This document shows, piece after piece, positions 1 through 64,000 of a stretch of DNA of 64,000 nt. Under the pieces are notes generated by a model. That model saw nothing but the letters and a program-made list of their open reading frames with translations. It did no database searches and was not told the DNA's origin. Location of the stretch: positions 90,469 through 154,468 of the forward strand of contig JAFTOD010000006.1 in assembly GCA_017451525.1 (NCBI GenBank), in the 5' to 3' direction. Position 1 is the stretch's first letter, and each line of letters starts with the position of its first letter. The stretch is from Paludibacteraceae bacterium (lineage in GTDB: Bacteria; Bacteroidota; Bacteroidia; Bacteroidales; Paludibacteraceae). Made by a program: the position numbers and the translations under genes.

Positions 1-1693
1 GTTGCAAGATACGCTGATAGATCTTCATGGCTATTGGGCGTGAGTATGCCACAATCATGGCTTTGCCCGTCTGCTCGTATTGGCGGTAATCTTCGTAGTG
101 GGTGAGGATGTCATCTACCAATGAGTTGATAGTTTCATCTGCACCCAATAGCGAATCAATGCGCGCCAGTTCGCGTTTGCTTTTCTCGATAGCGTACTCT
201 TCGGCTTCTTCTGCCATTTGGTCGTATTCGGCATCAATGCGTTGCAGGGTGGCTTCATCGAGTTTGAGATTGACCACACGACTCTCGTAGAAGACGGGAC
301 GAGTAGCACCATCTTTGACGGCTTGGGTCATGTCGTAGATATCGATATAATCGCCAAACACTTCGCGTGTGGAGTGGTCTTTGAAGGAGATAGGTGTGCC
401 TGTAAAGCCGATATATGTAGCATTTGGCAGTGCATTGCGCACCATACGCGCTGCACCAATCTTGAGTTTGCCTGTTTGTTTGTCGATGGTCTCGGTGAGT
501 CCATATTGGCTACGATGGGCTTCATCAGCCACCACGATGATGTTTCTGCGTTGGGATAGCGGTTCTTCGCCTTCCTCGAACTTCTGCATAGTGGTGAAGA
601 AGATACCATTGGCTTCTATACCGTCCAGCAGTTCACTGAGGTGTTTTCTGCTTTTGGCTTGTACGGGCACTTGGCGCAAGAAGTCGGCGCACTTGCTGAA
701 CTGCCCAAAGAGTTGGTTGTCGAGGTCCGTGCGGTCGGTAATGACCACGATAGTAGGTGAAGATAGCGCACGCTGTAGGCATTTGGCAAAGAATACCATT
801 GACAGGGACTTGCCGCTACCCTGTGTATGCCAGAACACACCACCTTTGCCGTTGGTGGTAGTAGCTTCTTTGACAGAAGTGATGGCTTTGCGCACGGCAT
901 AGAACTGGTGGTAACCAGCCAGTATCTTGGCACTCTGTTTCTCCTCTTTGGAGAAGCAGATAAAGTCGCGCAGGATTTCGATTAGTCGCTCTTGCTCAAA
1001 CATGCCGCAGAAGAGCACATGGAAATTGGCGAAGTGGTTGTCTTCGGTTTGTCCATCTACTGTCTTCCATTCCATGAATCGGTCCTCGCCCGAAGTGATG
1101 GTACCTGCTTTGGATGTTACCAAATCGCTCATCACGCAGAAAGCGTTATAGACAAATAGCGATGGTATCTCTTGCATGTAGTTGCGCAGTTGGGCGTATG
1201 CTTCCGATACATTGGTTTCGGTGCGTGAGGGTGATTTGAGTTCCATCACCACCAATGGCAGACCATTGATAAAGACAATAATATCTGCTCGGCGCACGGA
1301 ATGTTCTTCTATGGACCATTGATTTGCCACTACGAAATTGTTGTGCAATGGGTGGTCGTAGTCTATGAGCCGAACGCATGCGGAGTGTTGTTCTTTGCCG
1401 TCGAAATAGCTGACATCTACTCCGTTTTGCAGGTAATCTGTAAATACCTCATTGCGTTGCACAAGTGAGCCCGTGTCGATTTGCCTAATCTTATCTATGG
1501 CTTCTTGAATAGCCACAGCAGGCAGAGTAGGATTGATAGCCAATAACGACTGTTGCAGACGGTCGAGGAATAGTGGCTCGGTATAATCACGCTCAATGTC
1601 GGGACCGTAGATATATTCATATCCCAATTGGTCACGAAAGAGCTCAATAATCGCTTGCTCGTAGTTCGCTTCGTTGAAGGTATCTTTGCTCAT
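1..1693 (-). CDS. hsdR: Type I restriction enzyme subunit R (HsdR), 3'-truncated by the window edge
   Basis: This is the motor and nuclease subunit of a type I restriction system: it translocates DNA in an ATP-dependent way and cuts away from the recognition site. The minus-strand frame is open from the ATG at 1693 to the window edge, giving about 564 codons with no stop. Visible parts in order: an N-terminal PD-(D/E)xK nuclease with RADIIVF...MELKSP near residue 150; Walker A HTQGSGKS near 292; a DEAH box (VADEAHRSQYG) near 390; and the helicase motif GFTGTP near 432. HsdR proteins usually run to about 900-1000 aa, so roughly 40% lies outside the window. It starts 12 bp after the stop of the DUF4143 ATPase gene and is therefore probably cotranscribed with it, while hsdM and hsdS lie more than 5 kb upstream. 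Confidence 0.95.
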   Translation of the reverse strand, partial: MSKDTFNEANYEQAIIELFRDQLGYEYIYGPDIERDYTEPLFLDRLQQSLLAINPTLPAVAIQEAIDKIRQIDTGSLVQRNEVFTDYLQNGVDVSYFDGKEQHSACVRLIDYDHPLHNNFVVANQWSIEEHSVRRADIIVFINGLPLVVMELKSPSRTETNVSEAYAQLRNYMQEIPSLFVYNAFCVMSDLVTSKAGTITSGEDRFMEWKTVDGQTEDNHFANFHVLFCGMFEQERLIEILRDFICFSKEEKQSAKILAGYHQFYAVRKAITSVKEATTTNGKGGVFWHTQGSGKSLSMVFFAKCLQRALSSPTIVVITDRTDLDNQLFGQFSKCADFLRQVPVQAKSRKHLSELLDGIEANGIFFTTMQKFEEGEEPLSQRRNIIVVADEAHRSQYGLTETIDKQTGKLKIGAARMVRNALPNATYIGFTGTPISFKDHSTREVFGDYIDIYDMTQAVKDGATRPVFYESRVVNLKLDEATLQRIDAEYDQMAEEAEEYAIEKSKRELARIDSLLGADETINSLVDDILTHYEDYRQYEQTGKAMIVAYSRPIAMKIYQRILQ

Positions 1694-1705
1694 AGTATGC
1701 CAATA

Positions 1706-3037
1706 TTAACGTTTTAAGAAACGGCGCAGGAGGAAGGTAAGGAAATATGGGAAGGTATAAAACTTGCCATTAAATCCTATGTTCTTATTACACAACTTGA
1801 TGCCATATTGAATGTCATCGTATTTCTCTTTGTCGCTACTAATCAGTCGATTGAGCGATGCTGTAGCATTGTCTTTGGCTTTTACTTCTACTGGAATCAA
1901 TGATTGGGCATCGCGTACAAAGAAATCCATCTCCAGACTTGGTGATTCGCTACGATAATAATATAGGTCATATCCTTGTTTAGCCAACATGTCTGCTACA
2001 ATATTCTCGAAGATTGCACCTTTGTAGGTGCCAAAGTTGCGATTGACACGCAAGTCTTCCTGCGCTTCTTCATCCAACGAAGCAATCAATAGTCCTGTAT
2101 CTCGGTAATACACCTTATATAGTTTGGCATCGTAGTTGCCCTTGAGTGGCAGCGATGGCGTTTGCAAGCAGTAGCAGATATTGATGATTCCTGCATTGGC
2201 AAGCCACTCTACTGCACCAATATATTCCCTATTGCGCGCACCGCGAGCAATCTTGGTGACTTGGAAACGCTTATTTTCAGCAGCCAAGAAAGTAGTTATA
2301 TGTCGATATACCGCCAAGACTTTGGCTTTGTCAAACCCTGATGCATATTTTGTGATATCCTCTTCATAGTCTTGCAATAGTTGGCGTTGCAATTGTAGCA
2401 ATCCACTAAACTGTCCGCTCTCTATATAGCGATTTACCACCTCTGGCATACCGCCCAAAATCATATAATCGCTGAATAGCCCACCCAGAACATCCATTTG
2501 CATATTGCTGAGTGGTTTGAGTTCTAGCATATGCTGATAGAGGTCATCGATAAAATGCTCATCATAGCCCTTTGCCCACAGAAACTCCTCGAAGTCCAGC
2601 GAATACATTTCGTAGTCAGTCTTGTATCCTACACTATTGGACTCTATCTGCTGATAGTACAAGCCCATGAGTGAGCCAGAGCAGATGACATCGTATCGTC
2701 CGTCTTGCTTGAAGGATTTGAGACTGGTGGCGCAATCGGGATATTCTTGCAACTCATCGAAGAAGAGCAGCGTTTCATGAGGCACAAAGACCAATGTGGG
2801 GTTTAGCAATGTGATGTTTTTGATGATACTATCTACCTCATATCCGTCTGCAAATATCTGCTTGTATTTGGGTTGTAGAGCGAAGTTGATTTCCACGATG
2901 TTGTTGTAGTATTTTTCTCCAAAATACCGTATAGAAGCAGTCTTACCCACTTGACGCGCACCTTTCACAATCAGTGGCTTTTTGTCAGTGGACGCTTTCC
3001 ATTCTTCTAAATACTTATCAATCTTTCGTTTAAGCAT
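1706..3037 (-). CDS. AAA ATPase with C-terminal DUF4143 (archaeal-type ATPase family)
   Basis: 443 aa, the usual length for AAA_14-DUF4143 proteins. Walker A is GARQVGKT (about 26-33), Walker B is LLFFDELQE (about 94), and the DUF4143 region carries a PD-(D/E)xK-like core, MDFFVRD...VEVKAKD, near residue 375. These proteins are abundant in Bacteroidota; their function is unsettled, though nucleic-acid handling and links to mobile elements or defence have been proposed. Here it has its own promoter (3124-3155), three 33-bp-spaced direct repeats in the leader, and hsdR 12 bp downstream. The close linkage suggests hsdR is expressed from the ATPase promoter. Whether the ATPase acts with the restriction enzyme is inference. 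Confidence 0.85.
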   Translation of the reverse strand: MLKRKIDKYLEEWKASTDKKPLIVKGARQVGKTASIRYFGEKYYNNIVEINFALQPKYKQIFADGYEVDSIIKNITLLNPTLVFVPHETLLFFDELQEYPDCATSLKSFKQDGRYDVICSGSLMGLYYQQIESNSVGYKTDYEMYSLDFEEFLWAKGYDEHFIDDLYQHMLELKPLSNMQMDVLGGLFSDYMILGGMPEVVNRYIESGQFSGLLQLQRQLLQDYEEDITKYASGFDKAKVLAVYRHITTFLAAENKRFQVTKIARGARNREYIGAVEWLANAGIINICYCLQTPSLPLKGNYDAKLYKVYYRDTGLLIASLDEEAQEDLRVNRNFGTYKGAIFENIVADMLAKQGYDLYYYRSESPSLEMDFFVRDAQSLIPVEVKAKDNATASLNRLISSDKEKYDDIQYGIKLCNKNIGFNGKFYTFPYFLTFLLRRFLKR

Positions 3038-3040
3038 AAT

Positions 3041-3121
3041 AATTCACATTATCTGCTGCGTTTTTATTATCAAAAATCACATTATCGGATATATTTTGTG
3101 TACTAAAAATCACATAATCGG
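3041..3121 (-). repeat. Three direct repeats phased at 33 bp in the ATPase leader
   Basis: On the plus strand TCACATTATC begins at 3044 and 3077, and TCACATAATC at 3110. The spacing is exactly 33 bp, three helical turns. The two outer copies on the promoter side share a longer core, AAAAATCACATWATCGG. All three lie between the promoter (3124-3155) and the ATPase start codon at 3037. The fixed phase suggests a protein binding on one face of the DNA, or a repeated leader element. Confidence 0.6.
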
Positions 3122-3123
3122 CG

Positions 3124-3155
3124 CAAAGGTAGTGAATTATTTTGATATGAACAAA
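3124..3155 (-). promoter_or_regulatory. Bacteroidota promoter of the ATPase-hsdR unit
   Basis: Minus strand: TTTG (3152-3155), 20-bp spacer, TACCTTTG (3124-3131). It lies between the abiEii stop and the ATPase start and indicates separate initiation for ATPase-hsdR. Confidence 0.75.
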
Positions 3156-3194
3156 TATTTTTGTATTTTTCCGAAGATATGCCACAAGTTTATA

Positions 3195-4139
3195 TTACTC
3201 TCTTACTTTCCAATGTGCCATTGGATGATTGCAAATATTATGGATTATTTCTGCATCAGAGAATAATAGTTCGGGCTTGTATTGTTTTGCAACAAAGGAT
3301 TCGATAAAGGCAATCTCACTATCTGTCCATTGCAACAAGTCTTCCAAGAATGCTACCACCTCTGTTTTAGCTGTTTCGAAATTAAAAGAATCACCTTTCT
3401 TGAGCATAGGTAGTAAGGTGGCACGAATTTGTGGGAATTTGATTTGCTTTATGCCGCTTAAGTCATACATTGTACTTGGTTGTTCACTACCACCTACCGC
3501 TAAATAAAATAGTACTACCTTACGTAGTATAGCAAGGTCAAAATCCTTAATCAACTCACTATGTAGCAGATTATATACATCGTACAAATCACGACAAGTA
3601 TGTCGCTCTATCAATGCTTTGATTTTACTGCCGAAGAGCTCTATCGGATGAAGCGTCCTGATAGGTATGTTTTGCAGAAAAGTCACATTGACCGTGCTAG
3701 TTTGAGGCACGAAGATATGTTGCCGCATAGAATAGTTGATTTCTATCTTGATGTTATCCCGATTGCCACCTGCGTTTTGATAGAAGAATACCCACGAATC
3801 CAGCGAGTGAGGATTCTTGGTATTTGGGCTGAGATTATACCCTTGGCTTGTCATATATGCTAATATCTCAGCGTTGATAGCGACGCGATACTGTAGCATT
3901 TCCTCGCGTGGGCAGTCCTTGTGAAAGTCCAAATCAATGTCCACAGACAAACGGGGCATTTCAAAAACAGCTAAGTTGATCGCTGTACCGCCTTTCAATA
4001 CCAAACAATCATTCAGTTTGTCATTCTGCATGATGAATTGTAGCACCTCCACCAAGCGCAATACCTTTTCCAAGTTATCGCGCAAGAAATGTGTTTCGCT
4101 TGCCAATTGGGCTATGTCGTTTTTGTTATACGAGTTCAT
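3195..4139 (-). CDS. abiEii: AbiEii-type nucleotidyltransferase toxin
   Basis: 314 aa, DUF1814/AbiEii family. The DNA polymerase beta-like nucleotidyltransferase core is seen as LKGGTAINLAVF (about 48-59) followed by SVDIDLDF (about 64-71), which supplies the GG motif and metal-binding acidic residues. In type IV toxin-antitoxin systems this enzyme is the toxin; characterised relatives modify tRNA 3' ends with nucleotides and cause reversible growth arrest, stopping phage spread. The start overlaps the end of the AbiEi gene by 14 bp, the standard operon arrangement. It sits in the middle of the type I restriction locus. Confidence 0.9.
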   Translation of the reverse strand: MNSYNKNDIAQLASETHFLRDNLEKVLRLVEVLQFIMQNDKLNDCLVLKGGTAINLAVFEMPRLSVDIDLDFHKDCPREEMLQYRVAINAEILAYMTSQGYNLSPNTKNPHSLDSWVFFYQNAGGNRDNIKIEINYSMRQHIFVPQTSTVNVTFLQNIPIRTLHPIELFGSKIKALIERHTCRDLYDVYNLLHSELIKDFDLAILRKVVLFYLAVGGSEQPSTMYDLSGIKQIKFPQIRATLLPMLKKGDSFNFETAKTEVVAFLEDLLQWTDSEIAFIESFVAKQYKPELLFSDAEIIHNICNHPMAHWKVRE

Positions 4140-4884
4140 CTGGGTTGTGTTGATTGATAGTTAGTAGATTTTTAGGTGCATATAGTCGCCATGCTGCAGT
4201 GAAGGTATCACTATCGCCATCCGATGTGAGATAAGTGACACTCTCTTTGGCGTATTGTTTACAAGCATCTATCAAGTTGCTGGAGACAGGGAGATGTAAC
4301 TGCTCTAATAAGAAGCCCACTTTTTTATACAATGCAATCTTATTGTATGTTTGTAAGATAGTTAGTAGCATTTCTTCACGGAGGTATTGCACACTCTTGA
4401 GGCAATTGGTCAGTTCTTCCCAGCCACCGCATAGGTCAATACGATCAATGCAATCAATCACTGTTCGCTCCACATTCGTCACGCGCACATGTGCGTCGGC
4501 AATAGGTGTGTCAATACCTATTTGCGTAGAGATTTGACGGAAGGCAAAGTGAATCCCATCAAATTCAAATGCATTGAATGCCTGTTCGCCTCCGACTGCT
4601 ACATCGTAATATACTTGATGTGCCAATCCGTGGTACTCCATCGCAGCACGATATGCGACATAGGAGCTTGGTGTAATAGCAGACGCTACTTGATATTTAT
4701 TGGCTTCAGGCAGATGGGTTGCGATATTGTTTGCGCAGTATAACCCACGTCGTACTTTGGACACAAACCCTTGCTTTTGATAGCGCATAAGCAAAGTTTG
4801 TGCACTGCGTGTGTTGCCTGTTTCTTGGGCTACATCTTGCAATGTGAACAATAATTTACTATGTAGAAAGGATAATAGATTCAT
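4126..4884 (-). CDS. abiEi: AbiEi-type antitoxin and repressor
   Basis: 252 aa. An N-terminal winged helix (LLFTLQDVAQETGN...RRGLY, residues about 11-48) is followed by the AbiEi antitoxin domain (SYVAYRAAMEYHGLAHQ, about 74-90). In the family the N-terminal domain represses the operon and the C-terminal domain neutralises the AbiEii toxin. The ATG at 4884 follows a close match to the Bacteroidota promoter (4906-4936), so the pair is probably an autonomous, self-regulated module inside the restriction locus. Confidence 0.9.
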   Translation of the reverse strand: MNLLSFLHSKLLFTLQDVAQETGNTRSAQTLLMRYQKQGFVSKVRRGLYCANNIATHLPEANKYQVASAITPSSYVAYRAAMEYHGLAHQVYYDVAVGGEQAFNAFEFDGIHFAFRQISTQIGIDTPIADAHVRVTNVERTVIDCIDRIDLCGGWEELTNCLKSVQYLREEMLLTILQTYNKIALYKKVGFLLEQLHLPVSSNLIDACKQYAKESVTYLTSDGDSDTFTAAWRLYAPKNLLTINQHNPDELV

Positions 4885-4905
4885 CTATTTGTTTCAAATT
4901 CTCCG

Positions 4906-4936
4906 CAAAGATACAACAAATAATTGAATTATCAAA
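4906..4936 (-). promoter_or_regulatory. Promoter of abiEi-abiEii
   Basis: Minus strand: TTTG (4933-4936), 19-bp spacer, TATCTTTG (4906-4913), 22 bp before the abiEi ATG. AbiEi proteins autorepress, so an operator is expected close by, but no clear inverted repeat was seen. Confidence 0.75.
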
Positions 4937-5038
4937 GAAAACGTGAAACTTTTTGTTGTTTTTTGACAAAAAGATTATATATGTGTACACATTTGCGTAG
5001 AAATTGCCACAAATTCCCTGCAGGTTTCGGGACCACGA

Positions 5039-5093
5039 TAGGACATCTCTGGGACATCTCTAGGACTTCTGTGGGCTAAATGTGGTTGGCTGT
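5039..5093. repeat. 11-bp-period degenerate tandem repeat
   Basis: Successive 11-mers read TAGGACATCTC, TGGGACATCTC, TAGGACTTCTG, TGGGCTAAATG. Nearly the same units recur at 19420-19474. The block lies between the small coiled-coil gene and the abiE promoter. Confidence 0.7.
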
Positions 5094-5114
5094 CAGGTAA
5101 AATAGTATGTACGT

Positions 5115-5429
5115 TTACTTTAGTTGTTTTCTAATCTGCTGTTTGCGGTTTAATAGACTATCCTTCCGTTGCTTAAGAGTATCTATAGTCCCTTGATAGG
5201 GATTCGGAAGAAATCCATATATATGACTATTCTTTTCCTCTCCTTCAACTTTTAACCTTTCTATTTTCGCATTGATCTCCACTATTTCTTTGTCTATATC
5301 TGCTAATTCTTTTTCCCTATTTTGTTGCAATACGGCTTTATTGGCTTTCTTCGCTTCGATGAAAGCCCATATTGAAATGCCAACTCCAATAGCAGCAATG
5401 CTTATTGATATAATAGAATCCCAATTCAT
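5115..5429 (-). CDS. Small single-pass membrane coiled-coil protein, candidate partner of the reverse transcriptase
   Basis: 104 aa, not assigned to a family. Residues about 5-24 (ISISIAAIGVGISIWAFIEA) form a hydrophobic helix, followed by a charged heptad-like stretch (about 28-70 and 84-104) rich in Glu, Lys, Gln and Ile. The predicted form is an N-terminal membrane anchor with a cytoplasmic coiled coil. The start is 37 bp after the reverse transcriptase stop, on the same strand, with no promoter in the gap. Membrane-anchored small partners are common in abortive-infection modules, so a role with the reverse transcriptase is plausible but is only inferred from position. Confidence 0.65.
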   Translation of the reverse strand: MNWDSIISISIAAIGVGISIWAFIEAKKANKAVLQQNREKELADIDKEIVEINAKIERLKVEGEEKNSHIYGFLPNPYQGTIDTLKQRKDSLLNRKQQIRKQLK

Positions 5430-5466
5430 AAATATAGTCTTATCTAAACAAAATGAATATCTATTT

Positions 5467-7005
5467 CTATTTTATTTTTTTTTGATACTCCGCTTTAAGA
5501 AAAGTGATATTTTGCTTTTTTAGTACTTTATACTCTCCCGGCAAAGAACTTTGAGGTAGAACTTCATAAATAAACAACCAATATCTATCCATATCGCCAT
5601 TTTTTAGATATTCTTCAGCAATATCTTTTAATGTTTTCTGAGCGGCTTTATCTCTCATATGGTTTAATTTTAGGAAGGTCAATAGCAACAGAATACAATC
5701 TTCACTATGTATCGCATAATCAAGAATATTTATTCCGTCTAAATTAAAATTGTATTTAATAGCCCAAGATAGTGCGAAGGAACATGCCTCATAGTTTCTC
5801 TTTTTTATATTTAATTCGTATAAGTTAATTGCAATTTCTTTAATTTTATCTACATTAACATTAAATACAGCAAATATATATTTATCGTACCAATGTACCA
5901 AATATGGATATAATAAAAGTAGATGATGCATCATATCAATGTAGTAGTTCAATGCTTTTTTGCCTAAAACATAACTAGAAACAACTTTTAATACATAAGT
6001 AAAGATAGATGCATTTCCAGTGCTATTAACCAAATTTACAGCTAAATCAAGGTATGCTTTTAATCGCGCGTAACGAAGTAGTTTTTTACCATCATCAGTT
6101 TTATCTTCTCCCATATAAAAACTCGTTAATGCATTTTTCCAATCATTATCAAAAGAAAGTGGCAATCTTGTAATACGGGTTTTCTTGGTATTTAATGCTA
6201 ATTCGTATTTTTTTAATGCACCGACTAAATCTAATATGAATTTTTCAGCTTGTTCTTCACTCTCTGCGTAAAAAGTAATATCATCAATATACCTCACATA
6301 ATCATATGCAGATAACTCATCATCTACAGTTGTTAGTATGATTTCAGATAATAGATTCGATGTATGTGGACCTATTAATAATCCACATGTTTCATTGTAT
6401 TTTATCTTTCTACTACATTCATCTAATTGATTATACCATAAGGTTGTATCTTTATTCGTTTTTGCAATTTGCTTTCCAACTAACGCCCATGATAAAGCAT
6501 GAGAATATATACTTGGGAAACAAGAAGAAATATCTGTTTCTACTTTATAAAATTTTGCAATAGGTTGTTTTTGAATAAATTCTATAGTGTCATTGTCTAC
6601 ATCTTTATAGTTCGTAGACATTTCAAATAAATGGAACCCATTAGTTCGTTTCTGAATATGTACTTGACTTCGTTTAAATTTTTCATGCAAAGTTTTATCT
6701 TGAAAGTGTTGTTTTATATGCGACCAATTATTTGCGATACATATACATAAATTGTAATATGCAAAGGGAGTAGGAATACCAAGTGCTCTTGGTACACTAG
6801 TATTTCGCATGCTATCATAGCGTATATAATCCCATCCCATTTTTGATGTAAACTTTAAAGCATAGTGAGAGTTATCGCAATATTCATAAAATTTTTCAGC
6901 AGTTAGAAAATCTGGTAATTTATCTGCAAACATACCATGTCCTAACAACCCTTTTCTCAATTCTTCTGCTGATAGTTCATCAATATAGTCGTAATATGTT
7001 TTCAT
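5467..7005 (-). CDS. Defence-type (Abi/DRT-like) reverse transcriptase
   Basis: 512 aa. Palm motifs are intact: motif A TDISSCFPSIY (about 157-167, Asp158), motif B CGLLIGPHTSNLLSEI (207-222), and the catalytic YIDD (239-242) followed by KYELALNTKKT. There is no maturase X domain, HNH endonuclease or intron structure. The C-terminal ~200 residues are helical (for example LLLLTFLKLNHMRDKAAQKTL) and unassigned. This build, RT plus a helical C-terminal region, is that of the Abi (AbiA/AbiK/Abi-P2) and other defence-associated reverse transcriptases, rather than group II introns or DGRs. The subgroup cannot be named by eye. It starts 12 bp after hsdS and probably shares the hsdM-hsdS transcript. 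Its AT content is higher than that of hsdM, which fits acquisition as cargo. Confidence 0.85.
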   Translation of the reverse strand: MKTYYDYIDELSAEELRKGLLGHGMFADKLPDFLTAEKFYEYCDNSHYALKFTSKMGWDYIRYDSMRNTSVPRALGIPTPFAYYNLCICIANNWSHIKQHFQDKTLHEKFKRSQVHIQKRTNGFHLFEMSTNYKDVDNDTIEFIQKQPIAKFYKVETDISSCFPSIYSHALSWALVGKQIAKTNKDTTLWYNQLDECSRKIKYNETCGLLIGPHTSNLLSEIILTTVDDELSAYDYVRYIDDITFYAESEEQAEKFILDLVGALKKYELALNTKKTRITRLPLSFDNDWKNALTSFYMGEDKTDDGKKLLRYARLKAYLDLAVNLVNSTGNASIFTYVLKVVSSYVLGKKALNYYIDMMHHLLLLYPYLVHWYDKYIFAVFNVNVDKIKEIAINLYELNIKKRNYEACSFALSWAIKYNFNLDGINILDYAIHSEDCILLLLTFLKLNHMRDKAAQKTLKDIAEEYLKNGDMDRYWLFIYEVLPQSSLPGEYKVLKKQNITFLKAEYQKKIK

Positions 7006-7017
7006 GATTTTATATTT

Positions 7018-8076
7018 TTACGCTTTTATCTCTCCACTCATTAACTTTGGTAATAAAGTGTCGCGGATGGTTGAGAGATTGTTGATTTCTATTGTATTTT
7101 TATCTATCTCATTAAACAGACTATCAAACAAGGATAATTTTTCGTCTATTGAATAAGGAGGCATCGTAAATGTAAAATCGGCAATATTTCCTTTTGTAAT
7201 AAATTTAATTACACTACCTCTACTGCCACCTGTTATTTCTTGTAAATGATATTTAATTAACAAGTATAAGAACGAATGATAGCGTTTTTCGAAAGGAATT
7301 AATACATATGTTCGTTGATATGCTTCAAATTTTCCGATATATCGTTTAACATTGAAATCTCCATTGCCTGCCAATAGTATCGCAGCTCCCTCAAAACTAT
7401 AATTAGGTGCTTTTAGGATGTCTTGTGAGCATGTAAAGAATGGATAAACTCCATCTTTTGTAGAATAATTGGCATCCTTTTTTCCTGTAATTACATTGAA
7501 GAAGTCAGCAAGTCTTTTTGTCTCCCATCCTGTTGAATCTGCATCCACAAACCATGATTTATAGAGTGCTTGGGCTTGTTGTTCGAGATTGGCGTTGATA
7601 CGGCGATTTAATTCGATTTTATCATCTATCGCACTCAATATATCCGCTATGCGCTTCTGCTCCGCAAGAGGAGGAAGAAAGATTTGCCATTGCATTATTT
7701 GACTTTTATCACCACGAGGCATTTTACATCCTTTTGCGCCTGACATTACATAGTCGAAGAACTTTTGTTGGCTCAATAAGTAATATAAATATTTACTATT
7801 TGCTTTCTCATTTGCACGAATGCATAAAACATCCGCAGAGCAAGCTCCATTACAATTTGCCAGCCAAATTTTTTGAAAATATGGTCGAATATTTGATATT
7901 AGCACATCCCCTAATTGATAAGCAATAGCAGAGCCATTTGGAATATTAGATGGAGAAGTGATACCACCTTTATTAGGTAGCATATTTTCAGTAGAGATAT
8001 AGTTTTCTATGTTACAAGTACGACTTGTAACAAATCTACAAATATCGCTTAGGTTATATGTTTCCCAATAATTCAT
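7018..8076 (-). CDS. hsdS: Type I restriction-modification specificity subunit S
   Basis: 352 aa. It holds two target-recognition domains separated by conserved helical regions. The first conserved region is LPPLAEQKRIADILSAIDDKIELNRRINANLEQQAQALYKSWF (about 135-180, quoted only as landmarks PPLAEQ and YKSWF); the second closes the protein with RDTLLPKLMSGEI. HsdS chooses the DNA sequence methylated by HsdM and cut with HsdR. The ATG overlaps the stop of the AbiJ/HEPN-like gene (8073-8076). The first TRD is AT-rich relative to hsdM, as is usual for a rapidly changing specificity gene. No inverted repeats or second hsdS for phase variation are visible. Confidence 0.92.
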   Translation of the reverse strand: MNYWETYNLSDICRFVTSRTCNIENYISTENMLPNKGGITSPSNIPNGSAIAYQLGDVLISNIRPYFQKIWLANCNGACSADVLCIRANEKANSKYLYYLLSQQKFFDYVMSGAKGCKMPRGDKSQIMQWQIFLPPLAEQKRIADILSAIDDKIELNRRINANLEQQAQALYKSWFVDADSTGWETKRLADFFNVITGKKDANYSTKDGVYPFFTCSQDILKAPNYSFEGAAILLAGNGDFNVKRYIGKFEAYQRTYVLIPFEKRYHSFLYLLIKYHLQEITGGSRGSVIKFITKGNIADFTFTMPPYSIDEKLSLFDSLFNEIDKNTIEINNLSTIRDTLLPKLMSGEIKA

Positions 8077-8960
8077 TCTAATTTGCTCCCTAAGTAGTTA
8101 ATAAATGCAGAACAAGAAACCAACATAAATAATGCTTCTTCTCCTCCAGGAGCATATGCACCACTATCATCCATCAATGCATGACGAATACCAGAATCAG
8201 ATTGATTTGTATATGCATATAACTTATCAAATGCTTGTTTTAGTACTGCTGGAAAAACGATTCCATTTTGTTCTAACTTATTTAAGGCCTTCCCCAATGT
8301 GTTCTCCCCCGTCTTTTCTCGACAAAAAGCCTCTACAGCGGAAATAGATTCTTTTATAGAATTGCGATAATCACCCTCTGGTCGTTGTGCGTATAACTCC
8401 AATGCACGATTGAGATGTAGTTGAATGTTACGAGGAGTATTATCAATAGCAGTTTCAATAGTTGCTATTTCCTGTTCTGATGTAATTTCTACGATTTCTT
8501 TATTAACAACACGATATGCAAAATTCAGTCGCTCAAATTCCGAATTGAGCATATCAACAAACATGGAATAAACAGTAACGTTATTGGGGTTAAATCTGTG
8601 TGAATAGTATCTCTCATCATCATCATAAATATATTCTATCACAAAGTCTAATAAATCTATTTTCTCATACCAATTCTTAAATGGTTCTTCAATAAAATCA
8701 GTTGAAACTATAGTAGGATCATAAAAATTAGCATTGAAATTATTTTCTCGTTCATTAAGGAATTGAGTCCATACATACTGTTCTAAACAGATATACCATC
8801 TCCTTCCTTCAGCCTCTGAACATGATCTAACGGAACACACTATTCGTGGAAGTCTGTCAAAACATGTACAAATAGCATTTTGTATTTCTGGTGTAATTTG
8901 TTCACGAATTATCACATCTGAAGCTTTTGTATATCCGTATCTTTCTGAAAATCGAGCCAT
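8073..8960 (-). CDS. AbiJ N-terminal-domain / HEPN-like protein within the restriction operon
   Basis: About 295 aa from the ATG at 8960; a longer frame to 8996 would need TTG and would overlap hsdM. The N terminus, ARFSERYGYTKASDVII followed by REQITPEIQNAIC, matches my recollection of the AbiJ_NTD4 type of abortive-infection domain. The C-terminal half (SIKESISAVEAFCREKTG, LGKALNKLE, then SGIRHAL) looks like an all-helical HEPN-type domain, with Arg-His in the position of a degraded Rx4-6H motif. HEPN domains in defence are often RNases. It lies between hsdM and hsdS, 19 bp after hsdM and overlapping hsdS by 4 bp, so expression is coupled to the methylase. Family assignment is moderately sure; function is inference. 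Confidence 0.7.
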   Translation of the reverse strand: MARFSERYGYTKASDVIIREQITPEIQNAICTCFDRLPRIVCSVRSCSEAEGRRWYICLEQYVWTQFLNERENNFNANFYDPTIVSTDFIEEPFKNWYEKIDLLDFVIEYIYDDDERYYSHRFNPNNVTVYSMFVDMLNSEFERLNFAYRVVNKEIVEITSEQEIATIETAIDNTPRNIQLHLNRALELYAQRPEGDYRNSIKESISAVEAFCREKTGENTLGKALNKLEQNGIVFPAVLKQAFDKLYAYTNQSDSGIRHALMDDSGAYAPGGEEALFMLVSCSAFINYLGSKLE

Positions 8961-8979
8961 ATATTCTGTAACATTTATT

Positions 8980-10482
8980 TTATAATTTATACCCAATACT
9001 TTCTAATTGCTTTTTGATTTCTGCTTCGAGGGTGTGGGATTGCTCGAAGAGGGAAGCGAGTTCGGTGGTGAGGCGAGTCATCTTCTCCTCAAACGGTTCG
9101 GCATCTTGCTCCTGTTCGGCTATACCGACATAGCGACCTGGTGTGAGGATGTAATCTTGCTCGGCAATATCCTTGATATTCTTCACAGCGCAGAAGCCCT
9201 TTTCATCGGTGAGCGTGCCTGCGGCATAAGACTGATAGGTCTGGGCAATGCGCATGATGTCCTCCTCGGTCAGTTCGCGGAGCTTGCGCGTAACCATAGT
9301 CCCCATCTCTCGCGCGTCGATAAAGAGCGTTTGTCCCTGTTGTTTCTTATGGCGATTGAAGAACCAGATTGACACAGGAATACCTGTGGTATAGAACAAC
9401 TGCGAAGGCATAGCAATGATACAGTCCACCAAGTCGGCTTCTACCAATCGTTGGCGTATATCGCCCTCGCCACCCGTCTGGCTGGAGAGTGAGCCATTAG
9501 CCAGCACCACGCCTGCACGACCCGAAGGGGCGAGGTGGTGGATGATATGCTGAATCCATGCGAAGTTGGCATTGCCATCAGGGGGCGTGCCATACTTCCA
9601 ACGTACATCACCCGTCAAGCGGTTACCGCCCCAATCGCTAAGGTTGAAAGGTGGGTTAGCCATCACAAAGTCGGCTTTCAGCGTAGGGTGTTGGTCATCG
9701 AAGAAAGTGTCAGCATTGAACTTGCCGAGATCTGCCTCAATGCCACGGATAGCGAGGTTCATCTGCGCCATCTTCCATGTGGTAGGGTTGCTGTCTTGAC
9801 CGAAAACAGATATATCGTTGATATTGCCTTGGTGGCGTTGGATGAACTTAGCCGACTGCACAAACATACCGCCAGAGCCACAAGCAGGGTCATAGACGCG
9901 ACCGTGGTAGGGCTGCAACACCTCTACCAATGTGCGAACAATACATGCAGGCGTGTAGAACTCGCCCGCGAGTTTGCCTTCTGCCTCGGCGAACTTAGAG
10001 AGGCAGTACTCGTAGGTGCGACCTAAGATGTCCTTCGTGTCGCCCTGCTCGCGCATTTGGATATTGGTGAAGAGGTCCACCACATCGCCCAAACGGCGTT
10101 TGTCCAACTCTGGGCGTGCGAAGTTCTTGGGCAAGATACCCTTTAAGCGAAGGTTCTCCTTTTCGATTTGGCGCATGGCGTTGTCGATGACCATACCGAT
10201 CTCGCTGCTGTGCGCTGCCTCGGCAATAACCGACCAACGCGCGTCTTGTGGCACGTAGAAGATGTTTTCGGAGGTGTATTCATCCTTATCCTCTTCAAAG
10301 CCCTCGCCTTCAGCAAGCAGTTCGTTGTATTTCGCCTCGAAACGGTCGGAGAGGTACTTGAGGAAAATCAAGCCCAGCACCACCGATTTGTATTCCGATG
10401 CATCCAGATTGCCACGCAAGAGGTCGGCTGCTTTCCAAATCTCTTTCTCAAATCCAATATCTGCTGTATTGATGTTAGCCAT
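8980..10482 (-). CDS. hsdM: Type I restriction-modification DNA methyltransferase subunit M
   Basis: 500 aa, full length for HsdM. The N-terminal helical domain (FEKEIWKAADLLRGNLDASEY) is followed by the S-adenosylmethionine site DPACGSGGMF (about residue 200) and the catalytic motif IV NPPF (about 277), which identify an N6-adenine methyltransferase. It pairs with HsdS and protects host DNA. It is first in the operon; its promoter is at 10511-10542. Base composition is higher in G+C than the following HEPN-like, hsdS TRD and RT genes, in line with a conserved core carrying variable cargo. Confidence 0.96.
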   Translation of the reverse strand: MANINTADIGFEKEIWKAADLLRGNLDASEYKSVVLGLIFLKYLSDRFEAKYNELLAEGEGFEEDKDEYTSENIFYVPQDARWSVIAEAAHSSEIGMVIDNAMRQIEKENLRLKGILPKNFARPELDKRRLGDVVDLFTNIQMREQGDTKDILGRTYEYCLSKFAEAEGKLAGEFYTPACIVRTLVEVLQPYHGRVYDPACGSGGMFVQSAKFIQRHQGNINDISVFGQDSNPTTWKMAQMNLAIRGIEADLGKFNADTFFDDQHPTLKADFVMANPPFNLSDWGGNRLTGDVRWKYGTPPDGNANFAWIQHIIHHLAPSGRAGVVLANGSLSSQTGGEGDIRQRLVEADLVDCIIAMPSQLFYTTGIPVSIWFFNRHKKQQGQTLFIDAREMGTMVTRKLRELTEEDIMRIAQTYQSYAAGTLTDEKGFCAVKNIKDIAEQDYILTPGRYVGIAEQEQDAEPFEEKMTRLTTELASLFEQSHTLEAEIKKQLESIGYKL

Positions 10483-10510
10483 AGTATATGATGCTTTTTT
10501 ATATTTGGTG

Positions 10511-10542
10511 CAAAGTTACGGAATTTTTAGGAGATATGCAAG
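10511..10542 (-). promoter_or_regulatory. Promoter of the hsdM operon
   Basis: Minus strand: CTTG (10539-10542), 20 bp, TAACTTTG (10511-10518). The surrounding bases (TCTTGCATATCTC ... TCCGTAACTTTGC) are almost the same as those of the rhuM promoter at 31498-31529. Confidence 0.75.
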
Positions 10543-10569
10543 AAAATGGCGAAAAAGTCGCCATTTTCT
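10541..10569 (-). terminator. Hairpin terminator abutting the hsdM promoter
   Basis: The inverted repeat AGAAAATGGCGA / TCGCCATTTTCT has a 5-base loop. On the minus strand it runs straight into the T-rich -33 region of the hsdM promoter. It probably ends transcripts coming from the acyltransferase side. Confidence 0.55.
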
Positions 10570-10993
10570 GTTTAGAGGACGCGCCGATGGCGCTACTGTT
10601 TAGGGTTTAGAGAAAGGAAATCTTAACAAAACGCACTTTTTGTAGGCGGGGAGTTGAGTCGGAGTTCTGTCGGTCTTCTCTCGGTCGTCGGTCGGTGGAA
10701 TAAGGGAAGGTATAAGAGAGGTAAAATCTTAAGAAAAAGCATTTTACAGGTAAGCACACTAAATATCACGCATTAGGCGGTCGTGCCTACCCTGTACGGC
10801 ACTACCCTATAGCCATACGGCTGCGTGACCGCAAGGGTCGCGCCATTCTATGTATTGCGCTCAATCCTCAAAGTGGGGACTTTTCGGGCGCAATACTCGG
10901 AGTGCGTTCCGTCGCACTCCTTCACCTTGGTCTTTAGTTTGATGGAGATAGGGAAGGTACAAGGGAATGAAATCTTAATAATCGTACTTTTTT
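10570..10993. repeat. Dispersed composite intergenic repeat, copy 1
   Basis: Shared with 31558-32200 in the same orientation. Parts: GTTTAGAGGACGC-like box; AATCTTAA...CACTTTTT boxes at 10619, 10725 and 10971; an 11-bp-period segment at 10651-10716; and a GC-rich module at 10777-10940 with a GACC-GCAA-GGGTC hairpin (about 10827-10839) and a GGAGTGCG/CGCACTCC hairpin (about 10899-10920). The right end overlaps the acyltransferase stop codon. No credible ORF lies within it. Confidence 0.75.
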
Positions 10994-11988
10994 ACTGCTT
11001 TTTCGTAGTTTAGTACAGGGTAGTTGTACATCTCATAGAGGCGGTCGCGGAGGAAATCCGTGTCCTTATTGGAGAGGTGGATGAGTTGCAGGCGGCTATC
11101 AATATACTCGTCAAACTCTTTGCCGCGTGGGTAGATCTCATAGGCAGCGTGGATATGCTGGTCGATGATTTGGCATACAAACTGAATCTGCTCGTTGCGG
11201 CTCAGTTCGCGCAACTCAGGGTTCTTCGCCAACGCAGCATCGATATCGTGGTTGATGGATGGCGTCAAACGATAGACAATACGGCCCTTCTGACCATTGA
11301 TACCCACTTTCATGGAAACAAGATCGTCTTTGCGGGATTTGCGCCAGTTTGGATTATCGCGTTTTAGCTGCATCTCACGCGCCTTGAGGTAGTCGCAAGG
11401 GTCGAACTCATAGGAGATACTGACGGGGCAGATATTGAGTTCCTTTACGCTCTCGAAGAAGTCTTCGGCATCAATTGTGAGCATCTTCAGTACACCCGGT
11501 TGGGTAATATCGTTGCCATCCTTAGCACGGCCTTCGCGTTGCGCTAACCAGATGGATTTGTGGTGTTTGCGCAAATGGCGGATATATTGCGAGAGAGTAG
11601 TGGCATTGTTGATTTGTTCTCTGAACCCACCATTTCGGATGACCACAAAAGCGCGGAGAGAACGCACTACATGCTCAATCCACCATTTACCGAAAAGGTT
11701 GTTGCCAATACCAAAATAGGGATGAATGAAATAGCGAGTACGCAGTAAGAACGTGAGCCATGCCGCATCCATAACGATGTCGCGGTGGTTGGTCATAAAG
11801 AAAGCACCGTGGCGGATGTCGTTTTGAATCTGCTGTTTATCGCCGTGGTATTGCAGTTGGATACCCTTGGTGGTCTTGCGACGCATGACCAAAAGGATAG
11901 GGTAGATAATGAGAAAATCTACGAATGGCAAAAGCCAACCAGTATGATAGGCGCGGATGGGGCGGAATTGTTTAGCGTGGGGTAGCAT
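10975..11988 (-). CDS. 1-acyl-glycerol-3-phosphate acyltransferase-like protein (PlsC superfamily)
   Basis: 337 aa. It has the acyltransferase block I motif NHRDIVMD (H-x4-D, about 68-75), a block with RNGGFREQ, and WLAQREGRAKDGND, which supplies the EGR-type substrate motif. A hydrophobic segment near residues 18-35 (LLPFVDFLIIYPILLVM) may anchor it in the inner membrane. Relatives transfer acyl chains in phospholipid or acylated-lipid synthesis; the exact acceptor cannot be read from sequence. The start codon lies inside a 10-bp tandem repeat (11961-12040), and the stop codon lies inside an AATCTTAA box of the dispersed repeat, so both ends of the gene are formed by repeat DNA. Confidence 0.8.
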   Translation of the reverse strand: MLPHAKQFRPIRAYHTGWLLPFVDFLIIYPILLVMRRKTTKGIQLQYHGDKQQIQNDIRHGAFFMTNHRDIVMDAAWLTFLLRTRYFIHPYFGIGNNLFGKWWIEHVVRSLRAFVVIRNGGFREQINNATTLSQYIRHLRKHHKSIWLAQREGRAKDGNDITQPGVLKMLTIDAEDFFESVKELNICPVSISYEFDPCDYLKAREMQLKRDNPNWRKSRKDDLVSMKVGINGQKGRIVYRLTPSINHDIDAALAKNPELRELSRNEQIQFVCQIIDQHIHAAYEIYPRGKEFDEYIDSRLQLIHLSNKDTDFLRDRLYEMYNYPVLNYEKAVKKYDY

Positions 11989-12040
11989 TGTGTAGTGTGG
12001 TGTAGAATTGTATAGTATTGTTTAGTGTGGTGTAGTGTGG
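11961..12040. repeat. 10-bp-period tandem repeat over the acyltransferase start
   Basis: Eight consecutive 10-mers such as TTTAGCGTGG, GGTAGCATTG, TGTAGTGTGG and TGTAGAATTG. On the coding strand the unit reads CACAATGCTAC, which supplies the ATG of the gene. The same unit covers the rlmB start at 33041-33110. Confidence 0.8.
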
Positions 12041-13357
12041 TTATTTTTTGTGGGTCATGATGTCGAGGATGAGGTCGTCGGTGACTTTCATGCCATCGTG
12101 ACCGATGCGAGTGAGGTTGCGGATAGTGCGGTCAATATCGTCCTCCACGATGCCTTCGGTGGAGTCGGCGTAGGAGTGTTGCATTGCCAGATATGCGCTA
12201 AAGATAGCTGTAGCTACTCCACTGGTAACTTTCAATGCGCAGCCCGGTTTAGCACCGTCGCAAATCATACCCGAGATATTGGCAATCATGTTCTTAATAG
12301 CATAGGTGATCTCTTCGTAGTTGCCGCCCATGAGGTAGGTGATACCTGCTGCCGAACCTGTGGCAGCCACCACGCAACCGCACAAGGCAGACAGACGTCC
12401 GAGAGACTGTTTGATATAGATAACGGTGAGGTTGCTAAGTGCCAGCGCGCGAAGCGTTTGTTCTTCGGAGCAATTATTCTCTTTCGCGTACAAATACACA
12501 GGAATAGAGCAAGATATACCCTGATTACCAGAGCCAGAGTTACTCATTACTTGCACCATCGCACCCGACATGCGGGCATCGCATGCACCACAGGTGTAAC
12601 TGATAATCTTGGTGAAGAGGGTATCGCCGAAGAGCGGTAGCCCCCCTCCATCTCCCCCCTGAAGGGTGGAGTGTATGTTCCTGAGACGCAACAAACGCCC
12701 CAAACCATGACCATATTGTTCGGCGAAGGATGTTTCGGCAGCGGCAGTATTCATTTGCGCTCCTTCTAATAGGAATGATAGTTCGCTGGTGTCCACCTCT
12801 ATGGCGAAGTCATAGACGCGGCGGAGGTTTAAGCTTTGTGGGCTATTAGCACCCCAACAATCAGCAGATTGTTCGGGGACCCCGCTATTGGACGCATCGC
12901 TAAGGGATATAGGCGAGGTAACAAAATGGGTATGCTCATCCATGATAGTGGCTTGAGCCATTTGCTCGCCTTTGCGCACTTCGGCATGGATATAGAGGAT
13001 ACTGGGTGCCTCGTAGTTGATATGAATCTGTGCAGGCACGCGCAGCATGTAGTCTTTGGCATACGCAACGGATTCAGGAGTCGCATCGCGCAAGACCTCC
13101 AACATATACTCGGATTTACCGACCGTAGCACCGAGGGCAATAGCGATAGGAAGGCCTGTCATGCCCGTATTGGGGATACCCACCGCGAGGGCGTTCTTAT
13201 AAACATTCTTCGAGAGATAAACGGTGATCTTGTCTGGCTCGGCACCAAGGAGTTCTTTGGCGCGAGCCGTACATAATGCTACCGCAATCGGCTCGGTACA
13301 ACCGATAGCAGGGATAACCTCGCAGCGGAGTAGATGAAGGAGTTCGGAGTTAGTCAT
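12041..13357 (-). CDS. L-cysteine desulfidase-like protein, UPF0597 / serine dehydratase alpha family
   Basis: About 438 aa from the ATG at 13357, which overlaps the stop of the GT2 gene; a longer frame to 13402 would read through GT2. The N-terminal motif EVIPAIGCTEPIAVAL and the Gly-rich SNSGSGNQGI, CDARMSG and GMICDGAKPGCALKV motifs are the conserved cysteine and glycine blocks of this family, whose cysteines bind a [4Fe-4S] cluster. Characterised members break L-cysteine down to pyruvate, ammonia and sulfide. An inserted loop, LQGGDGGG, is encoded by a C-rich near-repeat at about 12641-12665. It is translationally coupled to the glycosyltransferase operon upstream, though it has no obvious link to glycans. 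Confidence 0.85.
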   Translation of the reverse strand: MTNSELLHLLRCEVIPAIGCTEPIAVALCTARAKELLGAEPDKITVYLSKNVYKNALAVGIPNTGMTGLPIAIALGATVGKSEYMLEVLRDATPESVAYAKDYMLRVPAQIHINYEAPSILYIHAEVRKGEQMAQATIMDEHTHFVTSPISLSDASNSGVPEQSADCWGANSPQSLNLRRVYDFAIEVDTSELSFLLEGAQMNTAAAETSFAEQYGHGLGRLLRLRNIHSTLQGGDGGGLPLFGDTLFTKIISYTCGACDARMSGAMVQVMSNSGSGNQGISCSIPVYLYAKENNCSEEQTLRALALSNLTVIYIKQSLGRLSALCGCVVAATGSAAGITYLMGGNYEEITYAIKNMIANISGMICDGAKPGCALKVTSGVATAIFSAYLAMQHSYADSTEGIVEDDIDRTIRNLTRIGHDGMKVTDDLILDIMTHKK

Positions 13358-14084
13358 ATCGTTTGAAGTGAAACTGGAGTCGAATATTGGTATATAGAAC
13401 AAGCAATCTATGAAAAATAGACTTGCTTTGTTGGCGTTTCTCTTTTAGTGTAGCAAATAACAATTCCTTTGCAACGAGATTGCGTGTGGCAGTTGTTGAT
13501 TGAGTGTTAGCAAGGTAGTTATAGCCAGTATAAGGAAGCATCTTGTAGGTAGGGTTGGTAGCCCAAAAATCAAGAGAAAAAATGACATCTTCGTATATCA
13601 TACCCTGTGGGAAACGTAAATTATGCTTAGAAAATACTTCACGGCGATATAATCGCATACATGGAGAGGTGAATTGATAAAAATGCTTGGGAAGTTTTTC
13701 TATCAGTATTTTACCTTCCTTCGTCACACGTCTATAACCTATTTGTACGCAATCTAAATTACTGATATTTTGTAGCATATATGTATAGAAATCATTGTCT
13801 ATATAGTCATCAGCATCTACGAATGAGATATATTCTCCGTTGGCATGTTGCAATCCGAGATTGCGTGCTACAGATTGTCCTTGATTAGTGGGAAGTGAAT
13901 ATACTTCGATGCGGCTGTCTTGTGCAGCATATTGCTCTGCAACAGCTAAACTATTATCGGTAGAACCATCGTTGATGAGGATGATTTGCAATGCTTGATG
14001 AGGCTGGTGTATCAATGATTCAATACATCTTGCTAAATAAGGAGCAGCATTGTATATTGGTACTATGACACTTATTGTATGCAT
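13350..14084 (-). CDS. Family 2 glycosyltransferase (GT-A)
   Basis: 244 aa, somewhat short for GT2 but with the full catalytic half. The start is SVIVPIYNAAPYLARCIESL, followed by LINDGSTDNS, and the DXD-type motif FVDADDYID near residue 92 that binds the nucleotide-sugar metal ion. No membrane segment is visible, so it is a cytoplasmic or peripheral enzyme adding one sugar to a surface glycan. It overlaps the GT4 gene by 13 bp and the following desulfidase-like gene by 8 bp. Donor and acceptor are unknown. Confidence 0.88.
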   Translation of the reverse strand: MHTISVIVPIYNAAPYLARCIESLIHQPHQALQIILINDGSTDNSLAVAEQYAAQDSRIEVYSLPTNQGQSVARNLGLQHANGEYISFVDADDYIDNDFYTYMLQNISNLDCVQIGYRRVTKEGKILIEKLPKHFYQFTSPCMRLYRREVFSKHNLRFPQGMIYEDVIFSLDFWATNPTYKMLPYTGYNYLANTQSTTATRNLVAKELLFATLKEKRQQSKSIFHRLLVLYTNIRLQFHFKRYD

Positions 14085-15268
14085 TGTAAGAAAAGTTTTT
14101 CAAATTGTTGTGCCTCGTGTTGACGCGTAAATTGTTCTTTGTTGATAACTTCTTGATGGGTGTAGCCATTCTGCTGCCACTCGTGGTATTTATCAAGAAT
14201 AAATCTTTTGACTTCTTCTACATTTGTGGCAGCCAAACCTGCATTTGTCTTATGAATAGCATCAGCGAGGCATTCCTCGTCGGAACGTACGCATAGAATA
14301 GGTTTCTCCACTCCGATATTTTCAAAGAATTTAGTGCCCATAATACCATGTGTACCATTAGAAGTGGATTTTGTTGTCAATACGAGAAGAATCGATGATT
14401 TGTGCATAATAGGCAAAATCTCTTGACGAGGAATGTAGCCGTTGATATCTAGAAGTTCAGTGAGTTTGTACTGTTCGCCTAATTCTTGAATTTCTTTTAT
14501 ACCTTTGCTGTCCGTATGAAACAATACGCGTATTACACTTGCATCTATTTGATGTGCTGCAATCAGTTGCTTGAGAGCATCGAATAATAGTCGTGGGTCT
14601 CGCAGTTGTGTGGAGTATAGTTTACCTAAATATGTAATGTAAAAATATTTGCTTATAGTGTTTTGGGGAACAAATATGTCAGCATCATATCCGTTGTAAA
14701 TAAGATGTGTATTTTGGTTATAGTGTGCCAATAATTGTTGATGCCAAGGTGAAATAGATGTTACAATATTGGCAGTTTGAAGGATTCTGTTACGCATGTA
14801 GAGTTGTCTACGCTCATATAGTTTGCCTATCCAATAATTCAGTTTATGGAATGGAGTGATTTGACGTGTAAAATAAGGAGTGTCTCCCCATTGCTCAGCA
14901 ATATCGCGCAAATCAATAACTAATGGAATATTGAACTCTTTAGCCAACAAATGCGCTGCATATAATGGGAAATAGTAATATGAAGAACAAAATATGATGT
15001 CAAAACTACTAACATCAACCTTTTGTTTGGCAAAAAGGTACAATGCCTTATCTTTTCCCCAACATAGTTTATCTCGCAAGATATAGTTGTAGGTCGGCAT
15101 TTGGTAGGCGGTACATATATCCGTTTGAAATGGTTGTTCCGCATATTCTTCTGTAATAAGAACACAATCCCAACCGTTGCTCCGCAACCATTGGATAAGT
15201 GTGAGTATGCGCGGACTGAATGCAGGTGGAGCAATTGCTTCACATAATATTAATATTCGTTTTGACAT
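14072..15268 (-). CDS. Family 4-like glycosyltransferase (GT-B)
   Basis: 398 aa. The N-terminal domain begins KRILILCEAIAPPAFSPRIL and holds VIDLRDIAEQWGD. The C-terminal donor-binding domain has IYNGYDADIF, YLGKLYSTQLRDP and a GTKFFENIGVEKPIL segment in which the acidic residue of the E-x7-E-type site falls. This is the GT-B fold used for stepwise glycan assembly. It overlaps the epimerase gene by 19 bp, showing tight operon packing. The sugar specificity cannot be inferred. Confidence 0.82.
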   Translation of the reverse strand: MSKRILILCEAIAPPAFSPRILTLIQWLRSNGWDCVLITEEYAEQPFQTDICTAYQMPTYNYILRDKLCWGKDKALYLFAKQKVDVSSFDIIFCSSYYYFPLYAAHLLAKEFNIPLVIDLRDIAEQWGDTPYFTRQITPFHKLNYWIGKLYERRQLYMRNRILQTANIVTSISPWHQQLLAHYNQNTHLIYNGYDADIFVPQNTISKYFYITYLGKLYSTQLRDPRLLFDALKQLIAAHQIDASVIRVLFHTDSKGIKEIQELGEQYKLTELLDINGYIPRQEILPIMHKSSILLVLTTKSTSNGTHGIMGTKFFENIGVEKPILCVRSDEECLADAIHKTNAGLAATNVEEVKRFILDKYHEWQQNGYTHQEVINKEQFTRQHEAQQFEKLFLQCIQ

Positions 15269-16329
15269 AGTATCTTGATGATGTTGATAACTGCGTTGCC
15301 ACTACCATATTCAGTGATTTCATATTGTGGTTGTTGTGGCGATTGTACTGCTTGCAAAATACGATTGGTATTAGTGCCTACTATCGTATTCCAACCAGCT
15401 TCCACAGTTTCTACCCATTCGGTTTCTTCTCGCATAGTGATGCAAGGAGTATGGTGGAAATAAGCTTCTTTTTGCACCCCACCAGAGTCGGTTAAAATCA
15501 ACGCAGCATGCTTTTCTAAAAGTAGCATATCTAAATAACTGACAGAATCAATGATGCGCAGTTTAGGAGACTCTTGTATCAATTTTGTTAATACAATAGA
15601 ATTGTCAATCACCTTTTTTGTTCGAGGATGAAGAGGTAGTATGATAGGGTGATAAATTTGTTGAAAAGCATACAAAATATTCGCCAACTTCTCTGTATTA
15701 TCAGTGGTTTGTGCACGATGGATAGTGGCTAAATAGTATTGTTTAGAAACGATTTGTAATTGCTGAAGAATACTCGAAGTCTTTTGTGCTTGTTCTGCAA
15801 AATACAACGTAGCGTCATACATAACGTCTCCCACGTGGTATACCCCTTGTGTTATTCCTTCTTTGCGAAGATTATTTACTGCAGTTTGGGTCGGACAAAA
15901 TAATAATGTAGAGCGTTTATCGGTTTCAATACGATTGTATTCTTCTGCCATTTCCATATTGTGACTACGCAAACCAGCTTCTATATGTATTAATGGGATA
16001 TTGCATGCTTCTGCAGCGAGGGCACCTGCTAAAGTGGAGTTGGTATCGCCATATACCATGATATAATCTGCTTGACCATTGATAAGCGGAATAATGGCGT
16101 CACGCATACATGCAACGTCATTAGTACAACCTAAGTGCCAAGTTGGGGTAGGGATGCTCATCTGCTCAAAGAATACTTGGCTCATATTGTAATCATAGTG
16201 TTGCCCGGTATGTAGAATCTTTTCCTCGATATGAATAGAGGAATTGTCGTTGTGAAGGCGAATATAGCGACTAACTATCGCTGCTTTCACAAACTGTGGG
16301 CGAGCTCCTATGATGGTGATTATTCGCAT
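15250..16329 (-). CDS. wecB: Non-hydrolysing UDP-N-acetylglucosamine 2-epimerase
   Basis: 359 aa. It converts UDP-GlcNAc to UDP-ManNAc, a precursor for ManNAc- or ManNAcA-containing surface polysaccharides. Landmarks: IGARPQFVKA at the N terminus, GDTNSTLAGALAA (about 95-107), HIEAGLRSHNMEMAEE with the catalytic acidic residues (about 116-131), and LTDSGGVQKEA with the UDP-binding SGG near residue 283. It overlaps the deacetylase-like gene by 10 bp. A ManNAc dehydrogenase (wecC) is not in the window, so the product may be used as ManNAc or oxidised by an enzyme elsewhere. Confidence 0.92.
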   Translation of the reverse strand: MRIITIIGARPQFVKAAIVSRYIRLHNDNSSIHIEEKILHTGQHYDYNMSQVFFEQMSIPTPTWHLGCTNDVACMRDAIIPLINGQADYIMVYGDTNSTLAGALAAEACNIPLIHIEAGLRSHNMEMAEEYNRIETDKRSTLLFCPTQTAVNNLRKEGITQGVYHVGDVMYDATLYFAEQAQKTSSILQQLQIVSKQYYLATIHRAQTTDNTEKLANILYAFQQIYHPIILPLHPRTKKVIDNSIVLTKLIQESPKLRIIDSVSYLDMLLLEKHAALILTDSGGVQKEAYFHHTPCITMREETEWVETVEAGWNTIVGTNTNRILQAVQSPQQPQYEITEYGSGNAVINIIKILCQNEY

Positions 16330-17549
16330 TTCAATAAACTCAATAATTTAGGATACAACGAGCGATGATAACCATCATCTGTAATGATTGTGTTATGCCA
16401 TAATAGTACCACTTCGCCAGCGTTCTGGTGTATTTTCTCAAATAGTCGCTGACATTCGAAATACGCCTCATCCTCATTGAGGTTCATATAGTTGGTATTG
16501 CTCAGCGTGCAGTCCATAACGGTTAGTGGGTGCAACGTTAAGTTGGTGAGTGTCATAGTCTTAGGATTAATCCAACGCACAGGTCGTGTGGTTTGCAAAC
16601 GGAAACCCACTTGGTCGGGGAACATCATCGTGAAGTCGTCTGTTATGCCTAGGTTAATCAACGATTGCATGTCATCTATTGAGCAACGAAGATAATGGCT
16701 ACGGTGGTACAAATCCTTGATTTTTATAATATCTCCCTCCCTAACACTCTCTTTATTAACCATATGTGTGAATACAACCACATTGGTCATTTCTCCCCCA
16801 TAATAACTCGAATGTAATCCTATTTTAGCACCGCTGTTTTCTATCAACTGTTCTGCGGTTTCAAAGTCCTTGCCGTCGAGTTTATATTGTGGATAATCAT
16901 ATCCCTTGCCCATAGTGTCTTTGACAAAGTAAATACATTGAGCCCCTTCTACTTTCTTGTCCTGTGAAATGAGCCATGAGAAAGTGAAAGCAGGATCGTT
17001 ATGTATATCGCGCAACGATGCCAATACCTTTAGCCATTGCCCACGCAATATGCCTCCTACGACTCCGCGCACGTGGCGATAGTGAGCAATGGAATCAACA
17101 TCGTGTGTTAGGTAAACATGGCTGAATGATGGGGTAGGAAGTGGTAAGTCGAGTAGCTTCATCAGCATACGGGCATATTCATCTACTGTAGGAATCATTA
17201 AGCGATTTTGTTTACCAAGAATGGAGTATTCTGCAAGAAATCGCCCATGCTTATCGCGCTGGTTGTTGATTAACTCTTCTGCTCGTGAGGTGAAGAAGAA
17301 CGTATTGTAGATGATATCCGTGCGAATAATCCATCTATTTTTACCATCTTGTGTTGTTTCGCCCAATGGTTCTACTCTCACTTCTTCCAAATTAGGCATA
17401 ACAATCTCTTTGCCCAAATGTCCGTTAGGCACAATTACCACGCGATAGTTACTCCATTGACTTTCATCAGCGGTATAGCCCACCTGATTCGCTGCTACTT
17501 CATTGTCATAGAGCAGAAAGGTGATGATATATTGAATAATCTCATTCAT
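16320..17549 (-). CDS. Polysaccharide deacetylase-like protein
   Basis: 409 aa, no signal peptide. The NodB-type core shows THDVDS (about 148-153, the metal-binding Asp pair) and LHSSYYG (about 248-254); near the C terminus VVLLWHNTII supplies another His. The N-terminal ~140 residues (a VRVEPLGETTQDGKNRW region) form a domain found with these proteins in Bacteroidota polysaccharide clusters. It may deacetylate an intermediate sugar in the cytoplasm. It lies between gph and wecB, overlapping both by 8-10 bp. The activity is a family-level inference. Confidence 0.75.
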   Translation of the reverse strand: MNEIIQYIITFLLYDNEVAANQVGYTADESQWSNYRVVIVPNGHLGKEIVMPNLEEVRVEPLGETTQDGKNRWIIRTDIIYNTFFFTSRAEELINNQRDKHGRFLAEYSILGKQNRLMIPTVDEYARMLMKLLDLPLPTPSFSHVYLTHDVDSIAHYRHVRGVVGGILRGQWLKVLASLRDIHNDPAFTFSWLISQDKKVEGAQCIYFVKDTMGKGYDYPQYKLDGKDFETAEQLIENSGAKIGLHSSYYGGEMTNVVVFTHMVNKESVREGDIIKIKDLYHRSHYLRCSIDDMQSLINLGITDDFTMMFPDQVGFRLQTTRPVRWINPKTMTLTNLTLHPLTVMDCTLSNTNYMNLNEDEAYFECQRLFEKIHQNAGEVVLLWHNTIITDDGYHRSLYPKLLSLLKCE

Positions 17550-18201
17550 TTGCTTGTATAATTTGTACTATTTCGGATGGATGATGTATCATGTAATTAG
17601 GCTGTGCTTGCGCCAACTGTTTTTGTGTGCAGAAGCCCCATGTGCAAGCTACGAAAGGCAGGTTGGCTGCTTTCGCGGTGGCGGCATCCACCAGCGAATC
17701 GCCTACATATAAGGTTGAAGGTTTATGGTTTATGGTTGAAGGCAAGGAGGCCAATATATCCCATACGATTTTTGGGTCGGGTTTGCGAGGGATACCCACA
17801 CGTTCGCCCAACACCACATCAAATGTGTTTGGAAAGAAGTGAGCGACAATCTTCTCTGTGGCTGCTTGATACTTATTGCTGGCTACAGCCAATGTATGCC
17901 CCTGTAGCTTGAGTTCGTGTAGTAATTCTGGTATACCATCATACGGACGGGTGAGGTCGCAGTTATGTTGGTCGTAGAAGGGTACAAAGTACTCGCGCAG
18001 GCGAAGCACCGTGGCTTCATTGCGATGCTCTTCGGGCAATGCACGCTCGATGAGTTTGTTGATTCCATTGCCTACTAAACGAGGATAGTCCTCAATCTTA
18101 TGTGTCGGAAAACCACAAGCCGACAAGGCATGGTTGCACGCCTGCCCTAAGTCATCAATCGTATTGATTAGTGTTCCGTCTAAGTCGAAAATTAGTAGCA
18201 T
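17542..18201 (-). CDS. gph: HAD hydrolase, phosphoglycolate phosphatase type
   Basis: 219 aa. HAD motif I is FDLDGTLINT (about 4-13), motif II lies in LAVASNK, and motif III/IV is YVGDSLVDAATAKAA. The cap domain is C1 type, as in phosphoglycolate phosphatases and pyrophosphatase PpaX. The stretch before motif IV, LPSTINHKPSTLY, is encoded by a repeat-like sequence (17711-17742, units of GGTTGAAGG and GGTTTATGG), apparently an in-frame repeat that replaces the usual loop. The gene starts 4 bp after the MscS stop and may head the glycan operon or follow MscS. The natural substrate is uncertain. Confidence 0.8.
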   Translation of the reverse strand: MLLIFDLDGTLINTIDDLGQACNHALSACGFPTHKIEDYPRLVGNGINKLIERALPEEHRNEATVLRLREYFVPFYDQHNCDLTRPYDGIPELLHELKLQGHTLAVASNKYQAATEKIVAHFFPNTFDVVLGERVGIPRKPDPKIVWDILASLPSTINHKPSTLYVGDSLVDAATAKAANLPFVACTWGFCTQKQLAQAQPNYMIHHPSEIVQIIQANE

Positions 18202-18205
18202 ATAT

Positions 18206-19180
18206 TTAGATCGCTTCGTTGTTAGTAGTTAGGGTTACATCCATATGTGGGTAGGCAAAAGTATAGCCATGTTTGGGCAGTTCCGTGTAGAAGAGTTTGT
18301 TGAAATGGAAGTACACATCCCAATAATCGGCAGATTTTACCCATGCGCGCACGACAAATGAGATGTTATTATCGTTCAAGGAAGAAAGCGCAACAAAGGG
18401 GTCTGGAATAGTTATTTTGGTGGTATCAATTGCTACAGGCGAAGCATTCTTTGGACGCTCATGTTGAGAGGTGAGGATACGTTCGTCGGATAGAATCAGT
18501 TCTTTCAGCAGTGCAATACAACCGTCCGCATCCACGCCATAGTCCACACTCACAGTCCAATCTACACGGCGCAATACTTGTGCCGACACATTCTCAATCG
18601 TGCCATTGAATAGTGCTCCGTTAGGCAAGATAATCACGCGGTTATCCACGGTGAGAATACGTGTGGTGACTATGGTTACTTCCATCACCGTACCGCTCAC
18701 GCCTTGCGCATTGATAAAGTCGCCTGCTTTGAACGGACGGAAAACCAACAACATAATACCTCCTGCGAAGTTCTGCACCGTACCCGACAATGCCATACCA
18801 ATAGCCATACCGCCTGCGGTGAGCAGTGCGGCGAAAGAGGTGGTGTCTAATCCCAAAGTGCCTATCAGTACAAGAATGAGTATAACGGTCAGCGCAATAC
18901 TGGTAAACGATGTTACGAACGATGCCAATGTGCGTTCGGTCTTGCGGCGCTCGAAGATACGCTCTAACATTCGTTTAATGCGGCGAATCACCCATGCTCC
19001 TACAAAATAGAGCACCAGTGCTATGACTACTTTGATGCCAAAATCAATCGCACTATCCAACCAACCGCGAAGCACTACTTCGGGTTCGCTTTGCACCTGT
19101 TGGATGAAATTTTCGGTTATATGTTTGAGAGAATCTGCTGGCAGAATCTTGGGAGCAGGTGTTTCGATATTCAGAAGCAT
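18206..19180 (-). CDS. Small-conductance mechanosensitive channel (MscS family)
   Basis: About 324 aa from the ATG at 19180. The longer frame to 19276 would begin upstream of the promoter at 19223-19254, so that start is rejected. Three hydrophobic helices span about residues 40-140; the pore helix is GMALSGTVQNFAGGIMLLVFRPF with the Gly/Ala pattern of TM3; the beta domain follows with GDFINAQG. The channel opens under membrane tension and releases solutes during osmotic downshock. It is the first gene after a clear promoter and probably leads the gph-deacetylase-wecB-GT operon. Confidence 0.9.
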   Translation of the reverse strand: MLLNIETPAPKILPADSLKHITENFIQQVQSEPEVVLRGWLDSAIDFGIKVVIALVLYFVGAWVIRRIKRMLERIFERRKTERTLASFVTSFTSIALTVILILVLIGTLGLDTTSFAALLTAGGMAIGMALSGTVQNFAGGIMLLVFRPFKAGDFINAQGVSGTVMEVTIVTTRILTVDNRVIILPNGALFNGTIENVSAQVLRRVDWTVSVDYGVDADGCIALLKELILSDERILTSQHERPKNASPVAIDTTKITIPDPFVALSSLNDNNISFVVRAWVKSADYWDVYFHFNKLFYTELPKHGYTFAYPHMDVTLTTNNEAI

Positions 19181-19222
19181 ATTGGTGTATAATTTTGTGG
19201 TGTATTTATATGTTTCAGCCTG

Positions 19223-19254
19223 CAAAGGTACAAAAAAAAATGTATATGTGCAAG
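19223..19254 (-). promoter_or_regulatory. Promoter upstream of the MscS gene
   Basis: Minus strand: CTTG (19251-19254), 20 bp, TACCTTTG (19223-19230). It fixes the MscS start at 19180. The rest of the 19181-19673 gap holds only the repeat and hairpin listed separately. Confidence 0.75.
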
Positions 19255-19419
19255 AAAAGTTTACTTTTGTTGACATAGGCTACATTTTTTGATTGTAGCT
19301 TCGAGGATTAAGGTGCCCTCGAAGGTACATAATTGTACATGTGCAAGTTATAATTCCTAAATGGTGATTTATTGGTGAGATTTGTATAAAAAGTCTGGGA
19401 ATAAATATGCTACTAGTTA

Positions 19420-19474
19420 GGCGACCACTGTAGGACATCTCTAGGACATCTGTGGGCTTTCTGTGGCTTTCTAT
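19420..19474. repeat. 11-bp-period degenerate tandem repeat
   Basis: Units GGCGACCACTG, TAGGACATCTC, TAGGACATCTG, TGGGCTTTCTG, TGGCTTTCTAT. It is closely related to 5039-5093. A 73-codon frame across it is not considered a gene. Confidence 0.7.
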
Positions 19475-19501
19475 AAACGTGTCTCTATAATAATGCTGCA
19501 A

Positions 19502-19539
19502 AAATCTTCGGCACGGAAGGGGTTTTGTGCCGAAGATTT
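19502..19539. terminator. Perfect inverted repeat, probable terminator
   Basis: AAATCTTCGGCAC (19502-19514) and GTGCCGAAGATTT (19527-19539) form a 13-bp stem with a 12-base loop. The arm GTGCCGAAGATT recurs downstream at 19636 and partially at 19648. On the minus strand it can end the lipoprotein transcript. Confidence 0.5.
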
Positions 19540-19673
19540 GTGAATTTTGTTATAATATGGTACTTAAAGCAAGCGGAAGGTGTTGATTACCAACGCCTAA
19601 CGCTTGGGTTTGTTTTTCTGAAAAAAGTTTTCGAGTGCCGAAGATTGTGCCGAAAGTAAGTTGAAAGGCTAAT

Positions 19674-20456
19674 TTAACGAAAGTATTTTTCTATAATTAG
19701 TTGCACTTTTTTATGCATATCGTAGAGGGGAATTACTTGAGAAACTATAGAAGTTGTAAGTGTAGAATCGCGACTAGTATATTCAATACACATATAATCA
19801 TAATCAAGCATTGGCTTTATGAGAGCATAATCAGATAAGATACTCATAGTTTGGTTATCCGTTTTATTCAATATTTTTATAAACTCATTGCTCGCATCGA
19901 AACGTAAGCCATCGATTTTTTGAAAATTTTCATCCATAAACATAATGAGAGGATCCGCAATGGCATCCCATGGTAATTCTATTGAGATATAGCAAATAGT
20001 ATCTCCTAAGAACACATCTGATTTAGTGATTTTCAGTTCATTGTATAAAAGAACATTCTCATGCGTTAGCCAGTAAACGGTGCTATCTGCCATAAAATCT
20101 AGATGCCAGCAGAAAAATGTTCTGGAGAAAGGAACTAATAGTGAATCTTCAAAGAAAGTTTTCTCTTCGGGAAGTATGGTCGGTTCATCGGATAACATAC
20201 TGCTAACGATTTCTTGTGCAACTACTCGCGTACCTATTCGTTTGCTTCTTTCTGTGTCGTTCTCCACATAATAAAGAAGACTATCTGCCAACCAAAGACA
20301 CTCGTCTTTAATATCAACGAAATGTCGGTTGGAATCGACCATTGTTCCGCAGATATGTTGAAACATTTCCATCATTGTAGGAACGGTTTGTGTTTTCCTG
20401 GTGCAAGAGGTGGCGGTTAAAAGAAGAGCGACAGGGAGGATTAGTAGGGGGTTCAT
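19674..20456 (-). CDS. Lipoprotein of unknown function
   Basis: 260 aa. The N terminus MNPLLILPVALLLTATSC is a lipoprotein signal peptide with the lipidated cysteine at about residue 18, so the mature protein is expected at the cell envelope. The rest is soluble, acidic and rich in aromatic residues; no enzyme motif was recognised. The gene follows the helicase gene by 46 bp on the same strand and may be cotranscribed. I do not recognise the family. Confidence 0.7.
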   Translation of the reverse strand: MNPLLILPVALLLTATSCTRKTQTVPTMMEMFQHICGTMVDSNRHFVDIKDECLWLADSLLYYVENDTERSKRIGTRVVAQEIVSSMLSDEPTILPEEKTFFEDSLLVPFSRTFFCWHLDFMADSTVYWLTHENVLLYNELKITKSDVFLGDTICYISIELPWDAIADPLIMFMDENFQKIDGLRFDASNEFIKILNKTDNQTMSILSDYALIKPMLDYDYMCIEYTSRDSTLTTSIVSQVIPLYDMHKKVQLIIEKYFR

Positions 20457-20502
20457 AAATGTAGAAGATTAAAATTGTTAATAATTTATCTTTTGTTAGG
20501 GA

Positions 20503-22587
20503 TTATAATTTTGTAATATCATTTTCGGTTTCACGGAAATGTCTTAAAATAGCTTCTACAAGAATGTTATAGTTTTTAGAATCAGCATTAGAGATAAATT
20601 CTTGGAAATTGATATTTTTATTATTAAATGCTAATACCATAGGATGTTTATCCAAAAAACCAAGTAGTTTGTAGTTCCTTTGGTGCATCATTTGCTGGAA
20701 ACGAATAATAAATGACTTGTAATGTCTATTCCGTCTGATGATTCGTTGCATATCCTTTATAAATACAACTTTCAACACACAATTAGTACGTGCATTTGAT
20801 AACAGATAACAAATATTTACCTCTCCATATTCCGCTTTCAGGTATTTTTTCCACTCTTCATTTACCTTTTGTGCCTCTTTATATTGTTGCAAAGCAAACA
20901 AAGCCATGCTCTTAAGATAATAGAGATGTGTAGAGGGCTGTATTTTCATACCTTGCTCCACATACTTAATTGCAGTATCATACTCTCCATTTTTGATAGC
21001 AATAATCGCATTAATTAACATACTTTGTGAGTTAGATGCACCAAGATATTGGCAGTCTAATGAATGTAAAAGGAACAATTCTGGATTATAAGCAACATCC
21101 ATCAATTGATTTGCGAATAGGTATGCTCTCTCCATATTCTGACTAAGAATAGCATCACGAAGCTGAATCGTTATATATTCCATTGCAGAATCATAGTCTT
21201 GTTTGTACAAAGCATCAAAGTATGTTTTATTATCAGTTATTGCATTTTTAATTATGTGCTCATTCGTATTTTGTTTCATAAATTGATTGATTTCATCTTT
21301 TGGTCGAATGTAGGATGCACGAATAGCAGCTGTAAGTGCTAATCCTTTAAGAGAAGTGACTCGACTTAATGCTACATATAGTTGTCCCGCTGTAAATACG
21401 CCTCGGCTTAAATCAATCTTAACATTATCAAATGTCATGCCTTGACTTTTGTGGATAGTTATTGCCCAAGCCAATTTTAATGGATATTGTGTATAAGATC
21501 CGATAACGACTTTGTTAAGTTTTTTTTGTGCCTTATCGTATTCATATTCGATAGCCTCCCATGTTTCTTGACCTACGGATAATTCCAATCCGCTATCCAG
21601 AGCAACTACAATGTTTTCTTCTGACAAATTTGTAACTGTTCCCAAACTACCATTTACCCAAAAGTGGTCAGAGTCATTTTTGACAAACATCACTCGTGCA
21701 CCCTCTTTTAGAGTTAAATCTAATGGAGCGGGAAAATTGTTTTTGTTAAATTTTCCTTGTACTTTACCTGTATATGTATAAGTGGGTTCTGGGAGTGCAC
21801 TTAGTTTATTTTCATTAATGGCATCTACAGTAGCATTATATGCGCTTAGGGTTAATTGTTTCTCTTTGTCATCTAATATGCAATTAACCATATCATTAGC
21901 CAATCCTGTTATATTGAGTTCTTCTATCTCTTGCTCAATGCTTATACCTTTGCGTATATGATTTAAGATAGAAAGAAATTTTGCATCCTTCTGGCGATAT
22001 ACTTTTTGAAACTCTACACGATAGAGTTGAATTTGCTTGAATACATGGGCATGGAAGAAATAAGGATTAACGGTATTATATTCTTCTTGATAGAAGTCAA
22101 CTAACCCTTCGTTTGTAGTATCATATACTGGATCTAACTGGTACAAATCTCCAGCAAAGATAATTTGTTTACCACCAAATGGAAGAGTATTAAGCATAGC
22201 TGCTCGTAGCACCTTATCAATACCATCAATCATATCACACCTAACCATTGAAACTTCATCAATAATAATGGTATCTACTGCTCGTAAAGTTTCCCATTTA
22301 GAATCATTCAAAGAAAAATCATCTAATGTTGTTTTTGAAGTGATAGGTTCCCATGGCATGCCAAAGAATGAATGTATAGTTGTGCCACCTGCTACAAGCG
22401 CAGCAATACCTGTGGGTGCAACCAATACAAATTGTTTTTTTACATTCTGCTGAATGTATTGCAAGAATGTTGTTTTACCTGTGCCTGCGCAACCAGTCAG
22501 AAAGAAACTGATGTTGGTGTTTTGTACTAAATCTAATGCAAGGCATTGTTCCTTGTTTGTTTTGTCGAAAGCAAATGTTGTATCCAT
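20503..22587 (-). CDS. PIF1-like superfamily 1 helicase with C-terminal TPR-like region
   Basis: 694 aa. Helicase motifs: Walker A GCAGTGKTTF (about 32-41), motif II TIIIDEVSM (about 108-116), motif III FAGDLYQLDPV (about 144-154), and the C-terminal UvrD_C_2 block WAITIHKSQGMTFD ... YVALSRVTSL (about 370-415). These define the PIF1/RecD2 type 5'-3' helicase. From about residue 470 the protein changes to helical repeats (DAILSQNMERAYLFANQLMD, YDTAIKYVEQGMK), resembling TPRs that would bind a partner. The gene starts 28 bp after the 211-aa hypothetical gene and is probably cotranscribed. A housekeeping role or a role in defence are both possible. Confidence 0.85.
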   Translation of the reverse strand: MDTTFAFDKTNKEQCLALDLVQNTNISFFLTGCAGTGKTTFLQYIQQNVKKQFVLVAPTGIAALVAGGTTIHSFFGMPWEPITSKTTLDDFSLNDSKWETLRAVDTIIIDEVSMVRCDMIDGIDKVLRAAMLNTLPFGGKQIIFAGDLYQLDPVYDTTNEGLVDFYQEEYNTVNPYFFHAHVFKQIQLYRVEFQKVYRQKDAKFLSILNHIRKGISIEQEIEELNITGLANDMVNCILDDKEKQLTLSAYNATVDAINENKLSALPEPTYTYTGKVQGKFNKNNFPAPLDLTLKEGARVMFVKNDSDHFWVNGSLGTVTNLSEENIVVALDSGLELSVGQETWEAIEYEYDKAQKKLNKVVIGSYTQYPLKLAWAITIHKSQGMTFDNVKIDLSRGVFTAGQLYVALSRVTSLKGLALTAAIRASYIRPKDEINQFMKQNTNEHIIKNAITDNKTYFDALYKQDYDSAMEYITIQLRDAILSQNMERAYLFANQLMDVAYNPELFLLHSLDCQYLGASNSQSMLINAIIAIKNGEYDTAIKYVEQGMKIQPSTHLYYLKSMALFALQQYKEAQKVNEEWKKYLKAEYGEVNICYLLSNARTNCVLKVVFIKDMQRIIRRNRHYKSFIIRFQQMMHQRNYKLLGFLDKHPMVLAFNNKNINFQEFISNADSKNYNILVEAILRHFRETENDITKL

Positions 22588-22615
22588 AATAATTGTTTTT
22601 TTCTAAGGTTATACA

Positions 22616-23251
22616 TTAATTAGCAAAAGCAGTCAAAGCGAGTTTTATCTCCGTAGGATTGTCATAATTTCGGATGAAACTTTTAGCCGCAGCATCATAT
22701 GGTATTTGTATGCGTGATGATGTAAGGAATAGTTGCTCGCCGTTCTCGGAAGTAGATTGCAGTGGATAGTAATCACATCCTACCAAAGACAATCGCTGTT
22801 GGTTAGTAGAAGTGATCGGATAACATTCTACAACTTGCTTGCGCTTGATATTTGTGATGACTGAGTAATGCATACCTCCTTGCGTGGGAATTCGAACGAC
22901 ATCGTATAGTGATAAATCATGTTTATCTTTTATCTTTTTTATTTCATAGAAGAAATTTGCTCTTGCCTTTGCTTCGCGACAAGCCATCGTGCGTAATTTT
23001 TCTTTTCTCACACACAGGAGAGATTTTAATTTATAGAGACTATTGAGTAATGACTGGGGATAGATCTTACATTTGACTTTACTTAGACATATCTGTGCCA
23101 TTTGTAGTGCTTGAGACATGTTTGCTTCAGTTGTAAACTCAACAATAGCATTTAGTTGTTGACAACTTTTTTCCTTGTCAATAGCGTTGGTGTTAATTTG
23201 TTTGATCATCTTCTTCACCATGAAGATTGCTTGATTTAGATCAGTTTTCAT
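22616..23251 (-). CDS. Hypothetical protein cotranscribed with the PIF1-like helicase
   Basis: 211 aa, not recognised. The N-terminal half is helical and basic (QAIFMVKKMIKQIN ... SLLNSLYKLKSLL). The C-terminal half starts at about residue 110 with SLYDVVRIPTQGGMHYSVI and continues through VVECYPITSTNQ. This valine-rich, beta-strand pattern (D-V-V-R-x-P ... H-x-x-V-I-x-N) recalls the small barrel of PemK/MazF-like proteins, but the similarity is weak and catalytic residues cannot be assigned. It lies 28 bp before the helicase gene, so the two products may work together. Confidence 0.6.
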   Translation of the reverse strand: MKTDLNQAIFMVKKMIKQINTNAIDKEKSCQQLNAIVEFTTEANMSQALQMAQICLSKVKCKIYPQSLLNSLYKLKSLLCVRKEKLRTMACREAKARANFFYEIKKIKDKHDLSLYDVVRIPTQGGMHYSVITNIKRKQVVECYPITSTNQQRLSLVGCDYYPLQSTSENGEQLFLTSSRIQIPYDAAAKSFIRNYDNPTEIKLALTAFAN

Positions 23252-23351
23252 AAGAATTGGGGTTTTCGAAGTTAATATTATATCTTTTTACCACACTTTT
23301 TTGTGATTTTGTTGATATATGACATAACTTTATGAAAAGTAACCTTTATGC

Positions 23352-23380
23352 AAAAAAAAGATGGCAAAAAGTTGCCATCT
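23352..23380 (-). terminator. Intrinsic terminator of the sigma-caspase-CHAT operon
   Basis: On the minus strand, GATGGCAA-CTTT-TTGCCATC is followed by a run of eight T (23351-23359). It lies 34 bp after the CHAT stop codon. Confidence 0.8.
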
Positions 23381-23413
23381 CAGAAGATATCATGTGTTAT
23401 TACGATAAAAATG

Positions 23414-26400
23414 TTAATCTAATAATATGAATCCAGCCCAATATTCTGGTTCTTCAAATTTTGCTCGAACGGTATTTTGAGCATTTTTGAAAGCCTCCCG
23501 CTTTGATTGATTTTTACTAATCCAATTGGTATAAAATTCAGTCATCAGCATTTGGGTTGCTTGGTCGTTGACCTTCCATAGACTCATGATGATTGTTTGT
23601 ACACCAGCCATCTTGAAGGCACGCTGTAAACCAAAGATTCCTTCTGAGGTGATATCACCTTTAGCTGTTTCACATGCCGAGAGTACAACAAGGTCTGCAT
23701 CACGCAAATCCATTAATGAGATTTCTTTAGCAGTCAATATACCATCCTGTACACCCTCTGGTAAATCTTTGGAATGACCAGACAGAGCTATGTTACTGCC
23801 AGCAAACAACAAACCGCAACGAGTCAATGGGTCTATGCTTGGTTTTTGCAATTGGTTATCTCCTAACATTTGCAGTTGTATGCGTTGAGAAAAATAATCT
23901 TGTTTTCGAGCAGTACTATCTTCCCAATAGAAGCCATGAGTGCCAATATGAAGAATATTGCGATGTTTACCGCTAAGCGACTTAAATGACTCCTCATTTG
24001 CTTTAGATGCAGTATATAATGTTGATGTGATGTTATTGCTATTCAAAAGTGAGTAAATTGATTCTGCTTCCTTTTTAGTTCCTGGCAGATATAATACGGA
24101 ACCTCGATTTGGCAGTGTGGATGATATGCTGCGGTAAGTAAACATATCTTCCGTATCGTAATTCCGACTTTCTGCAAGCAATGACGTTTTATCTACATCA
24201 TAGAATATGCCGCCATAAATAGTTGCTGTGTGATGTTTGATGCTTTTGTCCTTCTTCACAATTTCTCGTGTTGAGGATAAACGCACCATTGTATATACAT
24301 CAGACATAGTGTGCGTTTGATCATAAGGGATATTCTCTATCGCTATTTGATGTAGTAATCCTGCTGGTGAGAAATAAATCGTTTCTCCTTCATGGATTTG
24401 TGGAAGTATTTTATCCCAAATAAGATTAAAAATTGTTTTAGAATTAGTATCGAAAGTATATATATCATTCGTGCGATTTTGTGATAGACAATTCACAATC
24501 TCTTTTTCTTCACAGAGAGGGATTAACTCAGGATACTGGCTATCGTGCCGAAGTAGCAGAGCGCAATACATCGTACTATCTTCATTTAGTGGTGCAATAA
24601 AATATTCAATAGCTACTTCATCAGGGCTAAGATATTGCTGAATACTATCCCATGTTATAGATTGTTGTTGCTTAGTTTCTCTAAAAATTGCACTTGATTT
24701 TGTGATAATTTTTTCTAACGAATCTGCTTGATTTTTATAATGAACCAAATTAGTAGAAGTGGGATCTTTTTCTTCCAAATTCATAATAACTTGTTTTATC
24801 CCTACTAATTCATTCCATTGTTCTATTAGTATGCTGTCATTACTCTCTAATATTGATTGACGAATAATGTTAGAAGAGGATAGTAGTAAACCTTTGCGGA
24901 ATAGTTCATTATCATAAGCGAAGGTGGAGATAGAGGGTTTGGAGAAGTGGTATTTGTATACATATATAGGATAGATATTGTTAAAACGGGATTGTTCTGT
25001 TTCCCAATACAATTTTCTTTGTTTCTCCGTCAGGTAGTTTAGCGAGTGAGTAAAGTATTTTTGGGAAATTTTTGATGCATCAGTAAAATAAGATTCAGCG
25101 ACATCGTAATTACCATGAAATGCATAATAGCATCCTATATTATTTAAAGAACTTGCATAATCAGGGTGAGTGACTCCTAAGATTGATTTGCGAATATCTA
25201 ATGCTTTTGCAAAATGTATTTTAGCATCATATTTTTCCCCTATTATATCATACAACATCCCTAAGTTATTTCGTATAGTAGCACAAGTAAGATTAGAAGT
25301 ACCAAATTGCTGTCCGTGAAATTCTAACGCTTCATGTAGATAGGTTCGAGCCTCATTGTATATTGCCATATCCATATAGAGACACCCTATGTTATTTAGT
25401 AAAGTTGTATAGTCTGGCGTGAGTATTTCATTTCTTTTAAAAATATCAAGAGCTCGTAGTAAGTATTTTTCTGATATAGAATAATTCTGTAATTCATTGT
25501 ATATAGCCCCAAGGTTATTTAATGTTGCTATTTTATCAAAACTATTTTCTGTTCTTTCTAGTATCTTTAGAGCCATTGAAAAATATTTTATAGCTATTTT
25601 GTAATCACCAATACTAGTGTAAAATGCTCCTAAAGAATTTAATGTATTAGAGAAATCTATATCTCGCACATCTTCTGAACTTTCTTGAATCCTTAATGCT
25701 TCCAATAAATAGTTTTCAGCCTCTTGATAATTACCGATGGCGTTGTAAAATAAACCTAAATTATTTAGAGATAATATGTGTTCAACATGAGATATTGGTA
25801 ATATATTTCTACGAATCCTTAATCCTTCCAATAAATATTGTTCTGCAATATTGAAATTTTCCATATAAAAATAACAGATTCCTAATCCGTTTAGCGACGA
25901 TGCATAATTTCGATTAATTTTTCCGAATATAGTATTCTGGATATTTAATGCTTCCGTATAATATTTTATAGCAGTCGGATAATCACCTAAAGAACTATAT
26001 GTATGCGCTAAGCCTTGTAAAGATGTTACATAGTCAGGATGTGATGTACCTAAAGTATTCTTACGTATCTTCATTGCTTGAACCGCATATGCCTTGGCAC
26101 TTTGATAATCTCCATTGTCATAATATAACACACTTATATCATATAATGTCTCTGCATAAATAGAGTGTTCCAATCCATATATGCATTTGCGCATCTCTAA
26201 AGCTTCGAACAAATATTTTTTAGCCGTGCTATACCTGCCGAGATCATTATATAGTACTCCTAAACTATTCAATGTAGAAGCAGTATAATCATCATCATTA
26301 TTGTTTCTTAATATATCTAACGCTATTAATAAGTGTTTTTCGGCGGATTTATAATCGTTAAGATTGTGGCAACATATTCCAATATTAGCAAGTGTTATAG

Positions 26401-27175
26401 CATAAGTATTATTTGAAGTTCCTAACACTTCCTGTCTTATCTTCAATGCTTCATAAAGAAACTCCTTAGCTTTTTTATAGTTCTTAGTAGATTGATATAA
26501 ATGCCCTAATGTATTTAGTGTGTTGGCAAAATCCAAATTAGTTGTAATATCTGTATTATTTTTTTGTATTACCAATGACTCTAATAAATATGTTTCAGCT
26601 TTATCATAATTCTTAGTCTCTATGTACACACCTGCTAATCCTTCTAAAGAAATAGCATAATCTATGTTATTTGATCCAAATATGTTTTTTCGAAGTTTAC
26701 ATGCGATTGATAGATATTCCTCCGCTTCCTTATAATGTCTTAAATGTATATATACCATTCCTATATTATGTAGTGAGGTTGCAAACTCTGGATGGAAGAT
26801 TCCTATGTGATGTTTATATAATTCTGCTTGAAGCATATAAGAATGTAAAGCTTCTTCGAACTTATTTGTTTGAAAATATTGATGTCCAGCAGATTGAATT
26901 TCTTTACCAATATAGATACACAAACTATCTGCGGAGAAAGATTTGTAGTTTATTGAGTCCATATATTGCAAAAAAGACATAGCTGAACTTATGTTACATA
27001 CATAATCTACATGCCAATTTTCAACTTTATCAATATAACTCAACGCAGATTCATAATCACCACGATTAATAGCATCAATAGTAGAATGTTTATATGCTTC
27101 GCTATTCTGAGCTAGCGATAAAGTAGAAATAATAAGACAGCAGAATTGGAGTAATAATTTTTGCATATACAACAA
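23414..27175 (-). CDS. Secreted TPR-repeat CHAT-domain protease
   Basis: 1253 aa. A signal peptide (QKLLLQFCCLIISTLSLAQ, with the start at the first or fourth codon) exports it. About residues 100-720 hold roughly fifteen TPRs of 40-44 aa of the kinesin-light-chain type (unit pattern A-x-x-L-N-x-L-G-x-x-Y ... Y-x-x-A-x-x-Y-L-x-x-A-L). The C-terminal CHAT domain, a caspase-fold cysteine protease, has the catalytic His in HIGTHGFYW (about 1076) and Cys in VVLSACETAKGD (about 1164). TPR-CHAT proteins act as regulated proteases in conflict and cell-death systems. It is the last gene of a unit with a sigma factor, an anti-sigma-like protein and a second caspase-fold protease, 25 bp after the latter. 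Confidence 0.9.
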   Translation of the reverse strand: MLYMQKLLLQFCCLIISTLSLAQNSEAYKHSTIDAINRGDYESALSYIDKVENWHVDYVCNISSAMSFLQYMDSINYKSFSADSLCIYIGKEIQSAGHQYFQTNKFEEALHSYMLQAELYKHHIGIFHPEFATSLHNIGMVYIHLRHYKEAEEYLSIACKLRKNIFGSNNIDYAISLEGLAGVYIETKNYDKAETYLLESLVIQKNNTDITTNLDFANTLNTLGHLYQSTKNYKKAKEFLYEALKIRQEVLGTSNNTYAITLANIGICCHNLNDYKSAEKHLLIALDILRNNNDDDYTASTLNSLGVLYNDLGRYSTAKKYLFEALEMRKCIYGLEHSIYAETLYDISVLYYDNGDYQSAKAYAVQAMKIRKNTLGTSHPDYVTSLQGLAHTYSSLGDYPTAIKYYTEALNIQNTIFGKINRNYASSLNGLGICYFYMENFNIAEQYLLEGLRIRRNILPISHVEHILSLNNLGLFYNAIGNYQEAENYLLEALRIQESSEDVRDIDFSNTLNSLGAFYTSIGDYKIAIKYFSMALKILERTENSFDKIATLNNLGAIYNELQNYSISEKYLLRALDIFKRNEILTPDYTTLLNNIGCLYMDMAIYNEARTYLHEALEFHGQQFGTSNLTCATIRNNLGMLYDIIGEKYDAKIHFAKALDIRKSILGVTHPDYASSLNNIGCYYAFHGNYDVAESYFTDASKISQKYFTHSLNYLTEKQRKLYWETEQSRFNNIYPIYVYKYHFSKPSISTFAYDNELFRKGLLLSSSNIIRQSILESNDSILIEQWNELVGIKQVIMNLEEKDPTSTNLVHYKNQADSLEKIITKSSAIFRETKQQQSITWDSIQQYLSPDEVAIEYFIAPLNEDSTMYCALLLRHDSQYPELIPLCEEKEIVNCLSQNRTNDIYTFDTNSKTIFNLIWDKILPQIHEGETIYFSPAGLLHQIAIENIPYDQTHTMSDVYTMVRLSSTREIVKKDKSIKHHTATIYGGIFYDVDKTSLLAESRNYDTEDMFTYRSISSTLPNRGSVLYLPGTKKEAESIYSLLNSNNITSTLYTASKANEESFKSLSGKHRNILHIGTHGFYWEDSTARKQDYFSQRIQLQMLGDNQLQKPSIDPLTRCGLLFAGSNIALSGHSKDLPEGVQDGILTAKEISLMDLRDADLVVLSACETAKGDITSEGIFGLQRAFKMAGVQTIIMSLWKVNDQATQMLMTEFYTNWISKNQSKREAFKNAQNTVRAKFEEPEYWAGFILLD

Positions 27176-27200
27176 GAATGATAAAGGTTATTTCCTAAAT

Positions 27201-28055
27201 TTACTTTAATAAATACTGCGTTTTATTATATGCTGATTCTATTATTGGTGTTTGAGTATAAATAATAATCTTTTTTATTGTAGTTTGAATTTCTATTAGT
27301 AATTGTTCGCATGTTATTTCTGTAAGTTTTTCCTTCTGTTGATGTAATGCATAAGTAAGCGATCCAACACCATTATATTCGTAGTTGGATTGATACGATT
27401 TACACGCTGAAATATAAATCCAATTGATATACTCCTCATGATTGGTATATGGTTGTACTTCAAATGGCAATATAAATTTATCTGCAACACCTCGAATGAC
27501 TAATGCTTCTTGTTCTTCACTTCGCCATCCGTCTCCGCTATGACAAGCATCGGCAACTACAATAATTTTTCCAGCATCTCCAATACTCTGTCGTAGTTGA
27601 TATAAATATTTATTGATATCATCATCTAAAATATGATTCTGACCTTCGTAGATTCCTTCAAAATATGTTTTCTGGGCATCAAAAGGAATCCAAGCCTCAT
27701 CCCAACCATCTTCCTCATCTCCATTCAAATCAGTAACCTGTTGGCCATGCCCAGAAAAATGAATATATATAAGATCTCCTTCTTGTACTGAATTTATTAA
27801 TTTATCAAATGCTTGACGAATTGCGCTTGCAGTTGCTTCAGCGTTTTGCAGTTCGTGAATGTTGATATTTGAAAAACCATTGGTATATAATATATCTCAC
27901 ACTAATGGAATATCATTATCGCCGTTGATAGGCTTCCAGCCATTTTCTACTGGATAATCGCCAATACCAACAACTAAAGCATATTTGATTGCCTGACATA
28001 AATCAGTATAGATTAAACAACAAATTAGCAGTACGTATATCCTTATTCTATCCAT
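27201..28055 (-). pseudogene. Secreted caspase-like peptidase (C14) interrupted by one in-frame TGA
   Basis: The reading frame from the ATG at 28055 gives 284 codons with a single TGA at codon 53 (27897-27899). Upstream it encodes a signal peptide (RIYVLLICCLIYTDLCQA) and KYALVVGIGDYP, the first caspase strand. Downstream it keeps the catalytic His in YIHFSGHGQQ (about 102) and Cys in VADACHSGDG (about 170). Homologues usually have Val-Arg-Asp there, so CGA to TGA is the likely change. No frameshift is seen and the rest is well preserved, pointing to a recent mutation, a sequencing error or (less likely) readthrough. It lies 5 bp after the anti-sigma-like gene and 25 bp before the CHAT gene. 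Confidence 0.8.
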
Positions 28056-28060
28056 ACGAA

Positions 28061-28741
28061 TTAAAGTTTGTCTAATACCATTTGAGCGCGCTCCGCATAG
28101 TAACTGTCGCTATTAGCAATCTGTTTTAAGAGTTTCTTAGCCTTTAGCACTTTACCATTGTGCATTTCGCATATTGTATGAAGCCATTGTGCTTGGTCAA
28201 ATATCTCTTTTGTTTCAGGAGTGATTTTTTGTTGAGAAGATTGTATTTGATCTATCAGTCGCAATGCAAGTTCGTTGGCTTGGTCAAATTGATTTTGAGA
28301 GATATAACTATACACAAAGAATAGTTGATTTTGTAACTCGTCGGATTGGTCGTTAACGCCTCTTGTAGAAGGAATAGTAATAGAAGCAGCAAATTCGCTA
28401 CTTTCAGTTTTCATCATTCTTGCCATAGGCGTTAATATGACGGCTAACACTATAATAGCAGAAACAAATGAAGAACTTATGCCCCAACTAGAAAGTTTAA
28501 TAATACGCTTAGTACGAAGACGTTGTGAGCGTATTTGCTGTTCTTTCTGTTGTAGGCATTCTTTCAAGCCTCGTGCTTGAATAGCGATGATGATTTCCTT
28601 TTGTAAATCCACTTCTGAAGCTAGGTCTTTATCCCCTAATGACTCGGAAGAGGTGGAAAGTAACCTCTCGAATTGATTTTTTTCGTCTTCTGTCAATTCG
28701 TTGCGGAGGTATTTATCTATTAAATCAGTATTGTTCGCCAT
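28061..28741 (-). CDS. Membrane anti-sigma-factor-like protein with TPR-like periplasmic domain
   Basis: 226 aa. The N-terminal cytoplasmic part (DLIDKYLRNELTEDEKNQFE, 6-25) matches the short helical start typical of Bacteroidota anti-sigma regulators (x-x-I-x-x-Y-L-x-x-x-L-x-x-x-E). A basic stretch (QRLRTKRIIK) precedes a transmembrane helix (about 85-106, ISSSFVSAIIVLAVILTPMA). The C-terminal ~100 residues are helical with a TPR feel (NQFDQANELALRLIDQI, KVLKAKKLLKQI). The predicted topology is cytoplasmic sigma-binding end and periplasmic sensor. It lies 7 bp after the sigma gene. Anti-sigma function is inferred from topology and position. Confidence 0.75.
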   Translation of the reverse strand: MANNTDLIDKYLRNELTEDEKNQFERLLSTSSESLGDKDLASEVDLQKEIIIAIQARGLKECLQQKEQQIRSQRLRTKRIIKLSSWGISSSFVSAIIVLAVILTPMARMMKTESSEFAASITIPSTRGVNDQSDELQNQLFFVYSYISQNQFDQANELALRLIDQIQSSQQKITPETKEIFDQAQWLHTICEMHNGKVLKAKKLLKQIANSDSYYAERAQMVLDKL

Positions 28742-28748
28742 ATCAATA

Positions 28749-29297
28749 TTATGCTTTAAAGAGGTTTTTGAGTTTGTTCATGCATTTGTTTTTTTGTGTT
28801 TTCGCACTATTGGCGTTGGCATAGCCCAATTGCTGAGCAATAATATCCCATGACAGTTGATCCCAGTAGAATTTTAGCAATAATGGAGCGCAAGGTTTAC
28901 CCATATTGTTTACAGTATCTTGAATAGCTCGATTGCGTTCGGTGATTTCATATTCTTCAATACTATCATTGGTGTCATCGGGAAGCTGTGGAAGTTCTTC
29001 AATAGAAGTTTCTTTTTGTTTGCGGAGTTGCTCTCGTAGTACATTTTCGCCTATTCCATATAAATAGCCACCCATATTAGTTGTTATAGTTTCAATAGTA
29101 ATTCTATGTCGTTGAATATTTTCCCATAAACGAATAATGGTGTCTTGATATATATCAGCTAGAAAGTCTTCATCTGTAATGGTGTATTTAGAAGAAAGGA
29201 GTTGCTTGAAACTTCTTTCGTGTTGTTCATAGAACAAGGAAATAATGCGCTGGTCATTATTCTGAAAAGCTTTGAAATATTCGGCAGATGTAATCAT
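28749..29297 (-). CDS. ECF-like RNA polymerase sigma factor
   Basis: 182 aa. The sigma-70 region 2 is seen in DEDFLADIYQDTIIRLWENI (about 42-61) and region 4 in LKFYWDQLSWDIIAQQLGYANANSAKTQKNKCMNKL (about 140-177; landmarks LSWDIIAQQLG and KNKCMNKL). The HTH consensus is somewhat diverged, as in many Bacteroidota ECF factors. It is the first gene of the unit anti-sigma-like, caspase and CHAT protease, under the promoter at 29323-29354. The sigma factor probably drives its own operon and/or distant targets once freed from the membrane regulator. Confidence 0.85.
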   Translation of the reverse strand: MITSAEYFKAFQNNDQRIISLFYEQHERSFKQLLSSKYTITDEDFLADIYQDTIIRLWENIQRHRITIETITTNMGGYLYGIGENVLREQLRKQKETSIEELPQLPDDTNDSIEEYEITERNRAIQDTVNNMGKPCAPLLLKFYWDQLSWDIIAQQLGYANANSAKTQKNKCMNKLKNLFKA

Positions 29298-29322
29298 GGA
29301 TATGTATTCTCAAAAGTGAGTG

Positions 29323-29354
29323 CAAAGGTAAGAAAAATTTACTTAATATGCAAA
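29323..29354 (-). promoter_or_regulatory. Promoter of the sigma-caspase-CHAT operon
   Basis: Minus strand: TTTG (29351-29354), 20 bp, TACCTTTG (29323-29330), 25 bp before the sigma ATG. It is of the ordinary housekeeping type; an additional site for the encoded ECF factor was not recognised. Confidence 0.75.
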
Positions 29355-29399
29355 TAATAATGAGTTCTGTAAGAAAAAAATAGATTATTATAGAGAGAA

Positions 29400-29429
29400 G
29401 AGACAATGCTTCGTTTGAAACATTGCCTC
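29400..29429. terminator. Hairpin flanked by pyrimidine runs
   Basis: GAGACAATG / CATTGCCTC with a 12-base loop. On the plus strand it is followed by TTTTT, on the minus strand by TCTTCTCTCT. It separates the sigma operon promoter from the ORF-poor stretch to its right. Confidence 0.55.
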
Positions 29430-30069
29430 TTTTTAACCAAATATCCTTTCTCTTTTAATATTAGCTATGTTATTGCTGTTAGAGAGGATAAACTGGTTAT
29501 AATAAATAAGTAACATAATATCTACTATTATAAAAAGCATCTAAATAATATTTAGGAATTCCACCATAAAATGTTATATTCCCGTACAGATATTTCAGTT
29601 GATTAAGCACAATATGCTCTCACTGAAATATTACTAAGAAGATGTCCTTCTTAAAGTTTGTAAAATTCCAATACAAGAAATAGGAATTTATAAACCATCT
29701 CGAAAAGTTGCACCAGACCAATTGTAAAGATGGCTATTTTAATAGATTTTTTCATAACTTAAATCTATTTATTATGTTTAACATTTTCGCTATTACAATA
29801 ACACTAATCTGTAACTAGATGCCAAGTGAAGCGATACACGAACGTCTACTTGCATTACAGAAGCAGCTAACATTTGTTACTGCAGTAAATAATATTACCA
29901 ATAAAAGAATCAACGCTACTCGTTTGTTTATTGGCTAAATCAGTATAATTAGTAGCAAATTAATATAAACTAACTCTCAAAATAGATTCTCGTAATAGAA
30001 TAAGAGCTCGTCAATAAGGTTTAGCATCACTATCTTTAATAAGTACTATCTTAATCTTCGAAGATGCCG
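29430..30069 (-). other. AT-rich transcribed-looking stretch without a long ORF
   Basis: A promoter (30070-30101) reads into this stretch on the minus strand and a hairpin (29400-29429) closes it, yet no ORF longer than about 40 codons is present. Reading the minus strand shows short pieces with protein-like character: a hydrophobic run VALILLLVILFTAVTNVSC with cysteines, lacking an ATG (about 29820-29930); a 34-codon ORF (29651-29755); and a Tyr-rich run YGGIPKYYLDAFYNSRYYV near 29530-29580. This may be a decayed gene, a set of tiny peptides, or a noncoding RNA. I cannot decide. Confidence 0.4.
29651..29755 (-). CDS. Putative 34-aa hydrophobic peptide
   Basis: ATG at 29755. It begins MKKSIKIAIFTIGLVQLFEM, and most of its length is hydrophobic, as for a small membrane peptide or a signal peptide remnant. 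Its start overlaps the end of a still shorter ORF (ATGA overlap). There is no homology support, and chance cannot be excluded in such AT-rich DNA. Confidence 0.25.
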   Translation of the reverse strand: MKKSIKIAIFTIGLVQLFEMVYKFLFLVLEFYKL

Positions 30070-30101
30070 CAAAGGTATAACTATTTTCTGATATATGCAA
30101 A
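30070..30101 (-). promoter_or_regulatory. Orphan promoter
   Basis: Minus strand: TTTG (30098-30101), 20 bp, TACCTTTG (30070-30077), within TTTGCATATATCAG...TACCTTTGC. It is as good as the housekeeping promoters here, but no recognisable gene follows for 770 bp. Confidence 0.65.
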
Positions 30102-30246
30102 TTCTTTAAGGAATATTTTTGTTTTTTGGGGAGACAAAGCTAAAAATAGCTTCGTTAGAAGAATGCTCTTGGTGAGAAGGATGTTATTTAGTATTTTTTA
30201 AGGCGGATTTTTGATTTTGCTAGTATCTTGAATTGAGCAAATAAAA

Positions 30247-30277
30247 TGCCATTTATGCGATTTTTGCATAAATGGCA
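30247..30277 (-). terminator. Terminator downstream of rhuM
   Basis: TGCCATTTATGC / GCATAAATGGCA form a perfect 12-bp stem with a 7-base loop. On the minus strand it is followed by TTTTATTT. Confidence 0.75.
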
Positions 30278-30337
30278 GGGGGCGCTATATTAGGTCTATC
30301 CTTCTGTTTTATGTCGCAGAGCGACAGGATATTTTAG

Positions 30338-30415
30338 TTATTCTTCTTGCTCGTAATAATACGAGTAGTCAATTCCTTTCATAAAAATCTCGCGATTGAG
30401 GATCTTGTCGGTCAT
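30338..30415 (-). CDS. Possible 25-aa peptide downstream of rhuM
   Basis: ATG at 30415, 23 bp after the rhuM stop, encoding a Tyr/Glu-rich peptide ending YSYYYEQEE, and ending well before the terminator at 30247-30277. It could be a real small ORF of the rhuM unit or the remnant of a longer gene. Support is position only. Confidence 0.25.
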   Translation of the reverse strand: MTDKILNREIFMKGIDYSYYYEQEE

Positions 30416-30438
30416 TGCGCCACAGAACTATTCGCAGA

Positions 30439-31458
30439 TTAGTTCCCTGATTCTAACTGGAGAAGTTGGTCAAAATCGGATTGATATAAACGGTCTTGAA
30501 TAACACGATATTTTTCAAACTCACTTTCTGCAAATGCTTTCGCCACTTCCGCACTTATCTTGCCCTTGTCTTGCAATATCGCCTCATCATTAAACTGCAA
30601 AAAAGCATCCAACTTCTTTGCCCAATCTTCCATCGTCATAGGTATCTGCTTTTTAGCCTGACGCTCAGCATAATCCAAATACATCGTAACAATCTGATTG
30701 AGGTCGTCTAATTCAACCAAAGACAGATAATTCTTAGCCACACTCACATCCGCACGGACAATCTTGCCATTAGGCGCATTCTTCCATGATGTCAACCCCA
30801 TGTGCTCCTTCTCCGCATTGGCACGCTGCATAATCACCTCAGCAGCCGTATTACCATGAATAGCAAAGTGCAACTTATTCTGAACCGTTGCAAAAAACTG
30901 CTTCGTAATCAATGCGTCTCTATTGTAATCCACCGCAGTAGCATAAATATCTGTAATCTTCTGATAGAACTTGCGTTCGCTGGCACGAATCTCACGAATC
31001 TCATCTATCAAATGGTCGAAATATGCCTCGTTAAAGATTTGCCCGTTCTCCAAACGTTGTTTGTCCAATACATACCCTTGAACAGCAAAAGTCTTGAGCA
31101 CATTAGTCGCCCATTGGCGGAACTGCGTAGCACGAATCGAATTGACTCTATACCCCACAGAAATAATCGCATCCAGATTGTAGAAGCGCTGTTGCCTATT
31201 CACTTGGCGAGAACCCTCTTTTTGAACTACCGAGGATTCCTCGGAAGTTGCATTTTCATCCAATTCGCCCGAAGCAAAGATATTCTTCAAATGCAGGGCA
31301 ATATTATCTACCGAGCAATCAAAGAGCTGCGCCATCGCCTTTTGTGATAGCCATACATTCTCATCATGCACACGCACTTGGATGGTATCCTCTGCATTCT
31401 GCTTGGTAAACACCAAAAAGTCTGTTGTACTATTACGGATTTGTATTGTCTTGCTCAT
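30439..31458 (-). CDS. RhuM family protein
   Basis: 339 aa from the ATG at 31458. The N-terminal region has the conserved RhuM pattern: IQVRVHDENVWLSQKAMAQLF, then NIALHLKNIF, then RQVNRQQRFYNLDAIISVGY with RVNSIRATQFRQWA. RhuM was first noted in a Salmonella pathogenicity island; homologues are widespread and often sit near restriction systems, toxin-antitoxin genes or phage remnants, but their biochemical role is unknown. The N-terminal part looks like a DNA-binding (winged helix / Bro-N-like) module. Its promoter is nearly identical to that of hsdM, and both genes follow a copy of the same dispersed repeat. Confidence 0.88.
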   Translation of the reverse strand: MSKTIQIRNSTTDFLVFTKQNAEDTIQVRVHDENVWLSQKAMAQLFDCSVDNIALHLKNIFASGELDENATSEESSVVQKEGSRQVNRQQRFYNLDAIISVGYRVNSIRATQFRQWATNVLKTFAVQGYVLDKQRLENGQIFNEAYFDHLIDEIREIRASERKFYQKITDIYATAVDYNRDALITKQFFATVQNKLHFAIHGNTAAEVIMQRANAEKEHMGLTSWKNAPNGKIVRADVSVAKNYLSLVELDDLNQIVTMYLDYAERQAKKQIPMTMEDWAKKLDAFLQFNDEAILQDKGKISAEVAKAFAESEFEKYRVIQDRLYQSDFDQLLQLESGN

Positions 31459-31497
31459 TATCAATTTGGATTTTAGTTAAAGACACGCTTTAGCCTG

Positions 31498-31529
31498 CAA
31501 AGTTACGGATTTTTTTTGAGATATACAAG
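31498..31529 (-). promoter_or_regulatory. Promoter of rhuM
   Basis: Minus strand: CTTG (31526-31529), 20 bp, TAACTTTG (31498-31505). The context TCTTGTATATCTC...TCCGTAACTTTGC matches the hsdM promoter nearly base for base. Confidence 0.75.
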
Positions 31530-31557
31530 AAAAATCGCATTTAGGAGCGATTTTTCT
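31528..31557 (-). terminator. Hairpin abutting the rhuM promoter
   Basis: AGAAAAATCGC / GCGATTTTTCT form an 11-bp stem with an 8-base loop. The layout is the same as at 10541-10569, where the hairpin runs into the next promoter. Confidence 0.5.
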
Positions 31558-32200
31558 GGTGTAGGGTGTAAAGGCGAGGACTATGTCGCAGTTTAGAGGA
31601 CGCTTCGCTACCGTTTAGTGTTGTTTTTAGGAAATGAGTCAACCTTTTTCGGAAAGGAGGTAACTTTTTTCGGAAAGGAGGCAGCCTTTTTAGAATATCA
31701 ATCTTAAGAAACAGCACTTTTTATGGGCGGGGAATTGATGCGGCGTTCTGTCGCTCTTCTCCCGCTCGTCGGTCGGTGGAATGAGGGAAGGTATAAAAGG
31801 GGGAAATGAGGCGGCAATCTTAATAAAAGTACTTTTTTGAGGTTGGGAGTTCTTTCGGAGTTCTTTGGTCGTTCCTTGGTTCTTCCTTGGTTTCTCCTTG
31901 GTTATTAACACGGGAGTACCAAGGACGACATGAGAGAAGATAATCTTAACAGAAAGCACTTTTACCAATACTCATACAATGGGGCGGTCGTACCTACCCT
32001 GTACGGTACTACCCTGTAGCCATACGGCTGCGTGACCGCAAGGGTCGCGCCGTTCTATGTGTCGCGCTATTTCCTCAGAGTGAGGGACTCTTCGGGCGCA
32101 ACACTCGGAGTGCGTTCCGTCGCACTCCTTCACCTTGGTCTTTAGCCCGAGATAGATAGGGAAGGTACAATAGAAAAGAATCTTAAAAATCGTGCGATTT
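31558..32200. repeat. Dispersed composite intergenic repeat, copy 2
   Basis: Same order of parts as at 10570-10993, expanded. A GTTTAGAGGACGC box lies near 31592. A duplicated 21-22-bp unit (TTTTTCGGAAAGGAGG) is at 31642-31683. AATCTTAA boxes lie at 31700, 31816, 31942 and 32179. 11-bp-period blocks span 31732-31797 and 31843-31908. The GC-rich module with the two hairpins is at 31983-32145. Frames of 86-92 codons crossing it are judged noncoding. Confidence 0.75.
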
Positions 32201-32221
32201 TGTGAAAGGTACAGAGGAAAG

Positions 32222-32255
32222 AAAAACGCCATTTATGTTGGAAACACAAATGGCG
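32222..32255 (-). terminator. Terminator downstream of rlmB
   Basis: On the minus strand, CGCCATTT ... AAATGGCG is followed by TTTTTC. It lies 30 bp after the rlmB stop. Confidence 0.75.
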
Positions 32256-32284
32256 CGTAAGTTATGGAATGATTGTATTATGTA

Positions 32285-33082
32285 TTAACCACGTTGTCTG
32301 ACTGCTTCGTACAGCATCACTCCTGCGGCGACGCTGACATTGAGCGACTCAATCACACCCGACATAGGTATGCGCACTTGATGAGAACAGATACGCAAAT
32401 TGCCCTCATAAATACCCTTGTCCTCGCTACCCATTACGATAGCCGTAGGCATAGTCATATCCACTTCGGTGTAGTTCGCCGTGGCATGCTCGGTAGCTGC
32501 CAAGACGTTAAATCCCGAATCGCGTAAGTACTGCAAGGCATTCTGTAGGTTATCCACTTTGCATACAGGCAAATGATACAACGCACCCGCAGATGTCTTC
32601 ACTGCATCGCCATTGATAGCCACACTGCCGTGTGTACCAATAATTAGTGCGTGTGCGCCAGCGCATGCGCATGTGCGGGCAATAGCACCGAAATTGCGCA
32701 CATCCGTCACTCCATCTAATACCATTAGCAGAGGCGTCTTACCCTCTTCAAAGAGAGTAGGGACTATTGATTCTAGATTGCAGAAATCTATCGGACTGAG
32801 GAACGCAATAGCCCCTTGGTGATTCTTGTCGGTATATTGGTTGAGTTTCTCCACAGGCACTTTTTGCACGGGCGTGGTAGTGCCCATCAGTTTCTTGAGC
32901 AGTTCCTTGCCTATAGTGGAAGTCATGTCACGGCGCAAGAGAATCTTATCCAAGGTCTTACCTGCATCAATCGCCTCAATGATAGCACGAATACCGAAGA
33001 TCATCTCCTTCTCGGGCGGACGGCGGGTGTCGTAGGAACGCGGTGTGGCGGTTGTGTGACGTTGTGTAGTATTGTGTAGCAT
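32285..33082 (-). CDS. rlmB: 23S rRNA / tRNA 2'-O-ribose methyltransferase, TrmH family (RlmB-like)
   Basis: 265 aa. The SPOUT methyltransferase motifs are intact: VLDGVTDVRNFGAIARTC (about 132-149, motif 1), ATAIVMGSEDKGI (about 210-222, motif 2) and IPMSGVIESLNVSVAAGVML (motif 3, knot). The N-terminal substrate-binding domain begins at KEMIFGIRAIIEAIDAGK. RlmB methylates a guanosine of the 23S rRNA peptidyl-transferase region. The first ~15 codons (HNTTQRHTTATP) are encoded by the 10-bp tandem repeat at 33041-33110, so the true start may be the ATG there or codon 27. It follows dsbD by 13 bp. Confidence 0.88.
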   Translation of the reverse strand: MLHNTTQRHTTATPRSYDTRRPPEKEMIFGIRAIIEAIDAGKTLDKILLRRDMTSTIGKELLKKLMGTTTPVQKVPVEKLNQYTDKNHQGAIAFLSPIDFCNLESIVPTLFEEGKTPLLMVLDGVTDVRNFGAIARTCACAGAHALIIGTHGSVAINGDAVKTSAGALYHLPVCKVDNLQNALQYLRDSGFNVLAATEHATANYTEVDMTMPTAIVMGSEDKGIYEGNLRICSHQVRIPMSGVIESLNVSVAAGVMLYEAVRQRG

Positions 33083-33110
33083 TGTGTCGTATTGTTTAAT
33101 ATTTTAACCA
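33041..33110. repeat. 10-bp-period tandem repeat over the dsbD end and rlmB start
   Basis: Seven 10-mers: CGGTGTGGCG, GTTGTGTGAC, GTTGTGTAGT, ATTGTGTAGC, ATTGTGTCGT, ATTGTTTAAT, ATTTTAACCA. It covers the dsbD stop codon and the first codons of rlmB. Same family as 11961-12040. Confidence 0.8.
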
Positions 33111-34868
33111 ATTAAGGAACTTCTCAATATCTTCATCGTAGGCATAGCTCGTTTCTACAATGCGATTGCCATCGGCATCAAGTTGCATGTAGTAGGGCTG
33201 TGCATTGGATTGATATTCTGTGCGTTGCACATAACTCCACTTGTCGCCTATAGTTTTCAATGTCACCGTTTTGCCGTTCTCCTCTACCGTGATTGGCTCT
33301 GGCAATTTGGTCTTGTCGTCCACGATGAGCGAGATAAGTACATACTTGTGCATATGCTCTGCAACCTCTGGTTTGCTGAGCACGGCAGCCTCCATTTTGC
33401 GGCAGTTAACACAACCAAAACCGTTGAAGTCCAAGAACACAGGCATATTGTTCTCCTTCGCATAAGCCATACCCTCGTCATAGTCGGTGAAAGTGATTTG
33501 ACCACCGTTGTTGGTCATGGTGGCGTAGCCCTCGCCTTTAACCTCTAACCTTTCGCCTACAACCTGACCGCCTGGTGTCATCACCCAGTCTTGAGTGGAC
33601 ATTGGTGGTGCGAAAGCTGAGATTGCACGCAATGGTGCGCCCCACAAGCCAGGTACCATGTACATTGCAAAGGAGAGTGAAATAACTGCCAAGAAGAAGC
33701 GTGTAACACTTGTTTTGCGATGGTCCTCATCATCATGTGGGAAGGAAATCCATCCTAACAAGTAGCAGCCCAAGAGCGAGAAGATAACGATCCACAAGGA
33801 TACAAATACTTCGCGGTCGAGGATATGCCATCCGTATGCCAAATCAGCTACGCTGAGGAACTTCAATGCCAATGCCAACTCTAGGAACGCCAAAGTAACC
33901 TTGAAGGTATTCATCCATCCGCCTGACTTAGGCAATTTTTTCAATACCGATGGGAACATGGCAAAGAGTGAGAATGGCAATGCCAAAGCAATGGCGAAGC
34001 CCAACATACCCATGGCAGGGGCTAATAGCGACTTTCCTGCGGCTTCCACAAGCAAGGTGCCGATGATAGGACCTGTGCAAGAGAAAGATACAATCACCAA
34101 TGTGAATGCCATCAATAGGATGCTAAGGAAGCCTGTAGTATTGCTTGATTTGCTATTGAGTGCAGTGGACCAAGAGCTAGGCAAAGTAATCTCGAAGGCT
34201 CCGAAGAACGATGCCGCAAACAATACCAAGATAAGGAAGAAGATGATGTTCACCACTGCGTTGGTACTCAATGCATTGAGAGCCGATGCACCAAAAATTA
34301 GGGTTACCAACAATCCTAATCCTACATAGATAATCACAATGCTGAGTCCATAGAGAATAGCATCGCGAACTACTTGTGCATTGGTTGTGCCTTTGGCTGC
34401 ACCGCCTCGTTTGATGAAGAAACTGACGGTCATCGGAATGATAGGCCATACGCATGGGGTGAAGATTGCTAGCAAACCACCCAACAATCCCATCACAAAG
34501 ATCCACCAGATAGACTGACCACCTTCGGCTGTTAGATCGCTATCGCTGTTAGATGTTAGACTGCTGTCGCTGTTAGACACAAATTCCCAAGTCTCGGGTG
34601 CGGTGCACATCTTGTCGTCGCAAGCGTTGTAGCGCACGCGAATAGTGTCGGCTTTGGCTACTGTTTCGGTGAAAGTGCCTTCGTACTCGTCCATGTAGAA
34701 TCCATTACCCAGTTCGATGATGTTGAGATGCCAACCTTGTTCGATAGTGGCTGTGAGGCGAACGCTATCGCCAACTACTTCGCCCGTCCATCTGATGGGC
34801 TGTACTAGCTGCGCTTGAGCAGCAAGAGCAATAAAGATTGCTACAAATGTATAGATAAACTTTTTCAT
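33096..34868 (-). CDS. dsbD: Thiol:disulfide interchange protein DsbD
   Basis: 590 aa. Signal peptide (1-19); periplasmic N-terminal domain with Cys83 and Cys88 (NACDDKMC); eight-helix membrane domain starting near residue 120 with TPCVWPIIP (Cys139) and FSCTGPIIG; and a C-terminal thioredoxin-like domain with FNGFGCVNCRK (CxxC near 488-491). DsbD passes electrons from cytoplasmic thioredoxin to periplasmic thiols. Two linkers are low-complexity and repeat-encoded: SNSDSSLTSNSDSDLT (98-113) and the GERLEVKGEG region before the thioredoxin domain. It follows nadE by 25 bp, probably in one operon. Confidence 0.93.
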   Translation of the reverse strand: MKKFIYTFVAIFIALAAQAQLVQPIRWTGEVVGDSVRLTATIEQGWHLNIIELGNGFYMDEYEGTFTETVAKADTIRVRYNACDDKMCTAPETWEFVSNSDSSLTSNSDSDLTAEGGQSIWWIFVMGLLGGLLAIFTPCVWPIIPMTVSFFIKRGGAAKGTTNAQVVRDAILYGLSIVIIYVGLGLLVTLIFGASALNALSTNAVVNIIFFLILVLFAASFFGAFEITLPSSWSTALNSKSSNTTGFLSILLMAFTLVIVSFSCTGPIIGTLLVEAAGKSLLAPAMGMLGFAIALALPFSLFAMFPSVLKKLPKSGGWMNTFKVTLAFLELALALKFLSVADLAYGWHILDREVFVSLWIVIFSLLGCYLLGWISFPHDDEDHRKTSVTRFFLAVISLSFAMYMVPGLWGAPLRAISAFAPPMSTQDWVMTPGGQVVGERLEVKGEGYATMTNNGGQITFTDYDEGMAYAKENNMPVFLDFNGFGCVNCRKMEAAVLSKPEVAEHMHKYVLISLIVDDKTKLPEPITVEENGKTVTLKTIGDKWSYVQRTEYQSNAQPYYMQLDADGNRIVETSYAYDEDIEKFLNWLKY

Positions 34869-34893
34869 ATTCTGTAAATTGAAATTATAAACA

Positions 34894-36888
34894 TTAAACT
34901 TTCACGCTGGCGTCAGAAGGCATGCGCCAGTCGCCTCGTGGCGAGAGGCTTACGCCTACCACTTTTGGACCATCAGGCAAACAACTGCGTTTGAATTGCT
35001 GGGTGAAGAATCGACGCATAAATATGCCGAGCCAATGATTGATCACCTCGTTTGTATATACTCCATCAAATGCCATGCTAGCCATGAAAGCGATCTTCTC
35101 ACGGGTGAAACCGTATCGCAGGAAATAGTACATGAAGAAATCGTGCAACTCATATGGTCCCACTTTATCTTCGGTTATCTGTGCGATGTTGCCCTCGTCA
35201 TCGGTAGGCAGCAACTCGGGTGATACGGGTGTGTCAATCACATCCATCAGTATCTCGCGCAATCGCTCGCCAAAGATGTTCTCTGCTGCATAGCGCACGA
35301 GGTAGCGTACCAATGTCTTGGGCACGCCTGCATTCACACCATACATCGACATCTGATCGCCGCAGTAAGTCGCCCAACCCAATGCCAACTCGCTCATATC
35401 GCCTGTGCCGACCACTAGGCCGTTGTACTTGTTGGCGAGGTCCATCAGCACGAGTGTACGGATTCGTGCTTGTGCATTCTCATAGGTGATGTCGTGGTTG
35501 TTGAGGTCGTGATTGATATCATTGAGGTGCTGTGTCGCCATATCGCGGATAGGTATCTCGTGTATGCTTATGCCCAATTCTTCCATCATAGCGAGGGCAT
35601 TGCTGTAGGTGCGGTCACTGGTGCCAAACCCAGGCATCGTCACGCCTATCACTTGGCTGCGGTTGTAACCCAATCGGTCGGCAGCCAATACACTGACTAT
35701 CAGCGCGAGAGTGGAGTCTAGTCCACCTGATATGCCTATCACGAGCGATTCGGCATGGGTATGTTGCCAACGGCGCAGTAGTCCATGCACTTGCAGGTTT
35801 AGCACATCCTCGCAGTACTCATCGCTATCTTTCTTCTTAGGCAAGAATGGTGTCTGCGTAAAATGGCGATGTAATGGTCCTTCGCCATAGCCCATAGGGC
35901 GTCCATTATCCAATAGCGCAGCGTCCTGTAGGCGCGTCGCGCCGTCCTCTAAACCGAGCTCCAACGGCGCCACCTGCACATGGCGGAACTGCCCATGCTT
36001 ATCGTGGGTGAAATTGGTGTTGCGTTGGCGGTCAATGCGCAGACGCTCGACATCTATCTCCGAGATAATCATGCTGCTCTCCATTTGGAAGCGTTCGCCA
36101 ATCTCCAGCATCTCGCCATTTTCGGCAATGTATGTGCTACCCGAGAACACAATGTCTGTCGTCGATTCGCCTATGCCCGACGATGTATATACATATCCGC
36201 AGTGCACGCGTGCCGACTGTTGGGTAATCATGCGCTGACGGAAGGCATGCTTGCCTGTCACGCAGTTGCTGCTGGAGAGGTTGAAGATTATCTCTGCGCC
36301 CTGTATGGCGAGCTGTGTACTCGCAGGTAGAGGCGACCATAGGTCCTCGCATAACTCAATACCAAAACTATAATCTTTGGTGGTGAACAGTAGGTCAATA
36401 CCAAATGGTACATCATTGCCCCATAACTCAATGGTCGGTATGCGCGGACGGATGCTGTTGACGTTGTTTTCCAGCACATCGCGTCCACTGGAGAACCAGC
36501 GTTTCTCGTAGAACTCTCCTGTGTTAGGTAGGTTGATTTTGGGTACTACGCCTACCACTTCGCCATCGGTCATCACGAAGGCGCAGTTGTATAGGTTGTT
36601 GTCCACCTTGAGTGGTGCACCTACGAGCACAATGATAGGCAGGTCGCGTGTGAAAGTGCACACATCGTCTAGTGCACTGAGTGCATCTTTCTGCAATTGC
36701 TGCGTGAAGAACAGGTCAGCGCAGGTGTATCCTGTGATGCTGAGCTCTGGGAAGCAAACCACTTGTACGCCTTCTTGCACGGCTTCGGTGATTTGTTTCT
36801 TGATTTCACTTGCGTTGTATTGGCAGTCTGCCACTCGCATGTGTGGCACTGCAGCTGCCACGCGAACGTATCCAAAATTTGTTGTCAT
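34894..36888 (-). CDS. nadE: Glutamine-dependent NAD+ synthetase
   Basis: 664 aa. The N-terminal nitrilase-type glutaminase domain has catalytic Glu48 in CFPELSITGY and Cys in GIELCEDLW (about 178). The C-terminal synthetase domain has the PP-loop GISGGLDSTLALI (about 385-397) and GTGDMSELALGW. It amidates nicotinic acid adenine dinucleotide to NAD+ using glutamine and ATP, with ammonia channelled between the two sites. It is first after a strong promoter (36924-36955), divergent from the leucine-rich repeat gene. Confidence 0.95.
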   Translation of the reverse strand: MTTNFGYVRVAAAVPHMRVADCQYNASEIKKQITEAVQEGVQVVCFPELSITGYTCADLFFTQQLQKDALSALDDVCTFTRDLPIIVLVGAPLKVDNNLYNCAFVMTDGEVVGVVPKINLPNTGEFYEKRWFSSGRDVLENNVNSIRPRIPTIELWGNDVPFGIDLLFTTKDYSFGIELCEDLWSPLPASTQLAIQGAEIIFNLSSSNCVTGKHAFRQRMITQQSARVHCGYVYTSSGIGESTTDIVFSGSTYIAENGEMLEIGERFQMESSMIISEIDVERLRIDRQRNTNFTHDKHGQFRHVQVAPLELGLEDGATRLQDAALLDNGRPMGYGEGPLHRHFTQTPFLPKKKDSDEYCEDVLNLQVHGLLRRWQHTHAESLVIGISGGLDSTLALIVSVLAADRLGYNRSQVIGVTMPGFGTSDRTYSNALAMMEELGISIHEIPIRDMATQHLNDINHDLNNHDITYENAQARIRTLVLMDLANKYNGLVVGTGDMSELALGWATYCGDQMSMYGVNAGVPKTLVRYLVRYAAENIFGERLREILMDVIDTPVSPELLPTDDEGNIAQITEDKVGPYELHDFFMYYFLRYGFTREKIAFMASMAFDGVYTNEVINHWLGIFMRRFFTQQFKRSCLPDGPKVVGVSLSPRGDWRMPSDASVKV

Positions 36889-36923
36889 AATAGCTTGTTG
36901 CCTAATATTCCAAAATTAGCACG

Positions 36924-36955
36924 CAAAGGTAATACTTTTTTTTGAAATATGCAAG
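36924..36955 (-). promoter_or_regulatory. Promoter of nadE-dsbD-rlmB
   Basis: Minus strand: CTTG (36952-36955), 20 bp, TACCTTTG (36924-36931), within TTGCATATTTCAAAAAAAAG. Confidence 0.8.
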
Positions 36956-36975
36956 AATAATTTACAATTATTTTC

Positions 36976-37019
36976 TCCCTGATGATATCCCGAAGATACC
37001 CCGAAGATAGATAAAGTGT
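36976..37019. repeat. Short 11-bp-period repeat between divergent promoters
   Basis: Units TCCCTGATGAT, ATCCCGAAGAT, ACCCCGAAGAT, AGATAAAGTGT. It lies between the nadE and leucine-rich repeat gene promoters. Confidence 0.55.
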
Positions 37020-37113
37020 AGCGTAGCCGTCTGATAATTAGGCTAACTGCAACTAATTGTGATTTTACTAGGTTGTTAAACTAGTTTAAGTTTTTGAAAA
37101 AAAACTCGTTTTA

Positions 37114-37145
37114 CTTGCGTATATGCAATTTTTGTTGTAACTTTG
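37114..37145 (+). promoter_or_regulatory. Promoter of the leucine-rich repeat protein gene
   Basis: CTTG (37114-37117), 20 bp, TAACTTTG (37138-37145), 62 bp before the ATG at 37207. Confidence 0.75.
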
Positions 37146-37206
37146 CGCGCTATTTGTGTAAAATGGCGAAATAGATGCTAATAATAACTACAAAATATCG
37201 ATTTCG

Positions 37207-39480
37207 ATGAAAAAAATCTTTACATTCTGCGTGTCATTGCTTACGGCATTATCACTCTCTGCGTATGATTTCCAATCAGGTGATTTGTTTTACAATATCA
37301 CTAGTAGTTCTGCACCTTATACCGTAGAGGTGACGCAGCAAAGTTATACAGGTCTAACATCTGTCATTATCCCCGAAACTGTTACCTACGAGGGCACAAT
37401 CTATAGCGTAACAAGCATTGGATATCATGCTTTCAATAGTTGCTCCTCCCTCACCTCCGTCACTATCCCCAGTAGCGTATTGAGCATTGGAGAGGAAACT
37501 TTTGCTTATTGCTCCTCCCTTGATGCTATTCATGTAGAAGCAACAACACCTCCTGTATTGGGAGAAGATGCATTCAATTCAACTCCAGTCTGCTACATCC
37601 CTTGCGGTACGTTAGCAGCCTACGAGGCGTCCGACTGGGCAAAATATGTAAGCGAGTTCGTGGAAGAGGGCTGTGCACCACTTCAGATGTGCGGTGATAA
37701 TCTCTTCTGGGAATATGCAGATGGTGTGCTCACCATCACAGGTACGGGCGATATGTACGATTATGCAGACGACAAAACCGGTCCTGCTCCTTGGTACGAT
37801 GTACGTGGAAGTATCACTACAATCAACATGCCTAACGAGATGACTAAGATTGGCGACTATGCGTTCTACAAGTGCACCGAGGTGACCAGTATCAATATGC
37901 CTACCAGTCTTACTGCTATTGGCGAGAAAGCGTTTGCACAAGATACCAAACTCACAGGCGAGCTTACATTACCTGCTTCGCTTACGACTATTGATGAACG
38001 TGCGTTCTTCAACTGCAAGGCTGTGACAGCATTCCATATCGAGGCTACTACGCCACCTACGCTACAAGACAAAGCTTTTGACTATGTAGTATCCCCTATA
38101 CACGTGCCATGTGGCTACGGACATGTCTATGGCAAGCATACACAATGGGGCATGCTGAATCTGGAGATATGCGAGCTGCTGCAAGACAATGTATATTACT
38201 ATCCAATCGATGGTCATACAGCGCGTGCGGTGACCTATCATAGCAATCCTACCGACACCCTCGTTATCCCATCGGCTGTGGTGATTGATGGCATGCCACG
38301 CACCGTGACCGAGGTGGCAGACTTTGCCTTCACGGATTGTGCAAACTTACCAGCCATCTTCTTCAACGAAGGTTTGGAGTACATCGGCGAGCGTGCTTTT
38401 GTGCGTTGCTATGGCTTGAAAGGAACTATCACACTTCCTGCTACACTCACAACCATCGGCGAGCGTGCATTCTCCTATTGCGATAATGTGGAGAAGTATC
38501 TCCTTCAAGCAATGACACCTCCTGTATTGGGAGAAGACGTCTTCACTGGTAACAACAAAAATGCATTGTTCTATATCAGTTGCGAGGCGATGGATGACTA
38601 CAAGGTGGCTACCAACTGGTCTTCACTCAAGAGTCGCCTGCGCGATGCCTGCCTCAATATCTATCACTATAATACTCCATTGGGCACAAATACAAATGGT
38701 GTATATACCACCGAAGACACACTGGTAGCAAGCATCTACTACCGCCGTAAGTTCACTCCATTTCGTTGGGAGACATTGTATCTGCCATTCGAGGTGGACC
38801 GAGTAACCGTACTGGAAGATGGCGTAGAATACGACCTAACGGCATGGGATATCGTCTATGGAGGACATTATTTCCTAGCAAAACCTGATGGTATGCTCAA
38901 CAAAGAAATACTCTTCGGCTTTACAGATGAATTAGAATCCCATACGCCTTATATCATTCAATTCTCAGATGCATACTACACCGATAAACTCATAACCTTC
39001 TACGGCAAAGAGTCATGGAACAAGTTGAGCACCTCTTTCGAGGTGTTGAGCAGCAGCGCTTGGATGCAGATTGCGGGTAATACAACCTTGCAGGACCAGC
39101 TATTGGAGAAACCAGTATATATGCTACGCAGTGGTTTGGACTTTATCCTGCAAAAGACCACGACAACCTTGCACCCATTTGAGTGCTACGTGATGCCATA
39201 TACCGTTCAAAGTGGCGCGCCAGCGCGTATGAGCGTGCGTCTGCGCGATGACGTAGCTACTGCCGTAGAGTCAATGAAGGGCAATGAATCACGATTGGCA
39301 TATACCATCAATGGCAATACATTGACCGTATATCCACAAGGGCAAGCCTTCAGCATCTACTCGCTCAACGGCGCGTTGATCTACAGCTGCGAAGCAGGCA
39401 AAGAGGCTGTGGACTGCGAGCTGAACAGCGGATGCTATCTATTGCATGCTGGCACCGAAGCGCATAAGATCATGCTGTAA
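37207..39480 (+). CDS. BspA-like leucine-rich repeat surface protein with T9SS-like C-terminal tail
   Basis: 757 aa. A signal peptide (KKIFTFCVSLLTALSLSA) is followed by several LRR_5 units of about 23 aa with the pattern V-T-S-I-G-x-x-A-F-x-x-C-x-x-L-x-x-V-x-I-P (about 60-115, 205-260, 355-410). Each group ends in a stretch such as ATTPPVLGEDAFN. The last ~60 residues (FSIYSLNGALIYSCEAG ... GCYLLHAGTEAHKIML) look like a type IX secretion C-terminal sorting domain. BspA-family proteins are surface adhesins in oral and gut Bacteroidales. The repeats suggest binding to host or bacterial partners; the ligand is unknown. Confidence 0.85.
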   Translation: MKKIFTFCVSLLTALSLSAYDFQSGDLFYNITSSSAPYTVEVTQQSYTGLTSVIIPETVTYEGTIYSVTSIGYHAFNSCSSLTSVTIPSSVLSIGEETFAYCSSLDAIHVEATTPPVLGEDAFNSTPVCYIPCGTLAAYEASDWAKYVSEFVEEGCAPLQMCGDNLFWEYADGVLTITGTGDMYDYADDKTGPAPWYDVRGSITTINMPNEMTKIGDYAFYKCTEVTSINMPTSLTAIGEKAFAQDTKLTGELTLPASLTTIDERAFFNCKAVTAFHIEATTPPTLQDKAFDYVVSPIHVPCGYGHVYGKHTQWGMLNLEICELLQDNVYYYPIDGHTARAVTYHSNPTDTLVIPSAVVIDGMPRTVTEVADFAFTDCANLPAIFFNEGLEYIGERAFVRCYGLKGTITLPATLTTIGERAFSYCDNVEKYLLQAMTPPVLGEDVFTGNNKNALFYISCEAMDDYKVATNWSSLKSRLRDACLNIYHYNTPLGTNTNGVYTTEDTLVASIYYRRKFTPFRWETLYLPFEVDRVTVLEDGVEYDLTAWDIVYGGHYFLAKPDGMLNKEILFGFTDELESHTPYIIQFSDAYYTDKLITFYGKESWNKLSTSFEVLSSSAWMQIAGNTTLQDQLLEKPVYMLRSGLDFILQKTTTTLHPFECYVMPYTVQSGAPARMSVRLRDDVATAVESMKGNESRLAYTINGNTLTVYPQGQAFSIYSLNGALIYSCEAGKEAVDCELNSGCYLLHAGTEAHKIML

Positions 39481-39490
39481 TAAGGACTCA

Positions 39491-39600
39491 GGAAATAGCT
39501 TGAAACCACCTCGCAAACTACGGGGAAACACCACGATGCTAACCAATTGGTAACGAGATGCTAACGAAGTGGTTTCGAGAAATATACGAGAAAGATAGAT
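39491..39600. repeat. 11-bp-period degenerate tandem repeat, ten units
   Basis: Exactly ten successive 11-mers, including GAAACCACCTC, GATGCTAACCA, ATTGGTAACGA, GATGCTAACGA, AGTGGTTTCGA, GAAATATACGA and GAAAGATAGAT. It fills the gap between the LRR gene and cdd. Its reverse complement resembles the block at 63628-63770. Confidence 0.75.
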
Positions 39601-39625
39601 AAGCAAATTTGTAAATCGACACAAT

Positions 39626-40108
39626 ATGAAAGAAATTACATTGCAAACCCAGATTACTGCTTGCACAGTGGATGAACTCGATGCGGAGCTCCGCCAACTG
39701 GTGGAGATTGCCAAGCAAAAGACGCAAGACGCCTATTGCCCATACTCGCATTTCCATGTAGGCGCAGCAGCCTTGCTCAATGATGGCACTATCATCACGG
39801 GTGCCAATCAGGAGAATGCAGCATACCCAAGCGGCATCTGCGCAGAGCGTACCGTATTGTTTGCAGCCAATGCCAATCATCCCCATACGCCGGTCAAAGC
39901 GTTGGCGATTGCGTGCTACACCAACGGACACTTCACTAAGCAGGCAGGTACACCATGTGGCGCTTGCCGACAAGTGATGTTGGAGACCGAGCACCGCTAC
40001 GGACAAGATATGCAAGTGGTACTATACGGTGAAGAGGGATGTTATGTCTTCCACAAAGCAACGGACCTGTTGCCACTGAGTTTTGTATCGGATAATTTGA
40101 AAGGGTGA
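39626..40108 (+). CDS. cdd: Cytidine deaminase
   Basis: 160 aa. It deaminates cytidine and deoxycytidine to uridine in pyrimidine salvage. The zinc site is complete: CAERTV (Cys with catalytic Glu, about 72-77) and PCGACRQ (about 107-113); substrate contacts lie in CPYSHFHVGAA and GANQENAAYPSG. This is the small tetrameric class. It is followed by the permease gene with a GTGA overlap, so translation is coupled. Confidence 0.95.
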   Translation: MKEITLQTQITACTVDELDAELRQLVEIAKQKTQDAYCPYSHFHVGAAALLNDGTIITGANQENAAYPSGICAERTVLFAANANHPHTPVKALAIACYTNGHFTKQAGTPCGACRQVMLETEHRYGQDMQVVLYGEEGCYVFHKATDLLPLSFVSDNLKG

Positions 40109-41616
40109 TTAAGAAAATAGACATATATCTGCTCAAGCAGTTTCTTGGATTGCTGATAATGACGTTCTTGATATGCATCTTCATTCTGCTGATGCAGTTT
40201 GTTTGGATGCATGTCAATGACCTCGTCGGCAAAGGGGTAGAAATCAAGGTCTTGGCTGAGTTCTTTATCTATGCTGTCACGTCAGTGGTACCATTGGCTC
40301 TGCCGTTAGCTATATTGTTGGCATCGCTGATGACCTTCGGCAATTTAGGCGAGAAGTTCGAGCTCACTGCTATGAAAGCAGCAGGCGTGAGCCTATTCCG
40401 CATCATGCGTCCATTAGCAATAGCCATTGCGTTTGTATCGGTAGGAGCGTTTATGTTCTCTAACTATGTCTTGCCAGTGTCGCAAGTCAAGTTGTGGGCA
40501 CTCATCTTCTCGCTCAAGCAGAAATCGCCTGAATTAGATATCCCACAAGGCGAGTTCTATGATGGTATCGAAGGGTATAACATCTACGTCCGCCGCAAGG
40601 CACCGCAGACGGGTATGCTCTACGACATGATGATTTATGACTATTCCGAGGGCTTCCGCAATGCCAGCGTCATGGTAGCTGATTCTGGGCGTATCTTCTT
40701 TACCGATGACAAGAAGTATCTGATCCTCCATCTATATAGTGGTGAATCATTCGAGAATCTGGACCGCAACCAGCAGCGTGCTACCAACTCCGAGAAGAAT
40801 ATCCCATATCGTCGTGAGAGCTTTGCTCAGAAGCAGATGCTCATTGACTTTGATATGGAGTTCGACCGCTACAACGAAGACGTATTAGCCGACCAACATG
40901 TCTCCAAGGATGTAGTAGAACTTGTGCAGTCCATTGATTCAGTCCAATTGCTTGCTCATGACCGTAGCAAAGAGCAGAGTAGGACATTGGTTAATAATCG
41001 CTATTTTGGTCGTGAGCGTGTGGCGAATCGGGATGTAGATATGTGGGAAGGAGCAAAGGAACTATATGCGGGATATGACGTAGATTCTTTGTACGGACGC
41101 TTCTCTGATGACGAGCGTTATCGTGCCTTGTCGGCTGCCATAGAGAAAGCCAAAGCACAGCGCGACCAAATTGATTACAACGCCTTGATGCTCAATGATT
41201 ATCAGCGGTATATACGCAAGCATGAGATAGAGCTGTATCGCAAGTTTACATTGGCATTCGCATGCCTGATATTCTTCTTTATCGGTGCACCATTAGGAGC
41301 TATCACGCGCAAGGGTGGTTTAGGCGCTCCTGTAGTGATTTCAGTGGTGATGTTTATCATCTATTATATCATAGATAATACAGGCTACAAGATGGCACGC
41401 GAAGCATTATGGCCATGCTGGGCAGGTATGTGGCTCAGCTCAATGGTATTGCTGCCAATAGGTATTTTCTTAACTTACAAAGCAGCTACAGACTCCGCAC
41501 TCTTTAACCCAGAGGTATGGATGAAATACTTACATTATTTCAAAACTAAATCACTCAAACTAATAAGACGTATATTCCGTAAATTTGTAAATCGTAAATC
41601 TGTAAATTGTAAATAA
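40105..41616 (+). CDS. LptF/LptG family LPS-transport permease
   Basis: 503 aa starting at GTG, which overlaps the cdd stop. The N terminus ([20 protein letters not shown]) and [23 protein letters not shown] are the YjgP/YjgQ signature; three further helices close the protein ([21 protein letters not shown]). LptF and LptG form the inner-membrane part of the ABC transporter that extracts lipopolysaccharide toward the outer membrane. The long periplasmic region between is typical. The last residues ([11 protein letters not shown]) are encoded by a short repeat of GTAAAT(C/T) units (41579-41615), probably a repeat extension of the C terminus. Confidence 0.88.
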
Positions 41617-41618
41617 AC

Positions 41619-42857
41619 ATGTTGGATACAATCGAAAAAGCTATTGAAGATATTCGCGAAGGCAAATTCGTGATAGTTGTGGATGATGAAGATCGTGAGA
41701 ATGAAGGCGATTTCATCATTGCGGCTGAAAAGATAACCCCTGATAAAGTCAATTTCATGCTCCAGCATGGACGCGGTGTATTGTGTGTGCCACTGCCAGA
41801 AACACGTTGCGCAGAGTTAGACCTTGTACATCAAGTTGCCACCAACACCTCTATGCTTGGCACACCTTTCACGGTCACTGTAGATAAACTTGAAGGTTGT
41901 ACCACAGGTGTGAGTGCCGAAGATCGTGCTGCCACTATCCGTGCTTTGGCTGACCCTACTTCTACGCCACAAACATTTGGTCGTCCAGGACATATCAATC
42001 CCCTCTATGCACAGGAGCGTGGCGTGCTGCAACGTGCAGGGCATACTGAGGCTGCAGTGGATTTGGCACGCTTGGCGGGCTTGCAGCCTGTAGCAGCTCT
42101 CATTGAGATTATGAACGAGGACGGCACTATGGCGCGTATGCCACAACTGGAGAAAGTGGCTGAGCAATACGGACTTAGTCTCATTTCCATCAAAGATCTC
42201 ATCGCCTACCGCATGAACAACGCAACACAACCGCTACACAACGCTACACAGCCGCTACACAATACACTCGTTGAGCGCGGCGAGACTGTAAATCTGCCTA
42301 CCGAATTTGGCGACTTTATGCTCACACCATTCCGCGAACTGACAACGGGACTAGAGCACATCGCATTGGTGAAAGGCGAATGGCAGGCGGAGGAACCTAT
42401 CCTCTGCCGTGTACACTCGTCATGTATGACAGGTGATATCTTTGGCTCCAAGCGCTGCGAGTGTGGCGAGCAATTGCACAAAGCCATGCAGATGGTGGAT
42501 AAAGAAGGCAAGGGAATAATTGTCTATATGAATCAAGAGGGACGTGGTATAGGGTTGATGAATAAGATTCGTGCCTACAAACTCCAAGAGCAAGGCGACG
42601 ACACCGTGGAGGCTAATGTGCATTTGGGCTTCCAACCTGATGAGCGCAACTATGGAGTAGGGGCGCAAATATTACAACAAATGGGAGCACGCAAACTCCG
42701 TTTGATGACCAATAATCCAGTCAAACGAATTGGCTTGGAGAGTTTTGGCATAGAAATTGTAGAGAACATTCCAATAGAGATAACTCCTAATCCCTATAAC
42801 TTGCGTTATATGCGCACAAAGAAGGAGAAAATGCATCACAATTTAAATTTGGTATGA
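41619..42857 (+). CDS. ribBA: Bifunctional 3,4-dihydroxy-2-butanone-4-phosphate synthase / GTP cyclohydrolase II
   Basis: 412 aa. The RibB half has the acidic motif [13 protein letters not shown] (about 19-31) and [15 protein letters not shown]; the RibA half has [19 protein letters not shown] with zinc-binding cysteines (about 265-283) and [11 protein letters not shown]. Both catalyse first steps of riboflavin synthesis. The linker between the halves contains [16 protein letters not shown] (about 205-220), encoded by an in-frame copy of the 10-bp CGCTACACAA repeat (42227-42275). Such a linker is absent from ordinary RibBA proteins. It starts 2 bp after the permease stop. Confidence 0.95.
42227..42275 (+). 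repeat. In-frame 10-11-bp repeat in the RibBA linker
   Basis: Units CGCAACACAAC, CGCTACACAAC, GCTACACAGC, CGCTACACAA. It is the complement of the TTGTGTAGCG unit at 33041-33110. It encodes a repeated ATQPLHN heptapeptide without disturbing the frame. Confidence 0.7.
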
Positions 42858-42858
42858 C

Positions 42859-44124
42859 ATGAAACGAGTATTTTTATTTATCCTGACCCTTGGTTCCTTG
42901 TTCATGGTTCCTTATTCCGCTATGGCTGACGAGACTGTAACCGTAACTGCAACTTCGTCCGATATTTCCGAAAATCTTGACCTCAAGACGGTGGCAACGC
43001 TCTTTGGACAAGCCAAAGATTTAGAACAATTCGAGGCATTGCTGAATAATCCAGATTCAGCGTTCTCTAATCTCGACCTCAATGGCGATGGAGAAGTGGA
43101 CTATCTACGTGTCATCGAAACTGCCGACGACAACCGCCACTTGGTGGTCATCCAAGCGGTCCTTGCCAAGGATATCTATCAAGACGTAGCTTCTATCTTT
43201 GTGGAGAAAGATGCGAATAATCAAGTCACTGTGCAAGTGATTGGTGATGAATATATATACGGCGCAGATTATATTATTGAACCTGTATATATCTACCAAC
43301 CAGTTATTTATGATTGGTTCTGGGGTCCATCTTGGGTATGCTGGCATTCCCCTTACTACTGGGGGTATTGGCCAGGTTGGTGGCGTCCATACTATTGCAT
43401 AGATCCTTTCTTGTATTGGGATCATTGCTATTGGCATCACTATCATCATCCTATTTGCTCCTACCGCACTGGACATCACCACCATCACCACTACCGCCCA
43501 ATGCACGACCGTGTACGTCGCAACGACTTGGCGCATCGCCACCCTGATCGCTCATTCGCTACGCGCAATGCATCGCGCAACGTAACGAATGCACGCTCAT
43601 TCGAACAAAGTCGCCGCACTGCCGTACGCGATGCCAATGCTACACGCACCACTGCAACCAGAGGTTCGGCTACTCGTGTCAGCACCTCTTCTACTTCGCG
43701 TGGTAATGCAGCACAAGTATCGCGTAATGCTACTTATGGTAGTACCAATGTACGTGGTACAGCTACCCGCGGTAGTGCTACCCGTGGCAACGCTACGCGC
43801 ACTTCTGCCACTACAACTACCACTACTCGCACCTCAACCACTACCCAACGCGGTACTGTTGCACCTTCGCGTACGAGCGCTACACGTAGTAATAGTGTGT
43901 CTACCACCACGCGTACGCAACCATCTCGCTCAAGTGTAAGTACCTCCACCACGCCATCCCGTTCGTCTTCGGCTGTGCGTTCGTCGAGTACACCATCACG
44001 TTCAAGTAGCTCAGCAGTACGCTCCTCTTCGTCAAGCACGATGCGTTCGTCAGGTGGCATGTCAGGTGGCGCAGCACGCTCTGGTGGCAGCTCTTCCTCT
44101 CGTAGCGGAGGCTCGCGAAGATAG
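42859..44124 (+). CDS. Secreted protein with EF-hand-like motif, aromatic/His-rich centre and Ser/Thr/Arg-rich tail
   Basis: 421 aa, function unknown. Signal peptide (KRVFLFILTLGSLFMVPYSAMA); a folded N-terminal domain to about residue 140 with DLNGDGEVDYLRV, a calcium-binding-like loop (74-86); a centre (about 145-220) very rich in Trp, Tyr and His, including HHHHHH; and a tail of about 200 residues composed of Ser, Thr, Arg and Ala (for example TRGSATRGNATRTSATTTTT). Similar three-part proteins are frequent in Bacteroidota and are of unknown role. The basic tail and His cluster suggest metal, nucleic-acid or glycan binding at the envelope. It starts right after ribBA. Confidence 0.7.
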   Translation: MKRVFLFILTLGSLFMVPYSAMADETVTVTATSSDISENLDLKTVATLFGQAKDLEQFEALLNNPDSAFSNLDLNGDGEVDYLRVIETADDNRHLVVIQAVLAKDIYQDVASIFVEKDANNQVTVQVIGDEYIYGADYIIEPVYIYQPVIYDWFWGPSWVCWHSPYYWGYWPGWWRPYYCIDPFLYWDHCYWHHYHHPICSYRTGHHHHHHYRPMHDRVRRNDLAHRHPDRSFATRNASRNVTNARSFEQSRRTAVRDANATRTTATRGSATRVSTSSTSRGNAAQVSRNATYGSTNVRGTATRGSATRGNATRTSATTTTTTRTSTTTQRGTVAPSRTSATRSNSVSTTTRTQPSRSSVSTSTTPSRSSSAVRSSSTPSRSSSSAVRSSSSSTMRSSGGMSGGAARSGGSSSSRSGGSRR

Positions 44125-44136
44125 TATCAACGCCTT

Positions 44137-44152
44137 TGGCACGATTTTTGTC
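44137..44152 (+). promoter_or_regulatory. Sigma-54-type promoter upstream of superoxide dismutase
   Basis: TGGCAC (44137-44142), 5 bp, TTGTC (44148-44152), matching the -24/-12 pattern. An imperfect hairpin AGTAACGTG ... CACGTTACT (44156-44191) follows. Confidence 0.55.
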
Positions 44153-44211
44153 TATAGTAACGTGTAGCACAATAGTGTGTTGCACGTTACTTGTTTATAT
44201 AACCTAACCCT

Positions 44212-44805
44212 ATGATCAAATTTCATTTCGAACTCCCAGAGTTGGGATACCAATTCGGAGATTTGGCTCCTATGATGAGCCAAGAGACGCTTTCCTACCA
44301 CTATGGAAAGCATTTTCGCAACTATGTCGATAATCTCAACCAATTGGTAGATGGCTCCAAATACGAGGGATTATCTCTGACTGAACTAGTGCGTAAAGCG
44401 CCTGAAGGTCCTGTCGCTGACAATGCAGGGCAAGTCCTCAATCACTCCCTCTTTTTCGAGCAACTCATGCCTGCTCCAAATGCCAAACGCCCAACGGGAG
44501 AATTTCTCTTTTTGATTGAACAATCCTTTGGGTCATTCGAATCGATGATTGAACAACTCAACAGAGCTGCAGCATCTTTCTTCGGCTCAGGTTGGACTTT
44601 CCTTGCGATGGATGAGGCAGGCGAACTAAAGATTCTATCGCTTTCCAATGGAGATAATCCATTACGCTACAATCTCGTTCCGCTGTTGGCAATTGATGTG
44701 TGGGAGCATGCCTACTACCTCGACTATCAAAATCGCCGCAAAGATTATCTCCAAAACCTTTGGTTACTAATCAATTGGCATGTCGTATCGGGTAGGATAG
44801 TGTAA
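44212..44805 (+). CDS. sodB: Iron/manganese superoxide dismutase
   Basis: 197 aa, the normal length. Metal ligands are visible as His in SYHYGKHFRNYVDNLN (about 26-35), His in LNHSLFFEQLMP (about 81), and Asp and His in IDVWEHAYYLDYQNRR (about 162-166). It disproportionates superoxide to hydrogen peroxide and oxygen. The choice between iron and manganese (or cambialistic use) cannot be made surely from sequence. It is followed by reverse rubrerythrin, which removes the peroxide formed; both genes have a sigma-54-like promoter. Confidence 0.94.
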   Translation: MIKFHFELPELGYQFGDLAPMMSQETLSYHYGKHFRNYVDNLNQLVDGSKYEGLSLTELVRKAPEGPVADNAGQVLNHSLFFEQLMPAPNAKRPTGEFLFLIEQSFGSFESMIEQLNRAAASFFGSGWTFLAMDEAGELKILSLSNGDNPLRYNLVPLLAIDVWEHAYYLDYQNRRKDYLQNLWLLINWHVVSGRIV

Positions 44806-44873
44806 AGTTTACCTCGCATAGTGACACCACTCGCCGCAGGTGCATTACTTTTTTTTACAAAAATTAACAGTTT

Positions 44874-44889
44874 TGGCACGGTTTTTGTA
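44874..44889 (+). promoter_or_regulatory. Sigma-54-type promoter upstream of rubrerythrin
   Basis: TGGCAC (44874-44879), 5 bp (GGTTT), TTGTA (44885-44889), 48 bp before the ATG. The core TTGGCACGGTTTTTG is identical to that at 60905. Confidence 0.6.
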
Positions 44890-44937
44890 GTATGTAAAGT
44901 GGTAAAAGAATATTAACCTTTAAAAGTAAAAATTAAT

Positions 44938-45486
44938 ATGAATAAGAAATTTATTTGCCCAATTTGCGGTTATGTACACGAGGGAGCACCTGCACCAGAG
45001 CGTTGCCCACAATGCAAACAAGTAGTAACATGGAAAGAAGTAGATGAGTCTGCTGGTATCGCATTCGCTTGCGAGCACATCATCGGTGTGGCTAAAGATA
45101 CCGACGAGGAGATGATTAAGGATCTCAATGCTCACTTCATGGGTGAGGCTACCGAGGTAGGTATGTATCTCGCTATGTCCCGCCAAGCAGATCGCGAGGG
45201 TTATCCAGAGATTGCTGAGGCATTCAAACGTTACGCTTGGGAAGAGGCTGAGCACTGCTCTAAGTTTGCTGAGTTGCTTGGTGAGGTAGTTTGGAGCACC
45301 AAGGAGAACCTTGAGAAGCGTATGATGGCTGAGGCTGGTGCTTGCGAAGACAAACTCCGTATTGCTAAGCGTGCAAAAGCGATGGACTGGGATGCTATTC
45401 ACGACACTGTACATGAGATGGCTAAGGACGAAGCTCGCCACGGCAAAGGCTTCGAGGGCTTGTACAATCGCTATTTCAAGAAGTAA
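44938..45486 (+). CDS. Reverse rubrerythrin (rubredoxin domain first)
   Basis: 182 aa. The N-terminal rubredoxin-like site is [10 protein letters not shown] ... CPQC (about 8-28), followed by a ferritin-like diiron domain with Glu and His ligands in [20 protein letters not shown] and [10 protein letters not shown]. Classical rubrerythrin has the opposite domain order; this order is that of the reverse rubrerythrins, NADH-linked peroxide reductases of anaerobes. It protects against hydrogen peroxide and oxygen. It has its own sigma-54-like promoter and is closed by a terminator. Confidence 0.93.
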
Positions 45487-45511
45487 TTATCTAAATTTTA
45501 ATAGCAAACAA

Positions 45512-45537
45512 AGAGAGTAGTCTTCCGACTACTCTCT
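45512..45537. terminator. Bidirectional terminator between rubrerythrin and the beta-CASP gene
   Basis: AGAGAGTAGTC - TTCC - GACTACTCTCT, a perfect 11-bp stem with a tetraloop, between convergent genes. Confidence 0.8.
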
Positions 45538-45542
45538 ATTTC

Positions 45543-46949
45543 TTATAAGGTAAATTCCTCTCCTTTTTCTGGAATAGCAATACCTCGAAATCCTGCTTCA
45601 TACAGGTGATCTTTCATTGCCTCTTGTGCGCTGCCCTCGCCGTGTACGATAAACGTCTTGCGTATTTGATTAACGTCTTGACAACCAGTAAAATAGTGTA
45701 TCATCTCTTGATAATCGCCATGCCCAGAGAAGCCCTCTATTTTGGTCACTTGTGCACGGATTCTATGGTCATATCCAAATATACTCACATAGCGCAAACT
45801 AGGGTCTTGTATGCGTGCGCCTAATGATGTTGGGGTACAATAGCCTACAATCAATATTGTCGTACTTGGGTCATCAATATGATTCGATACGTGGTGCTTG
45901 ATACGCCCTGCTTCCAGCATGCCCGAGGCAGAAATTACGATACATGGTTGCTGGCTCTTATTCAGTGCTTTTGAGTCGTTGAGATCAGTGATATACCTTA
46001 GTGTATTAAACCCAAATGGATCTGGGTCAAAGCGCATGGTATCACGCACTTGCTCGTTCAGCGTATCGGCATATCTGCGGAATATCTCCGTTGCATTAGC
46101 CGACAATGGCGAATCTACATATACTGGCACACGCTCCAGTCGTCCATCATTGTATAATTCATTCAGCACATACACAATCTCCTGTGTCCTACCCACCGAG
46201 AACGACGGAATCAGCAGCTTGCCTTTCTTATACATACATGTCTCTTCCACCACACCCAGCAGTTGCTCTTCCGACACCAATGCATCATCGTGCAACCGAT
46301 CGCCATACGTGGACTCGCAAATCAAATAATCGCATTGTGGGAAAGCCTGAGGTGTATTCAGTATATGGCTATGCAAACGCCCTACGTCTCCCGTATAAGC
46401 AATGCGTTTTACTTCACCGTTCTCTTTGATATTCACGCTGATAACTGCCGAACCAAGCATGTGTCCTGAGTTGGTAAACTGTACCTCTATCTGCTCATCG
46501 ATGCGATAGGGCTTGTCATAGTCCACGGTATAAAACCGCTTCATCACTTGTTGCACATGATCGCTTTCGTAGAGGGGCTTTATTTTAGGCTTGTGCTGAC
46601 GGTCCATCTTTTTGTTATACCACCGCACATCCTGTTTTTGGATAAATGCTGTATCTTGCAGCATCAGTTCGCACAAGTCGCGCGTAGCAGCAGTACAATA
46701 GATTTTCCCACGAAAACCACGACTATATATATAAGGTATCAATCCCGAGTGATCAATATGTGCATGCGAGAGCAGCAGATAGTGTATATCTTTCGGGTCA
46801 AAGCCCAAATCGCGGTTGGCTTCATCTGTTTCCATACCTTTGCCTTGATACATACCACAATCCAGCAAGATTGTTTTACCCGAATCGGTTGTAATGAGGT
46901 GTTTGCTACCTGTCACTTCCTGTGCTGCGCCTAAGAATTGTATTTTCAT
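45543..46949 (-). CDS. Metallo-beta-lactamase fold beta-CASP ribonuclease
   Basis: 468 aa. The metal-binding motif is LSHAHIDHSGLIPY (about 60-73), with further ligands in TNSGHMLGSAVI and CESTYGDRLH; the beta-CASP and RMMBL parts follow with SASGMLEAGRIKHH and IEGFSGHGDYQEM. This is the bacterial YsiI/CPSF73-like group of RNA-processing nucleases. The substrate in Bacteroidota is not established. A promoter is at 46975-47006, divergent from the HAD gene. Confidence 0.9.
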   Translation of the reverse strand: MKIQFLGAAQEVTGSKHLITTDSGKTILLDCGMYQGKGMETDEANRDLGFDPKDIHYLLLSHAHIDHSGLIPYIYSRGFRGKIYCTAATRDLCELMLQDTAFIQKQDVRWYNKKMDRQHKPKIKPLYESDHVQQVMKRFYTVDYDKPYRIDEQIEVQFTNSGHMLGSAVISVNIKENGEVKRIAYTGDVGRLHSHILNTPQAFPQCDYLICESTYGDRLHDDALVSEEQLLGVVEETCMYKKGKLLIPSFSVGRTQEIVYVLNELYNDGRLERVPVYVDSPLSANATEIFRRYADTLNEQVRDTMRFDPDPFGFNTLRYITDLNDSKALNKSQQPCIVISASGMLEAGRIKHHVSNHIDDPSTTILIVGYCTPTSLGARIQDPSLRYVSIFGYDHRIRAQVTKIEGFSGHGDYQEMIHYFTGCQDVNQIRKTFIVHGEGSAQEAMKDHLYEAGFRGIAIPEKGEEFTL

Positions 46950-46974
46950 GCTATTATCGGTTGAAATCTGTTTG

Positions 46975-47006
46975 CAAAATTACTACAAAATTCGTACAAT
47001 TGCAAA
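46975..47006 (-). promoter_or_regulatory. Promoter of the beta-CASP gene
   Basis: Minus strand: TTTG (47003-47006), 20 bp, TAATTTTG (46975-46982). Confidence 0.6.
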
Positions 47007-47043
47007 TAATTTGTGTTAAAATTGTACTCTCACGTACTTTTTT

Positions 47044-47075
47044 CTTGCAACATTCATCAAAAAGCAGTACCTTTG
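47044..47075 (+). promoter_or_regulatory. Promoter of the HAD phosphatase gene
   Basis: CTTG (47044-47047), 20 bp, TACCTTTG (47068-47075). The leader that follows (47089-47131) is a 9-10-bp repeat of AGAACCTTT-like units running into the start codon. Confidence 0.75.
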
Positions 47076-47131
47076 CACCCGCAAATCCCTTAAAACTTTT
47101 AGAACCTTTAGAACTTTTAAAACCTTTGAAT

Positions 47132-48007
47132 ATGCTCCCCACTGTAGCCCTCATCTATGACTTCGACGGAACTCTCGCTCCTGGTAATATGCAGGAGTTC
47201 GGACTCTTGCAAGCTATTGGTTATCCTAATCCTAATGATTTTTGGGATCTTTGCGACCGCATTGCCAAGACCAACGATGCAGGAGGCATATCCGTGGTCA
47301 TGTACGCCATACAGACCGAAGCCCAGCGAGCAGGCATTCGTTGTACTCGACAGATGCTCCGCGACTTTGGCAAAACGGTGCAGTTCTTCCCTGGCGTACT
47401 CCAGTGGTTCGAGCATATCAACCATTATGCTGCGCAGATTGGTGTGCAGGTCAAGCATTACATCAATAGTTCGGGTATCAAAGAGATGATAGAGGGCTGC
47501 GCTATTGCTCATGAGTTCGAGAATATCTATGCTTGCACCTATCTTTATGATAGCAACGGTGATGCTTGTTGGCCATCGGTAGTAGTGGATTATACCAAGA
47601 AAACGCAGTTTCTCTTCAAGATCAACAAAGGTATCCGCGAGGTCAGCGACCGTGTACGCATCAACGAGTTTGTGCCTTCCAACGAACGTCCTGTTCCATT
47701 CGAACGAATGATTTATTTCGGTGATGGTGAGACGGATGTGCCATGCATGCGTACAGTTAAGTCCAATGGTGGACATAGTTTTGCGGTCTATGGCAATGAG
47801 AAGAAGCGCTCCCTTGCTCAGCAATTGCTCTCCGAAGGTCGTGTCAATTTTGCTTGTGCAGCCGATTATACGGAAGATGGTCAGATGATGGAGATTGTCA
47901 AGCGTATCTTGGATAAGATCAAGGCTGACTATACCCTCTCTCAGCACGAAGCTGTCAACCGCGATACGCTTAATATGTTCTCCGCCTTAGGCGATACGAT
48001 GGAGTAG
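47132..48007 (+). CDS. HAD family phosphatase
   Basis: 291 aa from the ATG at 47132; the longer frame back to 46922 lies upstream of the promoter and is rejected. Motif I is LIYDFDGTLAPG (about 7-18), motif II is INSSGIKEM, and motif III/IV is MIYFGDGETDVPCM (about 190-203). The length and GDGETDVP form resemble haloacid-dehalogenase-like phosphoserine-phosphatase relatives, but the substrate is unknown. It ends before a bidirectional terminator at 48098-48128. Confidence 0.8.
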   Translation: MLPTVALIYDFDGTLAPGNMQEFGLLQAIGYPNPNDFWDLCDRIAKTNDAGGISVVMYAIQTEAQRAGIRCTRQMLRDFGKTVQFFPGVLQWFEHINHYAAQIGVQVKHYINSSGIKEMIEGCAIAHEFENIYACTYLYDSNGDACWPSVVVDYTKKTQFLFKINKGIREVSDRVRINEFVPSNERPVPFERMIYFGDGETDVPCMRTVKSNGGHSFAVYGNEKKRSLAQQLLSEGRVNFACAADYTEDGQMMEIVKRILDKIKADYTLSQHEAVNRDTLNMFSALGDTME

Positions 48008-48097
48008 TCTTTAATTTTTTATCAATTCTATATCTAAATAACGTGTGACACTGCAAAATCGGCATTGAGGTTGTAAGTTGGGTTATTTAGAATAATG

Positions 48098-48128
48098 ATA
48101 ATAGGCGATGAAATTCATCGCCTATTAT
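48098..48128. terminator. Bidirectional terminator between the HAD gene and pgi
   Basis: ATAATAGGCGATG / CATCGCCTATTAT form a perfect 13-bp stem with a 5-base loop between convergent genes. Confidence 0.8.
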
Positions 48129-48155
48129 CTGTTTATTATCAAATTGTTCAACCAA

Positions 48156-49484
48156 TCAAAGGCGAGCTTTGATGGCAGCGGATTCTGCTTCGTAGCCCGG
48201 TTTGTCGAGGAGAGCAAACATATTCTTCTTGTATGCCTCTACACCAGGTTGGTTGAATGGATTGACACCCAAGATATAGCCAGAGATACCGCACGCACGC
48301 TCAAAGAAATAGAGCAATTGTCCGATATAGTATTCGTTGAGTTTAGGCAGTGTGATCTTCATATTTGGTACACCACCATCAATATGCGCAAGCATCGTGC
48401 CTAACTCTGCCATCTTATTCACCTCGTCCACGCGCTTACCTGCCAAGAAGTTCAAACCGTCGAGGTTAGCTTCGTCGTGTGGGAAAGGTACTGTGTGATT
48501 TGGCTCAAGCACCGAAATCACTGTCTCAAACAAGTGGCGTTCGCCATCTTGGATATATTGTCCCATAGAGTGGAGGTCAGTAGTGAAGTCCACACTAGCA
48601 GGGAAGATACCTTTGCCATCCTTACCTTCAGACTCGCCATAGAGTTGCTTCCACCATTCGCTGATGTTATGCAATTTTGGGTGGAAGTTTACCAATAGTT
48701 CCACTTTCTTGCCTTGCTCTTGATAAAGGCTATTGCGTGCTGCCGCATAGATAGCTGCTGGGTTTTCCTCGAATGGAGTAGTAATACCACATTGTTGCAT
48801 CATCTGTTCTGCACCATCAATCAGCGCCTTGATATCCAATCCTGCGCAAGCAATAGGCAATAATCCTACAGGCGAAAGCACAGAGAAACGACCGCCGATA
48901 TTATCTTCAATCACATATGTCTTGTATCCCTCTTGGGTAGCTAATGTGCGGAGTGCACCGCGTTTGGCATCGGTGATACATACAATGAGGCGTTTAGCAG
49001 CTTCCTTGCCTTGTTGCTCTTCCAGTTGAGTCTTCAGCAGGCGGAATGCCAACGCTGGCTCGGTGGTAGTACCAGACTTGGAAATGCTGATGATACCAAA
49101 CTTCTTGTTCTTGAGGAGGGCTTGCAACTCATAGAGGTAGTCCTCGCCGATGTTTTGTCCTGCATATACGATGGCTGGTTTCTCGCCTTCCAACCATGCA
49201 AAACTGCTGGTCAGGGCATCAATCACGGCTTTAGCGCCAAGATACGAACCGCCAATACCAATGCATACAATCACTTCACATTCTTTGCGCAGCAAGTCTG
49301 CTGTAGCTTGAATATCGTCTAATTGTGGACGGATGTCGGCTGGCAAGTTCATCCAACCGAGGAAGTCATTGCCTAAACCAGTACCATTTACCAATTGCTC
49401 TTGTGCTTGAGCTACTTGTTGTTTGTACGCATGGATTGCTTCTGCAGCAACTGCTGTACCATAGGAAAATTGAATATTATTCAT
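48156..49484 (-). CDS. pgi: Glucose-6-phosphate isomerase
   Basis: 442 aa, the short bacterial type. Conserved blocks: [16 protein letters not shown] (about 77-92), [19 protein letters not shown] (phosphate-binding SxSGTT, about 133-151), catalytic Glu region [13 protein letters not shown] and the C-terminal [12 protein letters not shown] with the catalytic Lys. It interconverts glucose-6-phosphate and fructose-6-phosphate. It follows gpsA by 5 bp and is probably cotranscribed with gpsA and perhaps lysS. Confidence 0.95.
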
Positions 49485-49489
49485 GTTGC

Positions 49490-50473
49490 TTATTGAAATT
49501 TTTTAGTTAGTTCTTTGATAACTGCTTTAGCAGATCTTCTGTTGTATAGGATTTGATATACAGCCTCTACGATGGGCAAATCCACTTGTGTATCTTGGTT
49601 GGCAAGCCAGATGGCTTTCGTGCCGTAGTAGCCTTCTGCCACCATTTCCATTTCTGTTTGCGCAGCTTTTACGCTATATCCCATGCCAATCATTTGTCCG
49701 AATTGGCGATTGCGAGAGAAGTTGGAGTAGGCTGTCACTAACACATCGCCGAGATAACCACTATCTGTAATATCGCGTGGAATATCCGATTTGGCTTTGG
49801 CGAAACGCATCATCTCATGCATCGCATTGGTCAGCAATACAGCTTGGAAGTTATCGCCGTAATGCAAACTCTTGCATATGCCTGCCGCGATAGCATAGAT
49901 ATTCTTCATGATGCTCGCATACTCCAATCCTTCCATATCATTGCTTGGGGTAGTGCGAACGTATGGCGTATCGAATAACTGTTGCCATTCGTTGGCTTTT
50001 TCCGAATCCTTACAACCAATTGTCAGATAGCTCAAGCGCTCCAATGCAATTTCTTCCGCATGACATGGACCAGTAATCACACCTAAATTTTCTTCTGGAA
50101 TGTTGTAGTGTTCATGCAAATAATCAGTCACCAGCATATTCTCATCTGGAATCATTCCTTTCACAGCGGATATGACGCATTTTTGAGACATATCAATCTT
50201 TATATCATCCAAACTTTGTTTGATATAAGGAGAAGGAATCGCCAAGATAATCAAATCGGATTGATCGACTACTTCGTTGATGTCCGCAGAGAAATGAATG
50301 CGTGAGATATCAAAATATGCCCATTCCAAATGATTGGGATTACGGCGAATCTCTATAAACTCGTTGATGGTTTCTTGTTTGCGTATGTGCCAATTGATAT
50401 CAGGCACATTATGCATCACTATTTTGGCAAGGGCTGTCGCCCAACTGCCTGAACCTAGTATTGCTACGTTCAT
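49490..50473 (-). CDS. gpsA: NAD(P)+-dependent glycerol-3-phosphate dehydrogenase
   Basis: 327 aa. The Rossmann motif is [14 protein letters not shown] (5-18), the catalytic Lys lies in [17 protein letters not shown] (about 188-204), and the substrate loop is [22 protein letters not shown]. It makes sn-glycerol-3-phosphate for phospholipid synthesis. It stands between lysS and pgi on the same strand. Confidence 0.95.
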
Positions 50474-50607
50474 ATATTCTAGCCTTTAAACTTTAAGAAG
50501 TTAGACCACTTTGTTGTCGGAACGCTCACTGCGTTCGCTGTCGGATGTCGGATCGTTTTACTGTCGGAGTAGTTTTCTGACTTCTGGCAGCTGTAGGTGG
50601 TCTGTGT

Positions 50608-52155
50608 TTATTTCTCTGGCTTCATGGTTGGGAACAATAGCACATCTTGGATAGATGGTTGTCCTGTCATGAAGATAGCCAAGCGGTCGATACCGATACC
50701 AATACCCGATGTAGGAGGCATACCGTACTCCAATGCACGCATAAAGTCGTGGTCGATTATCATTGCCTCGTCGTCGCCCTTGTCAGCCAACTTCATTTGC
50801 TCTACGAAACGCTCGTATTGGTCGATTGGGTCGTTGAGCTCGCTATATGCGTTAGCCAACTCTTTGCCGTTTACCATCAGCTCGAAACGCTCGGTGAGAC
50901 CTGGTTTGGAGCGGTGCATCTTGGTCAATGGCGACATTTCCACAGGGTAGTCTGTAATAAAGGTTGGTTGAATAAAGGTACCTTCGCATGTCTCGCCGAA
51001 GATTTCATCAATGAGTTTGCCTTTGCCCATCTTGTCGGTGTCCTCTACACCGTATTTCTTAGCCACTTGGCGAATCTCATCTTCGGTCATCGTGCTCAGG
51101 TCATAGCCCGTCTTCTCTTGGATAGCCTCAAGGATAGGCAGACGGCGGTATGGTGCTTTGAAGTTCACGATATTGTCGCCAATCTTCACCTCGGTAGTAC
51201 CATTGACAGCGATGGCGATTTTCTCCAGCAATTGCTCGGTGAAGGACATCATCCAGTTGTAGTCCTTGTATTGCACGTAGAGCTCCATACAGGTGAACTC
51301 TGGGTTGTGGGTGCGGTCCATACCTTCGTTGCGGAAGTTACGACCAATCTCGTACACGCCTTCGAAACCACCTACGATGAGGCGCTTGAGATACAACTCA
51401 GTAGCGATACGCATGTACATATCCACATCCAATGCGTTGTGGTGCGTGATGAACGGACGAGCCGATGCGCCACCAGCAATAGCTTGCAGCATTGGTGTCT
51501 CCACCTCAGTATAACCCGCTTCGTCAAACACTTGACGCATGGTGCGGATAATAGTTGCACGCTTGAGGAAGACATCTTTCACACCCTCGTTCACCACTAA
51601 GTCCACATAACGTTGGCGATAGCGTTGTTCTGGATCGGTAAAGCCGTCATATGCTACACCGTCTTTGTATTTCACGATAGGCAATGGGCGGAGGCTCTTT
51701 GCCAGCACGGTCAGTTTTTGTGCGTGTACACTAATCTCGCCCATCTGTGTGCGGAAGACAAAACCTTCAATACCCACAAAGTCACCTATATCGAGCAACT
51801 TCTTGAAAACGACGTTGTACATCTGTTGCTCTGCGGTGGTAGCCGTTTCGCCTTCTGGGGTAGGGGCTTGAATATCATCGCGGCTCACATATACCTGGAT
51901 GCGACCTTTGGAGTCTTGAATCTCTACGAACGATGCCTTACCCATGATACGACGCGACATCAATCGACCTGCAATACGCACTGGTTTGCTAGTGTACCAC
52001 TCGGCATCTGCGGTTTGCTCGTCCACGAAGGTTGACTTGATATCGGTGGAATAACCTGTAACTACATACTCATCAGCAGGATAGGGATTGATACCCAAAT
52101 CACGCATCTTTTGCAGACTTTCTCTGCGGATTACTTCTTGTTCACTGAGTTCCAT
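50608..52155 (-). CDS. lysS: Lysyl-tRNA synthetase, class II
   Basis: 515 aa. An N-terminal OB-fold anticodon-binding domain (VRIAGRLMSRRIMGKASFVEI) precedes the class II core: motif 2 FRNEGMDRTHNPEFT (about 258-272) and motif 3 GIGIGIDRLAIFMTG near the C terminus. It charges tRNA-Lys. It has its own promoter (52216-52246). A 134-bp gap before gpsA contains a GTCGGAT-type short repeat and a GAACGC/GCGTTC hairpin. Confidence 0.95.
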   Translation of the reverse strand: MELSEQEVIRRESLQKMRDLGINPYPADEYVVTGYSTDIKSTFVDEQTADAEWYTSKPVRIAGRLMSRRIMGKASFVEIQDSKGRIQVYVSRDDIQAPTPEGETATTAEQQMYNVVFKKLLDIGDFVGIEGFVFRTQMGEISVHAQKLTVLAKSLRPLPIVKYKDGVAYDGFTDPEQRYRQRYVDLVVNEGVKDVFLKRATIIRTMRQVFDEAGYTEVETPMLQAIAGGASARPFITHHNALDVDMYMRIATELYLKRLIVGGFEGVYEIGRNFRNEGMDRTHNPEFTCMELYVQYKDYNWMMSFTEQLLEKIAIAVNGTTEVKIGDNIVNFKAPYRRLPILEAIQEKTGYDLSTMTEDEIRQVAKKYGVEDTDKMGKGKLIDEIFGETCEGTFIQPTFITDYPVEMSPLTKMHRSKPGLTERFELMVNGKELANAYSELNDPIDQYERFVEQMKLADKGDDEAMIIDHDFMRALEYGMPPTSGIGIGIDRLAIFMTGQPSIQDVLLFPTMKPEK

Positions 52156-52215
52156 ATCTTTTTGTCCTTAAAAATATATTTCGTATATATGCGCGCATAA
52201 TGCGCAATTTGGGTG

Positions 52216-52246
52216 CAAAGGTACAAAAATATTTACAATCTACAAA
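52216..52246 (-). promoter_or_regulatory. Promoter of lysS
   Basis: Minus strand: TTTG (52243-52246), 19 bp, TACCTTTG (52216-52223). A TGCGCGCATAATGCGCA near-palindrome lies just downstream, about 52191-52207. Confidence 0.7.
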
Positions 52247-52327
52247 ATTTACGGGGTATAATTTGTGATTTTTGAGAGAAGGTCTGTAGTTATAGGTAGG
52301 TTATTCCTTCGGTATAGATAAGTATAT

Positions 52328-52404
52328 ATTACGTATATATTACGTATATGCTACGTATATGGTACGTATATGTTACGTATATCTTACGTATATGGTACGT
52401 AATT
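52328..52404. repeat. Seven 11-bp tandem units of the TACGTATAT type
   Basis: ATTACGTATAT twice, then GCTACGTATAT, GGTACGTATAT, GTTACGTATAT, CTTACGTATAT and GGTACGTAATT. Only the first two bases of each unit vary until the last. It is the best-conserved 11-bp repeat here and lies between the divergent lysS and GH3 promoters. A 14-bp repeat (AATTTTGAATTATG-like) follows at about 52433-52488. Confidence 0.85.
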
Positions 52405-52494
52405 GAAAAGGGAAAGACAAGGGAAGTTAAGAATTTTGAATCAAGAATTATAAATTATGAATTTTGAATTATGATTTGAAATAAGCATAGAAAT

Positions 52495-52526
52495 ATTGCA
52501 TATATCAAAAAAAAGTAGTATCTTTG
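52495..52526 (+). promoter_or_regulatory. Promoter of the GH3-like gene
   Basis: ATTG (52495-52498), 20 bp, TATCTTTG (52519-52526), in ATTGCATATATCAAAAAAAA context. Confidence 0.75.
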
Positions 52527-52631
52527 CAGCGGATTTTTGTGCATTTTGCCCAAGAATAAAGATATTTTGATAGTCTAATGCGTTGAGGTAGTGATTGTTA
52601 TGGAAAAGACTATCATAAAATATAAGTATTT

Positions 52632-54476
52632 ATGAGAAAGAAAACTTACTTAGACAACCAAGGCAAAGCATTACCTTATCCTTGGTTGATTAATACGGCG
52701 CTTTGCTTGGTGGGAGGAACGCAACGTTTGCGATTGAATTATTGGAATAAGCATCCAAAGCATGCCGCAGAAAGAACATTGCGAGATATTCTTACAATAT
52801 CACGTGATACCGTTTACGGTAAAGAACATCATTTTGATCGTATCTTATCAGCAACAACCGCGGAGGATTTATTCCGTCTGTATCGTCAGTATGTGCCCGT
52901 AAATGATAGTTTTGAGCCATTGCGACCATATGTGGAACGTCATAAGAATGGCGAGGAGAATGTGCTCTTCCCTGGCAAACCAGATATGTATGCCACTACT
53001 TCGGGTACTACTTCTGAGCCTAAATGGGTGCCTATGACCCATAAGTATCTCAAGGATGTATATGGCAAGATGACCCACGTGTGGATATGGAATTTTATTA
53101 CTCATCGTAGCCGTATTTTCGGAGGACACCTATTTACCACCGTAGGAAAGGAATTGGAGGGATACGCTCCAGATGGTACGGTGTTTGGGTCGGTGAGTGG
53201 TGTGCTGGTGCGTGATGTGCCAAAAATCATTAAGAAGCATTATACAGCACCTGCATGTGTGATGTCGATTGATGATTATGCAGCGCGTAACTACACACTG
53301 ATGCGACTGGCTATGCAACATCGTGATGTGACATTGTGGGCGACGGCTAATCCATCTACTATACTTGAGTTGCTGCGTACGCTCAACGAGAACACTGAAG
53401 AAATGATTGATGATATTGAAAAAGGAACACTGAGTTGGAATTTCGATATATCCAATTATATCCGCGAGGAACTTGAGGCATACATGTCGCCTCAACCAGA
53501 GCGTGCTGAGGAACTTCGCCAATTGCTCAAAGAGCATGGAAAGTTAGAGCCGAAGCATTTCTGGCCATGGTTGCAACTACTATCAACGTGGAAATGTGGT
53601 AATACCAAAATTTATATGGATAAGTATATGGATCAGTTCAATTGGGACAAGACCTTATATCAAGAATTAGGGTATATTGCCACGGAATGTCGTTTTGGTT
53701 TTGCATTGGATGAAACCAATGAATCAGTACTTTTTCCACATTTCCACTACTATGAATTTGTAGAGGAGAGCGAATTGGATAAACCGCATAAGCGATTCTT
53801 GCAAATTTACGAATTAGAGAAAGGTAAACGATACTGCACGTATGTAACCACATATTCGGGCTTATTCCGCTACAACATGAACGACTTGGTGGAAGTGGGT
53901 GGTCAGTTCTACAATACACCTACCGTACATATGGTGTCTAAGGTCAATGGTATTGTGTCTATGACGGGAGAAAAACTCTACGAGCCACAATTCATTGATG
54001 CTGTACATAAAACCGAAAAATTGATGAATATCAAGACCAAATTCTTTGTTGGTTTTGCCGATGTCAGAGAGTCTAGATATCACTTCTACTTTGAGTTTGA
54101 AGATGAAAGTATAAATCAAGATATTGTGGATGAGTTCACAAAGGTAGTCGATCGTAAGTTGCAGGAAATCAATAATGAATACGAATCTAAGCGTTCATCA
54201 TTCCGCCTCAAAGAACCGCAAGCGCACATCTTGCTGAGTAATGCATATTCTCGCTTTAAGGCGGCATGTTTACGCGATGGTTTCCGCGATGGACAATTTA
54301 AGTTCAACTTGCTGATGCAAGACGATATGCGTCGTCGTAAATTCGATCAGATTGAGCGTCAAGATATACTCTCTGACAAGATTATGGAGTGGGCAGATAA
54401 CTTGGATACACGCATCAAAGGACGCCAAAAAGAGCGTGCGAAACGCCGCTCTGAACGAAGCGGAAAACGTAAGTAA
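52632..54476 (+). CDS. GH3 auxin-responsive-promoter-family acyl-adenylating protein
   Basis: 614 aa. The ATP-binding P-loop-like motif of the GH3 group is MYATTSGTTSEPKWVPM (about 119-135); a second adenylation motif lies in YIATECRFGFAL and the hinge region in YTYVTTYSGLFRYNMNDLVEV-like sequence (GLFRYNMNDLVEVGG). Plant GH3 enzymes adenylate a carboxylic acid and join it to an amino acid. Bacteroidota carry many homologues whose substrates are unknown. Here it precedes an EamA transporter by 36 bp and is 1 kb upstream of the steroid-reductase cluster; a shared small-molecule acid pathway is possible but speculative. Confidence 0.85.
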   Translation: MRKKTYLDNQGKALPYPWLINTALCLVGGTQRLRLNYWNKHPKHAAERTLRDILTISRDTVYGKEHHFDRILSATTAEDLFRLYRQYVPVNDSFEPLRPYVERHKNGEENVLFPGKPDMYATTSGTTSEPKWVPMTHKYLKDVYGKMTHVWIWNFITHRSRIFGGHLFTTVGKELEGYAPDGTVFGSVSGVLVRDVPKIIKKHYTAPACVMSIDDYAARNYTLMRLAMQHRDVTLWATANPSTILELLRTLNENTEEMIDDIEKGTLSWNFDISNYIREELEAYMSPQPERAEELRQLLKEHGKLEPKHFWPWLQLLSTWKCGNTKIYMDKYMDQFNWDKTLYQELGYIATECRFGFALDETNESVLFPHFHYYEFVEESELDKPHKRFLQIYELEKGKRYCTYVTTYSGLFRYNMNDLVEVGGQFYNTPTVHMVSKVNGIVSMTGEKLYEPQFIDAVHKTEKLMNIKTKFFVGFADVRESRYHFYFEFEDESINQDIVDEFTKVVDRKLQEINNEYESKRSSFRLKEPQAHILLSNAYSRFKAACLRDGFRDGQFKFNLLMQDDMRRRKFDQIERQDILSDKIMEWADNLDTRIKGRQKERAKRRSERSGKRK

Positions 54477-54480
54477 CAAT

Positions 54481-54506
54481 AGTGCAGTGTCTATGGGCAC
54501 TGCACT
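54481..54506 (+). promoter_or_regulatory. Hairpin between the GH3-like and transporter genes
   Basis: AGTGCAGTG / CACTGCACT, a perfect 9-bp stem ending 6 bp before the transporter ATG. No T-run follows, so it may modulate translation or act as a weak terminator. Confidence 0.5.
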
Positions 54507-54512
54507 TATCGT

Positions 54513-55424
54513 ATGAAACGTATTCTCCCTTATATAACTATCATCTTTGCTATGCTCTTTTGGGCAGGGGCAGGTATTGCTGTGAAGGAAGCATTGGTGG
54601 TTTTTACGCCGCTAACACTGATTATTCTGCGATTTACTCTGGCGGTCATATTGATGCTGATATTAGGTGTCATCTTTCGTAACAATGATATCTTGCAATT
54701 GCAAAAAGTGGATAAACAGGATATTCCGCTTTTTATGTTAGGTGGATTATTTCAGCCATTTTTATATTTTATTTTTGAAACATATACCTACCAAAGTTTT
54801 GCTTCGCCCACAATAGCGGAAGCAATGCTGAGTACGCAGCCGATTATGGCACCTATATTTGCGTGGTTGATATTACGCGAAAAAGTGACTAGAAATAATA
54901 TATTTGGCATTATTGTATCTACAATTGGTGTGTTGGTGTTGATACTTGTAGGGGTAGGGGATTTTGCTTTAGGGAATCCATGGGGTATCTTGCTCGCTTT
55001 TCTTACGGTCAGTATGTCGGTGAGTTATTCTATCATATTACGCCGTGTCCCTAGTCGTTATTCGCCATTATCTATCGTGTTTTATGTGCAATTGTTTTCA
55101 CTATGTTTATTCTATCCGCTATGGGGGATACTTGAAGCTAATCAACTAATCCATCATACTACGTCCATATTACACCATACTACATCACTGCTTGCAGTTC
55201 TTTACCTCGCTATCTTTGCCTCCGTCACTGCATTCATCTTGTTTTGCTATACAGTTCGCAAAATAGGTGTTACTCGTGCGAATGTATTTAACAATGTACG
55301 GCCTATTTTTACAGCTATTTTGATGTGGCTACTGTTTGATGAGATATTGCCCATATCAAAATGGATAGGTATAATTCTTATCATAATAGGTCTATATTTT
55401 AGTCAAAATAATGGAAAAAAATAA
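54513..55424 (+). CDS. EamA/DMT-family transporter
   Basis: 303 aa with ten predicted membrane helices in two EamA repeats (first from ILPYITIIFAMLFWAGAGIA, second from WGILLAFLTVSMSVSYSIIL). The signature TIAEAMLSTQPIMAPIFAWLILREKV lies at the end of the first half. Members export or import metabolites such as amino acids. A loop near residues 210-225 (HHTTSILHHTTS) is encoded by a near-duplicated CATACTAC unit (55156-55188), another in-frame short repeat. It is probably cotranscribed with the GH3-like gene. Confidence 0.85.
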   Translation: MKRILPYITIIFAMLFWAGAGIAVKEALVVFTPLTLIILRFTLAVILMLILGVIFRNNDILQLQKVDKQDIPLFMLGGLFQPFLYFIFETYTYQSFASPTIAEAMLSTQPIMAPIFAWLILREKVTRNNIFGIIVSTIGVLVLILVGVGDFALGNPWGILLAFLTVSMSVSYSIILRRVPSRYSPLSIVFYVQLFSLCLFYPLWGILEANQLIHHTTSILHHTTSLLAVLYLAIFASVTAFILFCYTVRKIGVTRANVFNNVRPIFTAILMWLLFDEILPISKWIGIILIIIGLYFSQNNGKK

Positions 55425-55440
55425 CTTCTTTTAAGATTTT

Positions 55441-55472
55441 CTTGGTAGAATCAAAAAATATTAGTACCTTTG
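55441..55472 (+). promoter_or_regulatory. Promoter of the steroid-reductase cluster
   Basis: CTTG (55441-55444), 20 bp, TACCTTTG (55465-55472), 51 bp before the ATG. Confidence 0.75.
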
Positions 55473-55483
55473 CGCTTTAATTT

Positions 55484-55495
55484 GTGCACGTGCAC
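55484..55495. promoter_or_regulatory. Perfect 12-bp palindrome just downstream of the promoter
   Basis: GTGCACGTGCAC, beginning 12 bp after the -7 element, where a repressor would block early elongation. It is a candidate operator for the three-gene cluster. Confidence 0.45.
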
Positions 55496-55523
55496 GCGAA
55501 ACGTTAAAATAATAAAATAGCCT

Positions 55524-56306
55524 ATGGAAATATCTACTGCTTTGGAATCATTTCATAATTTTCTTTTTATCCTATTTATTGTAGGATTGGTGGTCTTTGT
55601 GGCATTGTACTTTGTCGATGCTGGCTACGGAAAGATGCGTACCGAAAAATGGGGACCTGCCATCAATAATAAGGTAGGGTGGTGTTTGATGGAAATGCCC
55701 GTGTTTGTGGTAATGCTGTACCTTTGGGCGATATCTGATGTGAAGTTTCAATTGCCTTATTTGATATTCTTCCTTATTTTCCAATTCCACTATTTTCAAC
55801 GTTCATTTATCTTCCCATTCCTGCTTAAGGGAAATAGTAAGATGCCTATCATCATCATGGCGTTTTCTGTGGTATGGAATTTGGTAAATGGCTATATTCA
55901 AGGATATTGGCTCTTCCATTTGGCACCTCAGTTTGCGCCATATGCTACTTCGTGGATGACCGATTGGCGTTTTATCCTTGGAGTAGCGATTTTTGTATGT
56001 GGTTGGGCTATCAATATGCACTCTGACCATGTGATTCGTCACCTCCGCAAACCTGGTGACACCAATCACTATTTACCTAAGAAAGGTATGTACAAGTATG
56101 TGACTAGTGCCAATTATCTCGGGGAGATTACCGAGTGGCTCGGCTTTGCTATTCTCACGTGGTCATGGGCTGGTTTGAGCTTCTTTTGGTTCTCATGCTG
56201 CAACCTCGTTCCTCGTGCGAACTCTATCTACCATCGCTACAAAGCAGAATTCGCAGACGAGTTCGACGAAAAGAAACTGAAACGTATTATTCCGTTTATA
56301 TACTAA
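55524..56306 (+). CDS. 3-oxo-5-alpha-steroid 4-dehydrogenase (steroid 5-alpha-reductase) family protein
   Basis: 260 aa integral membrane protein with about six helices. The C-terminal signature of the family is clear: HVIRHLRKPGDTNHYLPKKG, then SANYLGEITEWLGFA (NADPH-site region, about 195-210), and NLVPRANSIYHRYKAEF ending LKRIIPFIY. The enzyme reduces the delta-4 double bond of 3-oxo-steroids to the 5-alpha (allo) form. It heads a tightly packed cluster with an old-yellow-enzyme oxidoreductase (3 bp) and a short-chain dehydrogenase (20 bp). The same three classes make up Bacteroidota clusters reported to turn 3-oxo-delta-4 bile acids into isoallo products. Confidence 0.88.
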   Translation: MEISTALESFHNFLFILFIVGLVVFVALYFVDAGYGKMRTEKWGPAINNKVGWCLMEMPVFVVMLYLWAISDVKFQLPYLIFFLIFQFHYFQRSFIFPFLLKGNSKMPIIIMAFSVVWNLVNGYIQGYWLFHLAPQFAPYATSWMTDWRFILGVAIFVCGWAINMHSDHVIRHLRKPGDTNHYLPKKGMYKYVTSANYLGEITEWLGFAILTWSWAGLSFFWFSCCNLVPRANSIYHRYKAEFADEFDEKKLKRIIPFIY

Positions 56307-56309
56307 ACA

Positions 56310-57557
56310 ATGAGCAATAATCTACTTTTCACCGAGCATAAACTCGGTCCTATTACTTTGCGCAACCGCGCCATCCGTAGTGCCGCGTTCGAGAACATGG
56401 CATACGGCAACAAACCTAGTCAAGATCTCTATAATTATCATACTGCCGTAGCACGCGGTGGTGCAGCGATGACCACGGTGGCATACTGCTCTGTCACTCG
56501 TTCTGGTGTCTCTTTTGACGGTCAACTCTATATCCACGATGAGATCAAAGAAGACCTCAAAAAACTCACCGACGGCATTCATGCAGAGGGTGCGAAAGCG
56601 AGTATTCAGCTTGGGCACTGCGGTAATATGACCCACTTCTATACTTGCAACTGCCTTCCTGTTGGCGCAAGTACAGGATTTAATCTCTATTCACCTACCT
56701 TACATCGTGCATTGAAAAAGCACGAGATTCAGGAGATTGTCAAGGCGTTTGGTCATGCGGTGGATTTCTGCCGTGAGTGCGGTTTCGACTGCGTAGAGAT
56801 TCATGCAGGTCATGGTTATTTGATTTCGCAATTCCTTTCGCCATATACCAACCATCGTCGCGATGAGTACGGAGGTTCGCTTGAAAACCGCATGCGTTTT
56901 ATGAACGAAGTGATGGCAGAGGTGATGGAGCATGCAGGCGATGATATGGCTGTGGTAGTCAAGACCAATATGTACGATGGCTTCAAGTCGGGTTTGAAAG
57001 TCGAGGAGTGTATCAAGATTGCACAAGAGATTGAGAAACATGGTGTGCATGCGCTCGTACTCACCGCAGGCTTCGTGAGCAAAGCACCTTTCACCGTCAT
57101 GGGTGGTGCTATGCCGATCAAAACTTTGGCTCACTACATGAACCCATGGTCCTTCTGGTGGTTGCGCCTCGCATTGCGTTTCGTGGGTCATTTGATGATT
57201 CCTACTGTGCCTTTCAAAGAGCTCTTCTTCCTCGATACGGCTAAGCAATTCCGCAAAGCACTCAAGATGCCACTTATTTATGTCGGTGGTATCATGGGAC
57301 GTGAGAACGCAGAGACAGCTCTGGCTGAGGGCTTTGATTTTGTGCAGATTGGTCACGCTCTCGTGCGCGATACAGACTTTGTGAATAAGATGCGTGAGGA
57401 GCAATATCACTCTGAGTGCAAACGCTCTAACTATTGCGTAGCGCGTATGTACACCCTCGATATGAAGTGTCACGAGTGTGATAAGGATATCCCTAAATAC
57501 CTCAAGAAAGAAGCCCTCAAGTACGAACAAATGTGGTATCCCTCCTCTAAACACTAA
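56310..57557 (+). CDS. NADH:flavin oxidoreductase (old yellow enzyme / BaiCD-like, possible 5-beta-reductase)
   Basis: 415 aa. The FMN barrel is complete: HKLGPITLRNRAIRSA (about 10-25), QLGHCGNMTHF, HAGHGYLISQFLSP (catalytic-site His pair, about 170-183), NHRRDEYGGSLENRMRF and YVGGIMGRENAE. A C-terminal cluster C-x5-C-x10-C-x2-C (CKRSNYC ... CHEC, about 370-393) may hold an iron-sulfur cluster. It lacks the second NAD(P)-binding domain of full BaiCD/FadH proteins. By family and position it could reduce a delta-4-3-oxo steroid to the 5-beta form; other enoates are possible. Confidence 0.85.
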   Translation: MSNNLLFTEHKLGPITLRNRAIRSAAFENMAYGNKPSQDLYNYHTAVARGGAAMTTVAYCSVTRSGVSFDGQLYIHDEIKEDLKKLTDGIHAEGAKASIQLGHCGNMTHFYTCNCLPVGASTGFNLYSPTLHRALKKHEIQEIVKAFGHAVDFCRECGFDCVEIHAGHGYLISQFLSPYTNHRRDEYGGSLENRMRFMNEVMAEVMEHAGDDMAVVVKTNMYDGFKSGLKVEECIKIAQEIEKHGVHALVLTAGFVSKAPFTVMGGAMPIKTLAHYMNPWSFWWLRLALRFVGHLMIPTVPFKELFFLDTAKQFRKALKMPLIYVGGIMGRENAETALAEGFDFVQIGHALVRDTDFVNKMREEQYHSECKRSNYCVARMYTLDMKCHECDKDIPKYLKKEALKYEQMWYPSSKH

Positions 57558-57577
57558 ACTCTAAACACTAAACTAGA

Positions 57578-58405
57578 ATGCTTGCACTCGTTACTGGCGC
57601 ATCATCGGGTATTGGACTCCAATATGCCACCCAACTCGCGCGCGACTATCGTACTGACCTTCTGCTAGTTAGCAATCAGCAGGAAGAACTCAATCAAGTA
57701 GCCACCGACTTGGCTGCTCAATATGCTGTAAAGACTATTCCGCTATACGCAGACCTGAGCAAACAGGATGCTGCTGAGCAATTGCATCAATACTGCAAGG
57801 ACAACAACCTCGTGGTGGATATCCTTATCAATAACGCGGGTGTGTTCTTCTTCAATCCTTACTGCGAGACTAGTATGAAGCGCATTGACTTGATGCTCAA
57901 CCTGCATATGATCACGGTGGCTAAACTCACTCGTCTTTTTGGCGAGGATATGATCAACCGCCAACTCACTGCAGAAGAACAAACTCAAAAGATTTGCCGT
58001 AAACCACGCCGAAAGGGCTATATCTTGAATATGTCGTCTATGTCCGCATGGATGGCTATGCCGGGTATCCAGACCTATAATGCGACAAAGGCGTTTATCT
58101 ATAATTTCTCCAAGTCGCTTTGGTATGAATTCCGTCCTAAGGGAGTGAATATCACCGTGATGGCTCCAGGGGCTGTGGATACAGCTTTGTTTGGTTTGGC
58201 ACCTAACCTGCGCCGTTTGGCAGTGAATCTGACGGTATCTATTCCGCCTGAGAGATTGGTAAAGCGCGCCCTGAAGAAACTGTTCCGCGGCAAGAAAGCC
58301 GACACTCCGGGTTTCCTCAATTGGCTGGCAACGCCATTGCTCAAGCACACTCCCGACTGGTTGGTGTTCTTAGCAATTAAGTTCGTAGGAAAGTTCCAAA
58401 AATAA
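57578..58405 (+). CDS. Short-chain dehydrogenase/reductase, possible hydroxysteroid dehydrogenase
   Basis: 275 aa. Cofactor motif TGASSGIG (6-13), NNAG (about 87-90), catalytic Ser in NMSSMSAWM (about 150-156) and YNATK (about 166-170). The overall form is close to DltE / 17-beta-HSD12-like SDRs, with a basic, hydrophobic C-terminal tail (PLLKHTPDWLVFLAIKFVG) that may touch the membrane. As third gene with a 5-alpha-reductase and an old yellow enzyme it would fit the 3-beta-hydroxysteroid dehydrogenase role. The 20 bp before it repeat CTCTAAACACTAAA twice (57544-57571). Confidence 0.82.
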   Translation: MLALVTGASSGIGLQYATQLARDYRTDLLLVSNQQEELNQVATDLAAQYAVKTIPLYADLSKQDAAEQLHQYCKDNNLVVDILINNAGVFFFNPYCETSMKRIDLMLNLHMITVAKLTRLFGEDMINRQLTAEEQTQKICRKPRRKGYILNMSSMSAWMAMPGIQTYNATKAFIYNFSKSLWYEFRPKGVNITVMAPGAVDTALFGLAPNLRRLAVNLTVSIPPERLVKRALKKLFRGKKADTPGFLNWLATPLLKHTPDWLVFLAIKFVGKFQK

Positions 58406-58415
58406 GATAAGAAAT

Positions 58416-58445
58416 AAAATAAGGTATGCGCGCATACCTTATTTT
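58416..58445. terminator. Bidirectional terminator between the SDR gene and rarA
   Basis: AAAATAAGGTATGCG directly followed by its complement CGCATACCTTATTTT, a 30-bp perfect palindrome. It includes the rarA stop codon. Confidence 0.85.
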
Positions 58446-59746
58446 TTATCTTCCCAGAGGAACTTCATCCAGTCTGCCATCTTCTGCTCTTGTGGACTGC
58501 CTTGTGCATGCCATAGTTTTGTGCCTTGCAACAAATCGGGCATAAACTGTTGCTTAACAAAATGGTTCGGAAAATCGTGTGCATACTGATATCCATCTCC
58601 GTAACCCAATTCATCCATCAACTTGGTCGGAGCATTGCGCAGATGCAATGGTACGGGCAGATTGCCTGTTTTCTCGACCAATTCTAATGCCTGATTGATA
58701 GCCAAATAAGCTGAATTAGACTTTTGTGAGGTGGCGAGATATACGGTTGCCATAGATAGCGGAATACGCCCTTCTGGCCAACCAATCTTTTGCAATGTGT
58801 CAAAACAAGCGTTTGCCACTAACATCGCATTTGGATTGGCCAAACCAATATCTTCGCTTGCTGAGATGACTAATCGGCGAGCGATAAACTTGGGGTCTTC
58901 GCCTGCTGCTACCATTCTGGCGAGCCAATAGAGTGCTGCATCGGGGTCGCTACCGCGGATAGACTTGATGAAAGCGGAGATAATATCATAATGTAGTTCG
59001 CCGTCTTTATCGTATGCCACAGGATTCTGCTGTAACTGTTTGGTGACAGTTTCGTTGTCAATAACTTTTACGCCTGAATTGGTGACGAGTTCCACGATGT
59101 TGAGCAATTTACGGGCATCGCCCCCTGAGTAGCGTAGAATACTCTCTGTTTCGCGCAATTCAATATCAAGGCTACGGATATATTCGTCTTCAGTAATGGC
59201 ACGCTTTAGAAGTTCCTGTAAATCATCTTTCTCCAGCGATTTGAGAACGTATACTTGGCAACGGCTGAGAAGAGGTGTAATGACTTCAAATGAGGGATTC
59301 TCTGTGGTGGCACCAATCAGCGTGATGGTTCCATCTTCCACTGCACCTAACAGACTATCTTGCTGCGACTTAGAGAAACGATGAATCTCATCGATGAATA
59401 ATATTGCTCGTCCGACTCCTGACTCTCGATTCCCGAATCCCGACTCCCGACTCCCAAACAGCCCGCTATTCATTGCAGCGTGGCGCTTGGCTTTATCAAT
59501 AACCTCGCGCACTTCTTTCACGCCACTGGTGACCGCGGATAGGGTATAGAACGGACATTCTAATTGATGGGCGATGATACGTGCTAATGTTGTTTTGCCT
59601 ACACCTGGAGGTCCCCACAATATGAATGATGATAGATTGCCATTTTCTATCATTTGACGAAGAATTGCTCCTTCGCCTACAAGGTGCTTCTGCCCAATGT
59701 ACTCATTAAGTGTCTTTGGACGTAATCGTTCTGCAAGTGGTAGCAT
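58439..59746 (-). CDS. rarA: Replication-associated recombination protein A (RarA/MgsA) with a repeat-encoded insertion
   Basis: About 435 aa from the ATG at 59746; the frame to 59770 reaches into the promoter and is rejected. AAA+ motifs: Walker A GPPGVGKTTL (about 45-54), Walker B LFIDEIHRFSKSQQDSLL (about 110-127), sensor GATTENPSF. It acts at stalled forks and in recombination control. Between the two Walker motifs sits LFGSRESGFGNRESGVG (about 92-108), encoded by a 7-bp repeat (59413-59460), in a place where homologues have a short loop. The frame is kept, so the protein is probably functional. Confidence 0.92.
   Translation of the reverse strand: MLPLAERLRPKTLNEYIGQKHLVGEGAILRQMIENGNLSSFILWGPPGVGKTTLARIIAHQLECPFYTLSAVTSGVKEVREVIDKAKRHAAMNSGLFGSRESGFGNRESGVGRAILFIDEIHRFSKSQQDSLLGAVEDGTITLIGATTENPSFEVITPLLSRCQVYVLKSLEKDDLQELLKRAITEDEYIRSLDIELRETESILRYSGGDARKLLNIVELVTNSGVKVIDNETVTKQLQQNPVAYDKDGELHYDIISAFIKSIRGSDPDAALYWLARMVAAGEDPKFIARRLVISASEDIGLANPNAMLVANACFDTLQKIGWPEGRIPLSMATVYLATSQKSNSAYLAINQALELVEKTGNLPVPLHLRNAPTKLMDELGYGDGYQYAHDFPNHFVKQQFMPDLLQGTKLWHAQGSPQEQKMADWMKFLWEDKK
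59413..59460 (-). repeat. In-frame 7-bp tandem repeat inside rarA
   Basis: Minus strand: GGGAGTC, GGGAGTC, GGGATTC, GGGAATC, GAGAGTC, AGGAGTC. Six degenerate copies lie between the Walker A and B segments. Confidence 0.8.
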
Positions 59747-59767
59747 AACTCTAACAATTTTGATTTG

Positions 59768-59799
59768 CAAAAGTAGTAAAAAAAATGTATATGTGCAAA
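59768..59799 (-). promoter_or_regulatory. Promoter of rarA
   Basis: Minus strand: TTTG (59796-59799), 20 bp, TACTTTTG (59768-59775). It decides the rarA start at 59746. Confidence 0.65.
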
Positions 59800-59845
59800 T
59801 ATTTTCATATTTTAATTCATTATTTCCTTCTCCTATCTTTTATCA

Positions 59846-59877
59846 CTTGCATATTTCAAAAAAAAATACTACCTTTG
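59846..59877 (+). promoter_or_regulatory. Promoter of trpS
   Basis: CTTG (59846-59849), 20 bp, TACCTTTG (59870-59877), with TTGCATATTTCAAAAAAAAA between. It rules out the longer frame starting at 59697. Confidence 0.8.
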
Positions 59878-59906
59878 CACCCAAATATACATTAACCAAA
59901 GAGAAT

Positions 59907-60893
59907 ATGGAAAAAGTAATCAGTGGCATTCGCCCTACGGGTAATTTGCACCTTGGAAATTATTTTGGTGCAGTGAAGAGTTTTGTGAAGATGCAAGAGG
60001 AATATAATTGTATGTTCTTTATTGCCGATTGGCACTCACTTACTACACACCCAACCCCCGAAAACTTACGTACATCTGTTCGCACTATCCTCGCAGAATA
60101 TTTGGCATGTGGCATTGACCCTCAAAAGGCACCTATCTATGTGCAGAGCGATGTGAAGCAAGTGCTTGAGTTATACCTCTACCTCAATATGAATGCCTAT
60201 CTCGGCGAATTGGAACGTGTCACATCCTTCAAGGAAAAAGCGCGCAAGCAACCTGATAATGTGAATGCAGGTTTGCTGACCTATCCATCTCTGATGGCTG
60301 CGGATATCCTCGTGCATAAGGCAGATAAAGTGCCTGTGGGCAAAGACCAAGAGCAGAATATGGAGATGGCGCGACTATTTGCACGTCGCTTTAATCGTAT
60401 CTATAATACCGAGTATTTCAAGGAACCAGAGTCGTTCCACTTCAATGCTAAAGCCGTGAAAGTGCCTGGCTTGGACGGTAGTGGCAAGATGGGTAAGAGC
60501 GAAGGCAATGCTATCTATCTCTGCGACGATGAAGCAACCATCAAAAAGAAAGTGATGCGTGCAGTGACTGATGCAGGACCAACAATGCTCAACCAAGTGA
60601 AGCCAGAGCCCATTGAAAACCTCTTTACATTGATGCAATTGGTTTCTACTCCCGATACCTACGATTATTTCAATGACCAATACAACAATATGGCCATTCG
60701 CTACGGCGATATGAAGAAGCAGTTGGCTGCAGATATCAATGCCTTCTGCGCACCTATCCGTGAGCGTATTATTGATTTCCAAAGCAACGAAGAATACCTT
60801 GCTAAAGTTGCACGCGAAGGTGCTGAAGCAGCATCTGCCAGCGCAGAGAAAACTATCCGCGAAGTACGCGAGATTATTGGCTTCCGTAACTAA
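59907..60893 (+). CDS. trpS: Tryptophanyl-tRNA synthetase
   Basis: 328 aa, the normal length, from the ATG at 59907 that follows the promoter. The class I HIGH-like motif is GIRPTGNLHLGNYFGA (about 6-21) and the KMSKS-like motif is GSGKMGKSEGN (about 193-203). YVQSDVKQV and DIL(V)HKADKVPVGKDQ are typical substrate-site segments. It charges tRNA-Trp. It is divergent from rarA. Confidence 0.95.
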   Translation: MEKVISGIRPTGNLHLGNYFGAVKSFVKMQEEYNCMFFIADWHSLTTHPTPENLRTSVRTILAEYLACGIDPQKAPIYVQSDVKQVLELYLYLNMNAYLGELERVTSFKEKARKQPDNVNAGLLTYPSLMAADILVHKADKVPVGKDQEQNMEMARLFARRFNRIYNTEYFKEPESFHFNAKAVKVPGLDGSGKMGKSEGNAIYLCDDEATIKKKVMRAVTDAGPTMLNQVKPEPIENLFTLMQLVSTPDTYDYFNDQYNNMAIRYGDMKKQLAADINAFCAPIRERIIDFQSNEEYLAKVAREGAEAASASAEKTIREVREIIGFRN

Positions 60894-60904
60894 AGGCTAA
60901 ATAT

Positions 60905-60920
60905 TGGCACGGTTTTTGCA
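60905..60920 (+). promoter_or_regulatory. Sigma-54-type promoter upstream of the lipoprotein-porin pair
   Basis: TGGCAC (60905-60910), 5 bp (GGTTT), TTGCA (60916-60920): a full match to the consensus TGGCAC-N5-TTGCW. Confidence 0.65.
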
Positions 60921-60934
60921 TTATCTTGATAAAG

Positions 60935-61180
60935 ATGAAGCGCATGTTGTTCATATTATTGGTGTTGATTGGTTGTTGTCAATTGTCAATTGTCAACAGT
61001 CAACTATCCAATAGTAAATTGTCAAATGGTAAATATCTTGATGATGCTTATTATTGGCCAGTGGTGGATACGATTGTGCCTACCGAGCCGATATATGATA
61101 AGAACGCGCGCGAATTTATTTTCTTGGAAGATACAACGCAATATCCCGATACGGTAGTAATGCGCATAGTGGAAAAATGA
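60935..61180 (+). CDS. Small lipoprotein upstream of the porin
   Basis: About 81 aa from the ATG at 60935; a start at 60944 is also possible because transcription from the sigma-54 site should begin near 60931. The N terminus MLFILLVLIGCC is a lipoprotein signal. After the cysteine, QLSIVNSQLSNSKLSNGK is encoded by about eight units of a 7-bp TTGTCAA-type repeat (60976-61029). The remainder (DDAYYWPVVDTIVPTEP) has no recognised domain. The stop overlaps the start of the porin gene by 4 bp. Confidence 0.6.
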   Translation: MKRMLFILLVLIGCCQLSIVNSQLSNSKLSNGKYLDDAYYWPVVDTIVPTEPIYDKNAREFIFLEDTTQYPDTVVMRIVEK

Positions 61181-62613
61181 AACGCGCAACCTACATATTA
61201 TCTTTTTGCTTTTGGTTGTCACTTCTCAACTGTCAGCTATCAGTAGCCCAAGATGTGCAACGTTTTGCTGAACGTCAAATCATAGGTACGGCTCGTTACG
61301 TGGGTATGGGTGGCGCAATGACGGCTATCGGTGGCGACCCTTCGGCTGTGATAGATAATCCTGCGGGGTTGGGCTTATACCGACGTAGTGAGATTGCACT
61401 AACTGTTGATGAAACCATTGATCGTACGCAGCAGGTGGGGAGTGAGGATACATACCAACGTGCCCGCTTCGCAGCGCCTCATGTGTCGGCTATCTGGGCA
61501 TGGGGAAATCCGAGCAAGCAACGTGGTATGATCTATAATAACTTCATGTTTTCGGTCAATCGCCTTGCTAATTTCAATCGTGATGTGGTAGTAAGCGGTC
61601 GTGGGATGGGGATGGCAGAGACCATTTGCCAAAAGACCAATGGATTGGCAGAAGAATCTCTATACGACACGCCTTGGGACGATGTAGAAATAGGTTGGTT
61701 GAGCATATTGGGTTATGAAGGGTATTTGATTGACCCTCACGTGGATTCGCTGGCATCCAATCTGTTTGATAAGTATGCATGGATACCTGCCATAGACTTT
61801 GCTGACGGCACGTTGTCTGTTTCAGAATCAGGTACTTATGACCAATATACGCTTTCGTGGGCAAGCAATATCAGCAATCAATGGTATATAGGTGTGAGTT
61901 TGAATATCCCTACACTGAGTTATACTAAACATGTGTCGCATAGAGAAACCGACCGTATCAATTCTGCTGAACTGAAATCAATGTATCATCTTTCTGGATT
62001 GGGTGTAAGTGGTTCTATTGGTTTGATTTACCGTCCTATTCAAGCATTGCGTATCGGTGCTTCATTCGAAACACCAACGATGATGAGTCTTTCGATGCAG
62101 ACTGAAGGCGATATGTATTCCACGTTAGCTCCAGAGGATATTCTGACCCCAGAGAGTGGCATTATTAGCACAGAAATGGTGGCACCATTGCGCACGAGTG
62201 TGAGTGTGGCAGGTCAATTAGGTAGTATAGGCTTGTTGGCGTTGCAATATGATTATGCCCATGCCGTGGAGATGGAGGATGTACATACTTTGCGTATAGG
62301 GGCTGAAGTACAAGCTTGCCGTGGCTTCTTCCTGAATGCGGGTTATGTATATGAGTCATCGTTCTTAAACGAAGATCCTGTATGGCAATTGGCATACAAC
62401 GACATACGAACAGATATGGATTATCGCTACACAGCGTCTTCGCAGTACGCGAGTGCTGGTTTGGGTTATCGAAGTGATATGGTGGTGGCACAAGTGGCGT
62501 ATCAATATCGTTGGCAAACGCTCCACCAATATGCTACTGAGATGCAGATGACAGCAATGGATGTACATGCTGATACGCATCGTATTGTGGCTACATTGGC
62601 ATGGCGATTTTAA
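61177..62613 (+). CDS. Outer membrane protein, OmpP1/FadL/TodX-like
   Basis: 478 aa. A signal peptide (to about residue 24) is followed by QRFAERQIIGTARYVGMGGAMTAIGGDPSAVIDNPAGLGLYRRSEI (landmarks GTARYVGMGGA and NPAGLGLYRRSE), the plug start shared by FadL-like channels. The rest alternates aromatic and polar residues as in a beta-barrel and ends VATLAWRF with a terminal Phe, the usual outer-membrane assembly signal. Such proteins take up hydrophobic compounds. It is coupled to the small lipoprotein, and both follow the sigma-54-type promoter. Confidence 0.82.
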   Translation: MKRATYILSFCFWLSLLNCQLSVAQDVQRFAERQIIGTARYVGMGGAMTAIGGDPSAVIDNPAGLGLYRRSEIALTVDETIDRTQQVGSEDTYQRARFAAPHVSAIWAWGNPSKQRGMIYNNFMFSVNRLANFNRDVVVSGRGMGMAETICQKTNGLAEESLYDTPWDDVEIGWLSILGYEGYLIDPHVDSLASNLFDKYAWIPAIDFADGTLSVSESGTYDQYTLSWASNISNQWYIGVSLNIPTLSYTKHVSHRETDRINSAELKSMYHLSGLGVSGSIGLIYRPIQALRIGASFETPTMMSLSMQTEGDMYSTLAPEDILTPESGIISTEMVAPLRTSVSVAGQLGSIGLLALQYDYAHAVEMEDVHTLRIGAEVQACRGFFLNAGYVYESSFLNEDPVWQLAYNDIRTDMDYRYTASSQYASAGLGYRSDMVVAQVAYQYRWQTLHQYATEMQMTAMDVHADTHRIVATLAWRF

Positions 62614-62659
62614 CAATTCGTGCCTTGAAACTATAAATTTTAAATTTTCAACTCACTTT

Positions 62660-62675
62660 TGGCACGATAATTGTT
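62660..62675 (+). promoter_or_regulatory. Sigma-54-type promoter upstream of the structured RNA
   Basis: TGGCAC (62660-62665), 5 bp (GATAA), TTGTT (62671-62675). The expected start of transcription is near 62686, 30 bp before the first stem of the RNA. Confidence 0.5.
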
Positions 62676-62715
62676 AATAATTCAACAACGAGCACAGCGA
62701 GTGATCTTTTAACAT

Positions 62716-62917
62716 ATTGTTGCATTGCTTAGAGACCGGAAAACTCAACAAATTTTATCTTACGAGGTAGGTGCTTTTCTAATGGCGTGCTAATACTCTC
62801 TGCCGAGACCGACTCACAAAGTCGTAGCGATGAGGTAGTTAGATTACAAAGGGTCTGTACCCCTCAAATCCTGTTTTATAGGAGTTTTCTCGAGTAAAAG
62901 CAATGCAGCAATTTTTT
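62716..62917 (+). ncRNA. Structured RNA of about 200 nt ending in a terminator
   Basis: A 15-bp closing stem pairs ATTGTTGCATTGCTT (62716-62730) with AAGCAATGCAGCAAT (62898-62912), one G-U pair, followed by a T run. Inside, GAAAACTC (62739-62746) pairs with GAGTTTTC (62882-62889). Smaller hairpins include GACT-CACAA-AGTC, GGG-TCTGTA-CCC and TCCT...AGGA. No ORF fits it. It could be a free small RNA (6S-like in length and closing stem, though more branched), or a 5' regulatory element with a terminator ahead of the HAD gene at 62946. It has no motif of tmRNA, RNase P or SRP RNA. Confidence 0.6.
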
Positions 62918-62945
62918 ATGTTAGCGAGGTAAGTAGTTAATCATT

Positions 62946-63614
62946 ATGAAACAGAACAGAGCATATTTCTTTGACATGGACGGGGTATTGTTTGACTCCA
63001 TGCCCCATCATGCCATCGCGTGGGAAGAAGTGATGAAGGCACACGGGATTCCGTTTACTGCCCGTGATTGTTATATCAACGAAGGTCGCACAGGTGAATC
63101 GGTCATTCGTGAGGCATTCCAACAAACTATTGGCAGAGATGCAACTCCAGATGAAGTAAAGACGATTTATGCAGAGAAGTCAGCATACTATCACCGATTG
63201 ATCAATACCGCTACGCCTACCATTCCAGGCGTGGCAGAGGTGCTGCAGTTTGTTAAAGATTCTGGCAGTCAAATATGGGTTGTTACTGGCTCTGGTATGC
63301 GAACATTGTTGGATAGTCTGAATACGGTATTTCCATCTATCTTTCAGCAAGATAGAATGATTACAGCTTTTGATGTGACGCATGGGAAACCCGATCCTGA
63401 GCCTTATCTAAAGGCATGGGAACGCTCTGGACTGAAGAAAGAGCAATGCTTCGTTATTGAGAATGCGCCCTTGGGTATTCGCTCTGGTAAAGCAGCAGGA
63501 TTGACTGTTTATGCCGTGAATACGGGTATATTAACCAAGGAAGACTTAGCTCAAGCGGACAAAGTCTTTGATAACATGACCGAACTGCTTGCTTTCTTGC
63601 AAGAAGACAGTTGA
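62946..63614 (+). CDS. HAD hydrolase, beta-phosphoglucomutase-like
   Basis: 222 aa. Motif I FFDMDGVLFDSMP (about 8-20), motif II WVVTGSG, the Lys in HGKPDPEPYLKA (about 141-152) and motif IV FVIENAPLGIRSGKAAG. The cap is of the C1 beta-phosphoglucomutase/phosphatase type. Substrates in this subfamily are sugar phosphates and related small phosphates; which one is unknown. It starts 29 bp after the T run of the structured RNA, so its expression could depend on read-through of that terminator. Confidence 0.85.
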   Translation: MKQNRAYFFDMDGVLFDSMPHHAIAWEEVMKAHGIPFTARDCYINEGRTGESVIREAFQQTIGRDATPDEVKTIYAEKSAYYHRLINTATPTIPGVAEVLQFVKDSGSQIWVVTGSGMRTLLDSLNTVFPSIFQQDRMITAFDVTHGKPDPEPYLKAWERSGLKKEQCFVIENAPLGIRSGKAAGLTVYAVNTGILTKEDLAQADKVFDNMTELLAFLQEDS

Positions 63615-63627
63615 TCGTGTATCTGTC

Positions 63628-63770
63628 TCTTCCTCCTGCCTTCTGCCTGCATCTTTCCGCTTTCTTTCTCGAAACTACCTCGTTACCACTTCGATACCAA
63701 TCCATTACTATCCAGTACTTTCCCCGTCCCCTTTACCTATCTATCCCTCGCCTCTACACCCTACACCAGA
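63628..63770. repeat. 11-bp-period degenerate repeat, about thirteen units
   Basis: Continuous 11-mers after the HAD stop, for example TCTTCCTCCTG, TTTCTTTCTCG, AAACTACCTCG, TTACCACTTCG, ATACCAATCCA, TTACTATCCAG and TACTTTCCCCG. Strongly pyrimidine-rich on the plus strand. It is followed by the promoter at 63798-63829. Confidence 0.7.
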
Positions 63771-63797
63771 AAAATTGCTACCAAAAAAACGTTTTGT

Positions 63798-63829
63798 CTT
63801 GCACATCTCGAAAAAAAAGTGTATCTTTG
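63798..63829 (+). promoter_or_regulatory. Promoter of the truncated right-edge gene
   Basis: CTTG (63798-63801), 20 bp, TATCTTTG (63822-63829), in TTGCACATCTCGAAAAAAAA context. Confidence 0.75.
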
Positions 63830-63859
63830 CGAGCGGAATTGTAAATTGCAAAGAAAATT

Positions 63860-64000
63860 ATGTCAAAAGAACTATTGAATAGCGCATCACCAATAAGCAT
63901 CGAATCAATCTATGCTGCTATTCGTGATAACGGATTTTCAGAGCAAACAACACAACTTATTGATAATTTCACAAACGACATACTCAATGGAAAAACAAAC
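63860..64000 (+). CDS. Start of an unidentified gene, cut by the window edge
   Basis: ATG at 63860 with 47 open codons to the edge, beginning MSKELLNSASPISIESIYAA and continuing with IRDNGFSEQTTQLIDNFTND. It is preceded by a good promoter 31 bp upstream, so it is very probably real. The soluble, Asn/Ser-rich N terminus is not enough to name it. Confidence 0.6.
   Translation, partial: MSKELLNSASPISIESIYAAIRDNGFSEQTTQLIDNFTNDILNGKTN

Follow-up and report, generated by a model that had tools for sequence, protein, structure and literature searches.

A sigma factor, a membrane anti-sigma protein, and caspase-fold protease genes in one Bacteroidales operon: a candidate envelope switch

The window, a 64,000-nucleotide stretch of contig JAFTOD010000006.1 from a Paludibacteraceae bacterium (GCA_017451525.1), carries four co-directional reading frames on its minus strand, where all features described below also lie. 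They encode an ECF sigma factor, a membrane anti-sigma protein, a C14 caspase frame, and a TPR-CHAT protein, with intergenic gaps of 7, 5, and 25 bp. Upstream of the sigma gene is a promoter (29323..29354) consisting of TTTG (29354-29351), a 20 bp spacer, and TACCTTTG (29330-29323), a pair that fits the Bacteroidota housekeeping-type consensus. The operon ends at an intrinsic terminator (23352..23379) made of the hairpin GATGGCAA/TTGCCATC and a T run, read from 23379 to 23352. This agrees with the first-pass annotation, which had described four genes with gaps of 5-25 bp, one promoter (29323-29354), and one terminator (23352-23380). The promoter is also present in the closest relative, locus L261; it lies within the 69 bp 5' of the sigma gene, which belong to a block 95.3% identical between the two. 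An ECF-type autoregulatory promoter was considered and rejected, because no common ECF motif could be seen by eye in the upstream sequences of 38 genes; a housekeeping-type look was apparent, again by eye, in the window, L261, L046, L278, and L063.

The sigma factor (28749..29297, 182 aa) matches TIGR02937 with an E value of 8e-13 and 48.4 bits against a cut-off of 42.9, which places it among the ECF sigma factors; its score for Pfam sigma region 2 (22.7 bits) is slightly below the cut-off of 24. It is 97% identical to the L261 sigma over 173 columns, and the sigma/anti-sigma DNA of the two loci is 95% identical. The 1.84 Mb genome holds eight sigma-70-family matches, five of them above the cut-off, and the chance expectation of finding a sigma gene on the same strand within 2.5 kb of a given gene is about 1%. 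A viral origin was also set aside, as a search of viral_contigs with the sigma protein returned no relative.

Next to the sigma gene lies the gene for the putative anti-sigma protein (28061..28741, 226 aa), which has no match in Pfam or NCBIfam at 0.001. Hydropathy and an AlphaFold2 model (mean pLDDT 86.4) give it N-terminal helices, a single transmembrane (TM) helix, and a predicted periplasmic helical, TPR-like domain. The TM segment covers residues 88-106 (28424..28480; Kyte-Doolittle 2.16 over 19 aa) and is spanned by a modelled helix of residues 89-120. This helix is followed by a linker, non-helical in the model (residues 121-131, 28349..28381), that contains R127-G128 (28363-28358), the candidate cleavage site discussed below.

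The caspase frame (27201..28055) is of the metacaspase type and starts with an N-terminal signal. Read through, it matches PF00656 with an E value of 2.5e-16 and 60.5 bits against a cut-off of 21.4; H103 and C171, the His/Cys dyad, fall in invariant columns of our alignment A1, and 10 of 11 solved relatives among the matches listed are named metacaspases. The frame is interrupted by an in-frame TGA at 27899-27897 (codon 53). Since TGA terminates 6 of the 47 non-overlapping window ORFs of at least 150 aa, it appears to be an ordinary stop in this genome, which does not favour stop-codon reassignment and leaves either an interrupted gene copy or an assembly error. L261 has no caspase gene at the corresponding place, and both genomes encode other C14 proteins elsewhere. 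The idea in the first-pass annotation of two working proteases in this operon is thus not supported.

The last gene (23414..27175) encodes the TPR-CHAT protein, with an N-terminal signal and 1253 aa from a TTG start (an ATG is found at 27166). Its CHAT match has an E value of 4.8e-45 and 154.7 bits against a cut-off of 24, its TPR_12 match an E value of 3.1e-96, and the columns of His1080 and Cys1168 are invariant in all 27 hand-picked CHAT domains of alignment A5, as expected of a TPR-CHAT protease. Compared with L261 in steps of 50 residues, the protein shows 12-58% amino acid identity up to residue 750 and 92-100% thereafter; the catalytic half is about 97% identical overall, and at the DNA level the TPR half, a putative sensor (residues 1 to about 714, 25033..27175), gives only scattered repeat hits. 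Judged from these alignments, the TPR half has been exchanged relative to L261 and the catalytic half retained. In L058, two tandem CHAT genes are 90% identical in the catalytic part and 34% in the N-part. A loop of variable sequence that precedes YLPGTK in the CHAT domain (24092..24160) contains R-S (R1015) and N-R-G (R1024 at 24106-24104), and could be a processing site; R[GSA] occurs in this loop in 25/27 picked domains. In a permutation test, anti-sigma and CHAT-loop sites showed no locus-specific match (matched 2.44, permuted 3.18). By a simple hydropathy rule, an N-terminal hydrophobic segment is present in 78/84 CHAT proteins and 88/95 caspases. By simple patterns, the expected dyad is missing from 15/84 and 13/95, respectively, with 6 of the 13 caspases differing only as DACHSSG.

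It had been suggested that the four-gene order be sought in other Bacteroidales, and we find the linkage conserved and the order rearranged. Among 80 named Bacteroidales loci collected by caspase alone, 58 have a same-strand sigma gene within 2.5 kb, 58 have a CHAT gene within 6 kb, and 76 have one or the other, counts that rule out a chance neighbourhood given the expectation of about 1%. Only 3 further sigma-type matches occur in the 887 kb of these loci, a contrast that is inflated because the sigma HMM was partly trained on them. A same-strand CHAT gene within 6 kb is absent from 22/80 loci, some of which end at contig ends; 18 of the 22 have a sigma gene (16 CASP-SIG, 2 CASP-SIG-LIPO), and in L099 and L105 a CHAT gene lies on the opposite strand. 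An uninterrupted run of sigma/anti-sigma/caspase/CHAT is found again in L038-L040, which carry a distant sigma type, in L049/L102 (one place), and in L094, L096, and L271. Leyella stercorea An906 (L117), which is available as a strain, has caspase, sigma, and anti-sigma genes on one short contig, and relatives such as L057 and L060 have an intact metacaspase. Elsewhere the order varies, with five changes of the caspase-first label forced by starred branches. Up to two of these may reflect mislabelling of L076 and L118 as CASPdown, a consequence of the overlap between their predicted sigma starts and the caspase gene; the caspase actually precedes the sigma in both. The operon caspase is gone and CHAT is kept in L261 and L278, and three genomes (G330, G443, G187) have no C14 match at all and still hold sigma, anti-sigma, and CHAT together.

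Most anti-sigma proteins in caspase/CHAT loci have an Arg (rarely a Lys), usually followed by Gly, about 24 residues past the TM helix. The R127 column of a 39-row alignment (A4) holds 37 R and 2 K, Lys being the only substitute, and is the joint best-conserved column; after clustering at 50%, R is kept in 28/29 rows. This alignment was hand-picked, with 35 rows including the window from a set of 96 anti-sigmas and 4 from another set, omitting rows shorter than about 180 aa and a few unusual ones. Of the cases removed to arrive at the 96, 12 were sigmas without a downstream ORF of 90-450 aa, in 1 the downstream ORF was a caspase or CHAT, 2 had their TM at the N-terminus, 1 had no TM, and 3 were identical anti-sigmas. 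In 79 of those retained, a caspase or CHAT lies no more than 6 kb away, in 6 there is none at that distance, and 11 are undecided; the 79 include two doubtfully paired cases, L090 (first sigma) and L197, which are counted as misses.

Within these 79, R[GSA] occurs past the TM in 70 (shuffle mean 34.5, maximum 45 in 300 shuffles) and RG in 56 (shuffle mean 11.7, maximum 20), compared with RG in 8/79 control windows just before the TM and 12/79 at the C-terminus. FecR anti-sigmas, used as a further control, show RG in 2/30 and R[GSA] in 6/30. The median position is 24 residues past the TM peak (quartiles 20-26). In the nine proteins that lack this motif, just KG (3) or RD (6) is seen, but widening the pattern to [RK][GSAD] does not discriminate, as it is found in 79/79 past the TM but also in 66 before it and 70 at the C-terminus. 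R[GSA] is retained in 12/12 anti-sigmas with tails of at most 80 aa, which argues against a mere helix cap. RG is more frequent with a caspase (50/67) than with CHAT only (5/14; Fisher p 0.009), a difference confounded by phylogeny. R[GSA] is also present in 3/6 anti-sigmas that have neither protease within 6 kb, although a trypsin HMM matches one of these three proteins, and in 7/11 undecided ones; in a wider set, 16/20 with partner "none/unknown" have RG, RS, KG, or RD. The Arg site is therefore a property of the lineage rather than proof of a partner.

Those C14 members other than animal caspases that had been characterised up to 2017 prefer Arg or Lys at P1 (PMC5756287; PMC6426788). Combined with the conservation in the sequences, this makes R127 the predicted cut point.

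We consider it somewhat probable (roughly 55%) that the operon encodes an envelope sigma switch in which a caspase-fold protease acts as the site-1 protease and a cut in the anti-sigma frees the ECF sigma. Gene pairing and predicted topology suggest that the anti-sigma, which adjoins the sigma gene and has one TM helix, would retain the sigma at the inner membrane. The exported TPR-CHAT protein, joined in relatives by a periplasmic metacaspase, would sense a periplasmic signal through its TPR half; once activated, the protease would cleave the linker, which lies just beyond the membrane, on the C-terminal side of R127, and by analogy with RseA the leftover stub would be degraded and the sigma released. 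The conserved linkage, the statistics and linker position of the Arg site, C14 specificity for Arg/Lys, the export signals, and the C14-less genomes speak for this switch. It is weakened by the broken caspase, the 22/80 loci without CHAT, the presence of the site in partnerless anti-sigmas, the negative permutation test, missing dyads in some proteases, and the other C14 genes elsewhere in the genome. The earlier proposal of a periplasmic cut fits the predicted topology and the conserved Arg-Gly in the modelled linker. Because the operon metacaspase is interrupted here, CHAT probably acts independently of it, as would be the case in relatives lacking this gene, and another C14 protein encoded elsewhere may help. 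To our knowledge, few natural substrates of bacterial caspase homologues have been identified, and R127-G128 is a prediction of such a substrate at the level of a single residue.

More tentatively, and with the odds somewhat against it, the switch may receive its input from a cascade of exported metacaspase and TPR-CHAT with exchangeable TPR sensors, a periplasmic, CRISPR-free counterpart of Craspase signalling. Such a cascade would cut at Arg-Gly in anti-sigmas and perhaps also in the CHAT loop. A narrower form, which we think doubtful, is that TPR-CHAT itself cuts at Arg and the metacaspase is either an activator or booster of CHAT (for example, at the R-G of the CHAT loop) or unrelated, and so easily lost. 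Retention of CHAT in L261 and L278 is consistent with this, as are the C14-less genomes, where the Arg site is kept (RG in G330 and G443, RD in G187) and CHAT may suffice, and the frequency of RG in the CHAT loop (41/76 loops vs 47/379 control windows). However, the 18 sigma-bearing loci among the 22 without CHAT, even allowing for contig-end cuts, the higher frequency of RG with caspase, and the fit of the R-to-K-only substitution to C14 specificity all speak against it.

It also seems unlikely that the proteases are sigma-driven outputs directed against outside or damaged targets, with Arg-Gly cleaved by some widespread envelope protease or serving a structural role. Co-transcription alone cannot separate input from output, the trypsin-like protease and lipoprotein added in many loci resemble an effector set, and in L281 the sigma/anti-sigma pair precedes many exported proteins. 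Against this, the operon promoter is of the housekeeping type rather than an obvious ECF promoter, the TPR half differs from L261 when sigma, anti-sigma, and catalytic half are nearly constant, and the Arg site persists in short-tailed anti-sigmas. Least probable is a defence or cell-death module, in which infection or damage would trigger the proteases to kill or to induce defence genes through the sigma: a Drt4 reverse transcriptase and a PDC-S05 gene occur in the same window (PADLOC) and the L058 tandem joins one catalytic type to different N-parts, but both proteases carry export signals, domain searches found no recognised toxin or pore family among the four genes, PADLOC matches within the operon were limited to single caspase and TPR models, and the sigma has no relative in viral_contigs.

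Returning to the envelope switch, one of its closest known parallels is Craspase (type III-E), in which the TPR-CHAT protease Csx29, the sigma inhibitor Csx30, and the ECF sigma CASP-sigma are encoded together and the sigma is proposed to be released when its inhibitor is cleaved (PMC10028731). TPR-CHAT, ECF sigma, and inhibitor-like genes are likewise side by side here. Unlike in Craspase, both proteases carry export signals and the product of the inhibitor-like gene is a one-TM membrane protein; a phmmer search of PDB chains with the window CHAT domain returned no Csx29 chain, and no Cas matches were found among the scanned operon proteins. The type III-E parallel drawn in the first-pass annotation is therefore a resemblance of logic. 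If the switch is real, the same logic, a protease freeing an ECF sigma, would operate without CRISPR and on the far side of the inner membrane, and caspase-fold proteases would be linked to transcription in gut and rumen Bacteroidales, most of them uncultured.

ECF54 sigma genes adjoin genes for CHAT-domain proteins, as here, and are described as lacking an anti-sigma (PMC8999054), whereas here an anti-sigma-like membrane protein follows the sigma. In Myxococcus and its relatives, too, a prokaryotic metacaspase shares an operon with a sigma-70 gene; these operons come from other phyla, and the passages of PMC3501461 that describe them mention no anti-sigma, CHAT, or cleavage site. We also weighed a C-terminal NRG in the lipoprotein of our loci (29/32 rows listed) as another place of cleavage; it may belong to a conserved strand and is not claimed.

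In the proteolysis of RseA by DegS and RseP, an inner-membrane anti-sigma with a periplasmic domain undergoes site-1 cleavage in the periplasm and then intramembrane cleavage. The anti-sigma described here has a similar predicted topology, with a predicted site-1 cut just outside the membrane, and differs in that the predicted site-1 protease is CHAT or a metacaspase, not DegS. RseA/DegS is also mentioned in the Craspase paper (PMC10028731). Trypsin-like proteases do occur in some of these loci.

The four minus-strand frames of the operon (sigma factor, 28749-29297; anti-sigma, 28061-28741; caspase frame, 27201-28055; TPR-CHAT, 23414-27175), with their short gaps, promoter and terminator, agree with the first-pass annotation. 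Domain searches assigned the first to the ECF sigma factors (TIGR02937, 48.4 bits) and matched both TPR and CHAT in the fourth protein; for the anti-sigma, Pfam and NCBIfam gave no match at 0.001. The main correction concerns the caspase: it is a C14 caspase (60.5 bits) when read through an in-frame TGA at codon 53 (27899-27897), a normal stop that terminates 6 of 47 ORFs in the window. Past the TGA the frame can still be aligned over its full length to 17 relatives, with its catalytic residues preserved, which points to a recent break or to an assembly error. Among the 11 relatives of the caspase listed with a solved structure, ten bear the name metacaspase. Given the interrupted copy, the system in the window is best viewed as a sigma/anti-sigma/TPR-CHAT module whose metacaspase is probably decaying. 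The window genome, a draft of 1.84 Mb that is 84% complete, has one more C14 match elsewhere and two more CHAT matches, both at contig ends. These ends (G000:C5:1-822 and G000:C7:5-133) break within the CHAT matches, perhaps representing one additional CHAT gene split by assembly.

Linkage of these genes across Bacteroidales is well supported. We scanned genome contigs with a caspase alignment, without the sigma factor as a query; of 329 relatives the best 80 were retained. Relatives found in this way carry names of Paludibacteraceae and other Bacteroidales and come in many cases from rumen or gut samples. Within these best 80 of 329, a sigma factor of the module type lay within 2.5 kb on the same strand at 58 caspase loci and a CHAT gene within 6 kb at 58, with no CHAT seen in that range at the other 22; both were in range at 40 loci and at least one at 76. 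Outside those positions the same loci held three module-type sigmas in 887 kb, a generous contrast, since part of the training set of the sigma HMM came from these loci. The window genome has eight sigma-70-family matches, five of them over the cut-off (TIGR02937), and from this count one sigma nearby would be expected by chance in about 1% of cases. The commonest arrangement among the best 80 of 329 was caspase, sigma, (anti-sigma), CHAT (19/80), followed by caspase and sigma with no CHAT seen (16/80). The gene order originally proposed recurs contiguously in L038-L040 (with a distant sigma type), L049/L102 (one place), L094, L096 and L271. On the sigma tree, starred branches force five changes of the caspase-first label, up to two of which could be due to two mislabelled rows.

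Searching by sigma at 1e-10 gave matches in 24 of 178 genomes at genus level, window genome included, and in 64 of 149 at order level. A wider set of 40 stretches was fetched, 38 from the order-level search and two around L005/L006, and many of them place a sigma/anti-sigma pair beside CHAT without a caspase, the CHAT in most cases lying on the other strand (for example L198, L205, L206, L212, L218, L223, L224, L227, L231 and L236). C14 searches at 0.001 found no match in three genomes (G187, G330, G443).

The loci also vary in their partners. In many, a trypsin-like protease and a lipoprotein-like protein of 230 aa are present as well; the latter is a conserved caspase partner (L043 2924-3631 and 37 other HMM matches). 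Close to its C-terminus 29 of 32 printed rows have NRG, and its sole domain match is a weak one to a PPC domain. At L199 7173-8243, L203 194-1285 and L204 8344-9402, a module-type sigma is followed by a membrane protein matching a trypsin-like protease, which looks like a fusion of anti-sigma and protease (Pfam was run on L199 only). At L281 344-12516, sigma and anti-sigma precede a long series of proteins that are probably exported, one or more of them carrying a Fib_succ_major domain; a C14 caspase with the same orientation comes next. The caspase also has a second, distant sigma type as a neighbour: upstream of the caspase in L106, L111 and L114, on a long starred branch of the sigma tree, and in L038-L040, which gave weaker sigma matches.

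A conserved Arg site in the anti-sigmas is likewise well supported. Most anti-sigmas of these loci share an Arg and a small residue just beyond the TM helix, the Arg lying a median of 24 residues past the TM peak (interquartile range 20-26). Where a caspase or CHAT gene lies within 6 kb, R[GSA] occurs in 70 of 79 anti-sigmas (300 shuffles: mean 34.5, maximum 45) and RG in 56 of 79 (mean 11.7, maximum 20); in the same 79 proteins, RG occurs in 8 over the 45 residues before the TM helix and in 12 over the last 45. The nine that depart from R[GSA] carry KG or RD, a broad pattern that is not discriminating. FecR-type anti-sigmas, used as a control, have RG in 2/30 (Fisher p 6e-10) and R[GSA] in 6/30 (Fisher p 1e-11). 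Where both proteases are absent from the surrounding 6 kb, R[GSA] occurs in 3/6 pairs, and in 7/11 of the undecided ones. In a hand-picked alignment of 39 anti-sigmas (mean column identity 24%), the column of R127 is R in 37 rows and K in two, tying with A219 as the best conserved, and R is retained in 28 of 29 rows after clustering at 50%.

An AlphaFold2 model of the anti-sigma (mean pLDDT 86.4, pTM 0.58) places the TM helix at residues 89-120 and a confident helical domain from 132 onwards; the stretch between them (121-131) is non-helical and includes R127-G128. Anti-sigmas with tails of up to 80 residues keep R[GSA] in 12 of 12 cases (by eye, as RG-x-[DE]-x-x-F in nine), which argues against the site being a mere TPR-helix cap. 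Animal caspases aside, the characterised C14 enzymes favour Arg or Lys at P1 (PMC5756287, PMC6426788). The Arg is a candidate cleavage site; we infer that the anti-sigma may be cut, and the cutting agent, the signal and the regulon are likewise putative.

As to which protease, the site reads RG 5, RS 4, RA 3 and RD 2 at 14 loci with CHAT and no caspase, RG 50, RS 6, KG 5, RD 4 and RA 2 at 67 loci with caspase, and RG 8, RS 4, KG 3, RD 1 and none 4 at 20 loci with neither seen. An Arg site is retained beside CHAT without a caspase, so its persistence does not depend on the caspase. The Gly preference with caspase (p 0.009) is confounded by phylogeny. The CHAT domain has a variable loop with R[GSA] in 25 of 27 rows of a picked alignment and RG in 41/76 loops (shuffle mean 12.8, maximum 22) compared to 47/379 control windows. 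The loop may be processed, but matching of loop site to anti-sigma site locus by locus was tested and was negative.

L261, the closest relative, is 95.3% identical over 1306 bp spanning promoter, sigma and anti-sigma. It has no caspase at the locus, where 9 bp separate anti-sigma and CHAT (two C14 matches lie elsewhere in its genome), and its TPR array differs from the window's. Similarity resumes at window 25032 (CHAT residue about 715) and runs via a 211-aa gene into a Pif1 gene (89.7% over 3769 bp); in the CHAT protein, identity rises from 12-58% to 92-100% per 50 residues, with 488/503 residues identical past position 750. Two tandem CHATs in L058 share 90% identity over the catalytic part and 34% over the N-part. 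Two cases, L261 and L058, thus give the impression of interchangeable sensors attached to a constant output, and the TPR half may sense something. Other tandem pairs (L073/L269, L083, L125) are just 40-51% identical in the catalytic part and thus little informative. The TPR half of the L261 CHAT also holds a 126-bp tandem repeat of 9.8 copies (L261 8298-9536); the same search of the window found no such array.

A literature search that covered listings and the papers named here found no description of a Bacteroidales module combining ECF sigma, anti-sigma, C14 and CHAT; the sigma group may already be numbered in the main ECF classification. Related systems are Craspase (PMC10028731), ECF54, whose sigma occurs with CHAT but without an anti-sigma (PMC8999054), metacaspase operons with sigma-70 in Myxococcus (PMC3501461), and caspase/ECF neighbourhoods with EACC2 domains (PMC8195603).

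Around the module, the 211-aa protein (22616-23251, minus strand) between CHAT and helicase has no Pfam or NCBIfam match; it is 97% identical in L261, the only match at 1e-10 among the compared loci. The Pif1-type helicase that follows (20503-22587, minus strand) has a TPR-like C-terminal part, and relatives of it also come after CHAT in L261 (68%), L048 (46%) and L265 (45%). About 1.1 kb upstream of the module, a RhuM-like protein (30439-31464, minus strand) matches PADLOC PDC-S05 (8.6e-156). A Drt4 reverse transcriptase of defence type (5467-7005, minus strand; PADLOC 2e-175) adjoins putative type I restriction genes at 7018-10482, named by reading the sequence.
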